Origin: Loxodes magnus
Lineage: Eukaryota > Ciliophora > Karyorelictea > Loxodida > Loxodidae
Reading direction: 5' to 3'
DNA length: 64,000 nt
Assembly: GCA_946699065.1 (NCBI GenBank)
Contig: CAMPDV010000077.1
Span: 434,001-498,000, forward strand
Within the stretch, counting starts at the first letter, position 1. Each line of letters opens with the position of its first letter. Below the pieces are notes generated by a model. That model saw only the letters and a list, made by a program, of their open reading frames with translations, was not told the DNA's origin and searched no databases. Positions 1 to 64,000 of this stretch are shown here, in pieces. Made by a program: the position numbers and the translations under genes.

Positions 1-1462
1 AACAACAACAAGCATAGCTAAGCTTTTTAAATGAAGAGCTTGAGTTTGAATCTAACTACAAGAAAAAAGGAACATCTTCACAATTAATGACATGGGAAGT
101 TTTTTATCTCTAGATAGATAAAAATAAAAAAGAAAGCCTTCTTATATTTTTCAAATCTAATTATAAATAATTGGTTTAAACTAAACCAATATATGAGACT
201 TTAGAGGATTGTTTTATTTGTTTATTTAAAGATGATCCAGTCTCTTGATTCAAGCACTTTAAATAGGTTGATTCTAGTTAATACACTAACTCAAGAGTAC
301 TTTAAACGGATGATTTAAGTTGAAATCATCTATAATTTAATTTGCTTTCCCACTTTAATTTTTAGGTTTTTCGTGATTGAGTTAAGTTTATTTTCTATGA
401 ACTGGTTTAAAATCAGCTTATTTGTTTATTTTATATCCATCAAAGGAATAAAGCATCTAATTACCAAGAAAGACTAACTTTGTAAGAAAAAAGGCCATGA
501 ATTATACAAAGACACTTAAATGATAACTAAGAGCTCTTATTTAATAAGTCTATCAAATTAATAAACTCACTAGATAAAATATAGTGGATTAATATATTTT
601 TGATGTTCATAGAATGAAATTAATAGAGGAAGTAAAAGAATGAAGAATAAGAATCTGGCAAGTTTAACAGATAAGAGGATTCTATATTAAAATAGTAGAC
701 AAAATAATTTAGTACTTCAAAGCTTTATTCTACCCTAGTAATTTTAGTAGTTTTCTTAGAATTTAATTTTTATTCTTTCTTATTTTATTAACTAATACAG
801 CTTAAATTGATATAGTTGGAATAAACTTTAAGCTTATCTTAATTAAATTTGATGAAATTCCATAACTTCCACAGTATAAACCAATACTAAATTTAAAAGT
901 CAAAACTTATCATATTCATCTCTCGATTGATTTTAGTTAAAGAGTTAGATAGATAATTTAAGCTTAAACTACTTTAACCTAATAAAATAAATTTTAATTG
1001 GTTACTATTTCTTGTAATAACTAAAGAAAATACACTATAATCAAATATCTAATAGGTATATAAAGGTTAGTAAAAGTGAATACTTTTCTTTGAAGCATTT
1101 CTTAAATTATTCTAGAGTAAAAAATGGAGAACCAGCAGTTCATGGCTATCAGTGTTATTAGCAATAAATAATTAAAGATTCTAAAATTGAAATCTAACTT
1201 GAAAGGAGTTATTTTATTATATTTATCTTTAACTGATAAAATTAATTTAAATCAAGTTATGTATCCATTAGGTATAAGTAAAAAATATTTAATTTCTAAG
1301 CAATCAATAAACAATAGAATGTACCTTCAAGCACTCACATAATTCTACTTTGTATTTTAGACTTTTAAGCTTTAGCTTTAGTATGATGATCTTCTTGAAT
1401 ATTCATATCTCACTAAATTTGCCTTTTATTTATTACGTATCGAATATACCTAAAATATTCCT
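1..1462. other. AT-rich flank, no supported gene
   Basis: No domain, hairpin or repeat is recognised. The minus strand stays open because only TGA can stop, so the 3' limit of the neighbouring giant gene is not certain and some of this may be its 3' UTR or extra C-terminus. Confidence 0.5.
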
Positions 1463-4400
1463 TCAATTTTGCTTATTTGATTAAGCTTGAAATATTTCGA
1501 AACTTAGACTTAAAATCTATCTAATTCTAATAATTAGCTGAAAGATTAATTTTGAATAACCATTTTAAGAGATATTATTATAAATAAATCTAAGCTATTA
1601 TTGATCGTTCTGAGGTTATAACTCCTATCTCGCACGTTGAAGCCATGTTTTGAGAATTTTCTTGTTTACCTATTTTTGTATTTAACTCTATAGTTGAAGA
1701 TGATCTTGGTAGAATGATTCTCGGTTCAATCTCTTGGGAGCATCTGCAAAATGAACTCGTCTTTTTTGTGCTGGACCAATCATTTTGTCGTATTGATTGT
1801 AATATTACCTCATAAATGCGGATGATTTGGTATTATAATCGTTAATTGTATCACTGCAGTATAAGCAAATAATACGAACCCTTACATTCTATTTAAAATA
1901 CTCCTTCCACTCTGAAGCATTCCACTCATATAGCTTGTATTTTTAGCTTTGATCTTATAAAGATTTGAATTTCAAAAATAAATCTTCAATATTCTGCATT
2001 ATTTCAACTTATAAGCAGAATTTTGAATCGCAATACATGCAATTAGTATCTTTCAAATTTTCTAATATTTGCTAAATCTAAAATCTCAACTTTACGTTTC
2101 TTTTGGCTCTATTTAGCCAAAATTTTGCGATATTGATCGGATAAACCCGAAGTAAAGACATTCTTTTTTACTTTCTTTACTCAAGTCACTAAAAATCTGG
2201 CTCAGGATCTGCAACTTCTTACAACTCTGGCTCGATTGGACCATAAACTTTTCTTAGTTTATCTATTATTTTTCCTCTTTACAAAAATAAGGTTCTTGGA
2301 GTAAAAAGAATGCTAATGTGCTACTAAAGTCAATCCATATTTAGATCTAAGAACTTTACTCTGATTTCTTTATCTATCAATCGTTCAGTATCAAATTCTT
2401 TTTTCCTTACTTCTACTTCCCCTCTTGCTGCGTCTATTCTATGCCAGTTATTTATTAGCTCATAATTCTTTTTCTCATCTCTTCTATAAATCTTATAGTA
2501 CTCATTTACTAGCTGCTACGGATCTTCTTCCTCCTTTTATGGAATATTTGATTCTTGAGAATTCTATTCCTCTTCATTCTCTTCTTAAGGAACTAATTTC
2601 TATGGTATAAATCAAATTTTAAGTAAATGACTGATAAAAATAGTGCTCTTGTGTACCAAATAGCAGACTAGTAGAACTACAATAACTATTGGAATTGTAG
2701 CTTAATCATCAAAGAAGTTGTATTGCTACTACAAAATAGCTTCTGTTCCTAAGACTATTTATACTTAACCTGCTACAAATATACACATCATGAAGTAGAA
2801 CTAAGAAGAAAAGCATAACTTGTCTAGCTGCTAAATTTCTTCCTTCAACTTTTTATTTTCATCATCTTCATCATGCTTCCATCTTGTATTTCTACTTCTA
2901 AACCAAAGACGTAAATAATCATAATAGTCGTATAAAGCTCAATTGTTATATACTTCGTTTACGTTGCATAGAATTATGTCTATTGATATTTGGAAAGGAA
3001 TAATTGCAATTGCAAACAATAAATAGTATATAAGAGAATTTTGTTCTATTCCGTATATTTGTACTTGAACTATTTCATCGTAAAATATTCACATTACTAT
3101 TATTAAAATTGGCTAATAAGCACAGCCAAACCCATCTATGGCGAACGTTTTCATGGCATCAATAATAGGCTCTACTTACATCTCTTCTCCTTCTTCGGAT
3201 ACTTCAGTTATTGATGTTATTGTATCATCACCTCCTGTCTATAAAGTTTCGCTTGAACCTTCGGATGGAACCTATTCTTCATCATCTGCAGAGCCTTCCC
3301 ATTTGTCCCAGTATTCTTCTTAATCTTAATCTTACTCGGCCATCGTTTCTAAGCAATTTTAACCTGCACTTCCACTTCCCTTGCTTGAAACTTCATCTTT
3401 TTCACTCTAATCGACTTAAGATCCAGATGAAGAAGAAAACGAATCATGAGTACTTGACTAAGTTGCAATAATATTCTAAAATTATTTATAATTCAACTTT
3501 TTATATCACTTTTTCACTTTCTAAATTAAATCCATTATGGTATCGGTAACTACATTCACAACATGATCTATATAAACTCTGCCTACCATCATTATTCCAT
3601 ACTCTACAAAATAACTTGCCAAAAAATTTATAAAATCTGAAGCTCCAAAAGTAACTATCCCATTAAAAAGGGCGATAGTTATACTGAATGGAAAGAGTAA
3701 AAGTTCATTTTCAATTTTTCCTTTGAAAATTTCCTCTAGAATCATTCCACAGATTTAAAGTCCACCTATCATGTACCAAATGTAAGTGGAATAAATAATT
3801 GAATAGCTGAAGTGAATTATTAGTAAGCAAATGATAAGCATTATTGCAGAGACAAAAATCAAGTTTACTCTTTTTCAACGAATATATTCCCAAATATTCC
3901 CATCTTTTGACTCTTAAATATCTAATTTTCCACTTCTATCAGGAATCAATATTGCACAACCTAAATATAAGGCGTAAAGCCCTGATATTAATAAAGAAAG
4001 TCCACTTCTTCCTAGCCTGACTTTATAAAAGTCATACTAAGTTATTTTACTGTAAGAGCCCTAAAAATTAAAACTTACTTAGATGTTATCAAATAAGATT
4101 GAGCAATCAGTACATAATATAGGAATATCAAATAATTAACCTCTAAATATTAAAGCCAGTAAAAGAGCTGTAAAAAGCTGTGGAATCGCTCCTAGAATAG
4201 TGCCCATCATTACATTTTGTCAAGCAACACTCCAAAATTAGAAAAATTTAAACTTTTAAAGAGGAGGAGATACTTTAGGAAGCATCCTGTGGTAAAATCA
4301 GAAAATGAGGACTCCGACTACAGAAATTACTCCAATTGCAACATAAAGAAATAAATAAAAATCAACTCCAAATTTGAAGGCAATCATTAATTCCTAGTGA

Positions 4401-7400
4401 TTTAATGCTGCATAATTAACTATTAATTCATACTCAGTTACTTAATCCCCTTATTTCTGAGCTTCTGTTAACTCAATGAAGTCACTATATGTTAGCTCAA
4501 TTAAAACTAACTCCTTATTATAAACGTCTTTCTGATAATATTTAATATCTAGCGTAATAGTCGTTGGAAGTTATCCTTCTGGAGCCTAGTTTGTAGCATA
4601 GACGTCTATAAAGTTTAAGTTAGAAAATCCATCTTCCAATCAATTTTAGAGTCATTATTCTTTTGTAATAGGAGACTCAGAAATTTAAAAAATAGGAGTT
4701 AAAGATCCTGCTTAAAATCATCTTGGCTTAGAAAATGGAGCGTTGTAAGCTTCATCATATATGCAATTAGTATTTATGTCTGAGCATTCATCTGCGGTAG
4801 GTTTCTAACCAAAGCCGAAAGCAGGAACTGGTTTTGTTTCTTTTTCTGATACAAACTGACACTTAGAGTTTTATTCTATAAGACTTCAAAATGGAATGAA
4901 ATCGCCAAAACCTTTACAATTTGAGAAATATGGCAAATAAGGTAAATAAATTTGTTCCCTTCCAGCTCAGTATTCTGACTCTGTTGCAAAACCAGTAGCA
5001 GAAGCTTCACTAAATCTTACTCATTCATGCTCAATTGAAGCGAAAGAAATGGAATAAATAGGAAGAGATGGCTCACCTACAAACTTGGGAATATTAATAG
5101 GAAGCTAAATTCCCTAGCTCTAAGTAAGAGCTATGACAAAAATATTGTCTGTGTTAAGCGTTGCTCTGTTTGGCTTTGTTATCTCAACTGAAGTAATATT
5201 TACAAATAAATGCTAGAAGCTTAAGAATAATCCATTGTATAGCATTATTTTAACGTTAAAAGTTAAGTTTTGCCATGCGAAAACCATGAACTATAAGGCT
5301 TGAAATTTATCAATTTTTTCACTTTAGAAATTTTATGGAAGTTCTACCTTCTATTCCGTTTAGTTATCCGCTTGATAAACGTAAAATTGAATCTCTCAGT
5401 CTTCTTCATATATAAACTTTTATTAAGAAAGATGCCTAAGATCTATCGTAACTAATGCAACTTATCAGATGTCCAAACTAAAATTAGCATTAGGAACTTA
5501 AAGTTATAGATTTTTAACAGATGAGAGTTCTTAAGGATCTTATGTTAGAGTAATATTTAAAGGATCTCAATCTTCCACTTACTTGTTAGTATCTTAGTAC
5601 TCATCACTTTTACCACATTATAATAAGTTCGTTTTTCCTTTAACTCCATTTATTCCGGTTCCTAAGGGACATTAAGTAGGACACTCAATCTTATTGCTTT
5701 AAGTTTCTGAATAAAAATAATCATATTTAAAAGTAGCACTTGGGCAATATGCCTTCTCAGGACATTGATTAAGATTTTTATTTCTTTTAGGTGTTTATTC
5801 ATCACAGAAATATCCTGCTTAGCATTCACTATTATATTTATTATAAGAGCTGGAAGCATCTTCGCATCAATACCCTCTTGGGCAATCTCCTAAGAAATTC
5901 ATATTTGCGTTTTCATCACATAAAAAACCTTCTAAGCACTAAGTCGAATTTTTCAAGCTTTATATCCCTGAATATGCGCATATACGTTTAGGAGGACATG
6001 GCAGACATTCAAACTTTGAACTCTAGCCTCTTTCAGGATTTCACGATCCAGCAGGACATTAATCACAAATATACCTTGACTTAATTTTATATTCTCCTGT
6101 TAAACAAATGCTTGGTCATGATGTTGCAATTTAATCGCATTCATATCCAGAAGGACATTCAGAGCAGATTATTGTAGCGTTTTATATTGTATAATATCCA
6201 GCTGCACAGCCAATTTGCATAGACGTTCCAATTACAGGTGAATAATATCCAGGATCACTAGGCAGTGGATTTTAACTTCCTTTTGGACAATAATATCCTG
6301 CAGGGCAATAACCTGAACCAGTTGCGGAACTAGATCCTTCTTCGCAATACGTTCCAACTTAGCAAATAATCGGAGAATCTATAAATTAATCTACTTTTAA
6401 ATTTCCAACTCCTTTTAAGCAATAAAATCCTGATGGACACTCTTAAGGTCTTTAGCTAGTTAGAACATTTCGGATTGCTTAATATATTTCCTAAAATTAA
6501 CTAATCTAATTATTTTCTTTTTCTATCTAAATCAGTATTTTAACAAGGAGCATTCCGTCTACTTAATCACTTGAATCAGTAGCATTTACTGCCTCTATAA
6601 ATAGATCAATTGAATTTAGATTTTTCATATAATTTAATATTGTATAGTTACTTCAGCAGCATACATCTTGAGACGTATAATTGAAAAGTTTTATTTTTTT
6701 AATTTTGTTATTAATATCATTTTTTGAGTATTGAGACCAACCTTTGCATTCATTTCCTTTTAGAGTAGTTTATTCCATTATTTTACATGCTTGTAAGTTA
6801 GAAGTCGTTATCGTTCTTTCACTACAATAATATCCATCTGGACATAGAATATCTGGTATTATAAGTTATTTTTTATTGCAAACGAATCCTTATGGACATG
6901 GAAGTGGTTAAGACATCCCTTTGTACGGACATATTCTACCTATTGGACAGTCAAAACAATTTTTATTACCATGATATGGCTAATAAGTACCAGGTGAACA
7001 TTCTATAGGAAAAACATTTGCCATACCTTTGCAAAATGTTCTAGGTGGACATGGTCTTCCAGTATCTTTTAATGTTGGACAGTACATTCCTTCAGGACAT
7101 TTCCCAGATCCAAAATGCTCAACTGATCCTGGAGGACATATAAATCCTTAAGTACAAAAATGAGCTTTTTAAGCATCAAAAGTGTCATAAACAGGATTAG
7201 GATCGAATACTCCAGGTGGACAATATGTACCTCTTATATGACATAAATGAGGTGATATTACATTTGATATAACCTTTTATTCATTATTGTCACATTAATA
7301 TTTAATTTCCTAAATATTTGGATCGTTTGTCTAAGTACCAGCCTCACATCAATATCCTTCTGGACATAGTTAATTTGGCCAACTTAAACTGCACTCAGAA

Positions 7401-10400
7401 CATACTTTTCCTTTATCACAAATAACAGGATTCTCCAGACCTCTTTTTGGACAATAGGTTCCAGGATAGCAACTCTTACACTAAGTTTAAGAGGTTTAAT
7501 CTTAATAAGTTTTGACAGGGCATTTATCTGGTCTAAATAAAGTCTTTCCATCACAATAATGACCAATAGGGCAACTGATAATTGAATTTCCAATGCAGTA
7601 GTATCCAAGAGGACAATTCTAGAAATAAGTAAAATTGAGATAAGATTGAGTATATTACTGCAAATTATTAGTAACTCTCAACTTTATATTTCCTGGGCCC
7701 CAAGGTATATTATAAGGCATTTAGCATTCAAGCATTTAGTAGCTAGAGTCTCTATATATTTACGCATTTTATGGAAATATTTATTAGATATCACCGCTTT
7801 ATTCTTAAAAAGTCTCTTTATTTATGAAAGTTAATTTCTAAGAATCTTTTCGGATTTAAGCCTTTACTAAGTTAGGGTTAGCAATATCTACATTATTATT
7901 AACCTGTACAGCTATTAGGTCATCTCTGTCTAGTTAAAAGTAGCAGTACACTTTATCAGATTCCTCTAAATCTAAATTTTGAACTATAAGATACAAGCTC
8001 TTTCTGCCTTGAGTTAGATATTTATCAATATTTACTTCCTTTAAAGTTACTAACTAACTGTACTTAAACTTCTTAGTGCAGTTATAATAATCAAGCAAGT
8101 TGTTACTTAAAGAGATATAGGAATTTATTGGACTTCCATATGGCTGTGTAAAGCACTCAAGGACAGAATCGTTTATTACAAAATACTGTCAAGCTTCAAC
8201 GTCTTAAAACCTACATGAGAAATAAGGATTTTACTAGAACAACTTGAAATTTGATCCTTTTAATGTTACTTTAGTTGATTTATCGAATTCTCCTAAAAGA
8301 GGATCAATTTAGTCTACCGCAAAGTCTGGATAAGTTTGGAAATAAATTTTAGTAATGTAGCTATGATTCTACTATTAGTTCAAAGTAACGCTAATTGGAT
8401 AGTTAACAACCTAGTTTTGTATCTTGAATGATTTAACGTTGCACTAAATGAAAGTATCGTTAATAAAGATAGATTCCTAGTATTAATTATCTAAAATGCA
8501 GCTAATATTCAGATTATTATTGTAGTAGTTGGAAAATCCGTTACCTTTGAGCCAAATTAAAGAATTAACTTTGTTATTGGGCCCTCTTAAAGGCAATAAA
8601 GAGTCAATTACAGGTATTACATAGTACACAAAAGTTATATGTGAGCTTGTGTAAAGATCGTTGTCAAGAGATATTTCTAGATGCACTTTTCCTGGATAGA
8701 TGTTACCTGGAGAGGTACATTTTAACGTTTAAGAATCAACAAAAGTAGCAGGTACTATAATGCCTCCAAATTTGCATTTCAATAAGTTATTTCCTAAAAA
8801 GCTACTCAACATTTTAAAATTGTGGCCTGTAACTGTTACAATAGTACCTCCTTGCAAAGGACCTGATATAGGAGAAATTTAAGTGATAGAAGGTTCTTGG
8901 TAATAGGTAAAAGTAAAAGCTTAAAATTAATATTAACTCTAAACTAGCTAAACTTAGACAACTCCCAATCCATTACCATTATCATCAAAAATATGCTAAG
9001 GAGAGTAGCAATGAATTTTATTCTATGAAATATAGTAAGCTTCTATTTTTAAAGTTTGAGTCTCAGTACTATTAGAGCTTTTATAAAAGTGACATTTTGT
9101 AGTGTAATCATTATAAATTATATTACTACCTTACAAAACTATTCTAGTACCTCCTCTACTTGGACCTACATTAGGATAGATTCCACTAACTTAGCCAAAA
9201 TTTCTATAAAGGAAGTACATATTCTGGGATTAGGCAGTGTAGTCCAAATTATTGACTTTTACTCTCACTTAAACGTATCCTTCTTAACTACTAGTAGGAG
9301 CGAGACATGTAATTTATGAGGTTGAAATTGACTAAATTAAAACTTCATTATTCATTCATGAAGAGTAAAAATAGCATTTCACTACATCATTTTATTAGTC
9401 TACTCATGAAAAATCTCCTGTGATAGTTATTTTGGTTTATGCAGATTTATCTCCAACATTCGGACTAATTTTCTAGGTATAGATAACTTAGCTTATGTAT
9501 TGAAAATAAACATTAATGTCTACAATGCTTATTTACTATAAATCATATCTTAGCCAAATTTATACTTTTTAGGGTAAATTATAAGGAACCATACAGTACA
9601 CTTAACTATCTGATACGTAAATGGCAGGTGTTTTTGTTCATGCTAAATCTCCAAAATTGCACCACAAAGTTTCTCCTTACTAAGGGGTTAAAAATTGGTT
9701 TCCATATAGAATGATATTATATCCTCCTTAAATAGGTCCTTTTGTTATATTTGCCGAAGAAAGAGTTGGATGAACTACGTAACTGAAGACCATGTAATTA
9801 TCTTTGAATATATCATATTTGTTATTACTAACCCATATGGTAGTCTAACTGGCTTAAACTGCTTAAGGATCCAGTATTATTTAAATAGCTGTAGTATTAA
9901 TATAGGTGTGATTTAATATTTGGTAGCCTTACTAATACATTCCATTAAATTAAGAGTTATATTGTAAGGATCTTCCGTTTGATAGTACATCAAAAGTATA
10001 TTATTATTGTCTGCTGAAGATAGTTTCTAGATTACCATACGCTTGATATACTGTTAGTTCTTCTGAATTTATGAAGCCACTTCCTTTTATTATTATACTA
10101 GTAAACTGATCATAAAATCCCTTTACTGGATCTATGCTTGTTACTATACAGTTTCTAATAAATTGTATGATTATGGAATCAAAAGCTGCTGATGGACATA
10201 TTTAAGAGTCAATTTATTAAACACATAGCTAAAGGTAGATCTAACTATAGGAAGTAGTTATTATCTAATCATTGTATGTTTGAATTGTATTTTCTTAATT
10301 AAAAGAGCTATTATATTGTATCTAAGGAGCTCTACAATATATTTCAGTTGTTGAAAGAAATTCGCTGTCAAAGGTTTCTTTATCAAGAACTTAAGTTTAG

Positions 10401-12658
10401 TCTGTATTTCAGTAGCTTCATTAGCATTTTATTATTTGACTATTAATATTACTCTTCACAAAATTTTCACCTTATACTAAAAATAAAGTTCTCATATACG
10501 ATCCTTTGAGAGGAGACACGCTAACTAACTAATTATCATTGAAGTAGTTTATTTGCATGAAGTTAAGCGTTTAATTCTAGTTCTTCTACAATGTTATTCA
10601 GTAAATTCCGTTTGATAAGTAATTAGCTTCAATTGTGCATTAGAAACTAGTATCACCTATTTTATGGGCGGCTTTACTTAAATGAGTCTATGTCTTTAAA
10701 GCATTTTTAACTAAGCACTGATAGGAATCTTAAGAGTCACTTTCGCTTACTGTTAAAGAGAAAATTGCTTCTTCACTTACTAAACTTAGCTAAGGACTCA
10801 TGCTAGTAATAATAGGATCTCTTGTCAACTTTATCTACTTTCCTTGGCTAGTTCAGTTAGTTCCTTAGTTACTCGATAATTCAACTGAAAAAGTTCCAAT
10901 TTTATAAAATTAAGAAATAGGACAGAGAATTGACTAGCTATTTTAAGCAAGCTCGGCCTGAAATATATCTTAATCTCCTATTTTACAGAATAAAGAGTCT
11001 TTTTAGCTAGACAAATCTTTAGAAGTTGAATAGTTAACTATAATATTTCTATTTTGATAGTCAACTTAAAGACTTTATATCTAGATCCAGTTTATGTCTA
11101 TCACATTAATGTAGAAGTCTCCATCTATCTATATGCATGAGTAGCTGTTCTATAAACTTTAAGTTTCATCTATTTTGCAAAGTTTAGTAGTTACTTATAT
11201 TTAATTTCCACTCCATTGCTACCCATAAATGCTATAAATAGTTGGTAGTTCGCAATAAAACTTTTATAGTTCTTATGAGTATTTTAAAGTTACTTGTTAG
11301 GTCTGTTTATTTTAGTATTCACAGAAAAAATCCTACTAATATGTACTAATATAATCATGCTATATGTTTGTCAGGCTTAGGTATAAATTCTATCCACTGT
11401 CGAAATCTTAGAATGGGATATAAAATTATTAGGAGGCATCTAATAAATGAGGGTATGAAAGGATTGAGGTTTTGTAAGTGTATAGAACTTCATTGCTATC
11501 AGTTTAAATCTGTAATGTGTTTAAGATAGTATTTAAAGAGCCATCTACTGCTATCATTGGGCATTATATTTAAGTGTCTGATATTCTAGAGGCCTAAGTA
11601 GTCTATAAAAGGGAGTTCCAACTGCAATTAAGAGATTTTGCATAATTTTGGAAATGAAGACCAAAAATAGAAACTGTAGATTGATCTTTTCATTCTATAT
11701 TGTTATTCTTATCAATAAATATAGGACTTTCGTAAAATTAAAACGTTAGCTAGCTTTTCATCTCTACAGCTACTAAATAGCTCTCAATCTGTAAGCTTAC
11801 CAAAGAGTAATATTGATCTTCATAGAACTAGCATTAAAGCTTTGTATCTGATAAAACCCTTGCCTTCTTATACTAAGCATTCGAAAATTTGCATCATAAA
11901 GAATTATAGAACTTACTTCCTGAAACATTAAGAGTTAGGTGATAGTTTTTGATATATAAATTACTTGTAGGAGTAATAGAATCTACTATAGGGATAGGAT
12001 AAAAATGGACATGGTCATATTAAGAAGTATAAACATGTATCTAGTTTTAATACACATTTATAGATAAATATTAAGTAGCTGGCTGTGTAATACTCATAGT
12101 CGGTACTGGGCAAGTTAATTTATAATCATTATTACTTACTTAAGTTGCTTAATACTCATCATCAGTTTCATTCCAATAGCATTTTACTACATAGTCTGTA
12201 AAATGAGTAAGCAGCTTTGTAGACGATTCCACTTAAACAGAGGTTGTTTGAGAAACAGTTATATATTTAGGCTCAATGCTAATAGGATTTATATAGTCCA
12301 AGTATTAAAAATAAGTTATAGAGCTGTGCTAATAAACATTCCCATATTTATCAATCAATCCTATTTAGACTTAATATTTCTTAACTACCGAAATACTAGG
12401 CATTAGACACTCTATTTAAGTAGATTCTATCTTATCTGCATAATCATATTTTAGACCCTCAACGTAACACTATAATTGATAATAATCGAACATATATTTT
12501 CCAGAGAATGTTACTGATATCTATTAATTAGAAAATCCAGATGTTGGCGCAACACTATTAATCTCCGGAGATCCTTAAAATAAAGTATGGCAAGATAAGC
12601 AAGAGTTAGATCAAGAAAGCTTAAAAGTCAAATGTATTATTATTCAACTAAATATCAT
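1463..12658 (-). CDS. Giant IPT/TIG and cysteine-rich (GCC2/GCC3-like) multipass membrane protein
   Basis: An unbroken frame of about 3731 residues with TAA/TAG as Gln and TGA as Trp. I checked the phase at seven points from 12658 to 1463 and all agree, so no intron or frameshift is needed. It begins with a hydrophobic signal-like N-terminus (MIFSWIIIHL). Residues about 40-1600 carry repeated IPT/TIG modules, for example SPISGPLQGGTIVTVTG near residue 1256, with further GP..GG turns near 9150 and 9722. Residues about 1670-2350 are cysteine-rich repeats such as CYPGTYCPKRG, like the ephrin-receptor-type GCC2/GCC3 modules common in ciliate surface proteins. A membrane region follows from about residue 2770 (VAIGVISVVGVLIFWFYHR) with several more TM segments, an acidic Ser/Glu stretch near 3070-3165, and a Gln-rich cytoplasmic tail. 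Likely a cell-surface receptor or adhesin; ligand unknown. The start is the first ATG before the signal peptide. The TGA at 1463 is the preferred stop but a later TGA is possible. Confidence 0.85.
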
Positions 12659-15600
12659 TTATAAGTGTTTACTAAATAAAATAACTTAAAGCTTTTAAAT
12701 TAATAAGAAATAGCTAAACTTAAAATTAAAGTCAGTATATTTTATAACTCAAAGCTATTTAGCAAAATAGCTTAAAAGCTTCTATTTAATTTATTATATT
12801 TTACTTTAAATGCACATAACACTGACAAAAGTTAAATATTGCTATTCTTATCTAATCATAATTAAAGCATTCTTAACTAGATATTTAACTTGATTAAATA
12901 CAGGCAAAATCTAGCTGATTTCTTCTAAGATTGTTACGAATGTTTACTTTGTATTGAAATGATATAACTTACTAACTAATCTTCAGTTATTGATTGTTAA
13001 GCTTATTATTTATTTCTCTTCTCTTTAAAATTTAATTTTTCTTTCTTTACTTTAAGCTTTATTTAAAACTTTAATCTTCAAGTCTAAATTATCTATATTA
13101 TAAATCTGAATAATGGACTGTAAGCATACAAAATCTAAACTATATCAGTTATTATCAAAAAGGAGAATAAATCTTGCTATTATAGTAATAAATAGCGAGT
13201 GTTCTTCAAATGCCTTAAATTACAAGTAGGTATATTTGATATTGTTTCTCTTAGATGACTTAAAGCCACTTAAATATTTAAATCCTGTTTCATGCCCAAG
13301 ACAAACAAATCTTACATCTATAAAAAATTAAGGTTAAATCAACATGCTTAGCTTCTATATCTCTTGCCAATACTTTTTTACTTTTCCTCAGTCATATAAT
13401 AGCTTTGAAGATACTATGCTGACTTATTAGTTCTTTAATGAAGGTTTAACTTAATTAACTGAAGTTAAATCGCTTTAATAAAATTTCAATTTTACTAAAT
13501 TATTTAGCAACTAAAATTAAGAGTTCTGCTCTTCTTAAGCAAACTTACGATAAAGTTAAGTTTATACTAGAATTTTTATGCTATCTAGCTTTAGTTAAGC
13601 TAAATAACTACTAAATTAAGATTTCTAACTTTATGATATTTCAAGGAGTATTCATTTTGCTTATATTAATACATCTTTCATATAAAAGCTTTATATAGAT
13701 AAATATTTATAGCTAGAGAAGAAATTGTTAAAGCTTTCCACAGCAAATGAAGGGGGAAGATTAGCGTAGATAAGAGTTATAGAAATAGATTTAGATCTAA
13801 AGCCTTTTTTCTTTTTCATTGATAAGAAACTAAAAATTATATAAGCTTCGCAAGAAGGATTGCTTATAATCAATTAATCTTGATTCTTTGCTAGTCTTGT
13901 AAAGGAAAAATTAGAAAATCAAATGCTTTGAAAGCTTTATAAAGTAATTTGAAGGGTCAATTAAGTTTTAGTTATTAAACCTATTTCGTATAAACAGAAG
14001 AGACGTGAAAAAAAAACGCCTCACAGTCAAATTAAAATTAAGCAAAATCTATATCCTCTATTTTTATCTTATTTCCTAAACTAAGGTTTTATTATAGCTT
14101 TCTATGCATGGAGTTATTTTATTTATCCATGATTCAATTAAATATTAAATATTAAAATGATGTAAAATACACTATAAGAGATAAGGGTTTTCTAAGTAAT
14201 CAAAAGCAAATATTTATTTACTTCTGTAACTTATTTCTTTATGGTATCTCTTCTATATAGCTTGCTCTCTATTTAATTGGCTGATATTTTAGTATCTACT
14301 CTTATCTCTTATTTTCTTACTTTAAACATAACTATAAACTAATTAATTTTGCGCTTTAAGGTATTTAGCTATTTTCCTAAGTAATATAAATAAATCTCAC
14401 TATACTGATTTAAAACCTAAAGATTACTTTCCTTTAATTACTAGAAGCAGAAATTTCTAAAATAAAGACTAGCTTATTTACCAGATTTAACTAGCTTAAG
14501 CATTTAGGCTTTTAACTTTAATTTTTACTGAATTTTTTTGTCTCAATTCTCTTATAATCCAATGCAGTATAAAAAGGGATTAATTAACTCTAAAACTGCT
14601 TGTATATTATTACTTGAAGGAAAAATAATAGCATGGTAAGCTTGAAACTTAAAACGCTTTCATACATAATGAATGAGCAAAAGCAATTAATAACTAATAA
14701 ACTCCAAGGGATGATAACTTAGGCAATTGCATTAGCTAAATTTTCCCTTAATAAAGATATCTAAAAACCTAGAAGGCTTTAGAATCAGCATTATGCTAAA
14801 TAAAGCTTATTATACGTTTTGGAATATTAATAAGGATGTAGAGAGAACAAAGTAGATAAGGTAAGATACTTTTAACTACGTATAGAAGAGCTTTTAGCAA
14901 TCTTAAACATATTGAATAGGTCTTTATTGTTATCTCAATCTAAAATAATAAAACCATCTAAAAAGATAAGAGGCTTTGGTTATTAAAGCTGCTAATTAAA
15001 ATTGAGAAAATAATAATGAAATAGTATGTAGAACTTAAGCACAATGATACATAAAATTTGTTTAGCTAGTTTTAAAAATTAATCAGGCTTTCTTTCCTTA
15101 ATTTAAAATAATTTTATTAAAACATATGAAAAATCAAATTAGCTAATTCTTTTATATGTGGCTTGGATTTATAAGTTCAGTAGGAAATATTAAAGTTAAT
15201 TAACACAGCCACTTAAATCTACTTTAATCTCCTCAAAACTTAATAGAGAAAGTAAAAATAATAGAGTAATCTAAAAGTAAAAAGCTAAAAGGAATATATT
15301 TAGTAACTAGGTTATCTTTAGATGAACCAAAGTTCTCTAGGATTGTCTTCTAGCAAGGCATATAAGTATGAAAAATTAATTTTAATATAAATAAAAAATT
15401 TTATAGATCAGATTGAAATAGCTAGCTTAACTAAGATTCTCTAGTATAGTAATACCTTTTCTAAGCATAAAGGTTATTCATTTCTTAAGCACAAGTAGAT
15501 ATTAATAATTTCTAGATTCTAAATTGAATGTCTAGCTTTAAAAAGGTTTAAAGCACCAATATAGAATCTCCTTTTTACTAATTGTTCTTTTTATAAAAAT

Positions 15601-17331
15601 AAGGAAAGCATATAAATGATAAGTACAAAGAAGAGTGTATAAAATATATAGAAGGAATTATAGACAAAAGAACAAAACTGGGGAATAAATAAAACATTAG
15701 CATTTAAACCTTTTGATTAAGCATCTAAATTAGCTAAAGTTAAATACTTTAGGGATTATAATAAACTTTTAATAAGGTAAACAAATAGCAGCTAATCAGA
15801 TAGCTTAAGAAATAACTGTGAAATTAAATTATTTATAATTTCTAAGAAATTTTAAATCTCTAATTAGCTTAGTTAAATGCCAACTGTATAAAGGGTATTT
15901 AGTTAATAGATAAATTCTTTACTATGAGCACTTTACAACATGTTGGACATCATTATATGGATTTGAAAAAATTCTGCTATAGATTAGACACATAAAATTA
16001 AAATAGTTATCATATTTTTTCACCCTTAAATTCATAAATAAAGCCTCTCCATTAGAATAAGATTCATTAGTATATCGATTTAGAAGAAAGAAGAAAGTAT
16101 AGTGTTTTTATATAATCCATAAATAAAGAGACAATGAAATAAACATAAATCAGGAATATACTTCATAAAAGTAGATTCTTAAAACATTAATACTAGTATC
16201 ATTTCAGTTAAGATTTACTAGAAGATAGTTAATATTAACTAGGTAAATCAAAATTTAATTAAGGTAGCTTATTAATTAGACATAGCCTTATATCTATTAT
16301 CATTCTAGCAAATCCTTATAAGAGAAAGATTCTCATTTACTAAATAGATTTATACATTATAAGAGTTGAAAGAGATCATCTTAAGAAAATATCTATAAGC
16401 ATATCTTTGACAAATTTTATCTTTTAATACTCTTATCACAACTTTATACTATCAACTTAATAGTAGTTTACCTGAAGTAATAACTCTAAGCCTAAATTAA
16501 TTTATCAATCATCTCTTACTTATATCGACATGGTTTTAGATCTTTTAATTTGAAAGTTTAAGTTGCTTAATGCATCTTTAACTTAAATATACTTTATGAA
16601 GCTTTATTATCAAAAGTATTTATAGCCTTATCCCTTGAAAAATCATATAAGTATAAATTAAATTTTTATCTTCTAAGGACATTTAGAGTAGTAGCTTATA
16701 ATAAAAAACCTGATATAAGATAAAATTATATTAGTTCTTGTGTATGATTTTTAGACTTGCAAATTCACTTACCATGTAAAAAATGCTTTTATAGTTGAAG
16801 TATACTCAAATACTTTAGTCATGATTCTAAGATTGAATAAATAAAGGTAATTTAAATAAGCTCATATTAGCATAGAATATAGCAATAGCTTTGATATTTT
16901 TCAACTCTATATATTTCAAAGCATGAAGCTATTTATTTAGTTATTTAGCCTAAAAGTTATATTCATATATTTATCTATAGATCTAATCTTACTTATTTTT
17001 AATTTTAAGCAGCTTTCAACTTTGAAATTTGAAATTAAAGATTAAAGCAATCTTTCAAAATTTACAAAGGCTGGATCTAAGAATTTAATCTCTGATCTTT
17101 GTTTTATTACGTAAAGTTAATTAACAAAGGCTAGAATTATCTTAGTGCTTCCACTTATGCAATATTTATTTATTTGCCTTAAATATCAAGGTTAGCAATG
17201 AAATTATTTAAAAGGTATGATAATATTTTTGATGCTCTTTAGTTTTATTTTACCTCTTATAGTTGCTAATATAAGGATTCTTTTTATATATTTTAAAATA
17301 GAGATTTTGATCGCTTGATTATATAAACAAA
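12659..17331. other. 4.7 kb intergenic region between divergent giant genes
   Basis: It separates the two divergently transcribed giant genes and must contain both promoters. I recognise no domain, element hairpin or RNA gene. A standard-code open stretch at 13691-13873 on the minus strand has no recognised family and I do not call it. Confidence 0.5.
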
Positions 17332-20300
17332 ATGTGATAGAATAAATACAAATTATTTATACCTATTTTAGTTTTTTCTTTTTGCCTTTAAGCTTCTCTA
17401 ACTGATGATATCTATATAACAACTCCTGATGTTTTTAAGAACTTAAACCTATCTATTTCTAACGGCACTTTTGAGTTCCCTTATACTTCACTTTCGTTTG
17501 CTATTTTCAATTTGTAGGAGGAAAAGTCTTACTAACTATTTTTATCTCCACATAATCATGTTCTTGATTGCTTAGATTGCTTTTCCTGTTAGAACAGATG
17601 TGAAATTCTACGAGGAGGGGGTTAAAGAATTCTTTCTAAGTTCATAACAATCCAGAAGTTTCAAAATTGTACAGAAGACGGAGAAAATCAGCAAATGTGT
17701 CTCAATTAGTTGAATAGCTCTAATATATTTCTTAATAGCTCTGAGGTATTTTTTAATCTGCAAAATGACTATCTTTCAGTCAAAGATATTACAATACAAG
17801 GATCAAAATTATGCGATTTGAATATACAATAAGAGTAAGGATGCATTTCTATAAGAAAAGCTAGCTTTATTTAAGCCTTTGACTCATATGTAGAATTGAT
17901 GAATTTGGTCGTTACTAATTTTACACTTACTAGAGATGCTAAATCATATCAAAATATTGGAGTTGACTAACTTAAAGCCTTTTAATCATTTTTTGACTTC
18001 TAATTTACATTCTAGATAATATAGACTTTTAACTCAGTAGTTAATATAGACAGTTGCTTGGTTACATTGAATAAGATGTAAATAATAAAAATGAACTAAA
18101 GCTACCTAACAATAAGAAATAGTATATTCAGAGAGAACATTGGATTAAATGGAAGCATATACTATTCTAACTCAACTCTGAGCATTTAAGATTCAGTCTT
18201 TGCTAATAATATAGGGTAATTTGGGGCTGTAATGTTTGGATAAAATTCTCAAGCTTTTCTCTCTAAAAGCAATTTCTAATCCAATATAGCTCAAAACTAA
18301 GGAGGTGTATCTTATTCCTTAAATTCATCAATACAAATTACTTAATGTGTCTTCAATAGCAATAAAGCTTAAAGTGGTGGAACGTTTTATCAACATGAAT
18401 CTTATTGTGAATAAATTTCACTCTCCAAGTTTACTAAAAATGAAGCTAATGAAGGAGGGGTCTTTTATTTTTATTCCACTTAGATAAATTAAATTCAGCA
18501 TAATCAATTTGACAATAACCAAGCATATGTATAAGGAGGAGTGATTTAGCTGGTTAACTCTTATCTTAATAAGATATAAAATTGCTCTTTTAATGGTAAT
18601 TTTGCGGATGATAAAGGAGGGGCTTTTTTTCTGTCTAACTCTGATCTTAATTCAATGATAAGTATGTATTCAATTTAAAGCAAAGCTTATAGTGGAGGGT
18701 TTGCTTTTATAGAAGACTCAAGAGTGCTAATTATAGATAAAAGCTAGTTTGAAGATAATAGTGCAGTTCATTGTGGAGGTGTCTTTCAGCTAAGATGATC
18801 TGAGATTAAAAGAATTTCAAATATTGCTTCAGCAAATAGCTAAGCATACTTCGGAGGATTTTCTTGTATTTAGAATTCAAAAATATTTGAGATAAATTAT
18901 TGCTCTTTTGATTTAAACACTGCATGAAGCTTCGGAGGCTCTTTCTACTTTGCAACATCTTATGTTACTTATATAAGAAACATTTCTTCCTCAGGAAATA
19001 TAGCATATAATGGTGGGTTTTCCTCGATCGAATACTCAGATATATTTCTAATAGCTAACAGTTCGTTCAATTTGAACCTTGCTTATAGCTATGGAGGAGT
19101 TTTTTAAATAGCATAGTCAAATATTGAATAGTTTAACGGCCTTTTATTTACTTAGAACAGCGCAAGATATGGAGGTGCTATTAGAGTTGCAAGTTCCAAT
19201 ATCGCTTCGATAGATAAATGTTCATTCGATTAAAATACTGCTGATTATAGTGGTGGGGTAATTTACATATTTAATTCAAGATTCAATAATATTAGCAATT
19301 CTTTAATCTCTAATAGTAAAGCTAATACGTAAGGAGGATTTTTATACATAGAAAGATCAACCTTATCTACAGTATATAACAGTAAGTTCTACGAAAACAT
19401 AGCAGTTAACGAAGGAGGCGCTTTCTATATCATCGACTCTTTAATTACTAGTTTCGTCAGTATTCTGTCTAGTAAAAATAGAGCTTTTTTAGGAGGATTT
19501 GCTTACTTAGAAACTTCCACTTTATAATAAATATCTTAGTGCTAGTTTCAAGAAAACTATGCAGAGTTAAATGGTGGAGCATTTTATCTATTTAAGACGA
19601 ATATAACAAACATTGACAGTGTTTTTGCAACCAAAAACTAGGCACTTAATAATGGAGGGTTTTCTTATTTCGAAGAAGCTTAAGTTTATATAATAGAAAA
19701 CTGCACATTCGAAAAGAACCAGGTAATAAATAATGGAGCAGGATTTTACTTATAAAAGTCTAGTTTATAAGAAGTTAGTTATGTATCCTCATATGATAAT
19801 CAGGCAAACAATGATGGAGGATTATATTATTTAGCAAAGTCTCAAGTATAACTTATTTAGAATAGCTGTTTCCAAGGTGATAAAGCTAATAATTCTGGAG
19901 GTGTTATTCATATCAGTTCAGATAAAATATAATACTAAACCTTAGTAAAAAATTGCTCATTTTTAATGAATAAAGCAGCTAAAGGAAGTGTTGCTTATTT
20001 TTCTAAGCAAAAAATTACTTTTTAAGAAGTGATATTCCTATAGAACTCAGCTAGCTTGTACGGAGCTCTTTATATTGATCAATCTGAAATGAATTTTTTA
20101 ACCATTAAAGTTCAATTAAATTAAGCAAGTAAAGGTGCCTTTATTTACAGTGTTATCTCAACTCTTTTTTTAGATACAATTGAAAGTATTGAAAACAGAG
20201 CTTTGGAACAAGGAGGAGTGATCTATTTGGAACATGGGAATTTGCACATCTAAAATTTTACCAGCTTCTAAAATAAAGCACCACATGGATCTTCCCTATA

Positions 20301-23300
20301 CTTAACTTAAACCTTGCAAATCAAAATTTAAGAAAGCCTATGTTATAACAATACTTCTTAAGAAGGAGGAGCGGTAGAAGTACAAAACTCTGAGTATCTA
20401 GAGATAAGCAAAAGCATCTTTAAAAGTAATTAGGCGTTTTCAGTGGTTTAAGTCTAGTAAGTTAACTTGATGATTATTGATTTATCTTAATTCACTGAAA
20501 ATTGAGTAATGTATGGAGTTATAGAAACCAAAACAGCTAATCTGGAGATTTATAGCAGCTTAATATAACACAATGAAATGAACAGTGGAACTCTAATAGA
20601 GGCAGTTAATAAGAATTTTACTCTTATTAGCAGTTTAATTTCTCATAACAGAGCAAGCAAAGGCTATATGGTTTAGCTGAACTACGTTAAAGGAAAAATT
20701 CTTAACTCATTATTTGAATACAACTTAGCAATGAAAGGCGCTTCTATCATTTCTTACCTGTCTAAGTATTAAATTAATGGAAGTTTATTTTATAAGAATG
20801 AAGCGGAAAGTAGAGGAGGTGTAATAGAGTCTAGTTAGGATAAAATATAAATATACAACTGCTCTTTTATACAAAATAAAGCTTTAAAAGGAGCAGTTTT
20901 TTCTTTCTACTTGGTTAGTGCAATAATAGAGTAAATATGAAGTCAAGGAAACCAAGCAGCTGTAGGAGCTATAATAGAAGCTGATCAGTCTAATATTTCC
21001 CTATATAACTCATAACTTACTAATAATTCAGCAGATGAAGGAGCTATTTTTCACGCTCAAATGACTAATTTAATTTTCTTATCAGTTAGCTGTAAGGAAA
21101 ATCACGCTACTAATAAAGGAGGAGTTGGGTACTTAGAGTTAAAAAGTCGGTTTATTATGAAGAACTCAGAAATAATGAATAATGAAGCTAATGAGGGAGC
21201 TTTCCTCTACTCATAAAATGCCAATTATTAAATAAATAATTCCATAATTATGTATAATAAAGCTATTTCTGTCGGAATCTTAAACCAGTGAACTTCAACC
21301 CTTTCAAGTATAATTCTTAACTCATAAATTCATCTTAATTATGGAAAGGTAGCAACTATCTATTTATACCAAAGTTGCTTGTATATCACTAGAACTTCTA
21401 TCGCTAGTAACTTCGCAAACGACTAAACGGCAGGAATTTATTCTTACAATGCAACTGTCTTTGTCAATCAGTCAATTTTTAAGAATTAAGAAGCAACTAC
21501 AGGAGCCTTTATTATAGGATAATTTGATAGTAAAATTGAAGTAGCCTTCTCTTACTTTAATAACAGTAAAGGTAAGTAAGGAGGAGCTATTTATGTGGTT
21601 CAATCTAGTTTAGATTTAGATTTCAATAAGTTTGAAAATATAGAAGCTAGTTAGGAAGGAGGAGTAATATTTGCTATAAACTCAAGAGTTAGCATTCTAT
21701 ACACTTAATTTTACAAAAGTCTATCTTATTACTATGGATCAGTTATATATGCTAAAAATTCTGAAATAGTTGTACATTTTTGTATCCTTTAGGATTATAC
21801 TAATACAGCCCTATTTATCGAAGAGAAAAGCTTATTGAACTTAACTTTCTCAGTGCTGACTAATGGAAAAAGCTATAAGTAATATGGTTCTGCTATTTAT
21901 TCTCTGGACTCTTTGTTGAATATAGAAAGAAGTTAGTGCTCTAGCCAGTAATCAAAGACAGGTTCATGCTTTGTAATACTTAACGAGAAACTGTCTTATT
22001 AATATTACATTGCTTATAATACTTTTAGTAATAACACAGCTTAAAACTAAGGAGGAGCTGGGTTTTGCCGAAACGCAAATATAACTTTCTTATAGAATAT
22101 ATTTGAGGGTAACTAAATAAAAGGAGATGATAGAGAAATAATGAAAGGAGGAGCTCTAAGATTAGAATGCGATTAGTTATAGATATGCTAATATGCTATC
22201 TAATATAATCTATTCCAGTATAATAAAATTCTAAGTGCTAATAGTGAAGGAGGAGCAGTGTCATTTTAAGGAACCCTTCCAGTTTTTATTCCTGATATTT
22301 TTGGTAAAGAATCTTGCTCTTTATTTAGAGGAAACTAAGCTTTTTATGGAAGTAATATAGCATCTTTCGCTTATTTGCTTTAGAACGAATCAATTAAGGA
22401 GATAATGGATCACTGTACAAATAGTAGCTAATAAAGGAAGATAATGTCACAATTACCTGGATTTCCTATAATTTAGAGATATGTTCATATCACTGATATT
22501 TTCGGCTAGCTAGTAAAAACAGACAATCTTTCAATAGTTAGTGTATTTACTGATGACTCTGAACTATCAGGCAAAACTAAAATTTAGGCTTAGCTTGGAG
22601 TTTATGATATTAAGGAAATAATTATAAAAGCAAAGCCTGGGAAATTAGTTCACTTATAGCTTGAAACTAGCATTATCGACATTAATAATCTGCCATATGA
22701 TAGATCCATAAGTAATAAAATAGCTTTCGAAATATAAATATCCTAATGCTTAAAAGGGCAAGTTTTAACAGAAAATAATTAATGCTTAGACTGTCTTTAC
22801 GGCTAGTATTCTTTAAATAATAGTGACTTAGTTTGTAAAGAGTGTGGAAAAGAAGCTAAATGCTATGGAAGTGATCTTATTACTCCAAAAAAAGGATATT
22901 GAAGAGAGAGTTTTAATTCTGATACTTTGCTTAAATGTCCTTTATCATCCGCATGCTTAGGAACCTTTTTGGACCAAGATTGGGTTTAACTTTATATTTC
23001 AACTTAAGATAAAAATTAGAGAGAAGAATATAAAAGTAGAATAAACTGATAAGGATACTGCTAACTAGGACATAAAGGAATTTTATGTGATGTATGTGAA
23101 TAAGACTGAGCAAAGGATAGTTCTAATTAATGCTAAAAATGTGTGAATTAAAAATCTTAGGTAGTTTTAGTTTCTTTCTTGCTAATAACTATACTTTGTG
23201 TATTTTCCTATTTAGTTATCTAAACTCTAAGATAGGCATAAAAAGAAGATTAATACTACAGTGTTATTTTCAAAATTTTCTCTAACTTCATGTAGTTTTC

Positions 23301-25023
23301 AGCCCTTGTTCAAAACTTCAAATTTGATTGGCCTTAATTTTTTATAGATTTCTTTCAGTTTAACTAAGTATTTACCTAGATTACTCAAAAGGTCTTTAGA
23401 GTAGACTGTTTAAACACAGAAGGTGAAGAAAGATATTACTAAAGGGTAACTGTAATGCTTTTGCTTCCTTTTATGATCTTAATTTTTACTTTTTTAGCTC
23501 TTATTCTATGAGCTATAACTAGAAGAAGAGCATTCTAAAAGCATATATTCATCACAGCAATGAGCGTTTCCTTCTTTTAGATTTATTCAAGTTTGATATA
23601 GGTTTCTTTTAGTGTATTCAGTTGCTATGAAATTTCTACTCACTTTTATGTCTTAAACTCCTACACAAATATTCAATGTTGATAAGGGAATCACCGATAA
23701 TTCGTTCTAGTATTTGGCTTACCTGGTTTATTATTTTACGGATTATGAGTTCCGTTTGTGATTACTTTATATCTTTACAAAAATCGTAGACAGATAAAAT
23801 CTTACCTAATAAAGTCCTAATTTGGGTTTTTGACGATTGGATACAAATAGTAGTTTTACTTCTGAGAATTTGTGAAGATTTACTAAAAGTTTGCAATTTC
23901 ATTGGTTTATATATTCCTATAAAAAGCAACTGTATTTTTTCAGTTTTGGTGTCTAGGTTGAATAGTAGCAGTATGTATATTCCTCCAGTATAAATACAAA
24001 CCTTTTATAAAAGATGAGTTTAACAGATTGGAGTTAGTCTATTTATTAATATCGATGTTTATTATTTATATTGGAAGCTATTTTATTTCAGGAGAAAGAT
24101 ACTTAATAGTGGATATAGTCCTGCTACTTCTTTTAGCCCTAGCTTATGTATATTTCATGTCTCTCTGACTTTATCAGCTTATAGTACTATTTGGCTATAA
24201 ATATCTATAAAATACACTTAAATGGTATTATTGCTTAAGATCCTTCCATAGAACTATTTTCTTAAATGAGCTCATTAGCAAATGAGAAAAACAGGAAGTT
24301 GAGAACCAAAGGCAAGCATAATAAAAGCCTTAAAGTAAACTTCTCTTATGTTTATGCTTTAAGAAGTAGCGAAAAATCAGCTAAGAGAGTATTTTCTATG
24401 ATCTGGATAATCCAAATAAGCACTATAAAAAGCATTACTAGCTATTTAAAAACTAAGATGCTTCTATATTAAAATAGATAGAGTGATGTCTATTAAGCAA
24501 CACTAACCTAGAAGAACTTTATAAATTAAATAACTGGAATTTACATCTATCGCTACAATAGTATTGAAATAGAAGAATTTAGCACTTTCTTAAATCTTAT
24601 AATAGCTTTGAATGATAATATGTACAAAATCCTGATATAGAGGAGAATGAAAATGATATAACAATGACTGAACATATAAACCATGAAAATAGTATTGAAA
24701 AGAAACTAAAGGGCTGCTAGTAAGCTACAGAAGTAAAGAGGCATCTAAAAATTATAAAAAAATATTCTCTTTAATAGCAAAGATTTCTATAACCAATATT
24801 AGAATCATAGAATGAATCTGATGAATATATAATAGAAACTTAGAATAATCAATAAAGTAACCGCTAAGATAGTTAAAACAAATTTCAAAAAGCAAAGCTG
24901 AGAAATTAAAATTCAATTATACTAGAGGAAGATATCAAAGAAGAAGAGTCTAACAAATATTAAACTATAAACCCTTTATAATTAATTTAAGTTAATCCTA
25001 ATACTTTTTAAATATCTATTTGA
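17332..25023 (+). CDS. Giant Pmp-like beta-helix surface protein with multipass C-terminus
   Basis: A continuous frame of 2563 codons closed by TGA; phase agrees at 17332, 22747, 24262 and 25021. The start ATG is followed by TGA read as Trp and then a signal peptide (core LFIPILVFSFCLQA). Residues about 60-1780 are dozens of short repeats with a GG-(A/V/G)-F/Y turn followed by an F/N-rich strand (for example SKAYSGGFAFIEDSR), the signature of polymorphic-outer-membrane-protein-like parallel beta helices. Residues about 1805-1930 are cysteine-rich (LCKECGKEAKCYG, then GHKGILCDVCEQDW). Seven or more TM segments lie at about 1943-2290, and a charged Gln/Glu-rich cytoplasmic tail ends near 2563. 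This architecture is widespread in ciliates, probably as surface or adhesion proteins; the exact role is unknown. No introns are seen. Downstream sequence in the same frame stays open after the TGA, so read-through cannot be excluded. Confidence 0.88.
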
Positions 25024-27112
25024 TGCGTTATATTCAGCAAAAATAGATTGTACTATTACCACTCTAAAGATATAATATAGATATAGAAATACTATAAGTA
25101 TACTTAAATAAAGCATATACTAAAGCATGATAATTAAGATATAGCATTAAAAATAAAGGAAAAGTATTATAAATAAGTACTCATTATCAAAGCTACTCTA
25201 TATATTTAATATTATTTAGAAAAACTATCGAAATATTAAGTCTATATTAAGCATCTAAGGGTTTATACTTATTCAGCTAAAAATTATTAAGCATTTTAAG
25301 TATAATTCTTCTAAGGTAGATATATAAACTTATAAAATATGGGAGTAGATCTTAGCTTTTTTCTAGAACAATAACACTCAATATAGTTAATAAAATTCAT
25401 TATAGCTTAGAGCAATAAATGTGATATAAATTACTTGTAATTAACACTAAAGTGTCTTATAATTCTTTATATAATATACTATAAAAATGTTGGTGGTTGT
25501 AATAAATCATGTACATGCTTATTTTAAATTATTAATATCCTAAAATGGGATTCATTTAAACATGTTTAGTTACTAAAATTAGATAATTCAAATGCATATA
25601 GCCTTTACATTTCTATCATTTTACCTTTCTATATTTAGTGAAGAAACTAAAAAGGTAGTTAAAATAGTAGAAAATATTACTATTGTATGAAGCTTCTGAT
25701 TTAAACTAGATATTTCATTTCATATAAGCTTAACTTTATTAATATCTAATTTCTTTTCTCATTTTATTTCTTACACCTTCTTGCTTTTCATCGTTTCTTC
25801 TAAAGCTTAGTAAATACTGCAGCTCTTAATTTGCTATTATATTTTAAATAGTACCTGATTGTAGATGATATAACTATAAATGTGTTTACAATAGTACAAT
25901 GAATAGCTTAACTAATACATAGCATTGTAAATTAATATTCTTATAGGTTATTAACTTTATTCTTATGCTATACCTTTAGTTTTAATCTAGTCTGAAGCTA
26001 GGCTAGTTTCATGGATATAGTATTAATGAGGTAATCCTTTATATTTTGATATGCTACTTTTATATAAATATAATAAAGCTGAGTTTAAAAAGTAATTCCT
26101 TGAACAATTTGCAAGGTGAAAGATAAAGAATATGTATGTAATGGCTAAGAAGAGAAATAATATGTGCATTCTAAAATCCTAATTAAGCATAAAACGAATC
26201 TCGCTTAATGGGCTTAAATTAGATGATTTTTGAATATTACATAACTACAAAGTATTGAAAAGTTATATTTAAAATAATACTAAGAAACATAAGCAAATCC
26301 TAACTCTCTCTTTAACATAGCAAAAGTGGTACTTGAGATAATTGAAAAACTTATTAAACTGACATAATAATATGAAATAGATGCTTAGAATATTGAAGAA
26401 TGTAAAAATTATTAAATTAAGTTTAAAATAAAAGAAAGGCAAAGTTATATTAGGACGGAATAGATCGACTGAGATTAATGTCACCTGTAAGTTCTCATTT
26501 TGAAGATATTAATAATAAAGCAAGATAATTTCCAATTTTTACATAAGCAATAAAAAATATTTTAATCAGTGAAATAGATTCTAAATACATAGTTAAAACC
26601 TTATACTATAGATCTAGCATTGTTTAATAAAGGACTTCAAATTCTTTTATCCTTTAACTATAAAGTTTAAAGCTAAAGCATTATTAGATGTTTGGAAGAA
26701 CTGTAATATCATTATTTTCCCATTGTCAATCTTAGGCATATCAATTATCATTGTAACTCCCTCACTATTAAACTTCAGTATTATATAAAGAAACATAAAT
26801 TTCTGCCAAGATCAGGAGAACTTTTAGGTAATCTGCTGATGTGTATAATGTATTGCGAATAATCACGTACTAGATGCTACCTCGAATAAGAGCGGATAAG
26901 TTCAATAGACATACCTAATTTTCCCCATGGTTTATTCGCTAGCAATACTAAGGTTTGACTGATAATTCATTTAATATTCTTAATTTCTAATACTTATTTG
27001 AATTTTATTTAGAAAATTGAGGTAATTACATCAAGAGAAGATTCCTGAATTGGAAAATTTTACATGTCTCATTTATTTGCTAGACTAAGACAAATAAATT
27101 AATGTAAAATTT
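25024..27112. other. Uncertain region, no confirmed gene
   Basis: Several frames read as plausible protein. In the frame of the preceding gene there is CNKSCTC near 25500, and other frames near 26500-26900 give Ser/Gln-rich or TM-like text. Because the code has almost no stops, these are weak signals. It may hold a decayed or intron-split gene. No mobile-element terminus is recognised here. Confidence 0.35.
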
Positions 27113-27137
27113 AAATTAATAATTAATAAATAAACTC

Positions 27138-27436
27138 GATTATAGAGCGCATAACACTCTCAAAGATGCGCAGCTCTTTAAATTAATTTTATTTAAAGTT
27201 AATAAAATTTCTCCTTGGAAGTTTCCTCCATTGAAAGTTCTGTCTTCTAATAGGGCATGGTCGGAGTGATGCCCCAGAGACCTAATAGTCTGGCATCTTT
27301 CAGCAACCGTTACTCAATACCTCAGTTCTTCGCTCTTGGCTCCTACCAAGATTCTTGCTCAGTTTTTTGCTCCTGAAGTGCTTCCTGGTACTTTAGTTAA
27401 GTTTTTTCTCAGTTGGAGGATTGCTTCTCCCTATTT
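27138..27436 (-). mobile_element. SINE-like unit 1 with shared 3' hairpin
   Basis: The left end is the conserved hairpin (27138-27179) preceded by a TAAA-rich tail; the body 27225-27436 is distinctly more GC-rich than the surroundings. Flanking direct repeats AAATTAATAA at 27113-27122 and 27438-27447 look like a target-site duplication. If the hairpin is the 3' end, the element is on the minus strand. The body matches no other repeat seen here and has no convincing ORF. Confidence 0.6.
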
Positions 27437-27700
27437 AAAATTAATAAAAATATTTTATTTGTGATAAACCCACTGTAAATTATGTCATGTTGATCCTAAT
27501 TTTTTTATTTATGGAATTTTTTTTCATTTAAATTTAAATCATAAATTTGCTTTTTTAATAATTTAAAATCTAAATTTATCAATTTTTCTATTTTTTTATA
27601 ATTTTAATTTAGCTAATATTTACTTATATTCTATCCATTCTACAACTAACTAAAAATATATATTTATTTACAAAAAAATTCAATTTAAATAAATAAATTT

Positions 27701-27741
27701 GATTATAGAGCACGTAGCACCTCGTTGGTGCGCAGCTCTTT
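27701..27741 (-). repeat. Shared retroelement 3' hairpin, copy 2
   Basis: It contains the stem GCACC/GGTGC around the loop TCGTT, inside an outer AGAGC/GCTCT pairing, next to an AAATAAATAAA tail on the left. It marks the inferred 3' end of a minus-strand element extending right. Confidence 0.65.
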
Positions 27742-28069
27742 CCATACTTCAATATATATCCGTTTCTTCAAGTAAGCCTTCATGTAATAGAAATTCTTCT
27801 CTTATTAATCATATATATTCATCACTTTTCTCTACATAATCTCTTGTTCTTCTGTCTTCCACCTATCTACGCTTATTATATCTTTATTACAACCTTCCTT
27901 TATTTATTCTAACATATCTTGTTAATTATCTTTCTAACTCTTTTATTCTTAATTAAGTTTTTATAAAATTATAAAAATTATCTTTTTCCTATTTTTAAGT
28001 CTTTTCTATTTCTTTTTTTCATTTATCTTTCTTTTCTATATATTCTTTTTTCCTTTCTTCTAATATATC
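27715..28069 (-). CDS. Partial coiled-coil ORF of a minus-strand retroelement
   Basis: On the minus strand the sequence reads as a Glu/Lys/Gln-rich coiled coil (for example DILEERKKEYIEKKDKWKKE) running towards the 3' hairpin at 27701. TAA, TAG and TGA occur as sense codons. No zinc knuckle is visible, so it is not firmly gag; it could be a decayed structural ORF of the element. The 5' end is missing or overrun by the plus-strand RT fragment that follows. Function is not recognised. Confidence 0.35.
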
Positions 28070-28099
28070 TTTGATATCATCTTTTATTATTAAGTCAGC

Positions 28100-29566
28100 T
28101 TTAGATTAATAATTTTTGCTAAAGTAAAGGATATTTTTTTAATAGAGTATACTAAAATTTTATAATTCTAATGTATTTGGATTTAAATGCAATAACTTTG
28201 ATAATAGCTTTGTATGTAGAGGATGGGCAGATGACTTAATCCTTCTATCTAAATGGGAAAGAGATATGTAGAATCTAATAAACGAAACAAGTAGAGTTTT
28301 TAGATGGGCATGCTTAAATGTGAGGCTATATCATTTCTGAAAAAGAAAGGAAAAGAAACCAAAGTAGATTTATAAATTAACGAGAAACCAATCCTTTAAA
28401 AACAATAAGTCACATATCTGGGAATATTATTACATAAAAAAAGAACCTCATTAAACACTGTAATGAAGCAGGGTTTAAATATCTAACTGCAGTAAAGAAA
28501 GCTGTATATTAATTGGTAAGATATAAAAACGTGACACCTTGACATTTTAAAAACCTTTGTTGACTCTTTACTTACCTGAAGTGGAATATAGAGGAGAATT
28601 AGTACCTTGAACTGTTTAAAAAGGTATTAATTCAATGTTAAGTAAAATTGATTCAAGTATGAGATTCATATCAAGAAAAGCTTTCTAAACAGAATCAAGA
28701 TCTTTTAATGAATCATGCTATGTAGATTTAAACTGACTTCCCTTTAACCATATTATGGCTCTAAGGTTTTTCAAATTCTTTTACAAAATCAGAAGAGAAA
28801 GTTTGGAACAAAATAATTAGACAATAAGAATAATATTTTAAAATAACTGAAATGAAGGTTACTAATACTATAATGACATGATAAAGATGGCTCAGTTTTA
28901 TAGTATTTATTTAAGGGATGAAAAAATAAACAGAAATTTAAATATATTTAGTATACATGTTAAAAACTAAATAAAAGCTAGATTTTATAGAGATTCAATT
29001 TAAAGAATCAACAGAATGACTACAGCTAATATTTTTGCTAAATGGTTTCAAAATTTGTCTTAGTTTCCAGAAATAACATATAAAAAACTTAATAAGCATT
29101 ACGTAAGAGAAATTAATAGTATTTATAAATGAGAACCCAGTCTTACAATTTTCGGAAGGAATTATAAGACCGTCATTATTCTATTGATAATTCTTATTGT
29201 AAATGTGGAGAATAAGAAACTTTTGATCATATAATGATATGTATATATTATTAGTACTTAAGGAACTGATTTTTATAACAGGTTGGGAATCTTGATATTA
29301 GGAAATTAATAATTTACGATTAGATATATATTAATTAATTTCCAAGAAAGTAATTAGATTATTTAGATCTTGTGATTAAAATTTTTCACAGAAAATTTCT
29401 ATCTTTCAGAGTGCAATTCTTGGATGTAATAGATGGGATTGGAAGAGCAGAATTCAAGTTGAACAAATTGAAGAATAGAGAATGATGATTTGTTTTTTAA
29501 AGACTTTTAAAATGTCTTTGATTGAAAAAATTAGTTCTTACAATTAAAGATGTCCATAAACACTTA
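28100..29566 (+). pseudogene. 5'-truncated LINE ORF2, reverse transcriptase C-terminal half (copy 1)
   Basis: The readable part begins around RT motif C, GWADDLILLSKWERD, where the catalytic Asp pair is intact. It continues through LPEVEYRGELVPW and SFNESCYVDLNWLPF to a cysteine/histidine-poor C-terminus, closely parallel to copy 2 at 34.8-36.7 kb. The endonuclease and RT motifs 0-B are missing, the usual 5' truncation of non-LTR elements. At least one small frame change lies near 28410. The 3' UTR at about 29500-29566 resembles that of copy 2 (a GAC/GTC hairpin followed by GATGTC). In-frame TGA aligns with Trp in the other copy (PWHFK versus LWHFK), which supports the code. Confidence 0.8.
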
Positions 29567-30012
29567 TAGTTAAAATTAGTTAATAATCAATTTATATATT
29601 TTAATTAATCATGCTAAAAAATATTACTAAAATTGTTATTTATATTTTGCTAATTTAGATAAATCTTTTATGATTTTTTATTTTTAAACATAAAATTTAG
29701 ATCTTTTTTTAAACCTTTACATAGATATAAATAATTATTTTTCTTAGTCTTATTAATTTAATATTTTGAAATATTTTAATTTATATATTCAAAAAATAAT
29801 CTTTCACTTTTGTTTGTTTTATAAATAAAATTACTAAAAGAACAAATTCATTTAAATTTTTATTTATAATTATATGTTCAAGTTCTATCTTACAAAATAG
29901 CTATAACTCAAGTTTAAATCATAGTAAGTAAATTTAGTTTTCTTTTTAAACAAATTTTATAAATATTAAAAAATAGTAAAAATTAGATTCTTTTTTATTT
30001 AATTTATTAATT
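29567..30012. other. AT-rich spacer
   Basis: No gene or repeat seen other than AT-rich sequence between the RT copy 1 tail and the GC-rich repeat R300. Confidence 0.5.
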
Positions 30013-30313
30013 TCAACTATAAAAGTTTTTGGACTGGAAACTCCTTTCCGATTGCACGACCCACTCTCTTTTTATGGAATAACGGGGATATCCTGTTGTA
30101 CTCCAGGCACAGCTGCTAGGGAGCTCCATCGCTATGAGCAGCCAGGCTTCAAGCCCCTACCAAGAGCGGATAATCTCAAAGACAGCGTTCCCTTCAGAAA
30201 ATGACTCTGACCAGGGACTTTCTCAGCGACTGGAAAGGAACTTGTTCCAAGCCATAAAACCAGAAAGTGTTGTCACGAAGGTCATTCTCAGCTCCCACCA
30301 TCTTTTCAATTAT
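30013..30313. mobile_element. R300 repeat, copy 1
   Basis: A 300-base unit of near-balanced GC in AT-rich surroundings, nearly identical to 59973-60276. It is flanked by imperfect repeats beginning ATTAGATT on both sides, consistent with an old target-site duplication. A small plus-strand ORF (30134 onward, MSSQASSPYQERIIS) is open in both copies, but most differences between copies change residues, so I do not call it a gene. It may be a retrocopied structured RNA or the end fragment of a longer element. Orientation is unresolved. Confidence 0.7.
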
Positions 30314-30552
30314 TAGATTTTTTATAAATATTTTATTTTAATTTAGTTAAAATAAAATATTTTTTACTATTTCTATTTTGAAATATACTTGTTATCACAT
30401 TGAATAACTTTTTGATACTATAATTAGAAATATTTTTTATTTCTATTAGTAAATTTCTTTGAATAACAAATAATTTTTAGTAAAACATTTTAATAAAATT
30501 ATATGAAAGATAAAGTTTTAAATTAAATTTTAAATTAAATTAAATTAAAAAT

Positions 30553-30665
30553 TTTAAGGCTAAGTGAGAGTGTTCCTTAAAAGATCCATAACCCCCTGTA
30601 TTACCTTTTACAGGGTCTCAGACTCCCCGGTGTCTCCACCCAAGTTCACTTCCGAGCATGAAAGA
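30553..30665. repeat. Short GC-rich island, possible retro-copied RNA fragment
   Basis: About 110 bases richer in GC than the flanks, with a hairpin CCCTGTA/TACAGGG around 30595-30616 and a TTAAA-rich tract on its left that could be a retroelement tail on the minus strand. No second copy was noticed in the window. Confidence 0.35.
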
Positions 30666-31650
30666 CAAAGTTAATTTTGAAATATTTATGACTCATTTAA
30701 TCTCAATTTTTTTTAGTCTTTTTGTCCAATTAGGATTAATCAAATTTTCTTTTTAACAATTAAGCGATTTTAGTCGCAAATTCTATTTTATATTATTTCT
30801 AATTCTTTGGTTTATTCAAATTTTTGAATTAATAATTTTTGGAAAATTAAAATTTTTAAAATATTAACTAATTTTTAATTTTGAGATAGATCAATCTTGC
30901 AGGTGAATATACACATATTAATTAAATACCATTTCATTTTATTCTAAAGTTTTCAATTTTTATACTTCAATTTCAATTTCAATTTCATTAATAAAAAAAA
31001 AAGTTTTCATACTAAGCTTCTAAATATAGTTTTTATACTAAATAGATATATCTTTATTTTTATAGATTATTTTTATCATTTTTTTAATCAAGAATATGCA
31101 AATAACTATTACTTATTTAGATTTAATTAAAGATTTTTTTTTCAATTATTTAATATTTAAATTTTATACTTTTTTCCGTTTTACAAAACTTCTTAAAATT
31201 TACTCAAAGCATAATTAATTTTTTAATTTAAACAAACTGGACAGTTACTTTATCATTTTTTAAATATTTATATAGTTTATGATTTATTAAGAGTAGAAAA
31301 TTATAAAGAAATAATAATTCTCTATTTTATAAATGGCAAAGCTCTAAAGTGGTTTAAAATGATAGAATAATAATCTTCATTTTATGCTTTTTGTATAATC
31401 TTTTTTCCAAATAAATTATCTAACATTTTTACTTCATAATTTATACAATTCATGTTTCTCAAATTTAAATAGTTTTTATTCGAACTTACAAAAAATTATC
31501 TAGTATAAACCAGCTAAAATAATAGTTTTATCATTTTTAAACTTTTTATATAATTCAAAGTTTTAAGAAATAGCATTTATAAAATTATTTATTTTACTTT
31601 ATTTAAATTTTTAAATATTTATAATAATCAAAATTTACCTCCGAATAGTA
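30666..31650. other. AT-rich sequence, nothing recognised
   Basis: Very T-rich, with no domain or element terminus recognised. Confidence 0.5.
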
Positions 31651-32843
31651 GGTTTAATATTCTTAAAAGAAAACAACAAGAAGATGATATAATAATTCCA
31701 TCAGCAAAATGTATAAGTAAATATAATAGGAAAAAAGAATGGGATTAAATCATATGTTATTTCAATCTAACTAGCATATAACTTTAAAAATTTATTAAGT
31801 AGGAATTTTGAAGATGTCCCAAATATGAAATGTGCAATATATAAAATAGATATGTTACAGTTAATTAAGACTTAGAATAAGGGACAGTAGATAGTATGAA
31901 AGTAAAATTGATATAGACTGAAAACTCCTTAAAACATATACGACTTAAGTAACATATATTTTGATTCAATTTTTTCATTAACATCCTGAACTTGGAAAAA
32001 GATTAGTAAATTTAAGTGAATTAGTAAGGATAAAAGAATATCTGCATCTATGAAAGTGGACTATCGACAGGATCCGAGAAATTTAGTAAAGATTAATAAA
32101 TTAGAAAAATAAAGATGGGGCTTATAAACATTAATGCAATATCTAGTAAATACCTGAATGTAGAAGATTTTATCAGAGATAACAATATATACGTTTTATC
32201 ATTAAATGTAATCTGATAAAAAGACGAATTTCCTCCACTAATAATAAATGGATATAGAATATATTTAAAAAACTCAGGAAAAGGAGGTGTGTATGTCTAG
32301 TGGTAGGAGAAGAATTGAATAATATAGAAGTGCAAATAGAAGGTGAGGAATAATTGAATCGATTAGTTAAAATTAAACTGGATAATATTTTAATCGCGTC
32401 TTGTTACAAGCCCGATAGTGGGAAAAATTAAGATATCAAAGATTAACTTTATGAACTTCTTAACATATTGCTAAATAAATTTGATAAGAATCCACAAATA
32501 CTGATAGGAAATTTCAACGCCCTTTTATAAGGTTTTGGAGAAAATCCTGAAAATAATTATAATAATACATATGGATTATAAGAATTTCTATTAAAAAATG
32601 ATCTTGAAATAAGGAATGATAGTAACATTAATACATGTATACACAAAGGAACTGGATAATTGTATTGTAATTATTATATCATTATAAACAACCATTTGAA
32701 TATTAATTAATTTGCAAACTTCACTGTTCATAATAATAGTTTATTTTTTGATCATACTCCAATCACTGTCTATTTTATTTATAATACTATAATCTATTGG
32801 GAAAAAATAACTCAAATTAAATATAAAGTACATAAGTAAAAAA
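31651..32843 (+). pseudogene. LINE ORF2 copy 2, AP-endonuclease-like domain
   Basis: From about 32096 the plus strand encodes an APE-type endonuclease (EEP family): an N-terminal INAISSKYL segment, LDNILIASCYKPDSG, then PQILIGNFNALL, where the usual GDFN Asp is Asn, and finally FDHTPITVYF with the catalytic DH. This domain nicks target DNA for target-primed reverse transcription. One or more small frame breaks lie near 32295. Upstream, 31651-32095, weaker readable text may be the end of ORF1 or the ORF2 start. The frame is cut at 32843 by a gag-only insertion and resumes after 33705 as reverse transcriptase. Confidence 0.7.
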
Positions 32844-32846
32844 AAG

Positions 32847-33719
32847 ATGTAAAGTTGCGGATTGAGAAAAGGCATTTATCCTGCTCCCGCCAGGAAGGAG
32901 GAGTAGAAGAGTGACTAGTAAACTGTACAAATTTAACCAAGCAAAAGAATCTAGCACTTACCTAGTACCTCAGTGGTCTAAGAGCAACCTAAGGAATAAT
33001 AAGAAACGTAAGTTCGCTCCTTTGCCATTGACTAAGTCCTTCTTGAAGAAGAGGAAGAAATAAACTACAAATAGTTGGCTTTGAACTTAGTCAAGGAGGT
33101 TGCCAAACTTAAATAGGAGCTGGAATAGCTCAGAGTTTATGCTGAGACGGAGGCTTAACTTTCTGATCAACGAGCTATCAACTCCGAACGGGAGCTACAG
33201 GTTATGTGAAATATGACTGAAGAGTAGTCCCGTTAATAAAAAATAGCAAATGGCAGGATCGACGACATTTAGAAAACGGTCTCAGTACTAAAGATTTAAA
33301 ATGATCCAGTGCCAGCTGTGAGGTAAGTTATGATGGAAATTGAACCGGTTCAGCCTATCAGCCAAAATGTTCAGAACTAGGTTGCAAAAAGACCTGTTAA
33401 GAAATGTTTCCAATGCGGCAGCATCTGACATTTGTTCCGCCAGTGCAAAAAATTCAGGTAGGCTCAACAGCAATATTGAAATAAGTAATATCGACTATAG
33501 CAGAACTACCTAACAGCACAAAGGGCTAGAGCAAGACTTTAATAAGAAAGGTTAGACAAAATGTATTGCAGCCCTAACGGATATATTTATAAAATTAAAA
33601 CTTAGAATGCATTAAGCTACCCTCAAGGCAACTAAAGACCTGTGTTGCAAAGCTGGAAGGAAAACCAGTTTAATAAACCCATCTACAAGTAGATAAGATG
33701 TAAAAAAATCAGTTCATGA
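32847..33719 (+). CDS. Gag-like protein with coiled coil and CCHC zinc knuckle
   Basis: 290 codons closed by TGA, uninterrupted. Order: an N-terminal LRKGIYPAPARKEE segment shared with the 47 kb copy (LRKGFFPAP), a Glu/Gln-rich region, a coiled coil around residues 75-150, and a CCHC knuckle CFQCGSIWHLFRQC (spacing C-X2-C-X4-H-X4-C, with TGA encoding Trp). A basic tail follows with KMYCSPNGYIYKIK, a motif also found in the other copies. Such proteins bind element RNA and form the RNP. The ATG and the TGA lie in or beyond the duplicated target, so both ends are probably accidental; the original start codon seems lost. Codons are richer in G/C than neighbouring host genes. Confidence 0.75.
32854..33694 (+). 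mobile_element. Gag-only retroelement insertion, 841 bp, with target-site duplication
   Basis: It interrupts the ORF2 copy between the endonuclease and the RT. Identical AAGATGTAAA repeats at 32844-32853 and 33695-33704 bound it. It carries only a gag-like ORF, with no RT or endonuclease. Its length matches the independent 836 bp insertion at 47124-47959. Confidence 0.75.
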
Positions 33720-35040
33720 TAGAATTGAAAACTTTTCTAACATTAACAACTTATAATTATACTTCTGATATATAAAGTAAATAGGTAATAAGATGCAATA
33801 GATAGGTACAAATATTAAGAATCTTTCCTACAAACTTATCTAGATAGATTAAGATAATCTTGAAGATTAATATGAAGTTATCAAAAAATAATATCTAAGA
33901 CAATGCTGATTAAACATTAGGATTGCTTATTCCAGACTCAAATTATAACAAGCTTCCTCGAGATCTTACTAAGAAATATATAGAGGCTAAAAGGGCTAAC
34001 TCAACATATAAGGAAGCTCACATTAAATCTGCAAGAATATACTAGCAAGTAAATAATCTTCATGAGACAACAAAACTACTTTGGAAAGACTTCAAGTATA
34101 ATCTGTGAAAATACAAAAAAAATAAAGCAAAAAAGAAATTTTGACTTCTAAATTATAAAAGAAATGCCGAATGGAAAAGCAGCTGGTCCAGATGGAATAA
34201 AAGGTGAACTTCTGAAATATGGTGAATAATATTTGTTAATAATTCTTCATTCTTTTCTAAATAATATGCTAACTTGGAAGAATCCCCTTAGGAATTAAAT
34301 ACATCAGATGATAATTCCAATATTTAAAAAAGGAAATAAAGATGATTGGAAAAGCTGACTACCTATTTTCTTATTAATACTATTCTAAAACTATATGATA
34401 AAGCTAAAAAAAAAGACTTTACAATTGATTTATTAGAGAAATTTGATTTACCCTTCATAAATGGGATTTATGAAAAACAGATAAGCAACTTAATAAACTT
34501 AATAATATAACAAATAATTGATAACTATCGGAAACGTGCTAAAGGTAAGACTAAATTGATAGCAACACTGATAGATGTTGAAAAAATGTTTGACTCATTA
34601 GAAAGAAGACTTTTGTTTGATTAACTTAAGTTAAACTACTACTTGGAATAATAATAGTCTTAGAATCGTTTGACAAAAATCTTAAAATTTTTCATTAATC
34701 AGAGATGGAAAGAACACCAGAACATTATAATAAAACAATAGAGTTATATAATGAAGTTCGCATGGACCAGTTTTAGCATTGTTATATTACGATTTAGTAA
34801 TTAAGATATTTGGAAAGTAAAAGTACCTAATTGGGATTTAAATGCCAGGATTCAAGTATTAGCTTTGCTTGTAGAGGATGGGTAGATGCTCTGATTCTTC
34901 TTTCTAAATCTGCAAAGTAGATATAGGAGTTAATAAATGAAACAAGTAAGCTTTTTGCATAAACTCATTTAAAGATAAATGCTACCAAATTTGAATGCAT
35001 CTAAATTTTAAAGAAAAATTAGAAATAAATAAATAAATTT
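33705..35040 (+). pseudogene. LINE ORF2 copy 2, reverse transcriptase N-terminal part
   Basis: RT motifs appear in order: MPNGKAAGPDGIKGELLKYG, MIIPIFKKGNKDDWKSW, LI(D)VEKMFDSLERRLLF, GPVLALLYYDLVIK, then GWVDALILLSKSAK, where the second catalytic Asp is replaced by Ala. Several frame shifts are needed, for example near 34390 and 34790. The copy is therefore inactive. It is cut at about 35030 by a minus-strand structured insertion and continues at about 35580. Confidence 0.8.
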
Positions 35041-35577
35041 GATTATAGAGCGCGTAGCACTCTCGTTGGTGCGCAGCTTTTTAAAAAAAATGTTTCATAC
35101 TGACAAGAATGTTTGTTACTGATAAAATTATCAGATACTGATAAACCTTGTTCAATACTGGTATAATTATTCAGTACTGATAAAAATGTTCAATACTGAT
35201 ATAATTTTAGAATACTCGTAATCTTTAATACTTGCTAGAAGTCCAAGGACATGGCAGGATTGTGTCTCATTGCATCACCAAAGCAGAGGACGACATGTGT
35301 CAATTATGGGTACTTAAATTCCCCACCTCTGATGAAGCTCGCAATATTATTTCTTTTTTGTTCCAGTATTAAAAATAAACGAAATCAAGTCAAGCCAACG
35401 TCGAAGGTCTAAGAATCTTATGTCTCGAGGCCAAACCAAAGCAGAGGAAGACATAAAGTCGATTATGGGTACTTAACTTCCCCAACCTCTGATGAAGATG
35501 ACCTTGTTGTTCACCTTCGAACAACTATGGCGGTTTTTTATATAATAAAACTTAAATTTATGATTAGGAAATTAACC
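35041..35577 (-). mobile_element. Structured noncoding insertion in RT copy 2
   Basis: It splits the RT frame: sequence on both sides aligns with RT copy 1 as one protein. The left end is shared hairpin copy 3 (35041-35081) beside an AAATAAATAAATAAA tail, so the 3' end is inferred at left. Two tandem copies of structured motif C lie at 35279-35337 and 35436-35498. No ORF is seen. Possible imperfect duplication ATTAGAAAT / ATTAGGAAAT flanks it. Confidence 0.6.
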
Positions 35578-36782
35578 AATTATTTAAAAAAATCAAGTAA
35601 CATATTTAGGTGTAATTCTACATCAGAAGCAGAATTTGAATCCCCATTGTAAAGAAGTCGCGTTCAAGTATTTAGCTGCAATGAAAAAAGCTGCTTTTTA
35701 ACTAATGCGATATAAGAATGTGACTCTTTGACATTTTAAAACTTTATGCAGACTTTTTACATTACCTAAAGCAGAATATGGAGGAGAACTAGTACTATGG
35801 TGCATTCAAAAAGAATTAAATGTAGTTTTGAGTAGAATTGAATCAAGCATGAGAATGATTTCAAGAAAAGCATTTTAAGCAGCAGTTTCAACATTTAACG
35901 AATCATGTTATATAGATTTAAACTGGTTACCCTTTAAGCACATTATGTCTTTAAAATTTTTTAAATTATATTATAAAATGAAATAAGAAAGCATTTATTT
36001 TCCTAGATCGACAATAGACTCTCTTTTCATTATCAACTGGAAAAAAAGGATTTTATTCTATGATCAAGTTTAACAATTATCAGACCTCTATAGTATCGAC
36101 CTGTAGAATTCCAAGATTAGTACAAATTAAAACAACTTTACTTAGTATATGGGAGACAATTCAACAATATTTCTATAATACAAGCTACTAAAAATTTAAG
36201 GGAATGAAAACAGCTAAATATATTCTGAGTATTTTAGTAATCTTAACCAATTTTCCAATAATTACTTACACTAAGTTGAACAAAAAATTTAGACAAGAAA
36301 TTATCAGTATATATAAACTAAGAACCCAATCTTATTATTTTCGAAAAGATCTTTAAGATCTTCACTATCCTGATGATAATCCCTACTATATGTGTAGAGA
36401 GTATGATACATTAGAGCACATTTTTAGATATATATACTATTCTAATACAAGAGAATGACTATCGTAAAAATTGGGAATTATGACTTAAGATACCTTGTAT
36501 TATATGATTAAGGAATTATAAACTTCTTTCCGAAGTCTTATTTGTGATATTTAAATTTATAAATAAAAATATTACACAGGAAACTTATGTCAAGAAGACT
36601 AGAATTATTAGAAATGAAAAAAGCAAAAAAAGGAAGAAATAAAAGATGAGATTATAGTAAGAGTAATTAAAAATTGATGAGATCAAGATTATAATTAAAA
36701 AATATTTTAGACATTTACTAATGTCTATAATTGAAGGAAGCAATTCTTGCAGTTATAGATGTCAAAAAATTATTTTGATTTA
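35578..36782 (+). pseudogene. LINE ORF2 copy 2, C-terminal part and 3' UTR
   Basis: The frame resumes as VTYLGVILHQKQNLNPHCKE and runs through KNVTLWHFKTLCRLFTLPKA and SCYIDLNWLPFKHIM, matching RT copy 1. A possible zinc-like motif PYYMCREYDTLEHIF follows near the C-terminus. TGA aligns with Trp. The 3' UTR near 36703-36765 has the perfect hairpin GACATT/AATGTC shared with copy 1, followed by a pentanucleotide tail. Confidence 0.75.
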
Positions 36783-36832
36783 AATTTAATTTAATTTAAT
36801 TTAATTTAATTTAATTTAATTTAATTTAATAA
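36783..36832 (+). repeat. (TTTAA)n tail of LINE copy 2
   Basis: About nine tandem TTTAA units, the microsatellite-type 3' tail expected of a non-LTR retrotransposon. It ends about 50 bases from the stop codon of the WD40 gene. Confidence 0.8.
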
Positions 36833-36883
36833 TTAATTCATTAAATTCGTAAAATTTATAAATTTAATTGTATTTGCTTCATC

Positions 36884-38701
36884 TCATCTGTAAAAACTCC
36901 ATGATCTCAATATTTTATCCTCTCCTCCTGATAATAACCAGTTATTATCTTTACTTAATGCTAAATCCTGTATTCATCCACTGTGTCCTTTTAATGTTTC
37001 TATATTCTCTCCCGTTTAGAATTTTCATATTTTGATTGTATTGTCATTTGAAGCTGAAATTATCAAATTATTGTCCGAAGTTACTTTCACTGAATTCACC
37101 CAATGTAAATGTCCAGATAAAGTTCTATAACATTATCCAGTTGCAAAGTCCCATATTTTTACTGTACTATCAGCACTTCCAGATACGATTCATTTCTGGT
37201 CACTTGATATCGCTACAGAATATACAAAATTCGTATGTCCCTAAAAAGTATTCTTTAACTAGCCAGTTATAAAGTCCCATATCTTTACTGTACTATCAGC
37301 ACTTCCAGATACGATTCATTTCTGGTCACTTGATATGGCTACAGAATGTACAGTACTTGTATGTCCCAAAAATGTAATCTTTAACTAACCAGTTATAAAG
37401 TCCCATATCTTTACTGTATTATCAGCACTTCCAGATACGATTCATTTCTGGTCACTTGATATTGCTACAGAATATACTTAACTCTTATGTCCCTATAAAG
37501 TACTCTTTAACTAACCTGTTGTAAAGTACCATATTTTAATCAAAGAATCCGATGAACCTGAAATGATATATTTATCGTCAGGTGAAATAGATACAGATAA
37601 TACTTAATCCTAATGCCCCTACAAAGTATTCTTTAACTAACCAGTTGCAAAGTCCCATATCTTTATCGTCTTATCTAAACTTCCAGAAACTATATTGCGA
37701 TTATCACTTTATATCGCTATAGAATATATAGCATTTGTATGTCCTTACAAGGAGATCTTTATTTAAGCACTTGTAAAATTCCGAATTTTACTTTGAGCAT
37801 CATAGTTATATTAATTCAATTGTGTTGCATTCAACAACATATCAAACTTCATTTAGCCATACTCCCTTGTCTCATTTAATAACTTTTTTATTTAAAGAGC
37901 CTACTCATTAATATTTTTTATAATGCTTACTTAAGCATATTCACTTTATTCATTTGTTACGTTTATCAGGTATACAATATTCTTATATGCACTGTCTAGC
38001 TTATTTTATATATATTATTTTTATTAAATCAGCTACTAACTTGCAAGATTCGTTATATTTTCTAACTTCATTTATATCTCTTAAACTATTTAACCTCTCA
38101 AATTACTCAAATTATTCTCATTTTTTTGTGTCAAATTATTTTCTTGATAATTCTCTATCTAAATGACTTGATTAGTACTTTTCTCTTAAATTTTACTAAA
38201 AAGTTATGTAATATTCGATTAAATAAATTCTAACTTTTTATATAACTATTATGCTTACTAGTTTTACAACTAGCTGACAATATTAGTTAAGTTTTCTATC
38301 TTATCTTTTATTTCTTTACATTTCTAACTTGTAATATTCTCTGTTTTATTCTGGATTTATTTAGAGTTTTAAATAAGTTCGTTAGCTGTCGTATCTTAGT
38401 CACTCTAAATTTTATCCATTTTTTCTTCTATCAAGTTCTAAATTTTTTCTAACTTATTTGCTATAAAAATTATTTGCTTATTTCTTTCATTTATATTATT
38501 CTTCAAAATATCTCAATCTTCTTTATTAACTGACGAAATCTAAAAAGAGACTTATGCTAACTAGATAATAAAAATTATAAAAAAGCAAATCTTAACAATT
38601 GTCCATCTTTTTTCTAGTTAATGAAATCTTTGAATTTTACTTTTTTATTCAAATAGATTGACGAAATCTCCTTCAAAGTAATTTTATTAGCTATTTTCCA
38701 T
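36884..38701 (-). CDS. Membrane-anchored coiled-coil WD40-repeat protein
   Basis: 605 residues closed by TGA; the phase at the WD repeats matches the start ATG, so no intron is needed. Residues 1-32 are cytoplasmic, 33-52 form one TM segment (WTIVKICFFIIFIIQLAQV), about 55-280 is a Gln/Asn/Lys-rich coiled coil, and about 290-605 carries seven WD40 repeats, enough for one seven-bladed propeller. Repeats show GH at the start and SGSADSTVKIWDF at the end, with several Trp encoded by TGA. Three consecutive repeats (about 37141-37518) are nearly identical in DNA with a 126-base period, so they were recently duplicated or homogenised. The last repeat ends ILRSWSFYR just before the stop. Probably a scaffold tethered to a membrane; partner unknown. 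Confidence 0.9.
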
Positions 38702-38982
38702 ATTTTTATTTATTTAAAAATATAAATGTTTATGTCCTAAAAAAAGAATAAGTCATAAAAATAGTTACGTAGTTTTTCTAAATTTATTTTATAATTTTTT
38801 CGTGAAATAAAAATAATTATATTATAAAAAAAGGTTAATAAAATAACTTTACTTTTAATTAAAAAAATTATTACTTTTTTATTTTAATTTAAATAATTAT
38901 TAAAAATACAGGCTAAACTTTACTTTTTTAAATTTTATAAACAAAAAAATATCAAATAATGATTAATGATTAAATTAAGTTT
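38702..38982. other. AT-rich 5' flank of WD40 gene
   Basis: Very AT-rich sequence upstream of the WD40 start; presumably contains its promoter. No defined motif is called. Confidence 0.4.
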
Positions 38983-39038
38983 GCCAATCTTGGAGGAATT
39001 TCATCTCTTCCTGCCGATCACCGGAATGCTCCGGGATT
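38983..39038. repeat. Structured motif D, copy 1
   Basis: CTTGGAGG, a short spacer, CTCTTCCTGCC, and a hairpin CCGGA/TCCGG. The copy at 62918-62974 keeps the frame of conserved blocks but replaces the hairpin by CCTCTAGA/TCTAGAGG, a compensatory change indicating RNA structure. Both lie at the presumed 3' side of minus-strand gag units. Confidence 0.5.
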
Positions 39039-39335
39039 TAACATAATATAGCATAATAAATTAATGTGATATTACTTTTTTTGGTTTATCACATATTAAA
39101 AGTTAAAAATTATTCTCTTTTGTTTGTTTTAAAATAAAAAATTTGATTCCCTGTCTAATTCGTGTCTTTTAAATCTGTCTGATGCTGAGTAAGATGAGAT
39201 GATATTAGAGGAATTCCAAATCTTATATAAAAAACACAGCTGATTTAAATACATCTAAAGTTAAAAAGTTAAAATTTCTTAAATATTTACAATTTCAACC
39301 ATCGAACGTCTTTCCGTTCTAGGTTTCAAGAACAG

Positions 39336-39395
39336 CCAAAGCAGTGGGGGATATAGTCAATTACGGTACTTAACTTACCCGACCCCTGATAAAGA
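39336..39395. repeat. Structured motif C, copy 3
   Basis: CCAAAGCAG start and CCTGATAAAG end. The internal hairpin is GGT/ACC around CTTAACTT, versus GGG/CCC in the 35 kb copies, and the closing stem is altered on both sides. Confidence 0.5.
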
Positions 39396-39539
39396 TATTA
39401 TTTTCTTCTCCCCTCGATTGTTGGCCTTAGTTCCAACGGAGATTCCTCTTGCTTAAGAATGTTTAGCAAGCCAAACAAGCTGAACATGCTAAAACTTAGG
39501 AACCTCCATTTTTTAAATTATATCCTCCGGGATTTAATA

Positions 39540-40390
39540 AAAATATTTAAAAGTTTGATCTCCTCTCTCTTTCATTTATCCTCATTTTCTTCAGTTTCAT
39601 CTTCCATTCTGTTCTGATTTCTTCTTGTAGATCTTGCCAAACTCTTTCATATAGAATCTTTCTCTAATTCTTCTTTGATACAGTTTACTTTTTCCCCTTT
39701 TTTACGCTTGTTTTTTTCTTTGCTTTGTTCAATTTTGATTCTTGAAACTTAGGAATTTCTTGCATCTCCTTCATAAATTTTCTCCAAAATTTCAATAATA
39801 ATATCTTTTCTGAATTCTTTTAGGTTTTTTTTGTGTCTTCCTTTTCAATCATCATTGGATCACTTCTTTGCTCATTTTTCTCTTTTTTTCGTTGCAATTT
39901 CTCTTCTATTTTTTCAAATCTGTTGTCCGATTCTCTCTTTTTCTGAAGCTATTTTTGGGATTAGCTACTCTGATTTTGTGATATGCTCCAAAAAACGCTT
40001 AGTTTTTCTTTTCTAGGGCATGAGTCTTGATTCTATTAATTCTGCTAGGTTAAGCTGTTTCATTAACTTCTCATTGTCCTTCTTTAGCTTCTTGATATCT
40101 TCCTGGAGGTTTAGTCCACTTTGACGAGCTTTTCCATGCTCATCTGGCCAGAATGATTAAAATCTGAGAATTTCTGGTACAAAGCAGACGAAATCTGCTT
40201 TCTGGTTTTCTCCTGAGACGTTGGGATGATTTCATGGATGACTTTCTTAGACTACTACTGTATTTCTTGGGCCTATGTTCCGGATTATTAAGAAAAAGGG
40301 TAGGGTTAAGCAAAAGAAGACTGGCTTCTGGTTTTCTCTTCTTCTTGGAGGTGGTGTAGAAACCTGATTTGAAGCTTTTCCTTTTATATT
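39540..40390 (-). pseudogene. Gag-like unit, minus strand (39.5-40.4 kb)
   Basis: The minus strand gives a coiled-coil region with LQEDIKKLKKDNEKLMKQL and a RLM motif like the gag copies at 46 and 63 kb. Frame breaks lie within it and no CCHC knuckle is evident, so it is degraded. No RT accompanies it. Base composition is less AT-rich than the flanks, as for the other gag copies. Confidence 0.55.
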
Positions 40391-40739
40391 ATTTAAATAT
40401 CAAGCAATTAAAATAATAAATAATATATACCTTTTTTATAATAGCTTATTATATAACAAAAATTTTCTTAAACCCTTTAATTTTAATAAAACTTTAATAT
40501 TTTATTTACTTTGTCTAATTTATGAACTCAAGTATTAACCTTTTTGTGATATTTTATATAAAAATGTATTAATTTTATTAATATGTGATTTTAATTTGGT
40601 CATTGTGGAAGATATTAGATTATATTTAAATATGAATTATCTTATTATTAATCATTTTAAAATTTTATCATAAAACTGAAAAAATCAAATAAATATTGAA
40701 TATTTAAAAAATATCAATTAATATGTCTATATATTTTTT

Positions 40740-42178
40740 CATATAAGTAGTAAAACTGTTTATTTACCTTTCATCCATCAGTCCTACTTTACTTGTTGCT
40801 CATATTTATCTCCTACTTTTTATATACTGCTTCAAAATTTTCCAGATCATTTTATCATTGTAGTAATTCAACATTTAATTCGAAAATTTCCATTCTTCTT
40901 CTAAGTAACTTTTAATGAAAGCTTTTAACTTTAAAATTGGTTTTTTTAACTACTTTTAAATAGTAAATTTAAGACTATTATAGCATGATTGTATGTTAAA
41001 ATCTTTTATAAATCAATAATTTTTTAAGTCTTAAAATTCCTAAATAAGATCTTGTAGAACTTCATATAATTAAATGTGAACAAAGCTATCCAATTCTCCA
41101 TAAATGCATTCTCATAGTACTTAGCTTTGAAGTGTCTTTGCTATAAATTGTATAAGAAACTACGGTAAAAGGTTCTAAATTTATAAATAGAAATTATTTC
41201 TCTAATCTTAAATTTATTTAGTTTCGTATATGTATAAAATGGAAACTTTCTTGTTCTTTTATCAATATCTTCAAAGTAAAAATGCGAAGTTTACATTGAT
41301 CTCATCCTTTCTGTAGTATCTTAAAAGAATTTTTCTCTGTTTTTGTTAAAAGCTTTTTTGCGATTTTCATAATTCACATCTATTTCAAAATATTAGGTTA
41401 GTATCTCCAAGTTTTTAAAATATCTCAGATTAGCAATTTTTGTTTTGCTAAATAGAAAAAAAATATCGGAGTACGGATTTTTTTACGTGTCTTATCGTAA
41501 TTTTAAATAAAACTTTGAGTATTTCATAGTTACGTAATATTCAAAAGATAATCAATTAAATATATGAAGCATGATTCATCAAACGTTGAGTTTTGACTTT
41601 TGAATGCATATCTTGCTACTTTTCTTTAACTAGCATGTATGTCTTTCTTTATTTTTCCGATCTCCTTAGATTCGTTCATGGAATAACTTCCTAGCCATAC
41701 TCAGTTTTAGAGCATAAAAAGATTTGAAAAATTTATTTAAAGTTTTAAGGATTGATATACTGTTATTTTGACAATTTTAATATGGTTCCATTAATACATT
41801 TCTGATATTTTTACAATATTTCTTAGCAATGGATTTTATAATATTCGTATTTATAAAAAGTATATTCATAGTAAATACCTTATTATATCTTTTAATTTTT
41901 AATTGCTCAAACTTATGTTATCATTAACGTCTTCTTTTCTTTTATTCTTAGTTTTAAGCATATATATTCACACTTATTAATATTAATGTTCAATTTTACT
42001 CATCCAAATACTTTACACGTTGCTTTTAATCAATAAATTCATATGATCTTCGTTATAAATCAATGAAAGATGATATGCTCAAGCTTCAGTAATAATTACA
42101 CTTACCCTAATTTTAAAACCAAATTGTTTTTAATTAGTTTCTAAATACCTGGCAATAATATTATAGAAGATAAATAAT
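40740..42178 (-). pseudogene. LINE ORF2 copy 3, C-terminal part (minus strand)
   Basis: On the minus strand, KTEYGQEVIPW aligns with KAEYGGELVLW of copy 2, STFDESCFIYLIDYL with STFNESCYIDLNWL, and LNKFKIREIISIYKF with LNKHYVREINSIYK of copy 1. The frame shifts several times, so it is an old relic. It is separated from the upstream half of the same ORF by a SINE-like insertion. Confidence 0.65.
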
Positions 42179-42606
42179 TAATTAATTAAGATGATTATTA
42201 TAGAGTGCATAGCGCTCAATTTGCGCGCAGCTCTTTCAATAGTAATATTTAAAATTAAAAAAAATGTTCTTATGTTTCTTGTTAAAATTCTAGAAGTCCA
42301 ATGAATCATTTAAACTTCTCCAAATGGGGAATTTTCTTATTAAAAATAATTCTTAAATCTTGAGTCAAATGCTTAATTCTTCTTGAATAAGGTCCAAATA
42401 AGAATTAGTTATTAAGTCATTAATTAGAAAATCCGTCAGTCAAACTTCCATACTGCTAGACAGAACCCTCGGATAAGTTAAGTTTATCTCTTCTGAGCTT
42501 GTCCATCCTTTCCCGTGGTGGCATATAATGCGAGATTACTCGCAACGCAGTATACGCTGCACCAGATTGTCTACTAGTTTTCCTGACTCGGTCATATCCA
42601 TTTTAT
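42179..42606 (-). mobile_element. SINE-like family A, copy 1
   Basis: About 420 bases bounded by ATAAATAAT at 42170-42178 and 42607-42615. The left end is shared hairpin copy 4 (GCGC/GCGC variant) beside a TAAT tail; the right end has a more GC-rich structured block (about 42460-42600). Two further copies lie at 50.65 and 60.3 kb. It splits ORF2 copy 3. No ORF. Confidence 0.75.
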
Positions 42607-42615
42607 ATAAATAAT

Positions 42616-45600
42616 AACAAGAACAGAACCATTTGGAATTCCTTGTAATATTCCATTACTTTATTATAAACTTCTGGAAATGTACTATCTAAAATAAATT
42701 TAATATCTATTTTATAATTAAAGAAGTCAAAACAGATTTTTTAGGGTAAGAGATAGTTTTATTTTACATAAATGATGAAGCAATAGTCTTCTGTTATTAG
42801 TATCAAACATCTTTACTACATCTAAAAGGGTTGTAAGAAGGTACTTTGATTTTCCCACCTTCTACTTAAATAAATAATTGACTGTAAAGCTTAAACTTGA
42901 TGTATGCTTTTCTACTCTTTAAAAATCCTTATTAAAAGAGGTGCCTAATTTTACGCTAATAAATATACATAGAGTCATAAATTAGTATTTTATCAAATAT
43001 TTTTAAATTACATTTATAAGCGTATTAGTTTTCAATTCTTCCAATCACTCTTAGAATCATTTTTGTAAATTGAAAAAATTCTTACTTATTTGAGTTAATC
43101 AGGGATTATTTACTTTCTCAACATATTATTAATGAATTTTTATTATACAAGATGAAGTTCTTTATTAGCATTTTTAGATTATTTATTATTGGTTAGTCTC
43201 TTTATAATTTCCTAAACTTCTTTAAAAATAAGATAAATTCCTTACAAATAAGAATCCTAGTATTCTTTTACAAAGGTACAACTTCTGAAAATATTAAAAA
43301 TCCTTTAATTGCTGTTTTTTATTTCTTCTTCATTATATATCTAACTTAATTTATTATTGTGTGTCACCTTTATTTGATTTACCACATTATTTGTCAATTC
43401 TTTAAAAATAAGTATCCATTTTAAATTTACTTGGATCTTGCCTATCATGAGTCTTGATGATTTAAGTTTATTTTTCTTGATTTTTCCGATATATCAAATC
43501 CTAATCTTTTCTATTTAATTTAATTATCTGTTTATTAGATATAGAGAGTTTCTCCCTTCAGTTGGAGAAATTTTTTTGATAAAGAAACCTTCATTTATGC
43601 AGTTTATTCTAAATATATATTACCATTTATATTATTTTCCTTTTATTAAAATTGGTAATATTTTATTATTTTTGTCCTTACCTTTGCAATATAAGATAAG
43701 CATATCATTATTTTTCGATAGAGAATATATTTTGCTATAGGTTGTTATTCTATTAACTTTGGATCACTTAGTATTTAGAATTGTTCTTATTTACATATTC
43801 TAGAATTTTAAATTTCTCTTACTATCCGATCTGTCTATAAAAATCTACCTTAAATTTACTGCAAAAATGAAGATTAGAGCTAATTACTATCATAATGTTG
43901 AGTTTTCCGAACTTAGGATTTCCATAGAGTTTAATAATTTATAAATTCGTTGATAACATTTTTTAATAGGCTTTGTTAATTCTTAGTTATCCATCTAGAG
44001 GAGATAAAGGTTGTTGTTCACATCCTGCTAAAAGTTATTATTTTTTATTGGTGAAGTCCGTTATTTCTTAAGTGCCATTTTCTATATCAATAGATTTATG
44101 TATATTGAAAATAATATTTTCCCAATTATTAATAAGTTAAGTACTTTTTTTTTGATCTATATGCTTATAGTTTCTTTTCCTTGGATTAAGAAATCCCCTT
44201 GCTTATTTAAACATTTTTTAAGGGAGCAAATTAATTACTTATCTGTTTTTAGCCTATTTTTATTTATATTATATCTAATGGAATTTTTAGTTTTCTCATA
44301 GACTGGTTATATTACTTCCTAATATGCTCTTATCTACTATACAATTGCATTATACCAAACTATTTATGCTTATTTCACAGCATTAAAAATATTTATTATC
44401 CTTCAAGGAAATTATTATAGTTAGTATGCTAGCATATTTATCCATGAACATATTCAGCATTATGATAGAGAATTTGAAGAATCTAGTTGTATTAATCTAC
44501 CAAATTATCTTCTTCAAATGCTTCGAAATAATCTAAGCATTCTTTAAGTTTAGCCTAATATTATTCCCTTCTGATCCTTACTCAAATTTTATATTTTCTC
44601 GATTTTAAAGCTAACTCTAGGATCGAGAATTGGCTGGTTTATATTGATGTTTTAAGTATGTAATTATAGTAGCATTGAAAAATTGAGCTGCGTCAAATCA
44701 ACTACTGGGTAAAGCTAGAAAGTTAAAGAATTGATTTTTGTTAATATGATAATTGGTTATAACATAGACGTTGCAATAAGTACTATAATTAGCTCGGATT
44801 CTAAAAGTACCTAAATTTGGATTGTTAATTAATTATAAATCTTATTCTTTAATCAAATCTTATATCCTTAAAGAATTATCTTTTTTTATCTGCCATTTTT
44901 ACTACCATAATAGCGAAAGAGAGCAGAAAGTCTCCCTCTATCTTATACTTCTCTAATTATAATTTCTAAATTTTGTTATGATTAATCTTTAAAACCTTAG
45001 AATTTTCATCTGTTGGCATATAGCATGTTGCAAATTATATTTATTAGCTTTAACTAGAAAAAATCGACCATCTTGTTCTCCAAAATCAAGTTAAATTTAC
45101 CCAGATTGCAACTCATCTTTAATAAGGAAGCACATTCCAGCAACTCTTATACTTGAAATGCAATTTTTATAATGATTTCTATATCCACGAATCTATTTTG
45201 AAGAAAGCTTTATTGTTGTCCTGTTTCCTTAATAATATCTACATAAACTTAATGCTATAGAGTAGATTTTTAATTACTTAATTATTTAATGATTATTTAA
45301 TTCCTATTACAGTGAATTAATTGTAAAATATTTGCTTTTTATCCTCCTTACGTACTTTAATCATAAATGGTCATAAACTAGAGAATTTTTAACCATTTTA
45401 AATTTAAATATAAAGTAAGTTTGGAGCTTATTGTGATGTTTTTGTATAGTATATTATAACGAATAAAGTCACTGAATCATATTCTTATAATAATTATCTA
45501 TTTATCTATTTTAATTAGTACTGTATTTCTATCACATATCGCAAGATTTAATCTACAAGACAAAGTGATAAATTTATTTTGTATAATTGTGAGGAGATAC

Positions 45601-45650
45601 TACTTTTATCATAGTTTAAATAATAAGTATTGTACAATTTATTATTTTTT
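42616..45650 (-). pseudogene. LINE ORF2 copy 3, endonuclease and RT N-terminal part (minus strand)
   Basis: RT motif A reads TLLDVVKMFDTNNRRLLLHH near 42790-42850, matching TLIDVEKMFDSLERRLLF in copy 2. Near 44890-45070 the text YANRWKFQGFKDQSQQNLEI lines up with the endonuclease segment YKPDSGKNQDIKDQLYELLN of copy 2. Text between and beyond is too decayed to follow. Together with 40740-42178 it is one old full-length-like ORF2 relic. Confidence 0.55.
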
Positions 45651-45709
45651 TAATTATACTTCTTTAATACCACTTCAATATCAATATTTTGATTAATAAT
45701 TTATATAAA

Positions 45710-46560
45710 ATGGAAGGATTCTAAAAGGTTTCTAAACCACCTCTAAGAAGTTGGAGAGGAAACCTGAATCCAATATTGAATAGCCTTCTTTCTCTCAACC
45801 CTAACCTTTTTCTTAATCCTAACAACCTGAAGAGGAACAGAAACGAGCTTTGAAGACTAAACATATGCAATAGCTCCGATCTCATAAGATAAGCCAAAAA
45901 AAAGCAGATGAAGTCTGGTCTTCTCAAGGAGGTCTCGGAGTTCAATCCTTCTAGTCAGATGAGTGTGGAATAGCTCATCAAAGTGGTACTGAATCTCCAG
46001 GAAGAGGTTAAGAAGCTGAAAAAGGACAATGACAAGCTAATGGAGAATTTGAACAAGCAAGAGGAAATAAAATCAAGACTCATGTCTTAGGAGAGAGATC
46101 TAAACGCTTTCTGGAACATATCTCAACGTCAAATCAGCTAATCCCAGAATCAAGATTAAAAATACAGAGAAATTGACGGAAATTAGCACAGTTAGTAGAA
46201 AATCAGCAAAAATTGCAAAAGAAAATTGAATCAAGAGATTAGAAATAAGACAAGATGGAGATCAAAGAAATTTAAGTTGACAAACCTTTTTACAAGTGAG
46301 AAGTGAAATCCTGCTACTACTGTGGATCAAGAGAGCACTTGTGAAGGAAGTTGATGGAATTCCTAAATTACAAACAGAGTTACTGGCAAAAGCAAAGATA
46401 ACAGTAGGAAAAAAGGAAGAGGTAGCAACAACTCTAACTAAGAAGGAATAGAGAACAGTTATGGATGAAAGTTCTTGGGAATCTATGCAATAAAAAGGAA
46501 ACTAATAATGGAAGAGGAACAAGAGACTTTAAGAACAAACAAGGCAGGATAGGTGGTGGA
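45710..46560 (+). pseudogene. Gag-like unit, plus strand (45.7 kb)
   Basis: The start ATG gives MEGFQKVSKPPLRSWRG, followed by a coiled coil with VLNLQEEVKKLKKDNDKLME, and a knuckle CYYCGSREHLWRKL in which the fourth ligand Cys is replaced by Leu. At least one frame change separates coiled coil and knuckle. TAA, TAG and TGA occur as sense codons. No RT accompanies it. Confidence 0.65.
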
Positions 46561-46843
46561 TGAGTACGAACATTAAATTTAAGCATCTGGAGGCAGGTTG
46601 TAAATAGGTTTAAATACCTAAAAAAAGGTCAAGCACATTTATTCAGAATCTCAATCATATCATTATTTACAGATAAAAATTATTCTATAATGGACTTAAA
46701 AATGCTTAATTAAATAATGCTTCTTTTCATTTCTCTTATCATTCTATGTTAGTTTAATCTAATTTATAAAAGGAGGCTGAACTCAATCATTCTTGATTTT
46801 AAAATCTGATATATCTATATTGTAATTTTATTATTAAAAAAAT

Positions 46844-47108
46844 GATATTATAGAGTGCATAACCCTATAATAGGGCGCATCTCTCTAAAAAAGTCAATTT
46901 ATAAGTCTCTTCAGTCTCCAATATTCACAAAGCATTTTCTCTTCTAATTGCGGGCAAGGTTTGCGATTCAAAATCTCCAAAGCACAGGACGCCAACAGGC
47001 GATTACAGGTAATTTCCAACCCATGATGAAGAGATTAGTCAGGACCAACATTTAGAACAGGTTGCTTCACAGTCAGTTCAACTCTGGGGAACTCGACCTT
47101 AAAAGGTA
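46844..47108 (-). mobile_element. Structured element with hairpin copy 5 and motif C copy 4
   Basis: The shared hairpin is at 46844-46887, in a form with stem CCCTA/TAGGG in place of GCACC/GGTGC. Motif C copy 4 follows at 46977-47032, with hairpin CGCC/GGCG in place of GAC/GTC. The element is interrupted on the right by the gag-only insertion at 47124. Confidence 0.55.
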
Positions 47109-47123
47109 AGGTCCACCCTATTT

Positions 47124-47959
47124 TTTTATTTATTTAATTTACTAAATTAAAGTGTTCGTATCTCCGGGGATTTTAAACCCCTTCAATACATACCTCCAGA
47201 GTTCGTTCCTTGAGGTTTAAAATAAAAGTTCGGGACTCCCAGTTTTTTTGGAGTTCTGGCACTCCCTTGAAAAAGCCTCCTTCTAAATATTCTTCCATCC
47301 TTGTCTACATAAATTCTTGAAAGTTCTCTCCAAATCTCTTCACTGTTTCTTCTCTGTTTATCCAAATATATCTTGCATCTCTTGTATGTGTGGAATTTTG
47401 ATTTGCACAGGTAGCACAGCTTGACGATCCTTCTGGGAGGAGTTATCTCTAAGGGTTTTGTGTATTCTAGTTCCATTTTATTTTCAGCTAAAGTTTAAGG
47501 TTAAATTCTTTTTTCTCCCAAAAGTTTCACTTCGATTTCCTGTTTCATTAATCTTTCTTCATTGTTTTAACTTTTCTATAGTAATTTTTGGTTTTCTTTC
47601 TTTAATATTTAAACTTCTTCTTATAGGTTACGGATAGATTTCATAAGTTATTCTATTATTAGCTATTCATCATTTTTCTATTTCTACATTATTTTTTAGT
47701 TACCACTTTTCATGTAGTTGCTTGATCGTGGCTATGGGAGTAAAAAGTCTCGCTTGCTTTAGTCAGTTTCTGTTGATTTAATTTCTTATTCAATTTAAGA
47801 TTATCTTTATTTTTCTAAATTTGGGGGTTAAAGAGCCTAAGAAAATTATTATATTATTAAAGAAGACGTGGTAGGAGAAGAATTAGAAGTCTCTGGTTTT
47901 TTTTCCTTTTTCTATGGAGCTGGAAAAAAACCCTTCCTGAGACCTTCTGCCATTTTTTT
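47124..47959 (-). mobile_element. Gag-only retroelement, 836 bp, with 15-base target-site duplication
   Basis: Bounded by AGGTCCACCCTATTT at 47109-47123 and 47960-47974. The minus-strand unit starts a few bases before its ATG and ends in an AT-rich tail at left after a GGGG/CCCC hairpin (about 47173-47182). It has one intact gag ORF and nothing else. It inserted into another structured element. Confidence 0.8.
47183..47953 (-). CDS. Intact gag-like protein, coiled coil plus CCHC zinc knuckle
   Basis: 256 residues from ATG to TGA, in one frame across the whole unit. N-terminus MAEGLRKGFFPAPQKK; a Gln-rich linker; a coiled coil near residues 110-155 (LQEEVQILKKENQKLL); a zinc knuckle CYLCKSKFHTYKRC with C-X2-C-X4-H-X4-C spacing; then RIYVDKDGRIFRRRLF, a conserved post-knuckle motif shared with the 33 kb and 61 kb copies. 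Internal TAA and TAG codons are read as Gln. It probably binds RNA as an ORF1-type chaperone. Being the only fully intact copy, inserted with a clean 15-base duplication, it is probably the youngest. It would need endonuclease and RT in trans. Confidence 0.85.
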
Positions 47960-47970
47960 AGGTCCACCCT

Positions 47971-48010
47971 ATTTAAATTAAATTATATTATATTATATTA
48001 TATTATATTA
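47971..48010. repeat. (ATATT)n microsatellite
   Basis: Seven or so tandem pentanucleotide units next to the target-site duplication of the gag-only element; possibly the tail of an older element. Confidence 0.7.
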
Positions 48011-50640
48011 ATAATATTATTCACTTAATTAAATTGTCTAACTAACTTAATTTTGTTATTAATATTTGGAAATTTATTGAGGCATTTTTTTTTTTTAAAG
48101 TTCAGATATTCTTTTATATGCATCAAATTTACGTTCAATTTCAGCATGTGTCAATTAAGAATATCTAATATTCAGATCATTATAAGATTCTACATTTTAA
48201 ATTCATTTTATTTTAGATTTTATAACTCTTAAAATTAAAATAAAGTTTTTAGTTAATAGTTTCTGTTATAGTTCCACAATCATTTTTAAAATAAAATGTT
48301 TCAGTTTGAACTAACTAGATGAAGCTTTATTAATAACAGATTTGTTACTTAGCTCAATCCTTTCTACTTTTGATTAATCTTAATTTAATTTTAATAATTC
48401 ATTTTTTTCTTAAAGTTCTTAATTACAAGATTTATTTAATTCTTTTCAAAATGGTTTAGTTAAATTTAAATATCAGACTAACATTTCTAGCATTAATTAA
48501 AATCTATTAAGCTTTCATTCACTCTTTCATTTTTTGTATAATTTTAAGTTTATTTGAAGGAAAGATTCAAAAATCTTTAATCTTAAACATTAATTTTACA
48601 AAAAAATTTATCAAATTATTACTCTTTTACTGTGGAGGTTGAAATATCTAAACACTGAATTTAAGTTTAAGCTTGCTTATCTAAATCCATAGTTCTTGTT
48701 TAATCTTATTCTTAAAAATTTGTTTAAAACTGAACATGATTTTCTTAGTTATGCTCAACTTCTTCCTCCATTTTTTTACTACGGCAAAATAATAAAAATC
48801 TATTTTGATTGATGTAGAAAAAGTATTTTATAGTATTTATATACTTTATAATGTTATTTATTTGTAATGGGAGTTCAAACTCTTCTTTTAATATAGAATT
48901 AATTATTCCTAAAACTATAAATTGGCTATTTTAATAATTGGTTAATTAACAATTCAAATTTTAAATTTTCTTATTTATAGCTTTTTAGATATATTTGCTT
49001 GAACTTAGGAAATACGAAATAAATGAATTAGTAATAAAAAAGTAAAAAAATAGCAAATATACTTAATAATAATAATAGTAAAAATAAAGGCATTTATTTA
49101 TAAAAGCTCTAAAAATTAAATCTTAAAATGATTATTTTAAAATATTGTTATTTTATAATTATTATATTTAGTTATATAGATAAGATCTTACTATTTAAAT
49201 TGAAAGTTTAATAGAGGAAATATTTTATTTAAATGAAAAGATAAAAATAAAAACATTTTTAACTTAAATTGATGATTTATCTTAAATATTCCTGAGATTT
49301 TCAACTTCTGAAAAAAAGAGTATTATTGATTATTTATTGGGAGCCAAAAAACAAGTTCATATTTATGAAAAATTGATAAACACATTTTTTTAAATAAAGC
49401 AAGACCATAGAGTTATTAATTATAGGAATGAAAGATATCTTTATTAAATATTTATATTCCAAATTTAATTCATTTAAAATCCTTAAGTTTGCTTAAAAAC
49501 GGTAGATTTTTTGTAATAGGACTAGTTATTATTTGAGCCAAGTATTTTCTTTCTAATTATTTCATTGTCTATAAGCTAAACTTTGGAGATCCTCGGCCAG
49601 AATTTTTTCATCTCCTTCCAAAATGTTTAATCTTGCATTATCTTACATTCTTTAAATCTTTAACAGTGTCTTATTAAGTACTTTCTAAATTAAAAAAATG
49701 AAATTTCTTCTTAATTCATATATTTTTACTTTTTTGAGATTCTTATGTTCGATTTCCATTGGAATCGCTTAGTTGAACTCTAAGAATTGATGCTGTTAAT
49801 CCTATCATTACAAAGTTATCTAATTTTATAACTTTTCTTCTGGATCTTGATTTTTTAGTCTCATTTAGCAGCTTCTTTTTCACTTTATCGAGTTATGAAT
49901 TGTGAATTGTTATTTGGCTCTTCTTTTTTTTCGAAATTTTCTTTAAAATTAAAGCAGGAAGTTTGTATATTTCCATATATAGCATGAATTTCGATAGCAT
50001 GCTAAAGTTATTCCAACTGCTTTTCTTATCAACAAATTCTCTTATTAATTGGAAAATGATTTTAGACGTTTATTTCATGACTATTCCAAGGTTTTGCTCT
50101 TTACTTATGTCCTTAAGGGAATAATTTGTATTAAGATTTCTGATGCTTACTCCTTCTGCTGTTATTTCTGATTCTTTGAGGAGATAGTGTAAAAGTTATT
50201 CTACCATTTTTTGATGACCAAAAACTATCAATATTTCGAATACAATTTTATACTTTTAAAGTTTGATGCTACAACAAAGAATGATAATAGCATGAGATTA
50301 AATTAGAGGGAAATAATTGCTATTAGTAATTATATCTATTAACTAAGAAATTTTGCTTATCATTTTGGCCTTTCATAAATTTGCTATCCACTAGATATAA
50401 AATGGAATATAGTTTAAAACTTGTGATTATATTAGAATTAAGTAATAAAATTAATGCAACTATTTATTATTATTTATTAAATAATTAGCTTATTAATAAA
50501 CAATTTAATCCTATAAACAGTTTATCTCATTTAAAAATAGTTTAATGTTTAATATCCCTAATTAATTTTAACTATAATATATATTTAATTTTCTATTGTA
50601 ATCATATTATATTACTTATTATAATAAATAAAGATATAAA
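48011..50640. pseudogene. Decayed retroelement region, strand unclear
   Basis: On the plus strand near 48800 there is an RT motif-A-like ILIDVEKVFYSI, comparable with TLIDVEKMFDSL of copy 2. Other frames on the minus strand near 49560-50000 read Lys/Gln-rich. I cannot follow any domain beyond short stretches, so I call it only a probable ORF2 relic. Confidence 0.3.
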
Positions 50641-50650
50641 TAAATAAAAA

Positions 50651-51065
50651 TTATTATAGAGCGCGTAGCACCTAATTGGCATGCAGCTCTTTCAATAGTA
50701 ATATTTAAAATTAAGAAAAATGTTCTTATGTTTCTTGTTAAAATTCTAGAAGTCCAATGAGTCATGTCAGTTTCTCCAAATGGGGAATCTTCTTATTAAA
50801 AATAATTCTTAAATCTTGAGTCAAATGCTTAATTCTTCTTGAATAAGGTCCAAATAAGAATTAGTCATTAAGTCATTAAGTCATTAATTAGAAAATCCGT
50901 CAGTCAAACTTCCATACTGCTAGAGAGAACCCTCGGGATAAGTTAGGCATGTCTCAACTGAGCTTATCCACCCTTCCCTATGGTGGCATCTAGTGCAAGA
51001 TTACTCGCAATGCAGAATACACTGCACCAGATTACTTACTAGTTTTTCAAACGTGGCTACATCCC
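50651..51065 (-). mobile_element. SINE-like family A, copy 2
   Basis: Very similar to 42193-42600 over its length, including the shared hairpin (copy 6, 50653-50692) at left and the GC-richer block at right. One internal tandem expansion, TCATTAAG repeated, distinguishes it. The left tail is TAAATAAA. Target-site duplication not clear. Confidence 0.75.
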
Positions 51066-51079
51066 TTTTATTTAATAAT

Positions 51080-51800
51080 TAGGAATACAATAGTAGCATA
51101 AATACTTTTACGAAATACGTTAAAAGTAAGATTCAATATAAATTTTATTAAGTAACTACTTAAAGATTAAAAAGATACCTCTGCAAAGTAGTTTATAGGA
51201 TAATTAGAATAATAATAATAATTCCCATAAATTACCTAACCAAAATTAAATAAATAATATTGAAAAGAAATAATTTGTATATAAAAACTCAGATTATAAA
51301 GCTACAAATTTCGAAAATACCTTCGAAACAGACATTATTAATCAAGAATTTTCGTTTTATTTATGGAAAATTTGAGCATATTCTGGATTGCAATTGCATA
51401 GAGATATATGAGAATAGATAATAGCAAAGATTGGATAATGTAACATTTGAAGATTAATAATCATTAGCAAAATTATGACAGCTAATTTCTATAAAAAATT
51501 TTAATTAATTGATATGCAAATTAAAATATTTCAAAGGATGTTATTTAAAAGGGGATTAGAATTATTTTAATTGGTAAAAGATAAATGATAAGAAAATTCT
51601 GAGACTTGCTTTGAAGTAGTGAATGGAAGAATTGTCTGATTAACTAATGTTCTTTCTTTTTCCATTTCTCCTTTTTAAATATCGATTAAGAAAGCAGAGC
51701 CAGTTGTAGTTAAAACATTATCTAAAGAAGAGATGCATATTAGTTTTCTCTCCATCTTTAAATACATGGTATAAAAATTCTTCTTGAAGCCTTACATATT
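51080..51800 (+). pseudogene. LINE ORF2 C-terminal relic, copy 4
   Basis: The plus strand reads FRFIYGKFEHILDCNCIEIY and continues Lys/Gln-rich, resembling the region after the RT in copies 1 and 2 where a CxC..E..H motif occurs. Only this part is recognisable. Confidence 0.35.
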
Positions 51801-52098
51801 TTATTATAGCTATGAGCAATAAATAAAACAATTAATGTTGTATCCATATGATTCTACTAAACTTCTAAATAATAAACTACATAATTAAAGATATATAGTA
51901 ATTGAGTATAATGTATTTAGTTATAAATAATAGTTTGTTTAATAAATATATTGCTAATAAACATCTAAATGATAGTTATAGGACTAATATGATAGCAGTC
52001 TCATTGTAAGTAGCTTATATCATTCTTAAGCTTATGCTTAATATAATTATTTACATTAGCTTAAATTAACTTTATTTATATTTGTTATTATAATAAAG

Positions 52099-54600
52099 AT
52101 GGGGCAATCTAAAAGCTGCATCTAATGCTAATGTCATTTCGACTCTTAAGCAATCATTCTCATAACTCTTCCATGTGGACATAAAAAATGCTAGAATTGT
52201 ATTCTTGAAGAATAGTTAAAAGGCGGTTTTAACCAGTGTCCAAAAGGAAAGTGCAAAAAAATCTATTTCAATGATCAAAAAATTTGGAACTATAAAGACT
52301 AATCAAAAGAAAATGAAATAGAAAATGAAAAAGACTACTTATAACTTAATCTTAAAGAAACTAAAATCGAGACATCCGTATTAAAAAACTCTAAATAAAT
52401 AAAAGTTTAGATTTTAACTTAAAATGAAGAAGAAATAAACTTACTAGTAGAAGAAGGAGAAACAATTGAATAACTAAAATAGAAAATAGAAAGGTTTGAA
52501 GGAATTGATCCTGAATTTTATGAACTTTATGGAGGAAAAGACAAATTAGATAGATAGTTTTGTATAAATAAAAAGGAGAACTAAGAAAAAATTTAATTAG
52601 AACTAAGGTTTAAATATTGTAGCAAATATAATATTTAGGAAGTAAGTAAATAAGAATAAATATAGATGGTAAAAAATAAAAATAGAAGGTAATTAATAAA
52701 TAAACAGTTTTTGAAACTTTGAGATAATAATACGGTAAAATAATGAAAGAATAGAGCGTAAAATATTATCTTAAATTAGAAAGTAATAAGTAATCTAAAG
52801 TAGGAGAAAGTAAAATATGTAAAAGAAGGTTAAATAGAATTCAAGCGAAGTAAAGAATAAATATATAGGAGGTAACTTTTAAAAAAGTGTGTAATATATT
52901 TAATAAAGTGAGTAAGTAGATAAAGCTAGAAAGTAATAAATTTAATTTTAAGAATGTAAAAATAATTAAAAAAGATTGTAAACAATATCTAAGAAAGGAT
53001 GTATAAATTAAAATTAGAATGTAAAAAATAAAGAAGATTGTAAAGAAATAATTCAAAGTTGGTAATAAGTTAAATAAGAAAGTAACTTAATTAATATATA
53101 GCGAGTAATAATAACAAATTAAGGAGGTAAAAATTAAAATAAGATGGTATTCTATTTAATATAGAATGTGAGATATATTAACTGTTTATAGATTGCAAGT
53201 TATTTAAAATAATTATAGTGAGAAAGAGATTTTAAATATTTATAGATTGTAAAGTGTTTAAACAATTATAGATTGTAAGGTATTTAAATATTTATAGGGG
53301 GCATTATATTTTAAATATTCATAGAGAGTAGAATCTTTTAAATATTCATAGAGGGTAAGATTTTAAATGTTTATAGATGGTAGGATATTTAAAAGCTTAT
53401 AGAATGTGCGATTTTAAAAATGTATAGAAGATAAGATATTCTTAATATTTGTAGAGGGTAAGATATTTTAAATGGTTATAGATTGTAAGTTATTTAAATA
53501 TTTATAGGAAGTAAGATATTTTAAATTACTACAGATGGTAAATACTTTAAACATTTATAGGAAATAAGATATTTTAAACCTTCATAGTGAGTAAGATGTT
53601 TTAAATAATAATAGTTTGTATGATAATTTAAACATTTCTAGGAAGTGAGGTATTTTAAATATTTATAGCTTGTAGGATATTTTAATTGTTTAAAGAAGGT
53701 TAGATAGTCTTAATACTTATAGAGAGTACGATATTTAATTATTTATAGGGGGTAAGTTATTAAATCATTTATAGAAAGTAAGATTTTTAAAATATTTATA
53801 GAGGGTAAGCTATTTTAAATATTTATAGAATGTAAAATATATTAAGCATGCATAGGTGGTAAGTCTTTTTATATTAATAGATTGTAAGCTATTTAATACT
53901 TAGGGAGTAAGTTATTTTAAATATTTATAGAATGTAAGATATTTTAATATTTTGATTGTTATATATTTTAAGTATGTATAGATGGTATGGTTTTTAGAAT
54001 TTATGGATGGTATGAAATTTTCAAAATTTATAGCTTGCATGATAATTTAAAAAATTGTAGCTTGTATGATATTTTCAAAATTTTTAGGGAGTAAGATATT
54101 TTAAATGATTATAGATTGTAATAAATGAATTTTTACATATAGCTTGTATTATAAATTATCACAGTTGGTATCTTATATTTATATTAGATGGTATAAGTTA
54201 CCAAAGGCGGTAAATTTTTACTTTAGGTATTTTTTTAATTTTAGATTGTAAGAATTAAATATAAGATGGTTATATTTTATTTAAGCTTGTATTTATTTAT
54301 ATGAGTGTGTAATCTTTAAGTTTAGTCAGTAAATATAGTTATATAGAATGTAATATGATTTAATATTTATAGGGGGTATTTTATTTATAATAAAAGAAAG
54401 TAGATAACTAATTTTAGGTATTTATTTACTAGAGAATGTTATTTGTATGATTTCACATTGCAGATACTTTATACTAGCTTGTTATTTATCTATTTATAGA
54501 ATGTAAACTATTTTATCAAAGTTAGTTTTTTATTATATAGAGTGTAAGCTTTAATTAAAGTCGAGATTGAGATAACAATTAACTCTTTTAAATTTTATCC
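52099..54600 (+). CDS. RING finger plus ubiquitin-like protein, extended through a micro-exon array
   Basis: Residues 1-52 form a C3HC4 RING: ligands C7, C10, C26, H28, C31, C34, C47, C52, with CGHKKC and CPKGKC. The start MGQSKS also fits an N-myristoylation pattern, though C7 is a zinc ligand. Residues about 100-170 are a ubiquitin fold: IKVQILTQNEEEINLLVEEG, then TIEQLKQKIERFEGIDP and an IQLELRF end, parallel to ubiquitin's [20 protein letters not shown]. A RING and Ubl in one chain suggests an E3-type ubiquitin ligase or adaptor. Unspliced, the frame would end at a TGA (52720-52722) after 207 residues. From 52619, however, the DNA becomes an array of GT..AG segments separated by trinucleotides. 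Removing them keeps the frame open and gives acidic/aromatic text such as DYALFKWEKSQFKFEIEI. The final exon starts at 54561; its end is not determined. Confidence 0.75.
52619..54560 (+). repeat. Array of about 70 ultra-short intron-like units separated by trinucleotides
   Basis: Units have the form GTAAG-(AT-rich)-TATAG, followed by exactly three variable bases, then the next GTAAG. In 52619-53160 and 54120-54560 the AT-rich parts differ from unit to unit and are about 16-24 bases, yet AG-NNN-GT persists. In 53160-54120 the units are near-copies with a 26-27 base period, core GTAAGATATTTTAAATAT. A few longer exon-like blocks interrupt it (27 bases at 52708, 9 at 52801, about 24 near 52826). 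Some units depart from GT: GC at 53194, 53301 and 54037, GA near 53221, AT near 53430 and 53564. Two ambiguous units lack an AG near 53960 and 54004. Confidence 0.8.
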
Positions 54601-55559
54601 TAAACGATTCTTGTTTTTTTTTATTTTTTATTTAGATATTTTTTCTATTCTAGAGTTATTAACATTTTAGCTTTCTATTTTATAGATCAAAGAACAGATA
54701 ATTTTCTATTTTTAACATTTTTTTATGAAAAGGGATAGATTCCTTTTAATAAGAGTTTTTATTTGTTATTTTAATCACATTTTTATTAACTTTTTCTTTG
54801 CTTCCCTCAATTTATCAAAACTTGATATTTCTATCAGTTAAATAAATTATCATTAGATTTTAATTTCTTTATTTATTTCTAAATCTATATATATAAAAAA
54901 AATGTTTTTTCGGCAAATATTTTTATTTTTTATTTTTTCTAATATGATTATTCGCATAATTCTTTAACTATTTTTGTTTATTTTTTACCTGAAGTTACAC
55001 TTATCAATTTCTTTTTATTATTTAACTATGCTTTTTTGTTGATCTTATACTCTAAATCAAAATTATTTATTTTTGCTTTATAGATACATCTACATAATCT
55101 AGTTGCTCTTTTAAATAAAATCTATAATCAATTATTTGATTAATTTAAATTAGGTTTGCGTTCATTTTTTCTACATTTTCTATTTTCAACTCAAAATATA
55201 AAAATCATCTTTATATTAATATATATTTCTACTAACTATATTCGATTAATAACTTCTATTTGCTATATTTAACTTATTCTCCTTATTTTTTTTCTTATTA
55301 TATGTAAAATTTTCAAATTATGAGCTTTTTCCATAAATAAGCAAATCTTTTAGATTTTTAATTCAAACTGCTGTTTTTGTTGTATATTTTTCTTTCAATT
55401 TTTACTTAGAGCATAATTATTTCTTCTACTATACAATATTTAATTTATCTTTATACTTTCCTTTTAAGCAGTTAAATCATTAAAAGCATAGAGTTTATAT
55501 TCAACTAACTACATTTTTAAGTATTTGCATGATTTTTTATTTTTTTAATAGTAGTGAAA
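54561..55559. other. T-rich region after the micro-exon array
   Basis: The last exon of the RING/Ubl gene enters here, but the sequence turns very T-rich. If one more intron-like segment beginning GTTTTT near 54613 is removed, an open frame with membrane-like text runs about 240 codons to a TGA near 55320. The minus strand also reads as Lys/Gln-rich protein. I cannot choose. Confidence 0.3.
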
Positions 55560-56371
55560 GTTTCTTGGCTAATAAATTAAAGAGCTCATATCACTTAGAT
55601 CTCTCCCAGTATTTAGAAAAAATGAGTAAAAATAGTATATACTTAATCCATTATACTAGAGATTGCTCCATGAAATCATGTTTAAATCTACTTTTTCAAA
55701 TTTAAAATTGTCTTCTTTTCTCTGATTTAAGAGTAGCAATCTATAAAGCTATTGAAATACATTCTAAGAAAGAAGTTATATTTCCACATAATTTTAAAAC
55801 ACTTTACAGAAATTTTATTCTAACTAAATTAGATTTTGGTAGTAATTATACTCATTTACCTACTATTAAGAATTTAAAGGAATTATATTAAAAACTATTA
55901 ATATCAAAAATGTTCTTTAAGTCTTCTTGATCTAAATCGAATGGAACAATGAGTTCATACATTTTACTTTAAATTAAACTAAATCAGTTAAGAAAATTTA
56001 GATTATGATACTATAGTTTTATTATCTAACTGTACTTAATACAATTCAGAATATCAGAAGTATTTAAATTATCTGAATATATGTTTACTGTTTTAGATGC
56101 AACAATAAGATTTATTTTTAGTAAGAAGTATCAAATGATTAAGCGTCTTATGCTTTTTCTCTTTCTCTAGAGTTAATTGGACTAAGTGTCTGATTTCTTC
56201 CTTTAGATTTTTAATTTTTTATGAAAGCTTCATATCATAGAAATTTCCATTTATGCTACACTTAAAACAAGTGTACCTTTGAAAGTTACTTCATAAATAA
56301 TTTTTCTTTGAGTTTCCTTTTTTATAATTTTTATTTGGATTCTTTAAAAATTTAGTTTGCTTCAATTTCAT
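55560..56371 (-). CDS. Possible Lys/Gln-rich protein with CxxC, unconfirmed
   Basis: From an ATG at 56371 the minus strand reads MKLKQTKFLKNPNKNYKKG, then a CFKC pair, then a coiled coil LSQKIKNLKEEIRHLVQLTL. Past about 56050 the text is less convincing, and the end is not defined. It lies directly left of hairpin copy 7, so it may be a host gene rather than part of that element. No family recognised. Confidence 0.3.
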
Positions 56372-56388
56372 GTAAAACAAAAAACTTG

Positions 56389-56430
56389 GATTATAGAGCG
56401 GGTAGCAACTCAATGGTGCGCAGAGTTTTG
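56389..56430 (-). repeat. Shared retroelement hairpin, copy 7
   Basis: GGATTATAGAGCGGGTAGCA followed by a loop and GGTGCGCAG; the outer stem is degraded. No recognisable element body follows on the right. Confidence 0.5.
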
Positions 56431-58469
56431 CAAATAAAATTAAAGCGTAATTTATTGTTTAAATTAAAGCTTATAGAATAGTTATTTTGAATGTGACATA
56501 TTTATTTAAATAGTTACTTGCTAGTTTATCTTTTATATGATTACTTTTTATAATAAATGTACAATTAAAGATGCTAATTTTTAATCGTTTTTATTAATTT
56601 TTTTTAGTAGATTCGAAACTAAATTATAAGAACGAAATTTGCAGAAGTCTTCATAAGGAACTCTTATGGAAATAGAGAAATGGGGAAAGACGTTTCATAG
56701 AGTAAGAAAAAGATCCAAGAGTATTTAACATTTATGAGGGAAATTACCATAATAGAAATAAATAAGAATTAATATAAGGAGAAATGCTAATTGTTAGCAA
56801 ATGAAATAAAGAGCGACAGAATTCTTTCCTTCGGAAAATGGGAAAATTTGAAAGAAAAACAAATTCTTAACTTTTAATATAAAAATGAGAGAGTCAAGGA
56901 AAAAATGAAATGAAAGGATATAATATGCAGGAACGAAGATTTCCTACATTTTAAACTTCAATAAAGCGGAAGGGTAATTATATATTTTAATGATTATGAT
57001 CAACAATAGCAAACTATATTTATTGGTAAAATTCCTATAAAATATCTTAACATTTTTATTTTTTGGATCTTTATTTAAAATCCAATCGATTTTTATTGCA
57101 CTAAGTATTAATCCAAAATACTAAATGAAATTATTCTCATTTATACTATTAGATATTGACAAAGGTTAATAGATCTGATATTATACAATATAAATAAATA
57201 AGATTCCATTAAATTCTTAATAGTCATTTAATTAAATTTAAAATTAAAAATTTTGTTTATTTCGAAGTTCTATAAAGAGATAATAAAACTAAGAAATTTT
57301 ACTAAAATTTATTTCTTTAAAAAAATTTAAAATGTCTTTTTATTTAGATTTTTAAAAAAAGAGTAATATTAATTTTTTGTATTTTAAAAATTTAGAAAAA
57401 TATTTAATTTAAAAATCTTTAAAAAGTTAATTAATAATTTAAACAAATAAAGGAAAATTTGCACTAGTTTGTAGGTACAGATTCAAATATTTTTGGGGAT
57501 TTAAAAAAATCTTTTCTTAAATCAAAAAATTAAATGATTTGTTTAATAAATTCAATTATGTTATAATTAAACAATAGAAAGTATTTTTTCGCAATTATTT
57601 CTTCCGTTGAAAAATAAATGAGGGTTTGTTTTTGACAAATTAAGATTTTTTCTTTTCTTTTGTGGTTTTTATTGTTTTACTTATTTAAATTTTTAAAAGC
57701 TTTAGTTTCTTTATTAAATTCTACTAAAAAACTAAAAATAATTTAGATTTATCTGAAAAAAAAATTAAAGATAATCTAATAAAACTCCGTTTCATTAGAT
57801 TATATTCTATGCATATAAATTTACATTCTAAAATTTCGGAATATCTTTAAAATTGATTTCGAATATGAAAAAAACTTTTATTTCGAAAGTGCTATTCATG
57901 TTTATCTTTCAATTTACATAAAAAGTTTGAATCTGCTTACTTAAGATAAGATTGTATATCTTCTCCTATCATTGTATTTATATCTAAAATTTGCTAAATA
58001 TTATAGAAAATTTAGCCAATTCAAAAAGAAGGATAAATTTGGCTTTAGTCCACTCTATCTTTTTTTAAAATTATATTTGCGAAATAAATTATTTTGCTAG
58101 AATTTAAAGAGCCTTTTATGAATTCAGAAGAGCCTTTTATCTTTGAGTATACGATATTACTTTATAATCCTTCTCTTTGACAAAATTACCAAATTTATAC
58201 CATTTCTTATCTAGAAAAGCTCTTCTTTAAATCTTACAATTAAAAATCTTTTAGAAGGTTATCTTATTCAAAAAATATTAAAAAAATATTTTCTAAGCTT
58301 TAAGCAAAAATTAAATTTAAGCCAATAACCATTTTAAAAGTTGGGGGCGGCTATTAAAATTATTACTTTACTAGTAGTTTTTTATGGATGTAATGAAAGT
58401 TAAAAATTAAAATTGTAAGTTTTAATTTAAATGAAATATAAATATTTTAAGCTAAGCTTCTTTTTAAGA
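56431..58469. other. AT-rich region, no confirmed gene
   Basis: Plus-strand 56590-57010 reads as charged text (EKDPRVFNIYEGN) without a recognised family. A short direct repeat AAGAGCCTTTTAT occurs near 58108 and 58128. The 3' end of the Kelch gene may extend into this region. Nothing else is supported. Confidence 0.35.
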
Positions 58470-59402
58470 ATTAGTTATAGACCATATTCCTTTCTTTACC
58501 TCGTAAATATGAAGATTACAAGAATAGCTAAACTGATATACTAAACTTTATAAATAAAGTGGATTTGTTACTAAGCAACAATCATTTCCTTGAAAAGCGT
58601 TTCCATGTTTATAACATTTTTCATTGTTAATATCGAATATTTAAGTTTCCATTTAATTATATCAGTTATTATAAACTAGAATAGATTGTTTACTTGATAA
58701 ACCAGAAGACATAGTAGTAGATTTAGCAGGAATAAATTCATCAATTTCTTCTCATTCATTGTTTTTTAAATGAAATCTTCTTATTTTATTTTGGTTCATT
58801 TCACTAGAATCAACTCCTCCAAAAACATAGACATAAGGTAGTTTTATATTTGCTCCAAATCCTCATAAAAAATTATAGTCCTTGAACATGCCTTAAATTT
58901 AAATTGAATTTAATCGTTATCTATGATTGAGCATTTCACACGAATTTGCATAATATCCACTAAGAAAAAAAATTAAATCTTAGTTGAAAGCGACTCCGTG
59001 CATTCCCCTTTGGAATTTCATTTAACTTTCTTCACATTTTTCGAGATTGCAAAAAGTCAGTCTATTTGATTATATTCCACCAGAAATTATCAAATTATTT
59101 TCATTCACTTGTGTCACTCGTGCATGATTTGATTAAAGAACCTTTTATAGTATTTCGCTTTTATTTAATTTTGACTACTTTATATCGTATCCATATACGA
59201 TACAAGAATCAGAAAGAAAAGCCTTACAAACTTTAATATGACCATAAGCGAAATTAGAGCAAATTTCGTACTTTACATTTCCTAATCCTATCTTTTAGAA
59301 ACTATAATTGAATTTCTAATAATTTTCTCTTAAAATTTTTCTAAGAAAAATGATCTTAGCAATATTCAGTTATTTGTAGGACTTGCAGATCTCTTAGTCC
59401 AT
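58470..59402 (-). CDS. Kelch-repeat protein, 3' end undefined
   Basis: The minus-strand ATG at 59402 opens MDQEICKSYKQLNIAKIIF. Kelch blades follow: ENNLIISGGIQSNRLTF, DLIFFLSGYYANSCEML, then PYVYVFGGVDSSEMNQNKIR with RRFHLKNNEWEEIDEF, showing the GG pair, the conserved Trp (encoded by TGA) and the I/F-DxE-like strand. At least four blades are visible. The domain order suggests a cytoplasmic beta-propeller used for protein binding, possibly with an N-terminal helical region of the B-box-associated type, though no zinc ligands were seen. No TGA closes the frame soon after the last blade, so the stop, or an intron, lies further left. I end it at the last recognisable residue. Confidence 0.75.
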
Positions 59403-59947
59403 TATTATAGAAATAAATAAATCACAAAAATAAAATAAGTTTAATTATTATTTTTATGCATTTCGTTGCTTAAATATACTTTTTATTACCTTTCCTAAAA
59501 TATTTACTAAAATACAAAAATTAAATATTTAACTAACTTTTTAGTCAAAAACTATCACTAAAATTAAATTTATTCATTTTAATTTTATTAATCAACTCTA
59601 AAGATTAAAAAAGGTTTTAATTTAACTTATTTTAATTTTTATTCATTATAGATTAAATTTATAGTTTTATATATAAGTTTTAATTTTAAATAGAAGAAAT
59701 GATTTTTACTTTACAAAAAAGACAAAATTTATTTATATTAAAAATTAGAATGTAAAATTATAAAATTTATTAGTTTGTTGCATGTAGTTAGAAAAAGGAA
59801 TTAGTTTTTATTTTTGTTAATTATAAATTAAAAAGATTCTAAAGAAATGTATTTATATATTAACATTATGTTATTTTTTTATTTTTTAAGAAGGAAATAA
59901 TTTAATAGTCATAAGTATCCTAGATTGATTGGATTTCAAAATGTTTT
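59403..59947. other. AT-rich 5' flank of the Kelch gene
   Basis: AT-rich; no motif or repeat recognised before the target duplication of R300 copy 2. Confidence 0.4.
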
Positions 59948-59972
59948 TATAAATTGTTTCTTAATTAATTAA

Positions 59973-60276
59973 TTTTAACTACAAAAGTTTTTGGACCGGA
60001 AACTCCTTTCCGATTGCACGACCCGCTCTCTTTTTATGGAATAACGCGGATATCCCGTTGTGCTCCAGGCACAGCTGCTAGGGAGCTCCATCGCTATGAG
60101 CAACCAGGCTTCAAGCCCCTAACAAGAGCGGATAATTTCAAAGACAGCGTTCCCTTCAGAAAATGACTCTGACCAGGGAATTTCTCAGCGACAGGAAAGG
60201 AATTTGTTCCTAGCCATAAAACCAGAAAGTGTGGTCACGAAGGCCATTTTAAGCTCCCACCATCTTTTCAATTATA
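59973..60276. mobile_element. R300 repeat, copy 2, with 18-base target-site duplication
   Basis: Nearly identical to 30013-30313. TATAAATTGTTTCTTAAT occurs at 59948-59965 and again at 60276-60293, so this unit moved as a discrete piece. Much richer in GC than the flanks. A short TAATTAATT stretch between the left duplication and the conserved unit may be a tail, which would put the 3' end at left. Confidence 0.8.
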
Positions 60277-60317
60277 TAAATTGTTTCTTAATATTATTAT
60301 TAAATAATAAATAAAGA

Positions 60318-60718
60318 TGATTTTAGATCACGTAGTACCTTGTTGGCGCGCAGCTCTTATATTGTTAATATTTAAAATTAAGAAAAAATGTTCTTATAAT
60401 TCTTGTTAAAATTCTAGTAGTCCAAAAGTCACATCAGCTTTCCAAATAAAGAATTTATTTATTGAAGATTTTTCTCAAATCTTGAATTAAAGTCTCCAGT
60501 CTTCTTGAATAGGATCCAAATAAGAATTAGTTGTTAAATCATCAGTAAGCCCGTCAATCAAACTTTCATATTGATAGAGAGAACCCTCAAACAAATTAAG
60601 CTTACCTCTTCTAAGCTTGTAATACCCTCCTCGTGGTGGCATCTAGTGCGATATTACTCGCAATGCAGTATACACTGAGCCAGCCAGCCTACTTGTTCTC
60701 CTGACCGCAATCGATATA
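60318..60718 (-). mobile_element. SINE-like family A, copy 3
   Basis: More diverged copy of 42193-42606, with shared hairpin copy 8 at left (60318-60358) and the structured GC-richer block near 60570-60710. A TAAATAATAAATAAA tail lies at left. It directly follows R300 copy 2. Confidence 0.7.
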
Positions 60719-60859
60719 AATTTATTATATGAATAATAATATAACTTATAAAAGATTTTAGAACATGATTAGCTAATGGTTTTCATGCCTTAAAATAAAA
60801 ACTGTTCTTTCTCTTTTATGTTTTCATTGTTATCTTAACGTCTTCTCATTCTTTTTAAC

Positions 60860-61450
60860 CATTGTCTCTGCATGCATTTTAAATTAATTTCTTTCTTTAG
60901 ATTTCACCATCCGTTGTTACATAGAGCTTTCCAAAGTATTTTAAAATTTTATTCTAGTTTATATTATTTGTTTGCTTATATCTTCAGAAATTCAAGAATA
61001 AATGCTCAAATATTTTACAAAATTCGCATTTCTTTATTTTTCTTTCGTAATTTTATTGAGGATTTTCTTAGTTCCCCATACTTTTTTATTCTGTTTCCAT
61101 TTGGTTATTTTATCTTAAAGTTACTTAAGCTTGAAATTAAATTTATTCTTGAGTTGATGTCGAATTTGTCGCAATAATTTTTCCATTAGCATAATTTTGG
61201 ACATTAAAGTTTATAATGAATTCTAGATTTAATTTGCTAAATTTTAATCTTCCTTCTTTTGCTTTCCAGAAGTAATCTAAAAAATTTTATTTTCCTCTTT
61301 TGATATCTGCATTTCTATTTAATTTCCCAAATAAGGAATATATTTATATAATTTCTTGATTATAGACTTTCTCAAGCTCTTTTTTTACTTGAAAAACTTG
61401 GACACTAAATTTCTAGCATGAATAAATTTATCTTTTTTGAACTCTAGTAT
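60860..61450 (-). pseudogene. Gag-like relic, minus strand
   Basis: The minus strand reads KKCEFCKIFEHLFLNFWRYK, a knuckle with C-X2-C-X4-H but no fourth Cys, then KLYVTTDGEIQRKKL, matching RIYVDKDGRIFRRRLF after the knuckle of the intact 47 kb gag. Upstream coiled-coil text is decayed. The plus-strand open stretch at 60872-61177 is its antisense shadow. Confidence 0.6.
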
Positions 61451-61689
61451 CCTATTTGTCAAACTCCGACTACGACTAGTCTGTTAACCTTAAAATTTAT
61501 ATTCAATAGTTTTTTCCCTTTTTTTATAATATCATTATAGATTATGTATCTAAATATTAAAAACTTTAATAAAATATGGAAAAAACCTAAAAATAAACCT
61601 TAAATTCTAAATTAATAGTTCAATTTTAAGTCACAGTTAATTAACAAGCACCAAGAATTAAAAAAAATAATTCTACTCTTTTAAGGATT

Positions 61690-62400
61690 GGAAAATACTG
61701 AATTTCCTAGCAAATTGATTAAGCTTAAGAAACTCCATGAGCAAGATATTATTTAGTTTTATTTCTTATCTGAGAAAATAAATACAAAAATTTAGATTCT
61801 GAAGACGGAAAACTAGAATTTTCGCCTTCTTTAGTAAGAAAAAAGGAAGATCAAGGTTTAGTAAGTTAATTTTAGTTTTAAATTGAAATTTTAACTTCCA
61901 AATTTATACTAATAGAAAAAATATAGCAGTAAATCCATAGGAAATTAAAGAAGAAGTTCAATTACCAATTAAATAATGCAAACCTCAAAAAGATAATATG
62001 GAAAATGAAAAAAAAATTTCTTCAAGTACTGAATAAAATTTTGTTATTGTTGTCAAAAGACTTGAAGTTTTATGGAGGTAATGTCTGAAGTGAAAAAAAT
62101 GCTTGTGCAGTACCTAAAATAATTTGGAGTATCGAGAATACTATATTGTAACTGCTTTGTAGTTATTTACTGAAAGAAGTCGGTATTATATGATTCAAGT
62201 GTGTCACTATTCAAGCAGGATCTTGATAATTAATAGTAACAGAATAAATAGTTTAATTGAACAACGATGACCTTAAAATTTATTTAGTGAAGCTGGAGAA
62301 AAATTACAAAAAAATGGAAGAGCTATCCTATGAGCTTATTGAAGAGAAAGAAAAATTATCTTGGTTAGAAATTGATTTAAATGAAGACATGCACAACTGA
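61690..62400 (+). CDS. Hypothetical protein with C-terminal coiled coil, one probable intron
   Basis: The 3' part is a convincing frame: FYGGNVWSEKNACAVPKIIW, then VTIQAGSWQLIVTEQIVQL, then a Glu/Lys coiled coil ending WLEIDLNEDMHN at a TGA (62398-62400). Upstream, from an ATG at 61998, MENEKKISSSTEQNF reads in a frame offset by one base. A 19- or 25-base GT..AG segment ending at about 62068 would join the two frames. Further upstream, EIKEEVQLPIKQCKPQKDN is in frame with that ATG. No family recognised; a host gene or an element ORF are both possible. Confidence 0.45.
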
Positions 62401-62917
62401 GCAATAAATATAAAAACTTTTATTATCTTTAATTTGAGAAAAAATTCCTCTAATTAAAGATAACCTTAATTCTTTTATTTAAAATTAATCAATATTAAAA
62501 TATTTCCTATATTTCAATCATAATTTCTTTTCTATAATTTGTTTTAAATAGTTAATACACATTCATATCATTGATCTTAATCTACCTGCTCTTGCTGAAT
62601 TTCACTATTCTGCTCATATTGTAGTAATTTCTAAATTTTTTCTATTTTTCTCGAAATAAAATTCATTATTTCTTTCGTTCGTTTAAAAAATGTAAATCTG
62701 CTATTTTATACAATTACCAACAAATGTACTTATTTATTAAATGAATATAAATTTTAAAATAAATTAAAAATTATCTTAATTTAATTATTTATTAATTTTA
62801 TATATTTCGACGGTTTTTATTTCGAAAAAAAATTAAGCAATTAAATTAATTTATTTTATAAAAAATATTAAGTTTTTTAATTGTTCTATTGAATGTAAAT
62901 ACAAAATTAAATGTTTG

Positions 62918-62974
62918 ACGTTCTTGGAGGTATTTCAACCTCTTTCCTGCCAACCTCTAGATCGCTCTAGAGGC
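62918..62974. repeat. Structured motif D, copy 2
   Basis: CTTGGAGG, ATTTCAACCTC, TTTCCTGCC, then hairpin CCTCTAGA/TCTAGAGG. Related to 38983-39038 with a fully different but still paired hairpin. It lies left of a minus-strand gag unit, in the 3' UTR position. Confidence 0.5.
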
Positions 62975-62999
62975 TAAATATAAAAGTCTGAAAATATCA

Positions 63000-63799
63000 A
63001 CAACTCTTCTCCTTGCCATTCATGTTGTCCTTTAATTCTTCTTTCACCTAGATACTAGATGTCTTTTTTCTCGTAAATTTCCCCAAATTTATTTCAATAT
63101 AGTCTTTCTCTTTCTCTTAATAGTTTTAGTTGTCATTATCTCTTCTTTTTTGTTTTCCATCTACTTCTACTAGTTTCAATATTCTTACTTGAATCCGAAA
63201 AATTTCTAGCATTTTTTACACAAATTCTTTTGAGAGTTACAATAGTACATATTCTTGCTTATCGTTTTAGTTTAATTCTGAAGTTATTTTCACCTTCAAT
63301 TATCATTGGATCATTTTTTAATTCTTTTAGTTCCTTTTAACGCTTTAATTTGTACTGGTTTTCTTCTATTTTTTATAACTTGTTGATTAGCTCTTTCTAC
63401 TTCTATTGCTAGTTTTGAGATTAACTGCTCTAGTCTTGTGAAATATCTCAAAATGCATTAAGGTTTCTTTCTTTGGCCATGAGTCTCGATTCTATTTCTT
63501 CTGCAAGTTCAAATTTTTCCATTAACTTTTTATTGTCTTTCTTCAATCTTTTTACCTCTTCCTGGAGGTCCAGCACCGCTTTAATCAGCTAATTTTAGTT
63601 TATTTATTATTCGTGGTGAGATTTGAGGTTTCCAATCGTATTATATTTTAGGCTTATTTCCAAGGTTTTTTTTCAGAGGTGGGAGACTCATTCTGATGGG
63701 TGATCTTTTTGATACCCTTTTCCTGGTCCAAGCTTTATAGGTTGTAGTTAACTCCTGCCTTTTTGGAGCCGCGAAGAATTCTGGTTTGAATCCTAACAT
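63000..63799 (-). pseudogene. Gag-like unit, minus strand (63 kb)
   Basis: The ATG at 63799 gives MLGFKPEFFAAPKRQELTTT; after a frame break the coiled coil LIKAVLDLQEEVKRLKKDN follows, then EEIESRLMAKERNLNAFWDI, near-identical in pattern to the 45.7 kb copy. No CCHC knuckle is visible in the C-terminal part. No RT adjacent. Confidence 0.6.
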
Positions 63800-64000
63800 T
63801 TTTTAAATTTTATTGAATGTAAAAATTAATTTTTATGCAATATGAAATTAAATAATCATTTTATCTACATTTAAAACATCTTTTAAATAAACCATGCTTA
63901 TTGAAAAATTGGATCTTGAGTGCTTCTTTCAAATTTAGAATTTGTAAGTTATTTACAGTTTTTTCAATCATATTATAAATAGAAATTTAGAAAAATTTCA

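What the first reader, a model, noticed from the sequence alone, without database searches (positions are those of the whole stretch)
52619..54560. About 70 consecutive three-base exons separated by tiny introns
Directly seen: AG-NNN-GT recurs about 70 times with 16-24 bases of AT-rich sequence between, starting just after the ubiquitin-like domain. The trinucleotides vary widely while flanks obey splice-like rules, even where the AT-rich parts have diverged completely. Joined in phase 1, the exons keep the frame open and give hydrophilic, aromatic-rich text (for example DWKYYDASWNSFDG). That is not what the surrounding AT-rich satellite-like DNA would give. If spliced, nearly every codon over a long stretch is interrupted by an intron, which I know of in no described gene. 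Units that break GT (GC, GA, AT) and two without AG count against simple spliceosomal removal. Alternatives are a decaying array, or removal of the segments at the DNA level.
Basis: partly seen in the sequence, partly recalled or inferred. Interest (0 to 1): 0.96.

Follow-up and report, generated by a model that had tools for sequence, protein, structure and literature searches.

The report
Genes with one-codon exons
In a ciliate genome, genes with ubiquitin-like domains appear to carry protein tails encoded one codon per exon, with tens to over two hundred tiny introns in a row, an architecture I found in no described gene, though no RNA was available here to show the splicing.

Summary
At 52619-54560 a RING-like plus ubiquitin-like gene (ATG 52099) runs into about 75 tiny introns; a parse with no exon-length preference makes 66 of 77 exons exactly 3 nt. 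Assembly size and code (TGA=Trp in frame) fit the Loxodes magnus macronucleus. The gene belongs to a large family (150 places scored of 842 candidates); in 41 aligned copies AG precedes 934 and GT follows 907 of 943 exon slots. Seven further regions carry arrays of 87-223 introns with 929 of 992 exons of 3 nt; in five a Pfam ubiquitin domain enters the array in phase 1. Across introns the last base of an exon depends on the first two of the next (z 13.4), and TGA across the junction is avoided (13/124 against 42/84, P 3e-10), as joining and translation in phase 1 predict. Against: no RNA evidence; in the window's own family synonymous changes show no excess in phase 1; some phase-2 signals remain. 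A decaying satellite and DNA-level removal are disfavoured. Why introns of the variable middle are near-identical while exons differ is unexplained.

The parts
52099..52618 (+). Upstream coding exon: ATG, RING-like finger, then ubiquitin-like domain; TAA/TAG read as Gln; ends one base into a codon (phase 1)
   Evidence: Pfam ubiquitin PF00240 E 9.5e-6 and 1.1e-5; 150 places scored of 842 candidates in the same genome; synonymous excess in this frame over 38 copies, 193 against 151 expected, P 0.002
52619..52638 (+). First intron (20 nt)
   Evidence: GT in 41 of 41 and AG in 41 of 41 aligned copies; length 20 in 39, 19 in 1, 21 in 1
52639..53167 (+). 5' constant part: 23 exon slots, 20 of them 3 nt, one 27 nt, one 6 nt, one 21 nt, parted by introns of about 16-24 nt
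   Evidence: Alignment of 41 copies: AG before 934 and GT after 907 (GC 21) of 943 cells; in 12 diverged copies exon columns had no gaps, intron interiors 4.7% gap pairs
52708..52734 (+). 27-nt exon inside the array
   Evidence: Aligned exon in other copies; one or both splice flanks differ in L011, L014 and L052
52829..52849 (+). 21-nt exon inside the array, preceded by intron 52810-52828
   Evidence: Aligned 21-nt exon in paralogues
53165..54145 (+). Variable middle: tandem introns of mostly 22-24 nt near GTAAGATATTTTAAATATTTATAG, each followed by a variable 3-nt exon; holds the units that break GT or AG
   Evidence: Parse; unit found 35,563 times in the genome with up to 3 mismatches against 102 for the reversed pattern; intron interior pair identity 0.68, exon 0.34, about what exon composition gives
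54146..54560 (+). 3' constant part: further 3-nt exons with short introns, less regular than the 5' part
   Evidence: Parse and alignment with paralogues
54561..54610 (+). Start of the last exon; its end and stop codon are not fixed for the window copy
   Evidence: Alignment; by eye, in phase 1, six paralogues (L010, L012, L013, L015, L016, L033) reach a TGA some 20-25 codons on, L009 and L032 have TAA there, and the window copy has no TGA in that frame nearby

Best explanation
This is the 3' part of a protein-coding gene whose tail is encoded almost entirely by exons one codon long. The spliceosome most likely recognises each AT-rich intron of about 16-25 nt as a unit (intron definition) and removes them one after another, so that each splice lengthens the upstream exon by three bases and leaves the next 5' splice site ready. 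The joined triplets are read in phase 1: every intron sits after the first base of a codon. Shown from sequence: exon length of exactly 3, GT/AG kept across paralogues, dependence of bases across introns, avoidance of TGA across junctions, and phase-1 entry from a ubiquitin-like domain. Inferred: that transcripts exist, that the ordinary spliceosome does the work, the order of removal, and that a stable protein results. A unit of one 3-nt exon plus one intron is frame-neutral, so tandem duplication or loss adds or removes one residue, which would let the tail grow.
For: Parse without exon-length preference: 66 of 77 exons 3 nt. Inside the parsed stretches of seven other arrays, pairs of GTA..AG stretches lie 3 nt apart 738 times, 1, 2, 4 or 5 nt apart 2, 3, 1 and 1 times (longer distances rise to 159 at 26 nt, where one unit is skipped); the same DNA read backwards gives 1 at 3 nt. 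The parser that favours 3 finds nothing scoring 12 or more in 13 window stretches on both strands (26 pieces) or in 10 shuffles of one array. 41 paralogues keep AG (934) and GT (907) of 943 cells while intron lengths vary. Five of seven other arrays follow a Pfam ubiquitin domain in phase 1, E 6e-7 to 9e-12. Information between the last base of an exon and the first two of the next: z 11.2, 12.6, 13.4. TGA across the junction 13/124 against 42/84, P 3e-10; TAA/TAG P 0.002. Codon-usage order test, phase 1 pooled z 3.25, P 0.002. Intron lengths resemble the RNA-seq introns of Loxodes magnus (mean 19.3, PMC11441545); the seven arrays have mean 20.55.
Against: No RNA or peptide data. In the window family, changes in the constant exons are less often synonymous in phase 1 than expected (26 against 35, P 0.99) and slightly more often in phase 0 (45 against 35.5, P 0.04); one search gave the same direction, and a count of distinct changes favoured no phase. 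The window array alone gives a null exon-order test. The cross-intron information is not confined to the phase-1 pairing: the phase-2 pairing has z 5.7 and 7.4, and x2 with next x2 3.6, x3 with next x3 2.7, partly because these share bases. Phase 2 also has a weak codon-usage signal (z 1.7, P 0.05) and some TG|A depletion (P 0.001). L063 leans to phase 2 and L067 to none. No significant Pfam domain in any joined tail, no convincing similarity between tails, and no processed or contiguous copy found. Introns of length 3n are not depleted in the seven arrays (32%) nor among the 24-nt middle units. Several window units lack GT or AG.
Confidence: 0.84

Rival explanations
1. The introns are real and spliced, but the tail is not translated to a functional protein: translation stops early, or the array only delays or regulates the transcript.
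For: Window-family exons lack a synonymous excess in phase 1; no significant domain in any tail tested; the stop of the window copy is unclear.
Against: TGA avoidance at the phase-1 junction and Cys codons in phase 1 beyond shuffles in L061, L062 and L064, though not in L063; 19 long internal exons score least badly in phase 1 (-7.0 against -31.6 and -14.1).
Confidence: 0.1
2. A decaying or neutral 27-bp satellite whose unit happens to look like AG-NNN-GT.
For: The middle of the array is a tandem repeat of period 27 and 54, with units losing GT or AG; the genome is rich in tandem repeats (PMC11441545).
Against: Flanking units and the seven other arrays have introns of many lengths and no common unit that I saw, yet keep 3-nt exons and splice signals; dependence of bases across introns.
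Confidence: 0.04
3. The AT-rich segments are removed from DNA during macronuclear development, not from RNA.
For: The organism is a ciliate, and some ciliates excise short TA-bounded segments (recalled).
Against: The assembly, which still holds the arrays, has the size reported for the Loxodes magnus macronuclear assembly (PMC11441545); that paper did not detect classical eliminated segments; the ends obey GT-AG.
Confidence: 0.02

Closest known systems
Tiny spliceosomal introns of karyorelict and heterotrich ciliates (Loxodes magnus, PMC11441545: mean 19.3, mode 17 nt; heterotrichs mostly 15 nt)
   Same: GT-AG, AT-rich, about 16-25 nt, in the same kind of genome with TGA as Trp or stop
   Different: The passages I read describe introns in genes, not runs of tens to hundreds with 3-nt exons between; lengths of 3n are not depleted in the seven arrays here
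Micro-exon genes of schistosomes (recalled, not read)
   Same: Many consecutive symmetric micro-exons building a variable protein
   Different: Those exons are longer and their introns long (recalled); here nearly every exon is one codon long and each codon is split by an intron
Single very small exons, e.g. the 1-nt exon of Arabidopsis APC11 (PMC4674806, abstract and introduction read)
   Same: Shows that spliceosomes can use exons of 1-6 nt
   Different: A lone small exon; that abstract gives 3 nt as the smallest alternatively spliced and 6 nt as the smallest constitutive exon known before it
Introners, mobile introns that spread through genes (recalled)
   Same: Near-identical introns repeated many times
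   Different: I did not search for transposon ends or target duplications; the repeats are tandem, in one gene, every three coding bases

Membership tests
Loxodes spliceosomal introns | GT at the 5' end and AG at the 3' end | tested here: met
   907 GT plus 21 GC of 943 and 934 AG of 943 in 41 copies
Loxodes spliceosomal introns | Length mostly 16-25 nt, under 16 rare | tested here: met
   the parsers used lower limits of 14 or 15 nt and upper limits of 27-42
Loxodes spliceosomal introns | Lengths that are multiples of three depleted | tested here: inconclusive
   4 of 23 modal lengths in the 5' constant part, but 32% in the seven other arrays, and 24 nt is the usual length in the variable middle
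Loxodes spliceosomal introns | Removed from RNA | not testable with these tools
   No RNA data held
Karyorelict genetic code (table 27) | TAA and TAG as Gln, TGA as Trp in frame | tested here: met
   46 TGA, 30 TGG, 246 TAA, 127 TAG among 5709 codons of three predicted window genes
RING plus ubiquitin-like gene family | Ubiquitin domain over Pfam's cut-off | tested here: met
   Window PF00240 25.7 and 25.5 bits against cut-off 25.4; paralogue L010 22.1 bits, below it
RING plus ubiquitin-like gene family | RING domain over Pfam's cut-off | tested here: inconclusive
   Window RING models all under their cut-offs; paralogue L010 zf-C3HC4 26.6 bits against 21
Micro-exon genes | Long coding stretches in consecutive symmetric micro-exons | tested here: met
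   For the tails only: 929 of 992 exons are 3 nt in seven arrays; defining feature recalled
Micro-exon genes | Variant proteins by alternative splicing | not testable with these tools
   No RNA data held; defining feature recalled
Ciliate internal eliminated sequences | Bounded by TA repeats and absent from the macronucleus | tested here: not met
   Ends are GT-AG; segments present in an assembly of macronuclear size, the macronuclear origin being inferred; defining feature recalled

The most novel reading that the evidence does not exclude
Loxodes writes the C-terminal tails of a whole superfamily of ubiquitin-like proteins (with RING, kinase or coiled N-terminal parts) one codon per exon. 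The near-identical introns of the variable middle act as frame-neutral spacers: duplication, loss or exchange of intron-plus-codon units adds, removes or swaps single residues without a frameshift, so the gene structure itself generates hypervariable tails in hundreds of gene copies.
Probability: 0.35. Interest if true: 0.98.

Novelty: categorically new. Interest (0 to 1): 0.95.

Why it matters
If transcripts confirm it, spliceosomes can remove tens to more than two hundred consecutive introns with 3-nt exons between, which tests how little exon a spliceosome needs, whether introns alone define splicing, and in which order they leave. It would be a gene architecture with an intron inside nearly every codon of a long stretch, would explain part of a genome's apparent tandem repeats as coding DNA, and offers a model for protein variation codon by codon. 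Ordinary gene finders and RNA mappers would probably miss such genes.

Tried and rejected
Reading phase: phase 0 (one exon, one codon) looked best from substitutions in the window family, with the first intron as coding. I set it aside because that segment keeps GT and AG in 41 of 41 copies and varies in length like the other introns, and because five other genes enter in phase 1. A frameshift by a 4-nt exon at 52846 was dropped after alignment showed a 21-nt exon. A codon-usage gene finder drifted and reported overlapping antisense genes, so only three of its genes were used for the codon table. An excess of GTAA..TAG of 25 nt in the window did not look like introns by eye. tRNA and Rfam: nothing. 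Processed copy by joined-exon DNA and contiguous copy by protein: none; both answers warn that an empty result shows nothing. Similarity between tails: best E 0.012 in phase 0, 0.11 in phase 1, 0.13 in phase 2. The first 3' alignment used wrong anchors for several copies and was replaced. A pooled-shuffle information test was replaced by within-array shuffles.

Choice of arrays: the further arrays were found with a pattern that itself demands three 3-nt exons between AAG and GTA, so the seeds are not independent, but the arrays run far beyond them; only the first listed places, on contigs up to C89, were looked at. Ten such regions were fetched (L061-L070); seven gave arrays, while L065, L068 and L069 gave no chain scoring 30. 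Of the loci L057-L060 only L057, a family-like copy, gave a chain. With no exon-length preference the main chains had 3-nt exons in 110 of 149 (L061), 93 of 124 (L062), 49 of 83 (L063) and 96 of 130 (L064). L066 has the same RING-like plus ubiquitin-like layout as the window gene and may be a distant member of its family. In one search, 38 of 41 copies were used; cells with wrong splice flanks were masked and five misaligned cells were set by hand. One search used 18 copies for the RING-Ubl part.

Full report
Identity. The window is contig C77:434001-498000 of an assembly of 705,730,643 bases in 7843 contigs. Three predicted window genes use TGA 46 times in frame beside TGG 30, TAA 246 and TAG 127, among 5709 codons. 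That is the karyorelict code, and the size equals the 706 Mbp given for the Loxodes magnus macronuclear assembly in PMC11441545 (passages, all of section 9). The species and the nucleus are therefore inferences. The same paper gives introns of mean 19.3 and mode 17 nt, no detected classical eliminated segments, and 231 Mbp of tandem repeats in that assembly. The passages I read say nothing of runs of 3-nt exons; they mention orphan introns, excluded from a figure, without explaining them.

The observation. AG-NNN-GT is 72-fold in the stretch and scarce elsewhere. Parsed without preference for exon length, 66 of 77 exons are exactly 3 nt. In the outer parts the introns run mostly 16-20 nt and look unlike each other; in the middle they are mostly 22-24 nt and alike. 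The upstream exon reads as a RING-like finger and a ubiquitin-like domain.

A gene family. The unit TATAG-NNN-GTAAGATATTTTAAATATTTATAG occurs 35,563 times with up to 3 mismatches, against 102 for the reversed pattern. The upstream protein finds 150 scored places out of 842 candidates. The eight first-fetched arrays (L009-L016) are all related to the window gene by sequence, with a constant 5' run of exons, a variable middle and, in most, a constant 3' run. Over 41 copies and 23 slots, AG precedes 934 and GT follows 907 of 943 cells, 21 of the rest being GC. In 12 diverged copies the exon columns have no gaps while intron interiors have 4.7% gap pairs; point differences are no rarer in exons (0.211) than in intron interiors (0.171). 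The first intron is like the others.

Other genes. A pattern for three successive AAG-NNN-GTA units found 1194 matches against 44 for the control. Seven of ten regions fetched from it hold arrays of 87 to 223 introns, with 929 of 992 exons of 3 nt by a parser that favours 3. A count with no such favour, inside those stretches, gives 738 intron pairs 3 nt apart and 2, 3, 1 and 1 at 1, 2, 4 and 5 nt; the same DNA read backwards gives 1 at 3 nt. In five of the seven, the exon before the array ends in a Pfam ubiquitin domain read in phase 1: L061 6e-11 (after a kinase domain, 7e-20), L062 9e-12, L064 7e-9, L066 3e-10, L070 6e-7. L067 follows a kinase domain (8e-34), in another phase at the parse start. 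For L063 only one upstream frame was tested and gave nothing. L066 may be a distant member of the window family, as it has the same layout.

Are the triplets joined and read? If they are, bases on the two sides of an intron should depend on each other as parts of one codon. They do: the information between an exon's last base and the next exon's first two is 0.190 bits against 0.057 in within-array shuffles (z 11.2, 647 exons, four arrays), z 12.6 over seven arrays (883 exons) and 13.4 with the longer L062 (877 pairs). Other pairings are weaker but not all null: x1 with next x3 gives z 0.3 and -0.3, x1 with next x1 0.6 and 2.5, x3 with next x3 2.7 and 1.9, x2 with next x2 3.6 (only), and the phase-2 codon pairing, which shares the junction bases, 5.7 and 7.4. 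When the next exon starts with G, GA follows in 13 of 124 cases after T, which would make TGA, but in 42 of 84 after other bases (P 3e-10). TAA and TAG are also low (66 of 117 against 182 of 249, P 0.002), but that could come from splice-site avoidance; AG formed at junctions is itself low (35 against 66 expected). A phase-2 control was null for TA|A/G (P 0.63) but showed TG|A depletion (39 of 110 against 46 of 76, P 0.001), perhaps in part because L063 leans to phase 2. Codon usage in phase 1 beats shuffled exon order, pooled z 3.25 (P 0.002), with z from -1.0 to 3.4 by array; phase 2 has pooled z 1.7 (P 0.05). Cys codons in phase 1 exceed shuffles in L061 (27 against 14.7), L064 (37 against 22.7) and L062 (14 against 8.7), not significantly in L063 (3 against 1.4).

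Results against. The window array alone shows no codon order in phase 1; its TAA/TAG count is low (3 against 8.2, where 16 arrays were each given four uncorrected tests). In the family's constant exons phase 1 has fewer synonymous changes than chance (26 against 35) and phase 0 slightly more (45 against 35.5, P 0.04), while the upstream exon, as calibration, behaves as coding (193 against 151, P 0.002). A count of distinct changes favoured no phase. Pairwise pN/pS in phases 1, 0 and 2 was 0.50, 0.70 and 0.87 with 21 distinct sequences, but 0.57, 0.57 and 0.82 with 35. So selection on the tail's amino-acid sequence is not shown for this family. No joined tail has a significant Pfam domain.

Unexplained. 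In many copies the introns of the variable middle are almost all identical (33 of 34 exact in L024, 34 of 35 in L025, 30 of 33 in L021), though in L011, L031 and L033 few are (1 of 10, 0 of 8, 1 of 17). Yet the exons come from a small alphabet (AAT, ATG, TGA, ATT, GGA and others). Among unit pairs of one copy with identical 24-nt introns, exons differ at 0, 1, 2 or 3 places in 1303, 839, 1146 and 1968 pairs (18 copies; pairs within a copy are not independent). Point mutation at one rate does not explain that. Shuffling of units, replacement of introns alone, or selection for differing codons are candidates.

Literature. Searches of the held library, of which I saw the listed top rows and abstracts' beginnings, showed nothing on runs of single-codon exons. 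One related paper was opened: PMC4674806 (abstract and introduction), a single 1-nt exon. Schistosome micro-exon genes and introners are named from memory.

Noticed in passing
variable middle of family copies, e.g. L024, L025, L021: Introns almost all identical while the 3-nt exons between them often differ at two or three positions.
   Followed up: partly
G000 C77:486099, 505898, 526110, 545350: Four copies of the RING-like plus ubiquitin-like gene lie about 20 kb apart in tandem on the window's contig.
   Followed up: no
L061 (G000 C89:611000-619900): A protein kinase plus ubiquitin-like gene whose tail parses into 222 exons, 215 of 3 nt, within about 5.5 kb.
   Followed up: partly
window 2186-12658 minus: Very large predicted open frame with TIG domains and in-frame TGA codons.
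   Followed up: partly
window 17332-23109 plus: Long open frame with beta-helix and Chlam_PMP-like repeats.
   Followed up: no
window 32115-33220 plus: Predicted gene that by eye looks like a retrotransposon endonuclease.
   Followed up: no
G000 C32:1232544-1288873, C537, C930, C1577, C2553: Long tandem arrays of ordinary ubiquitin matches (150 of 1235 candidates scored).
   Followed up: no
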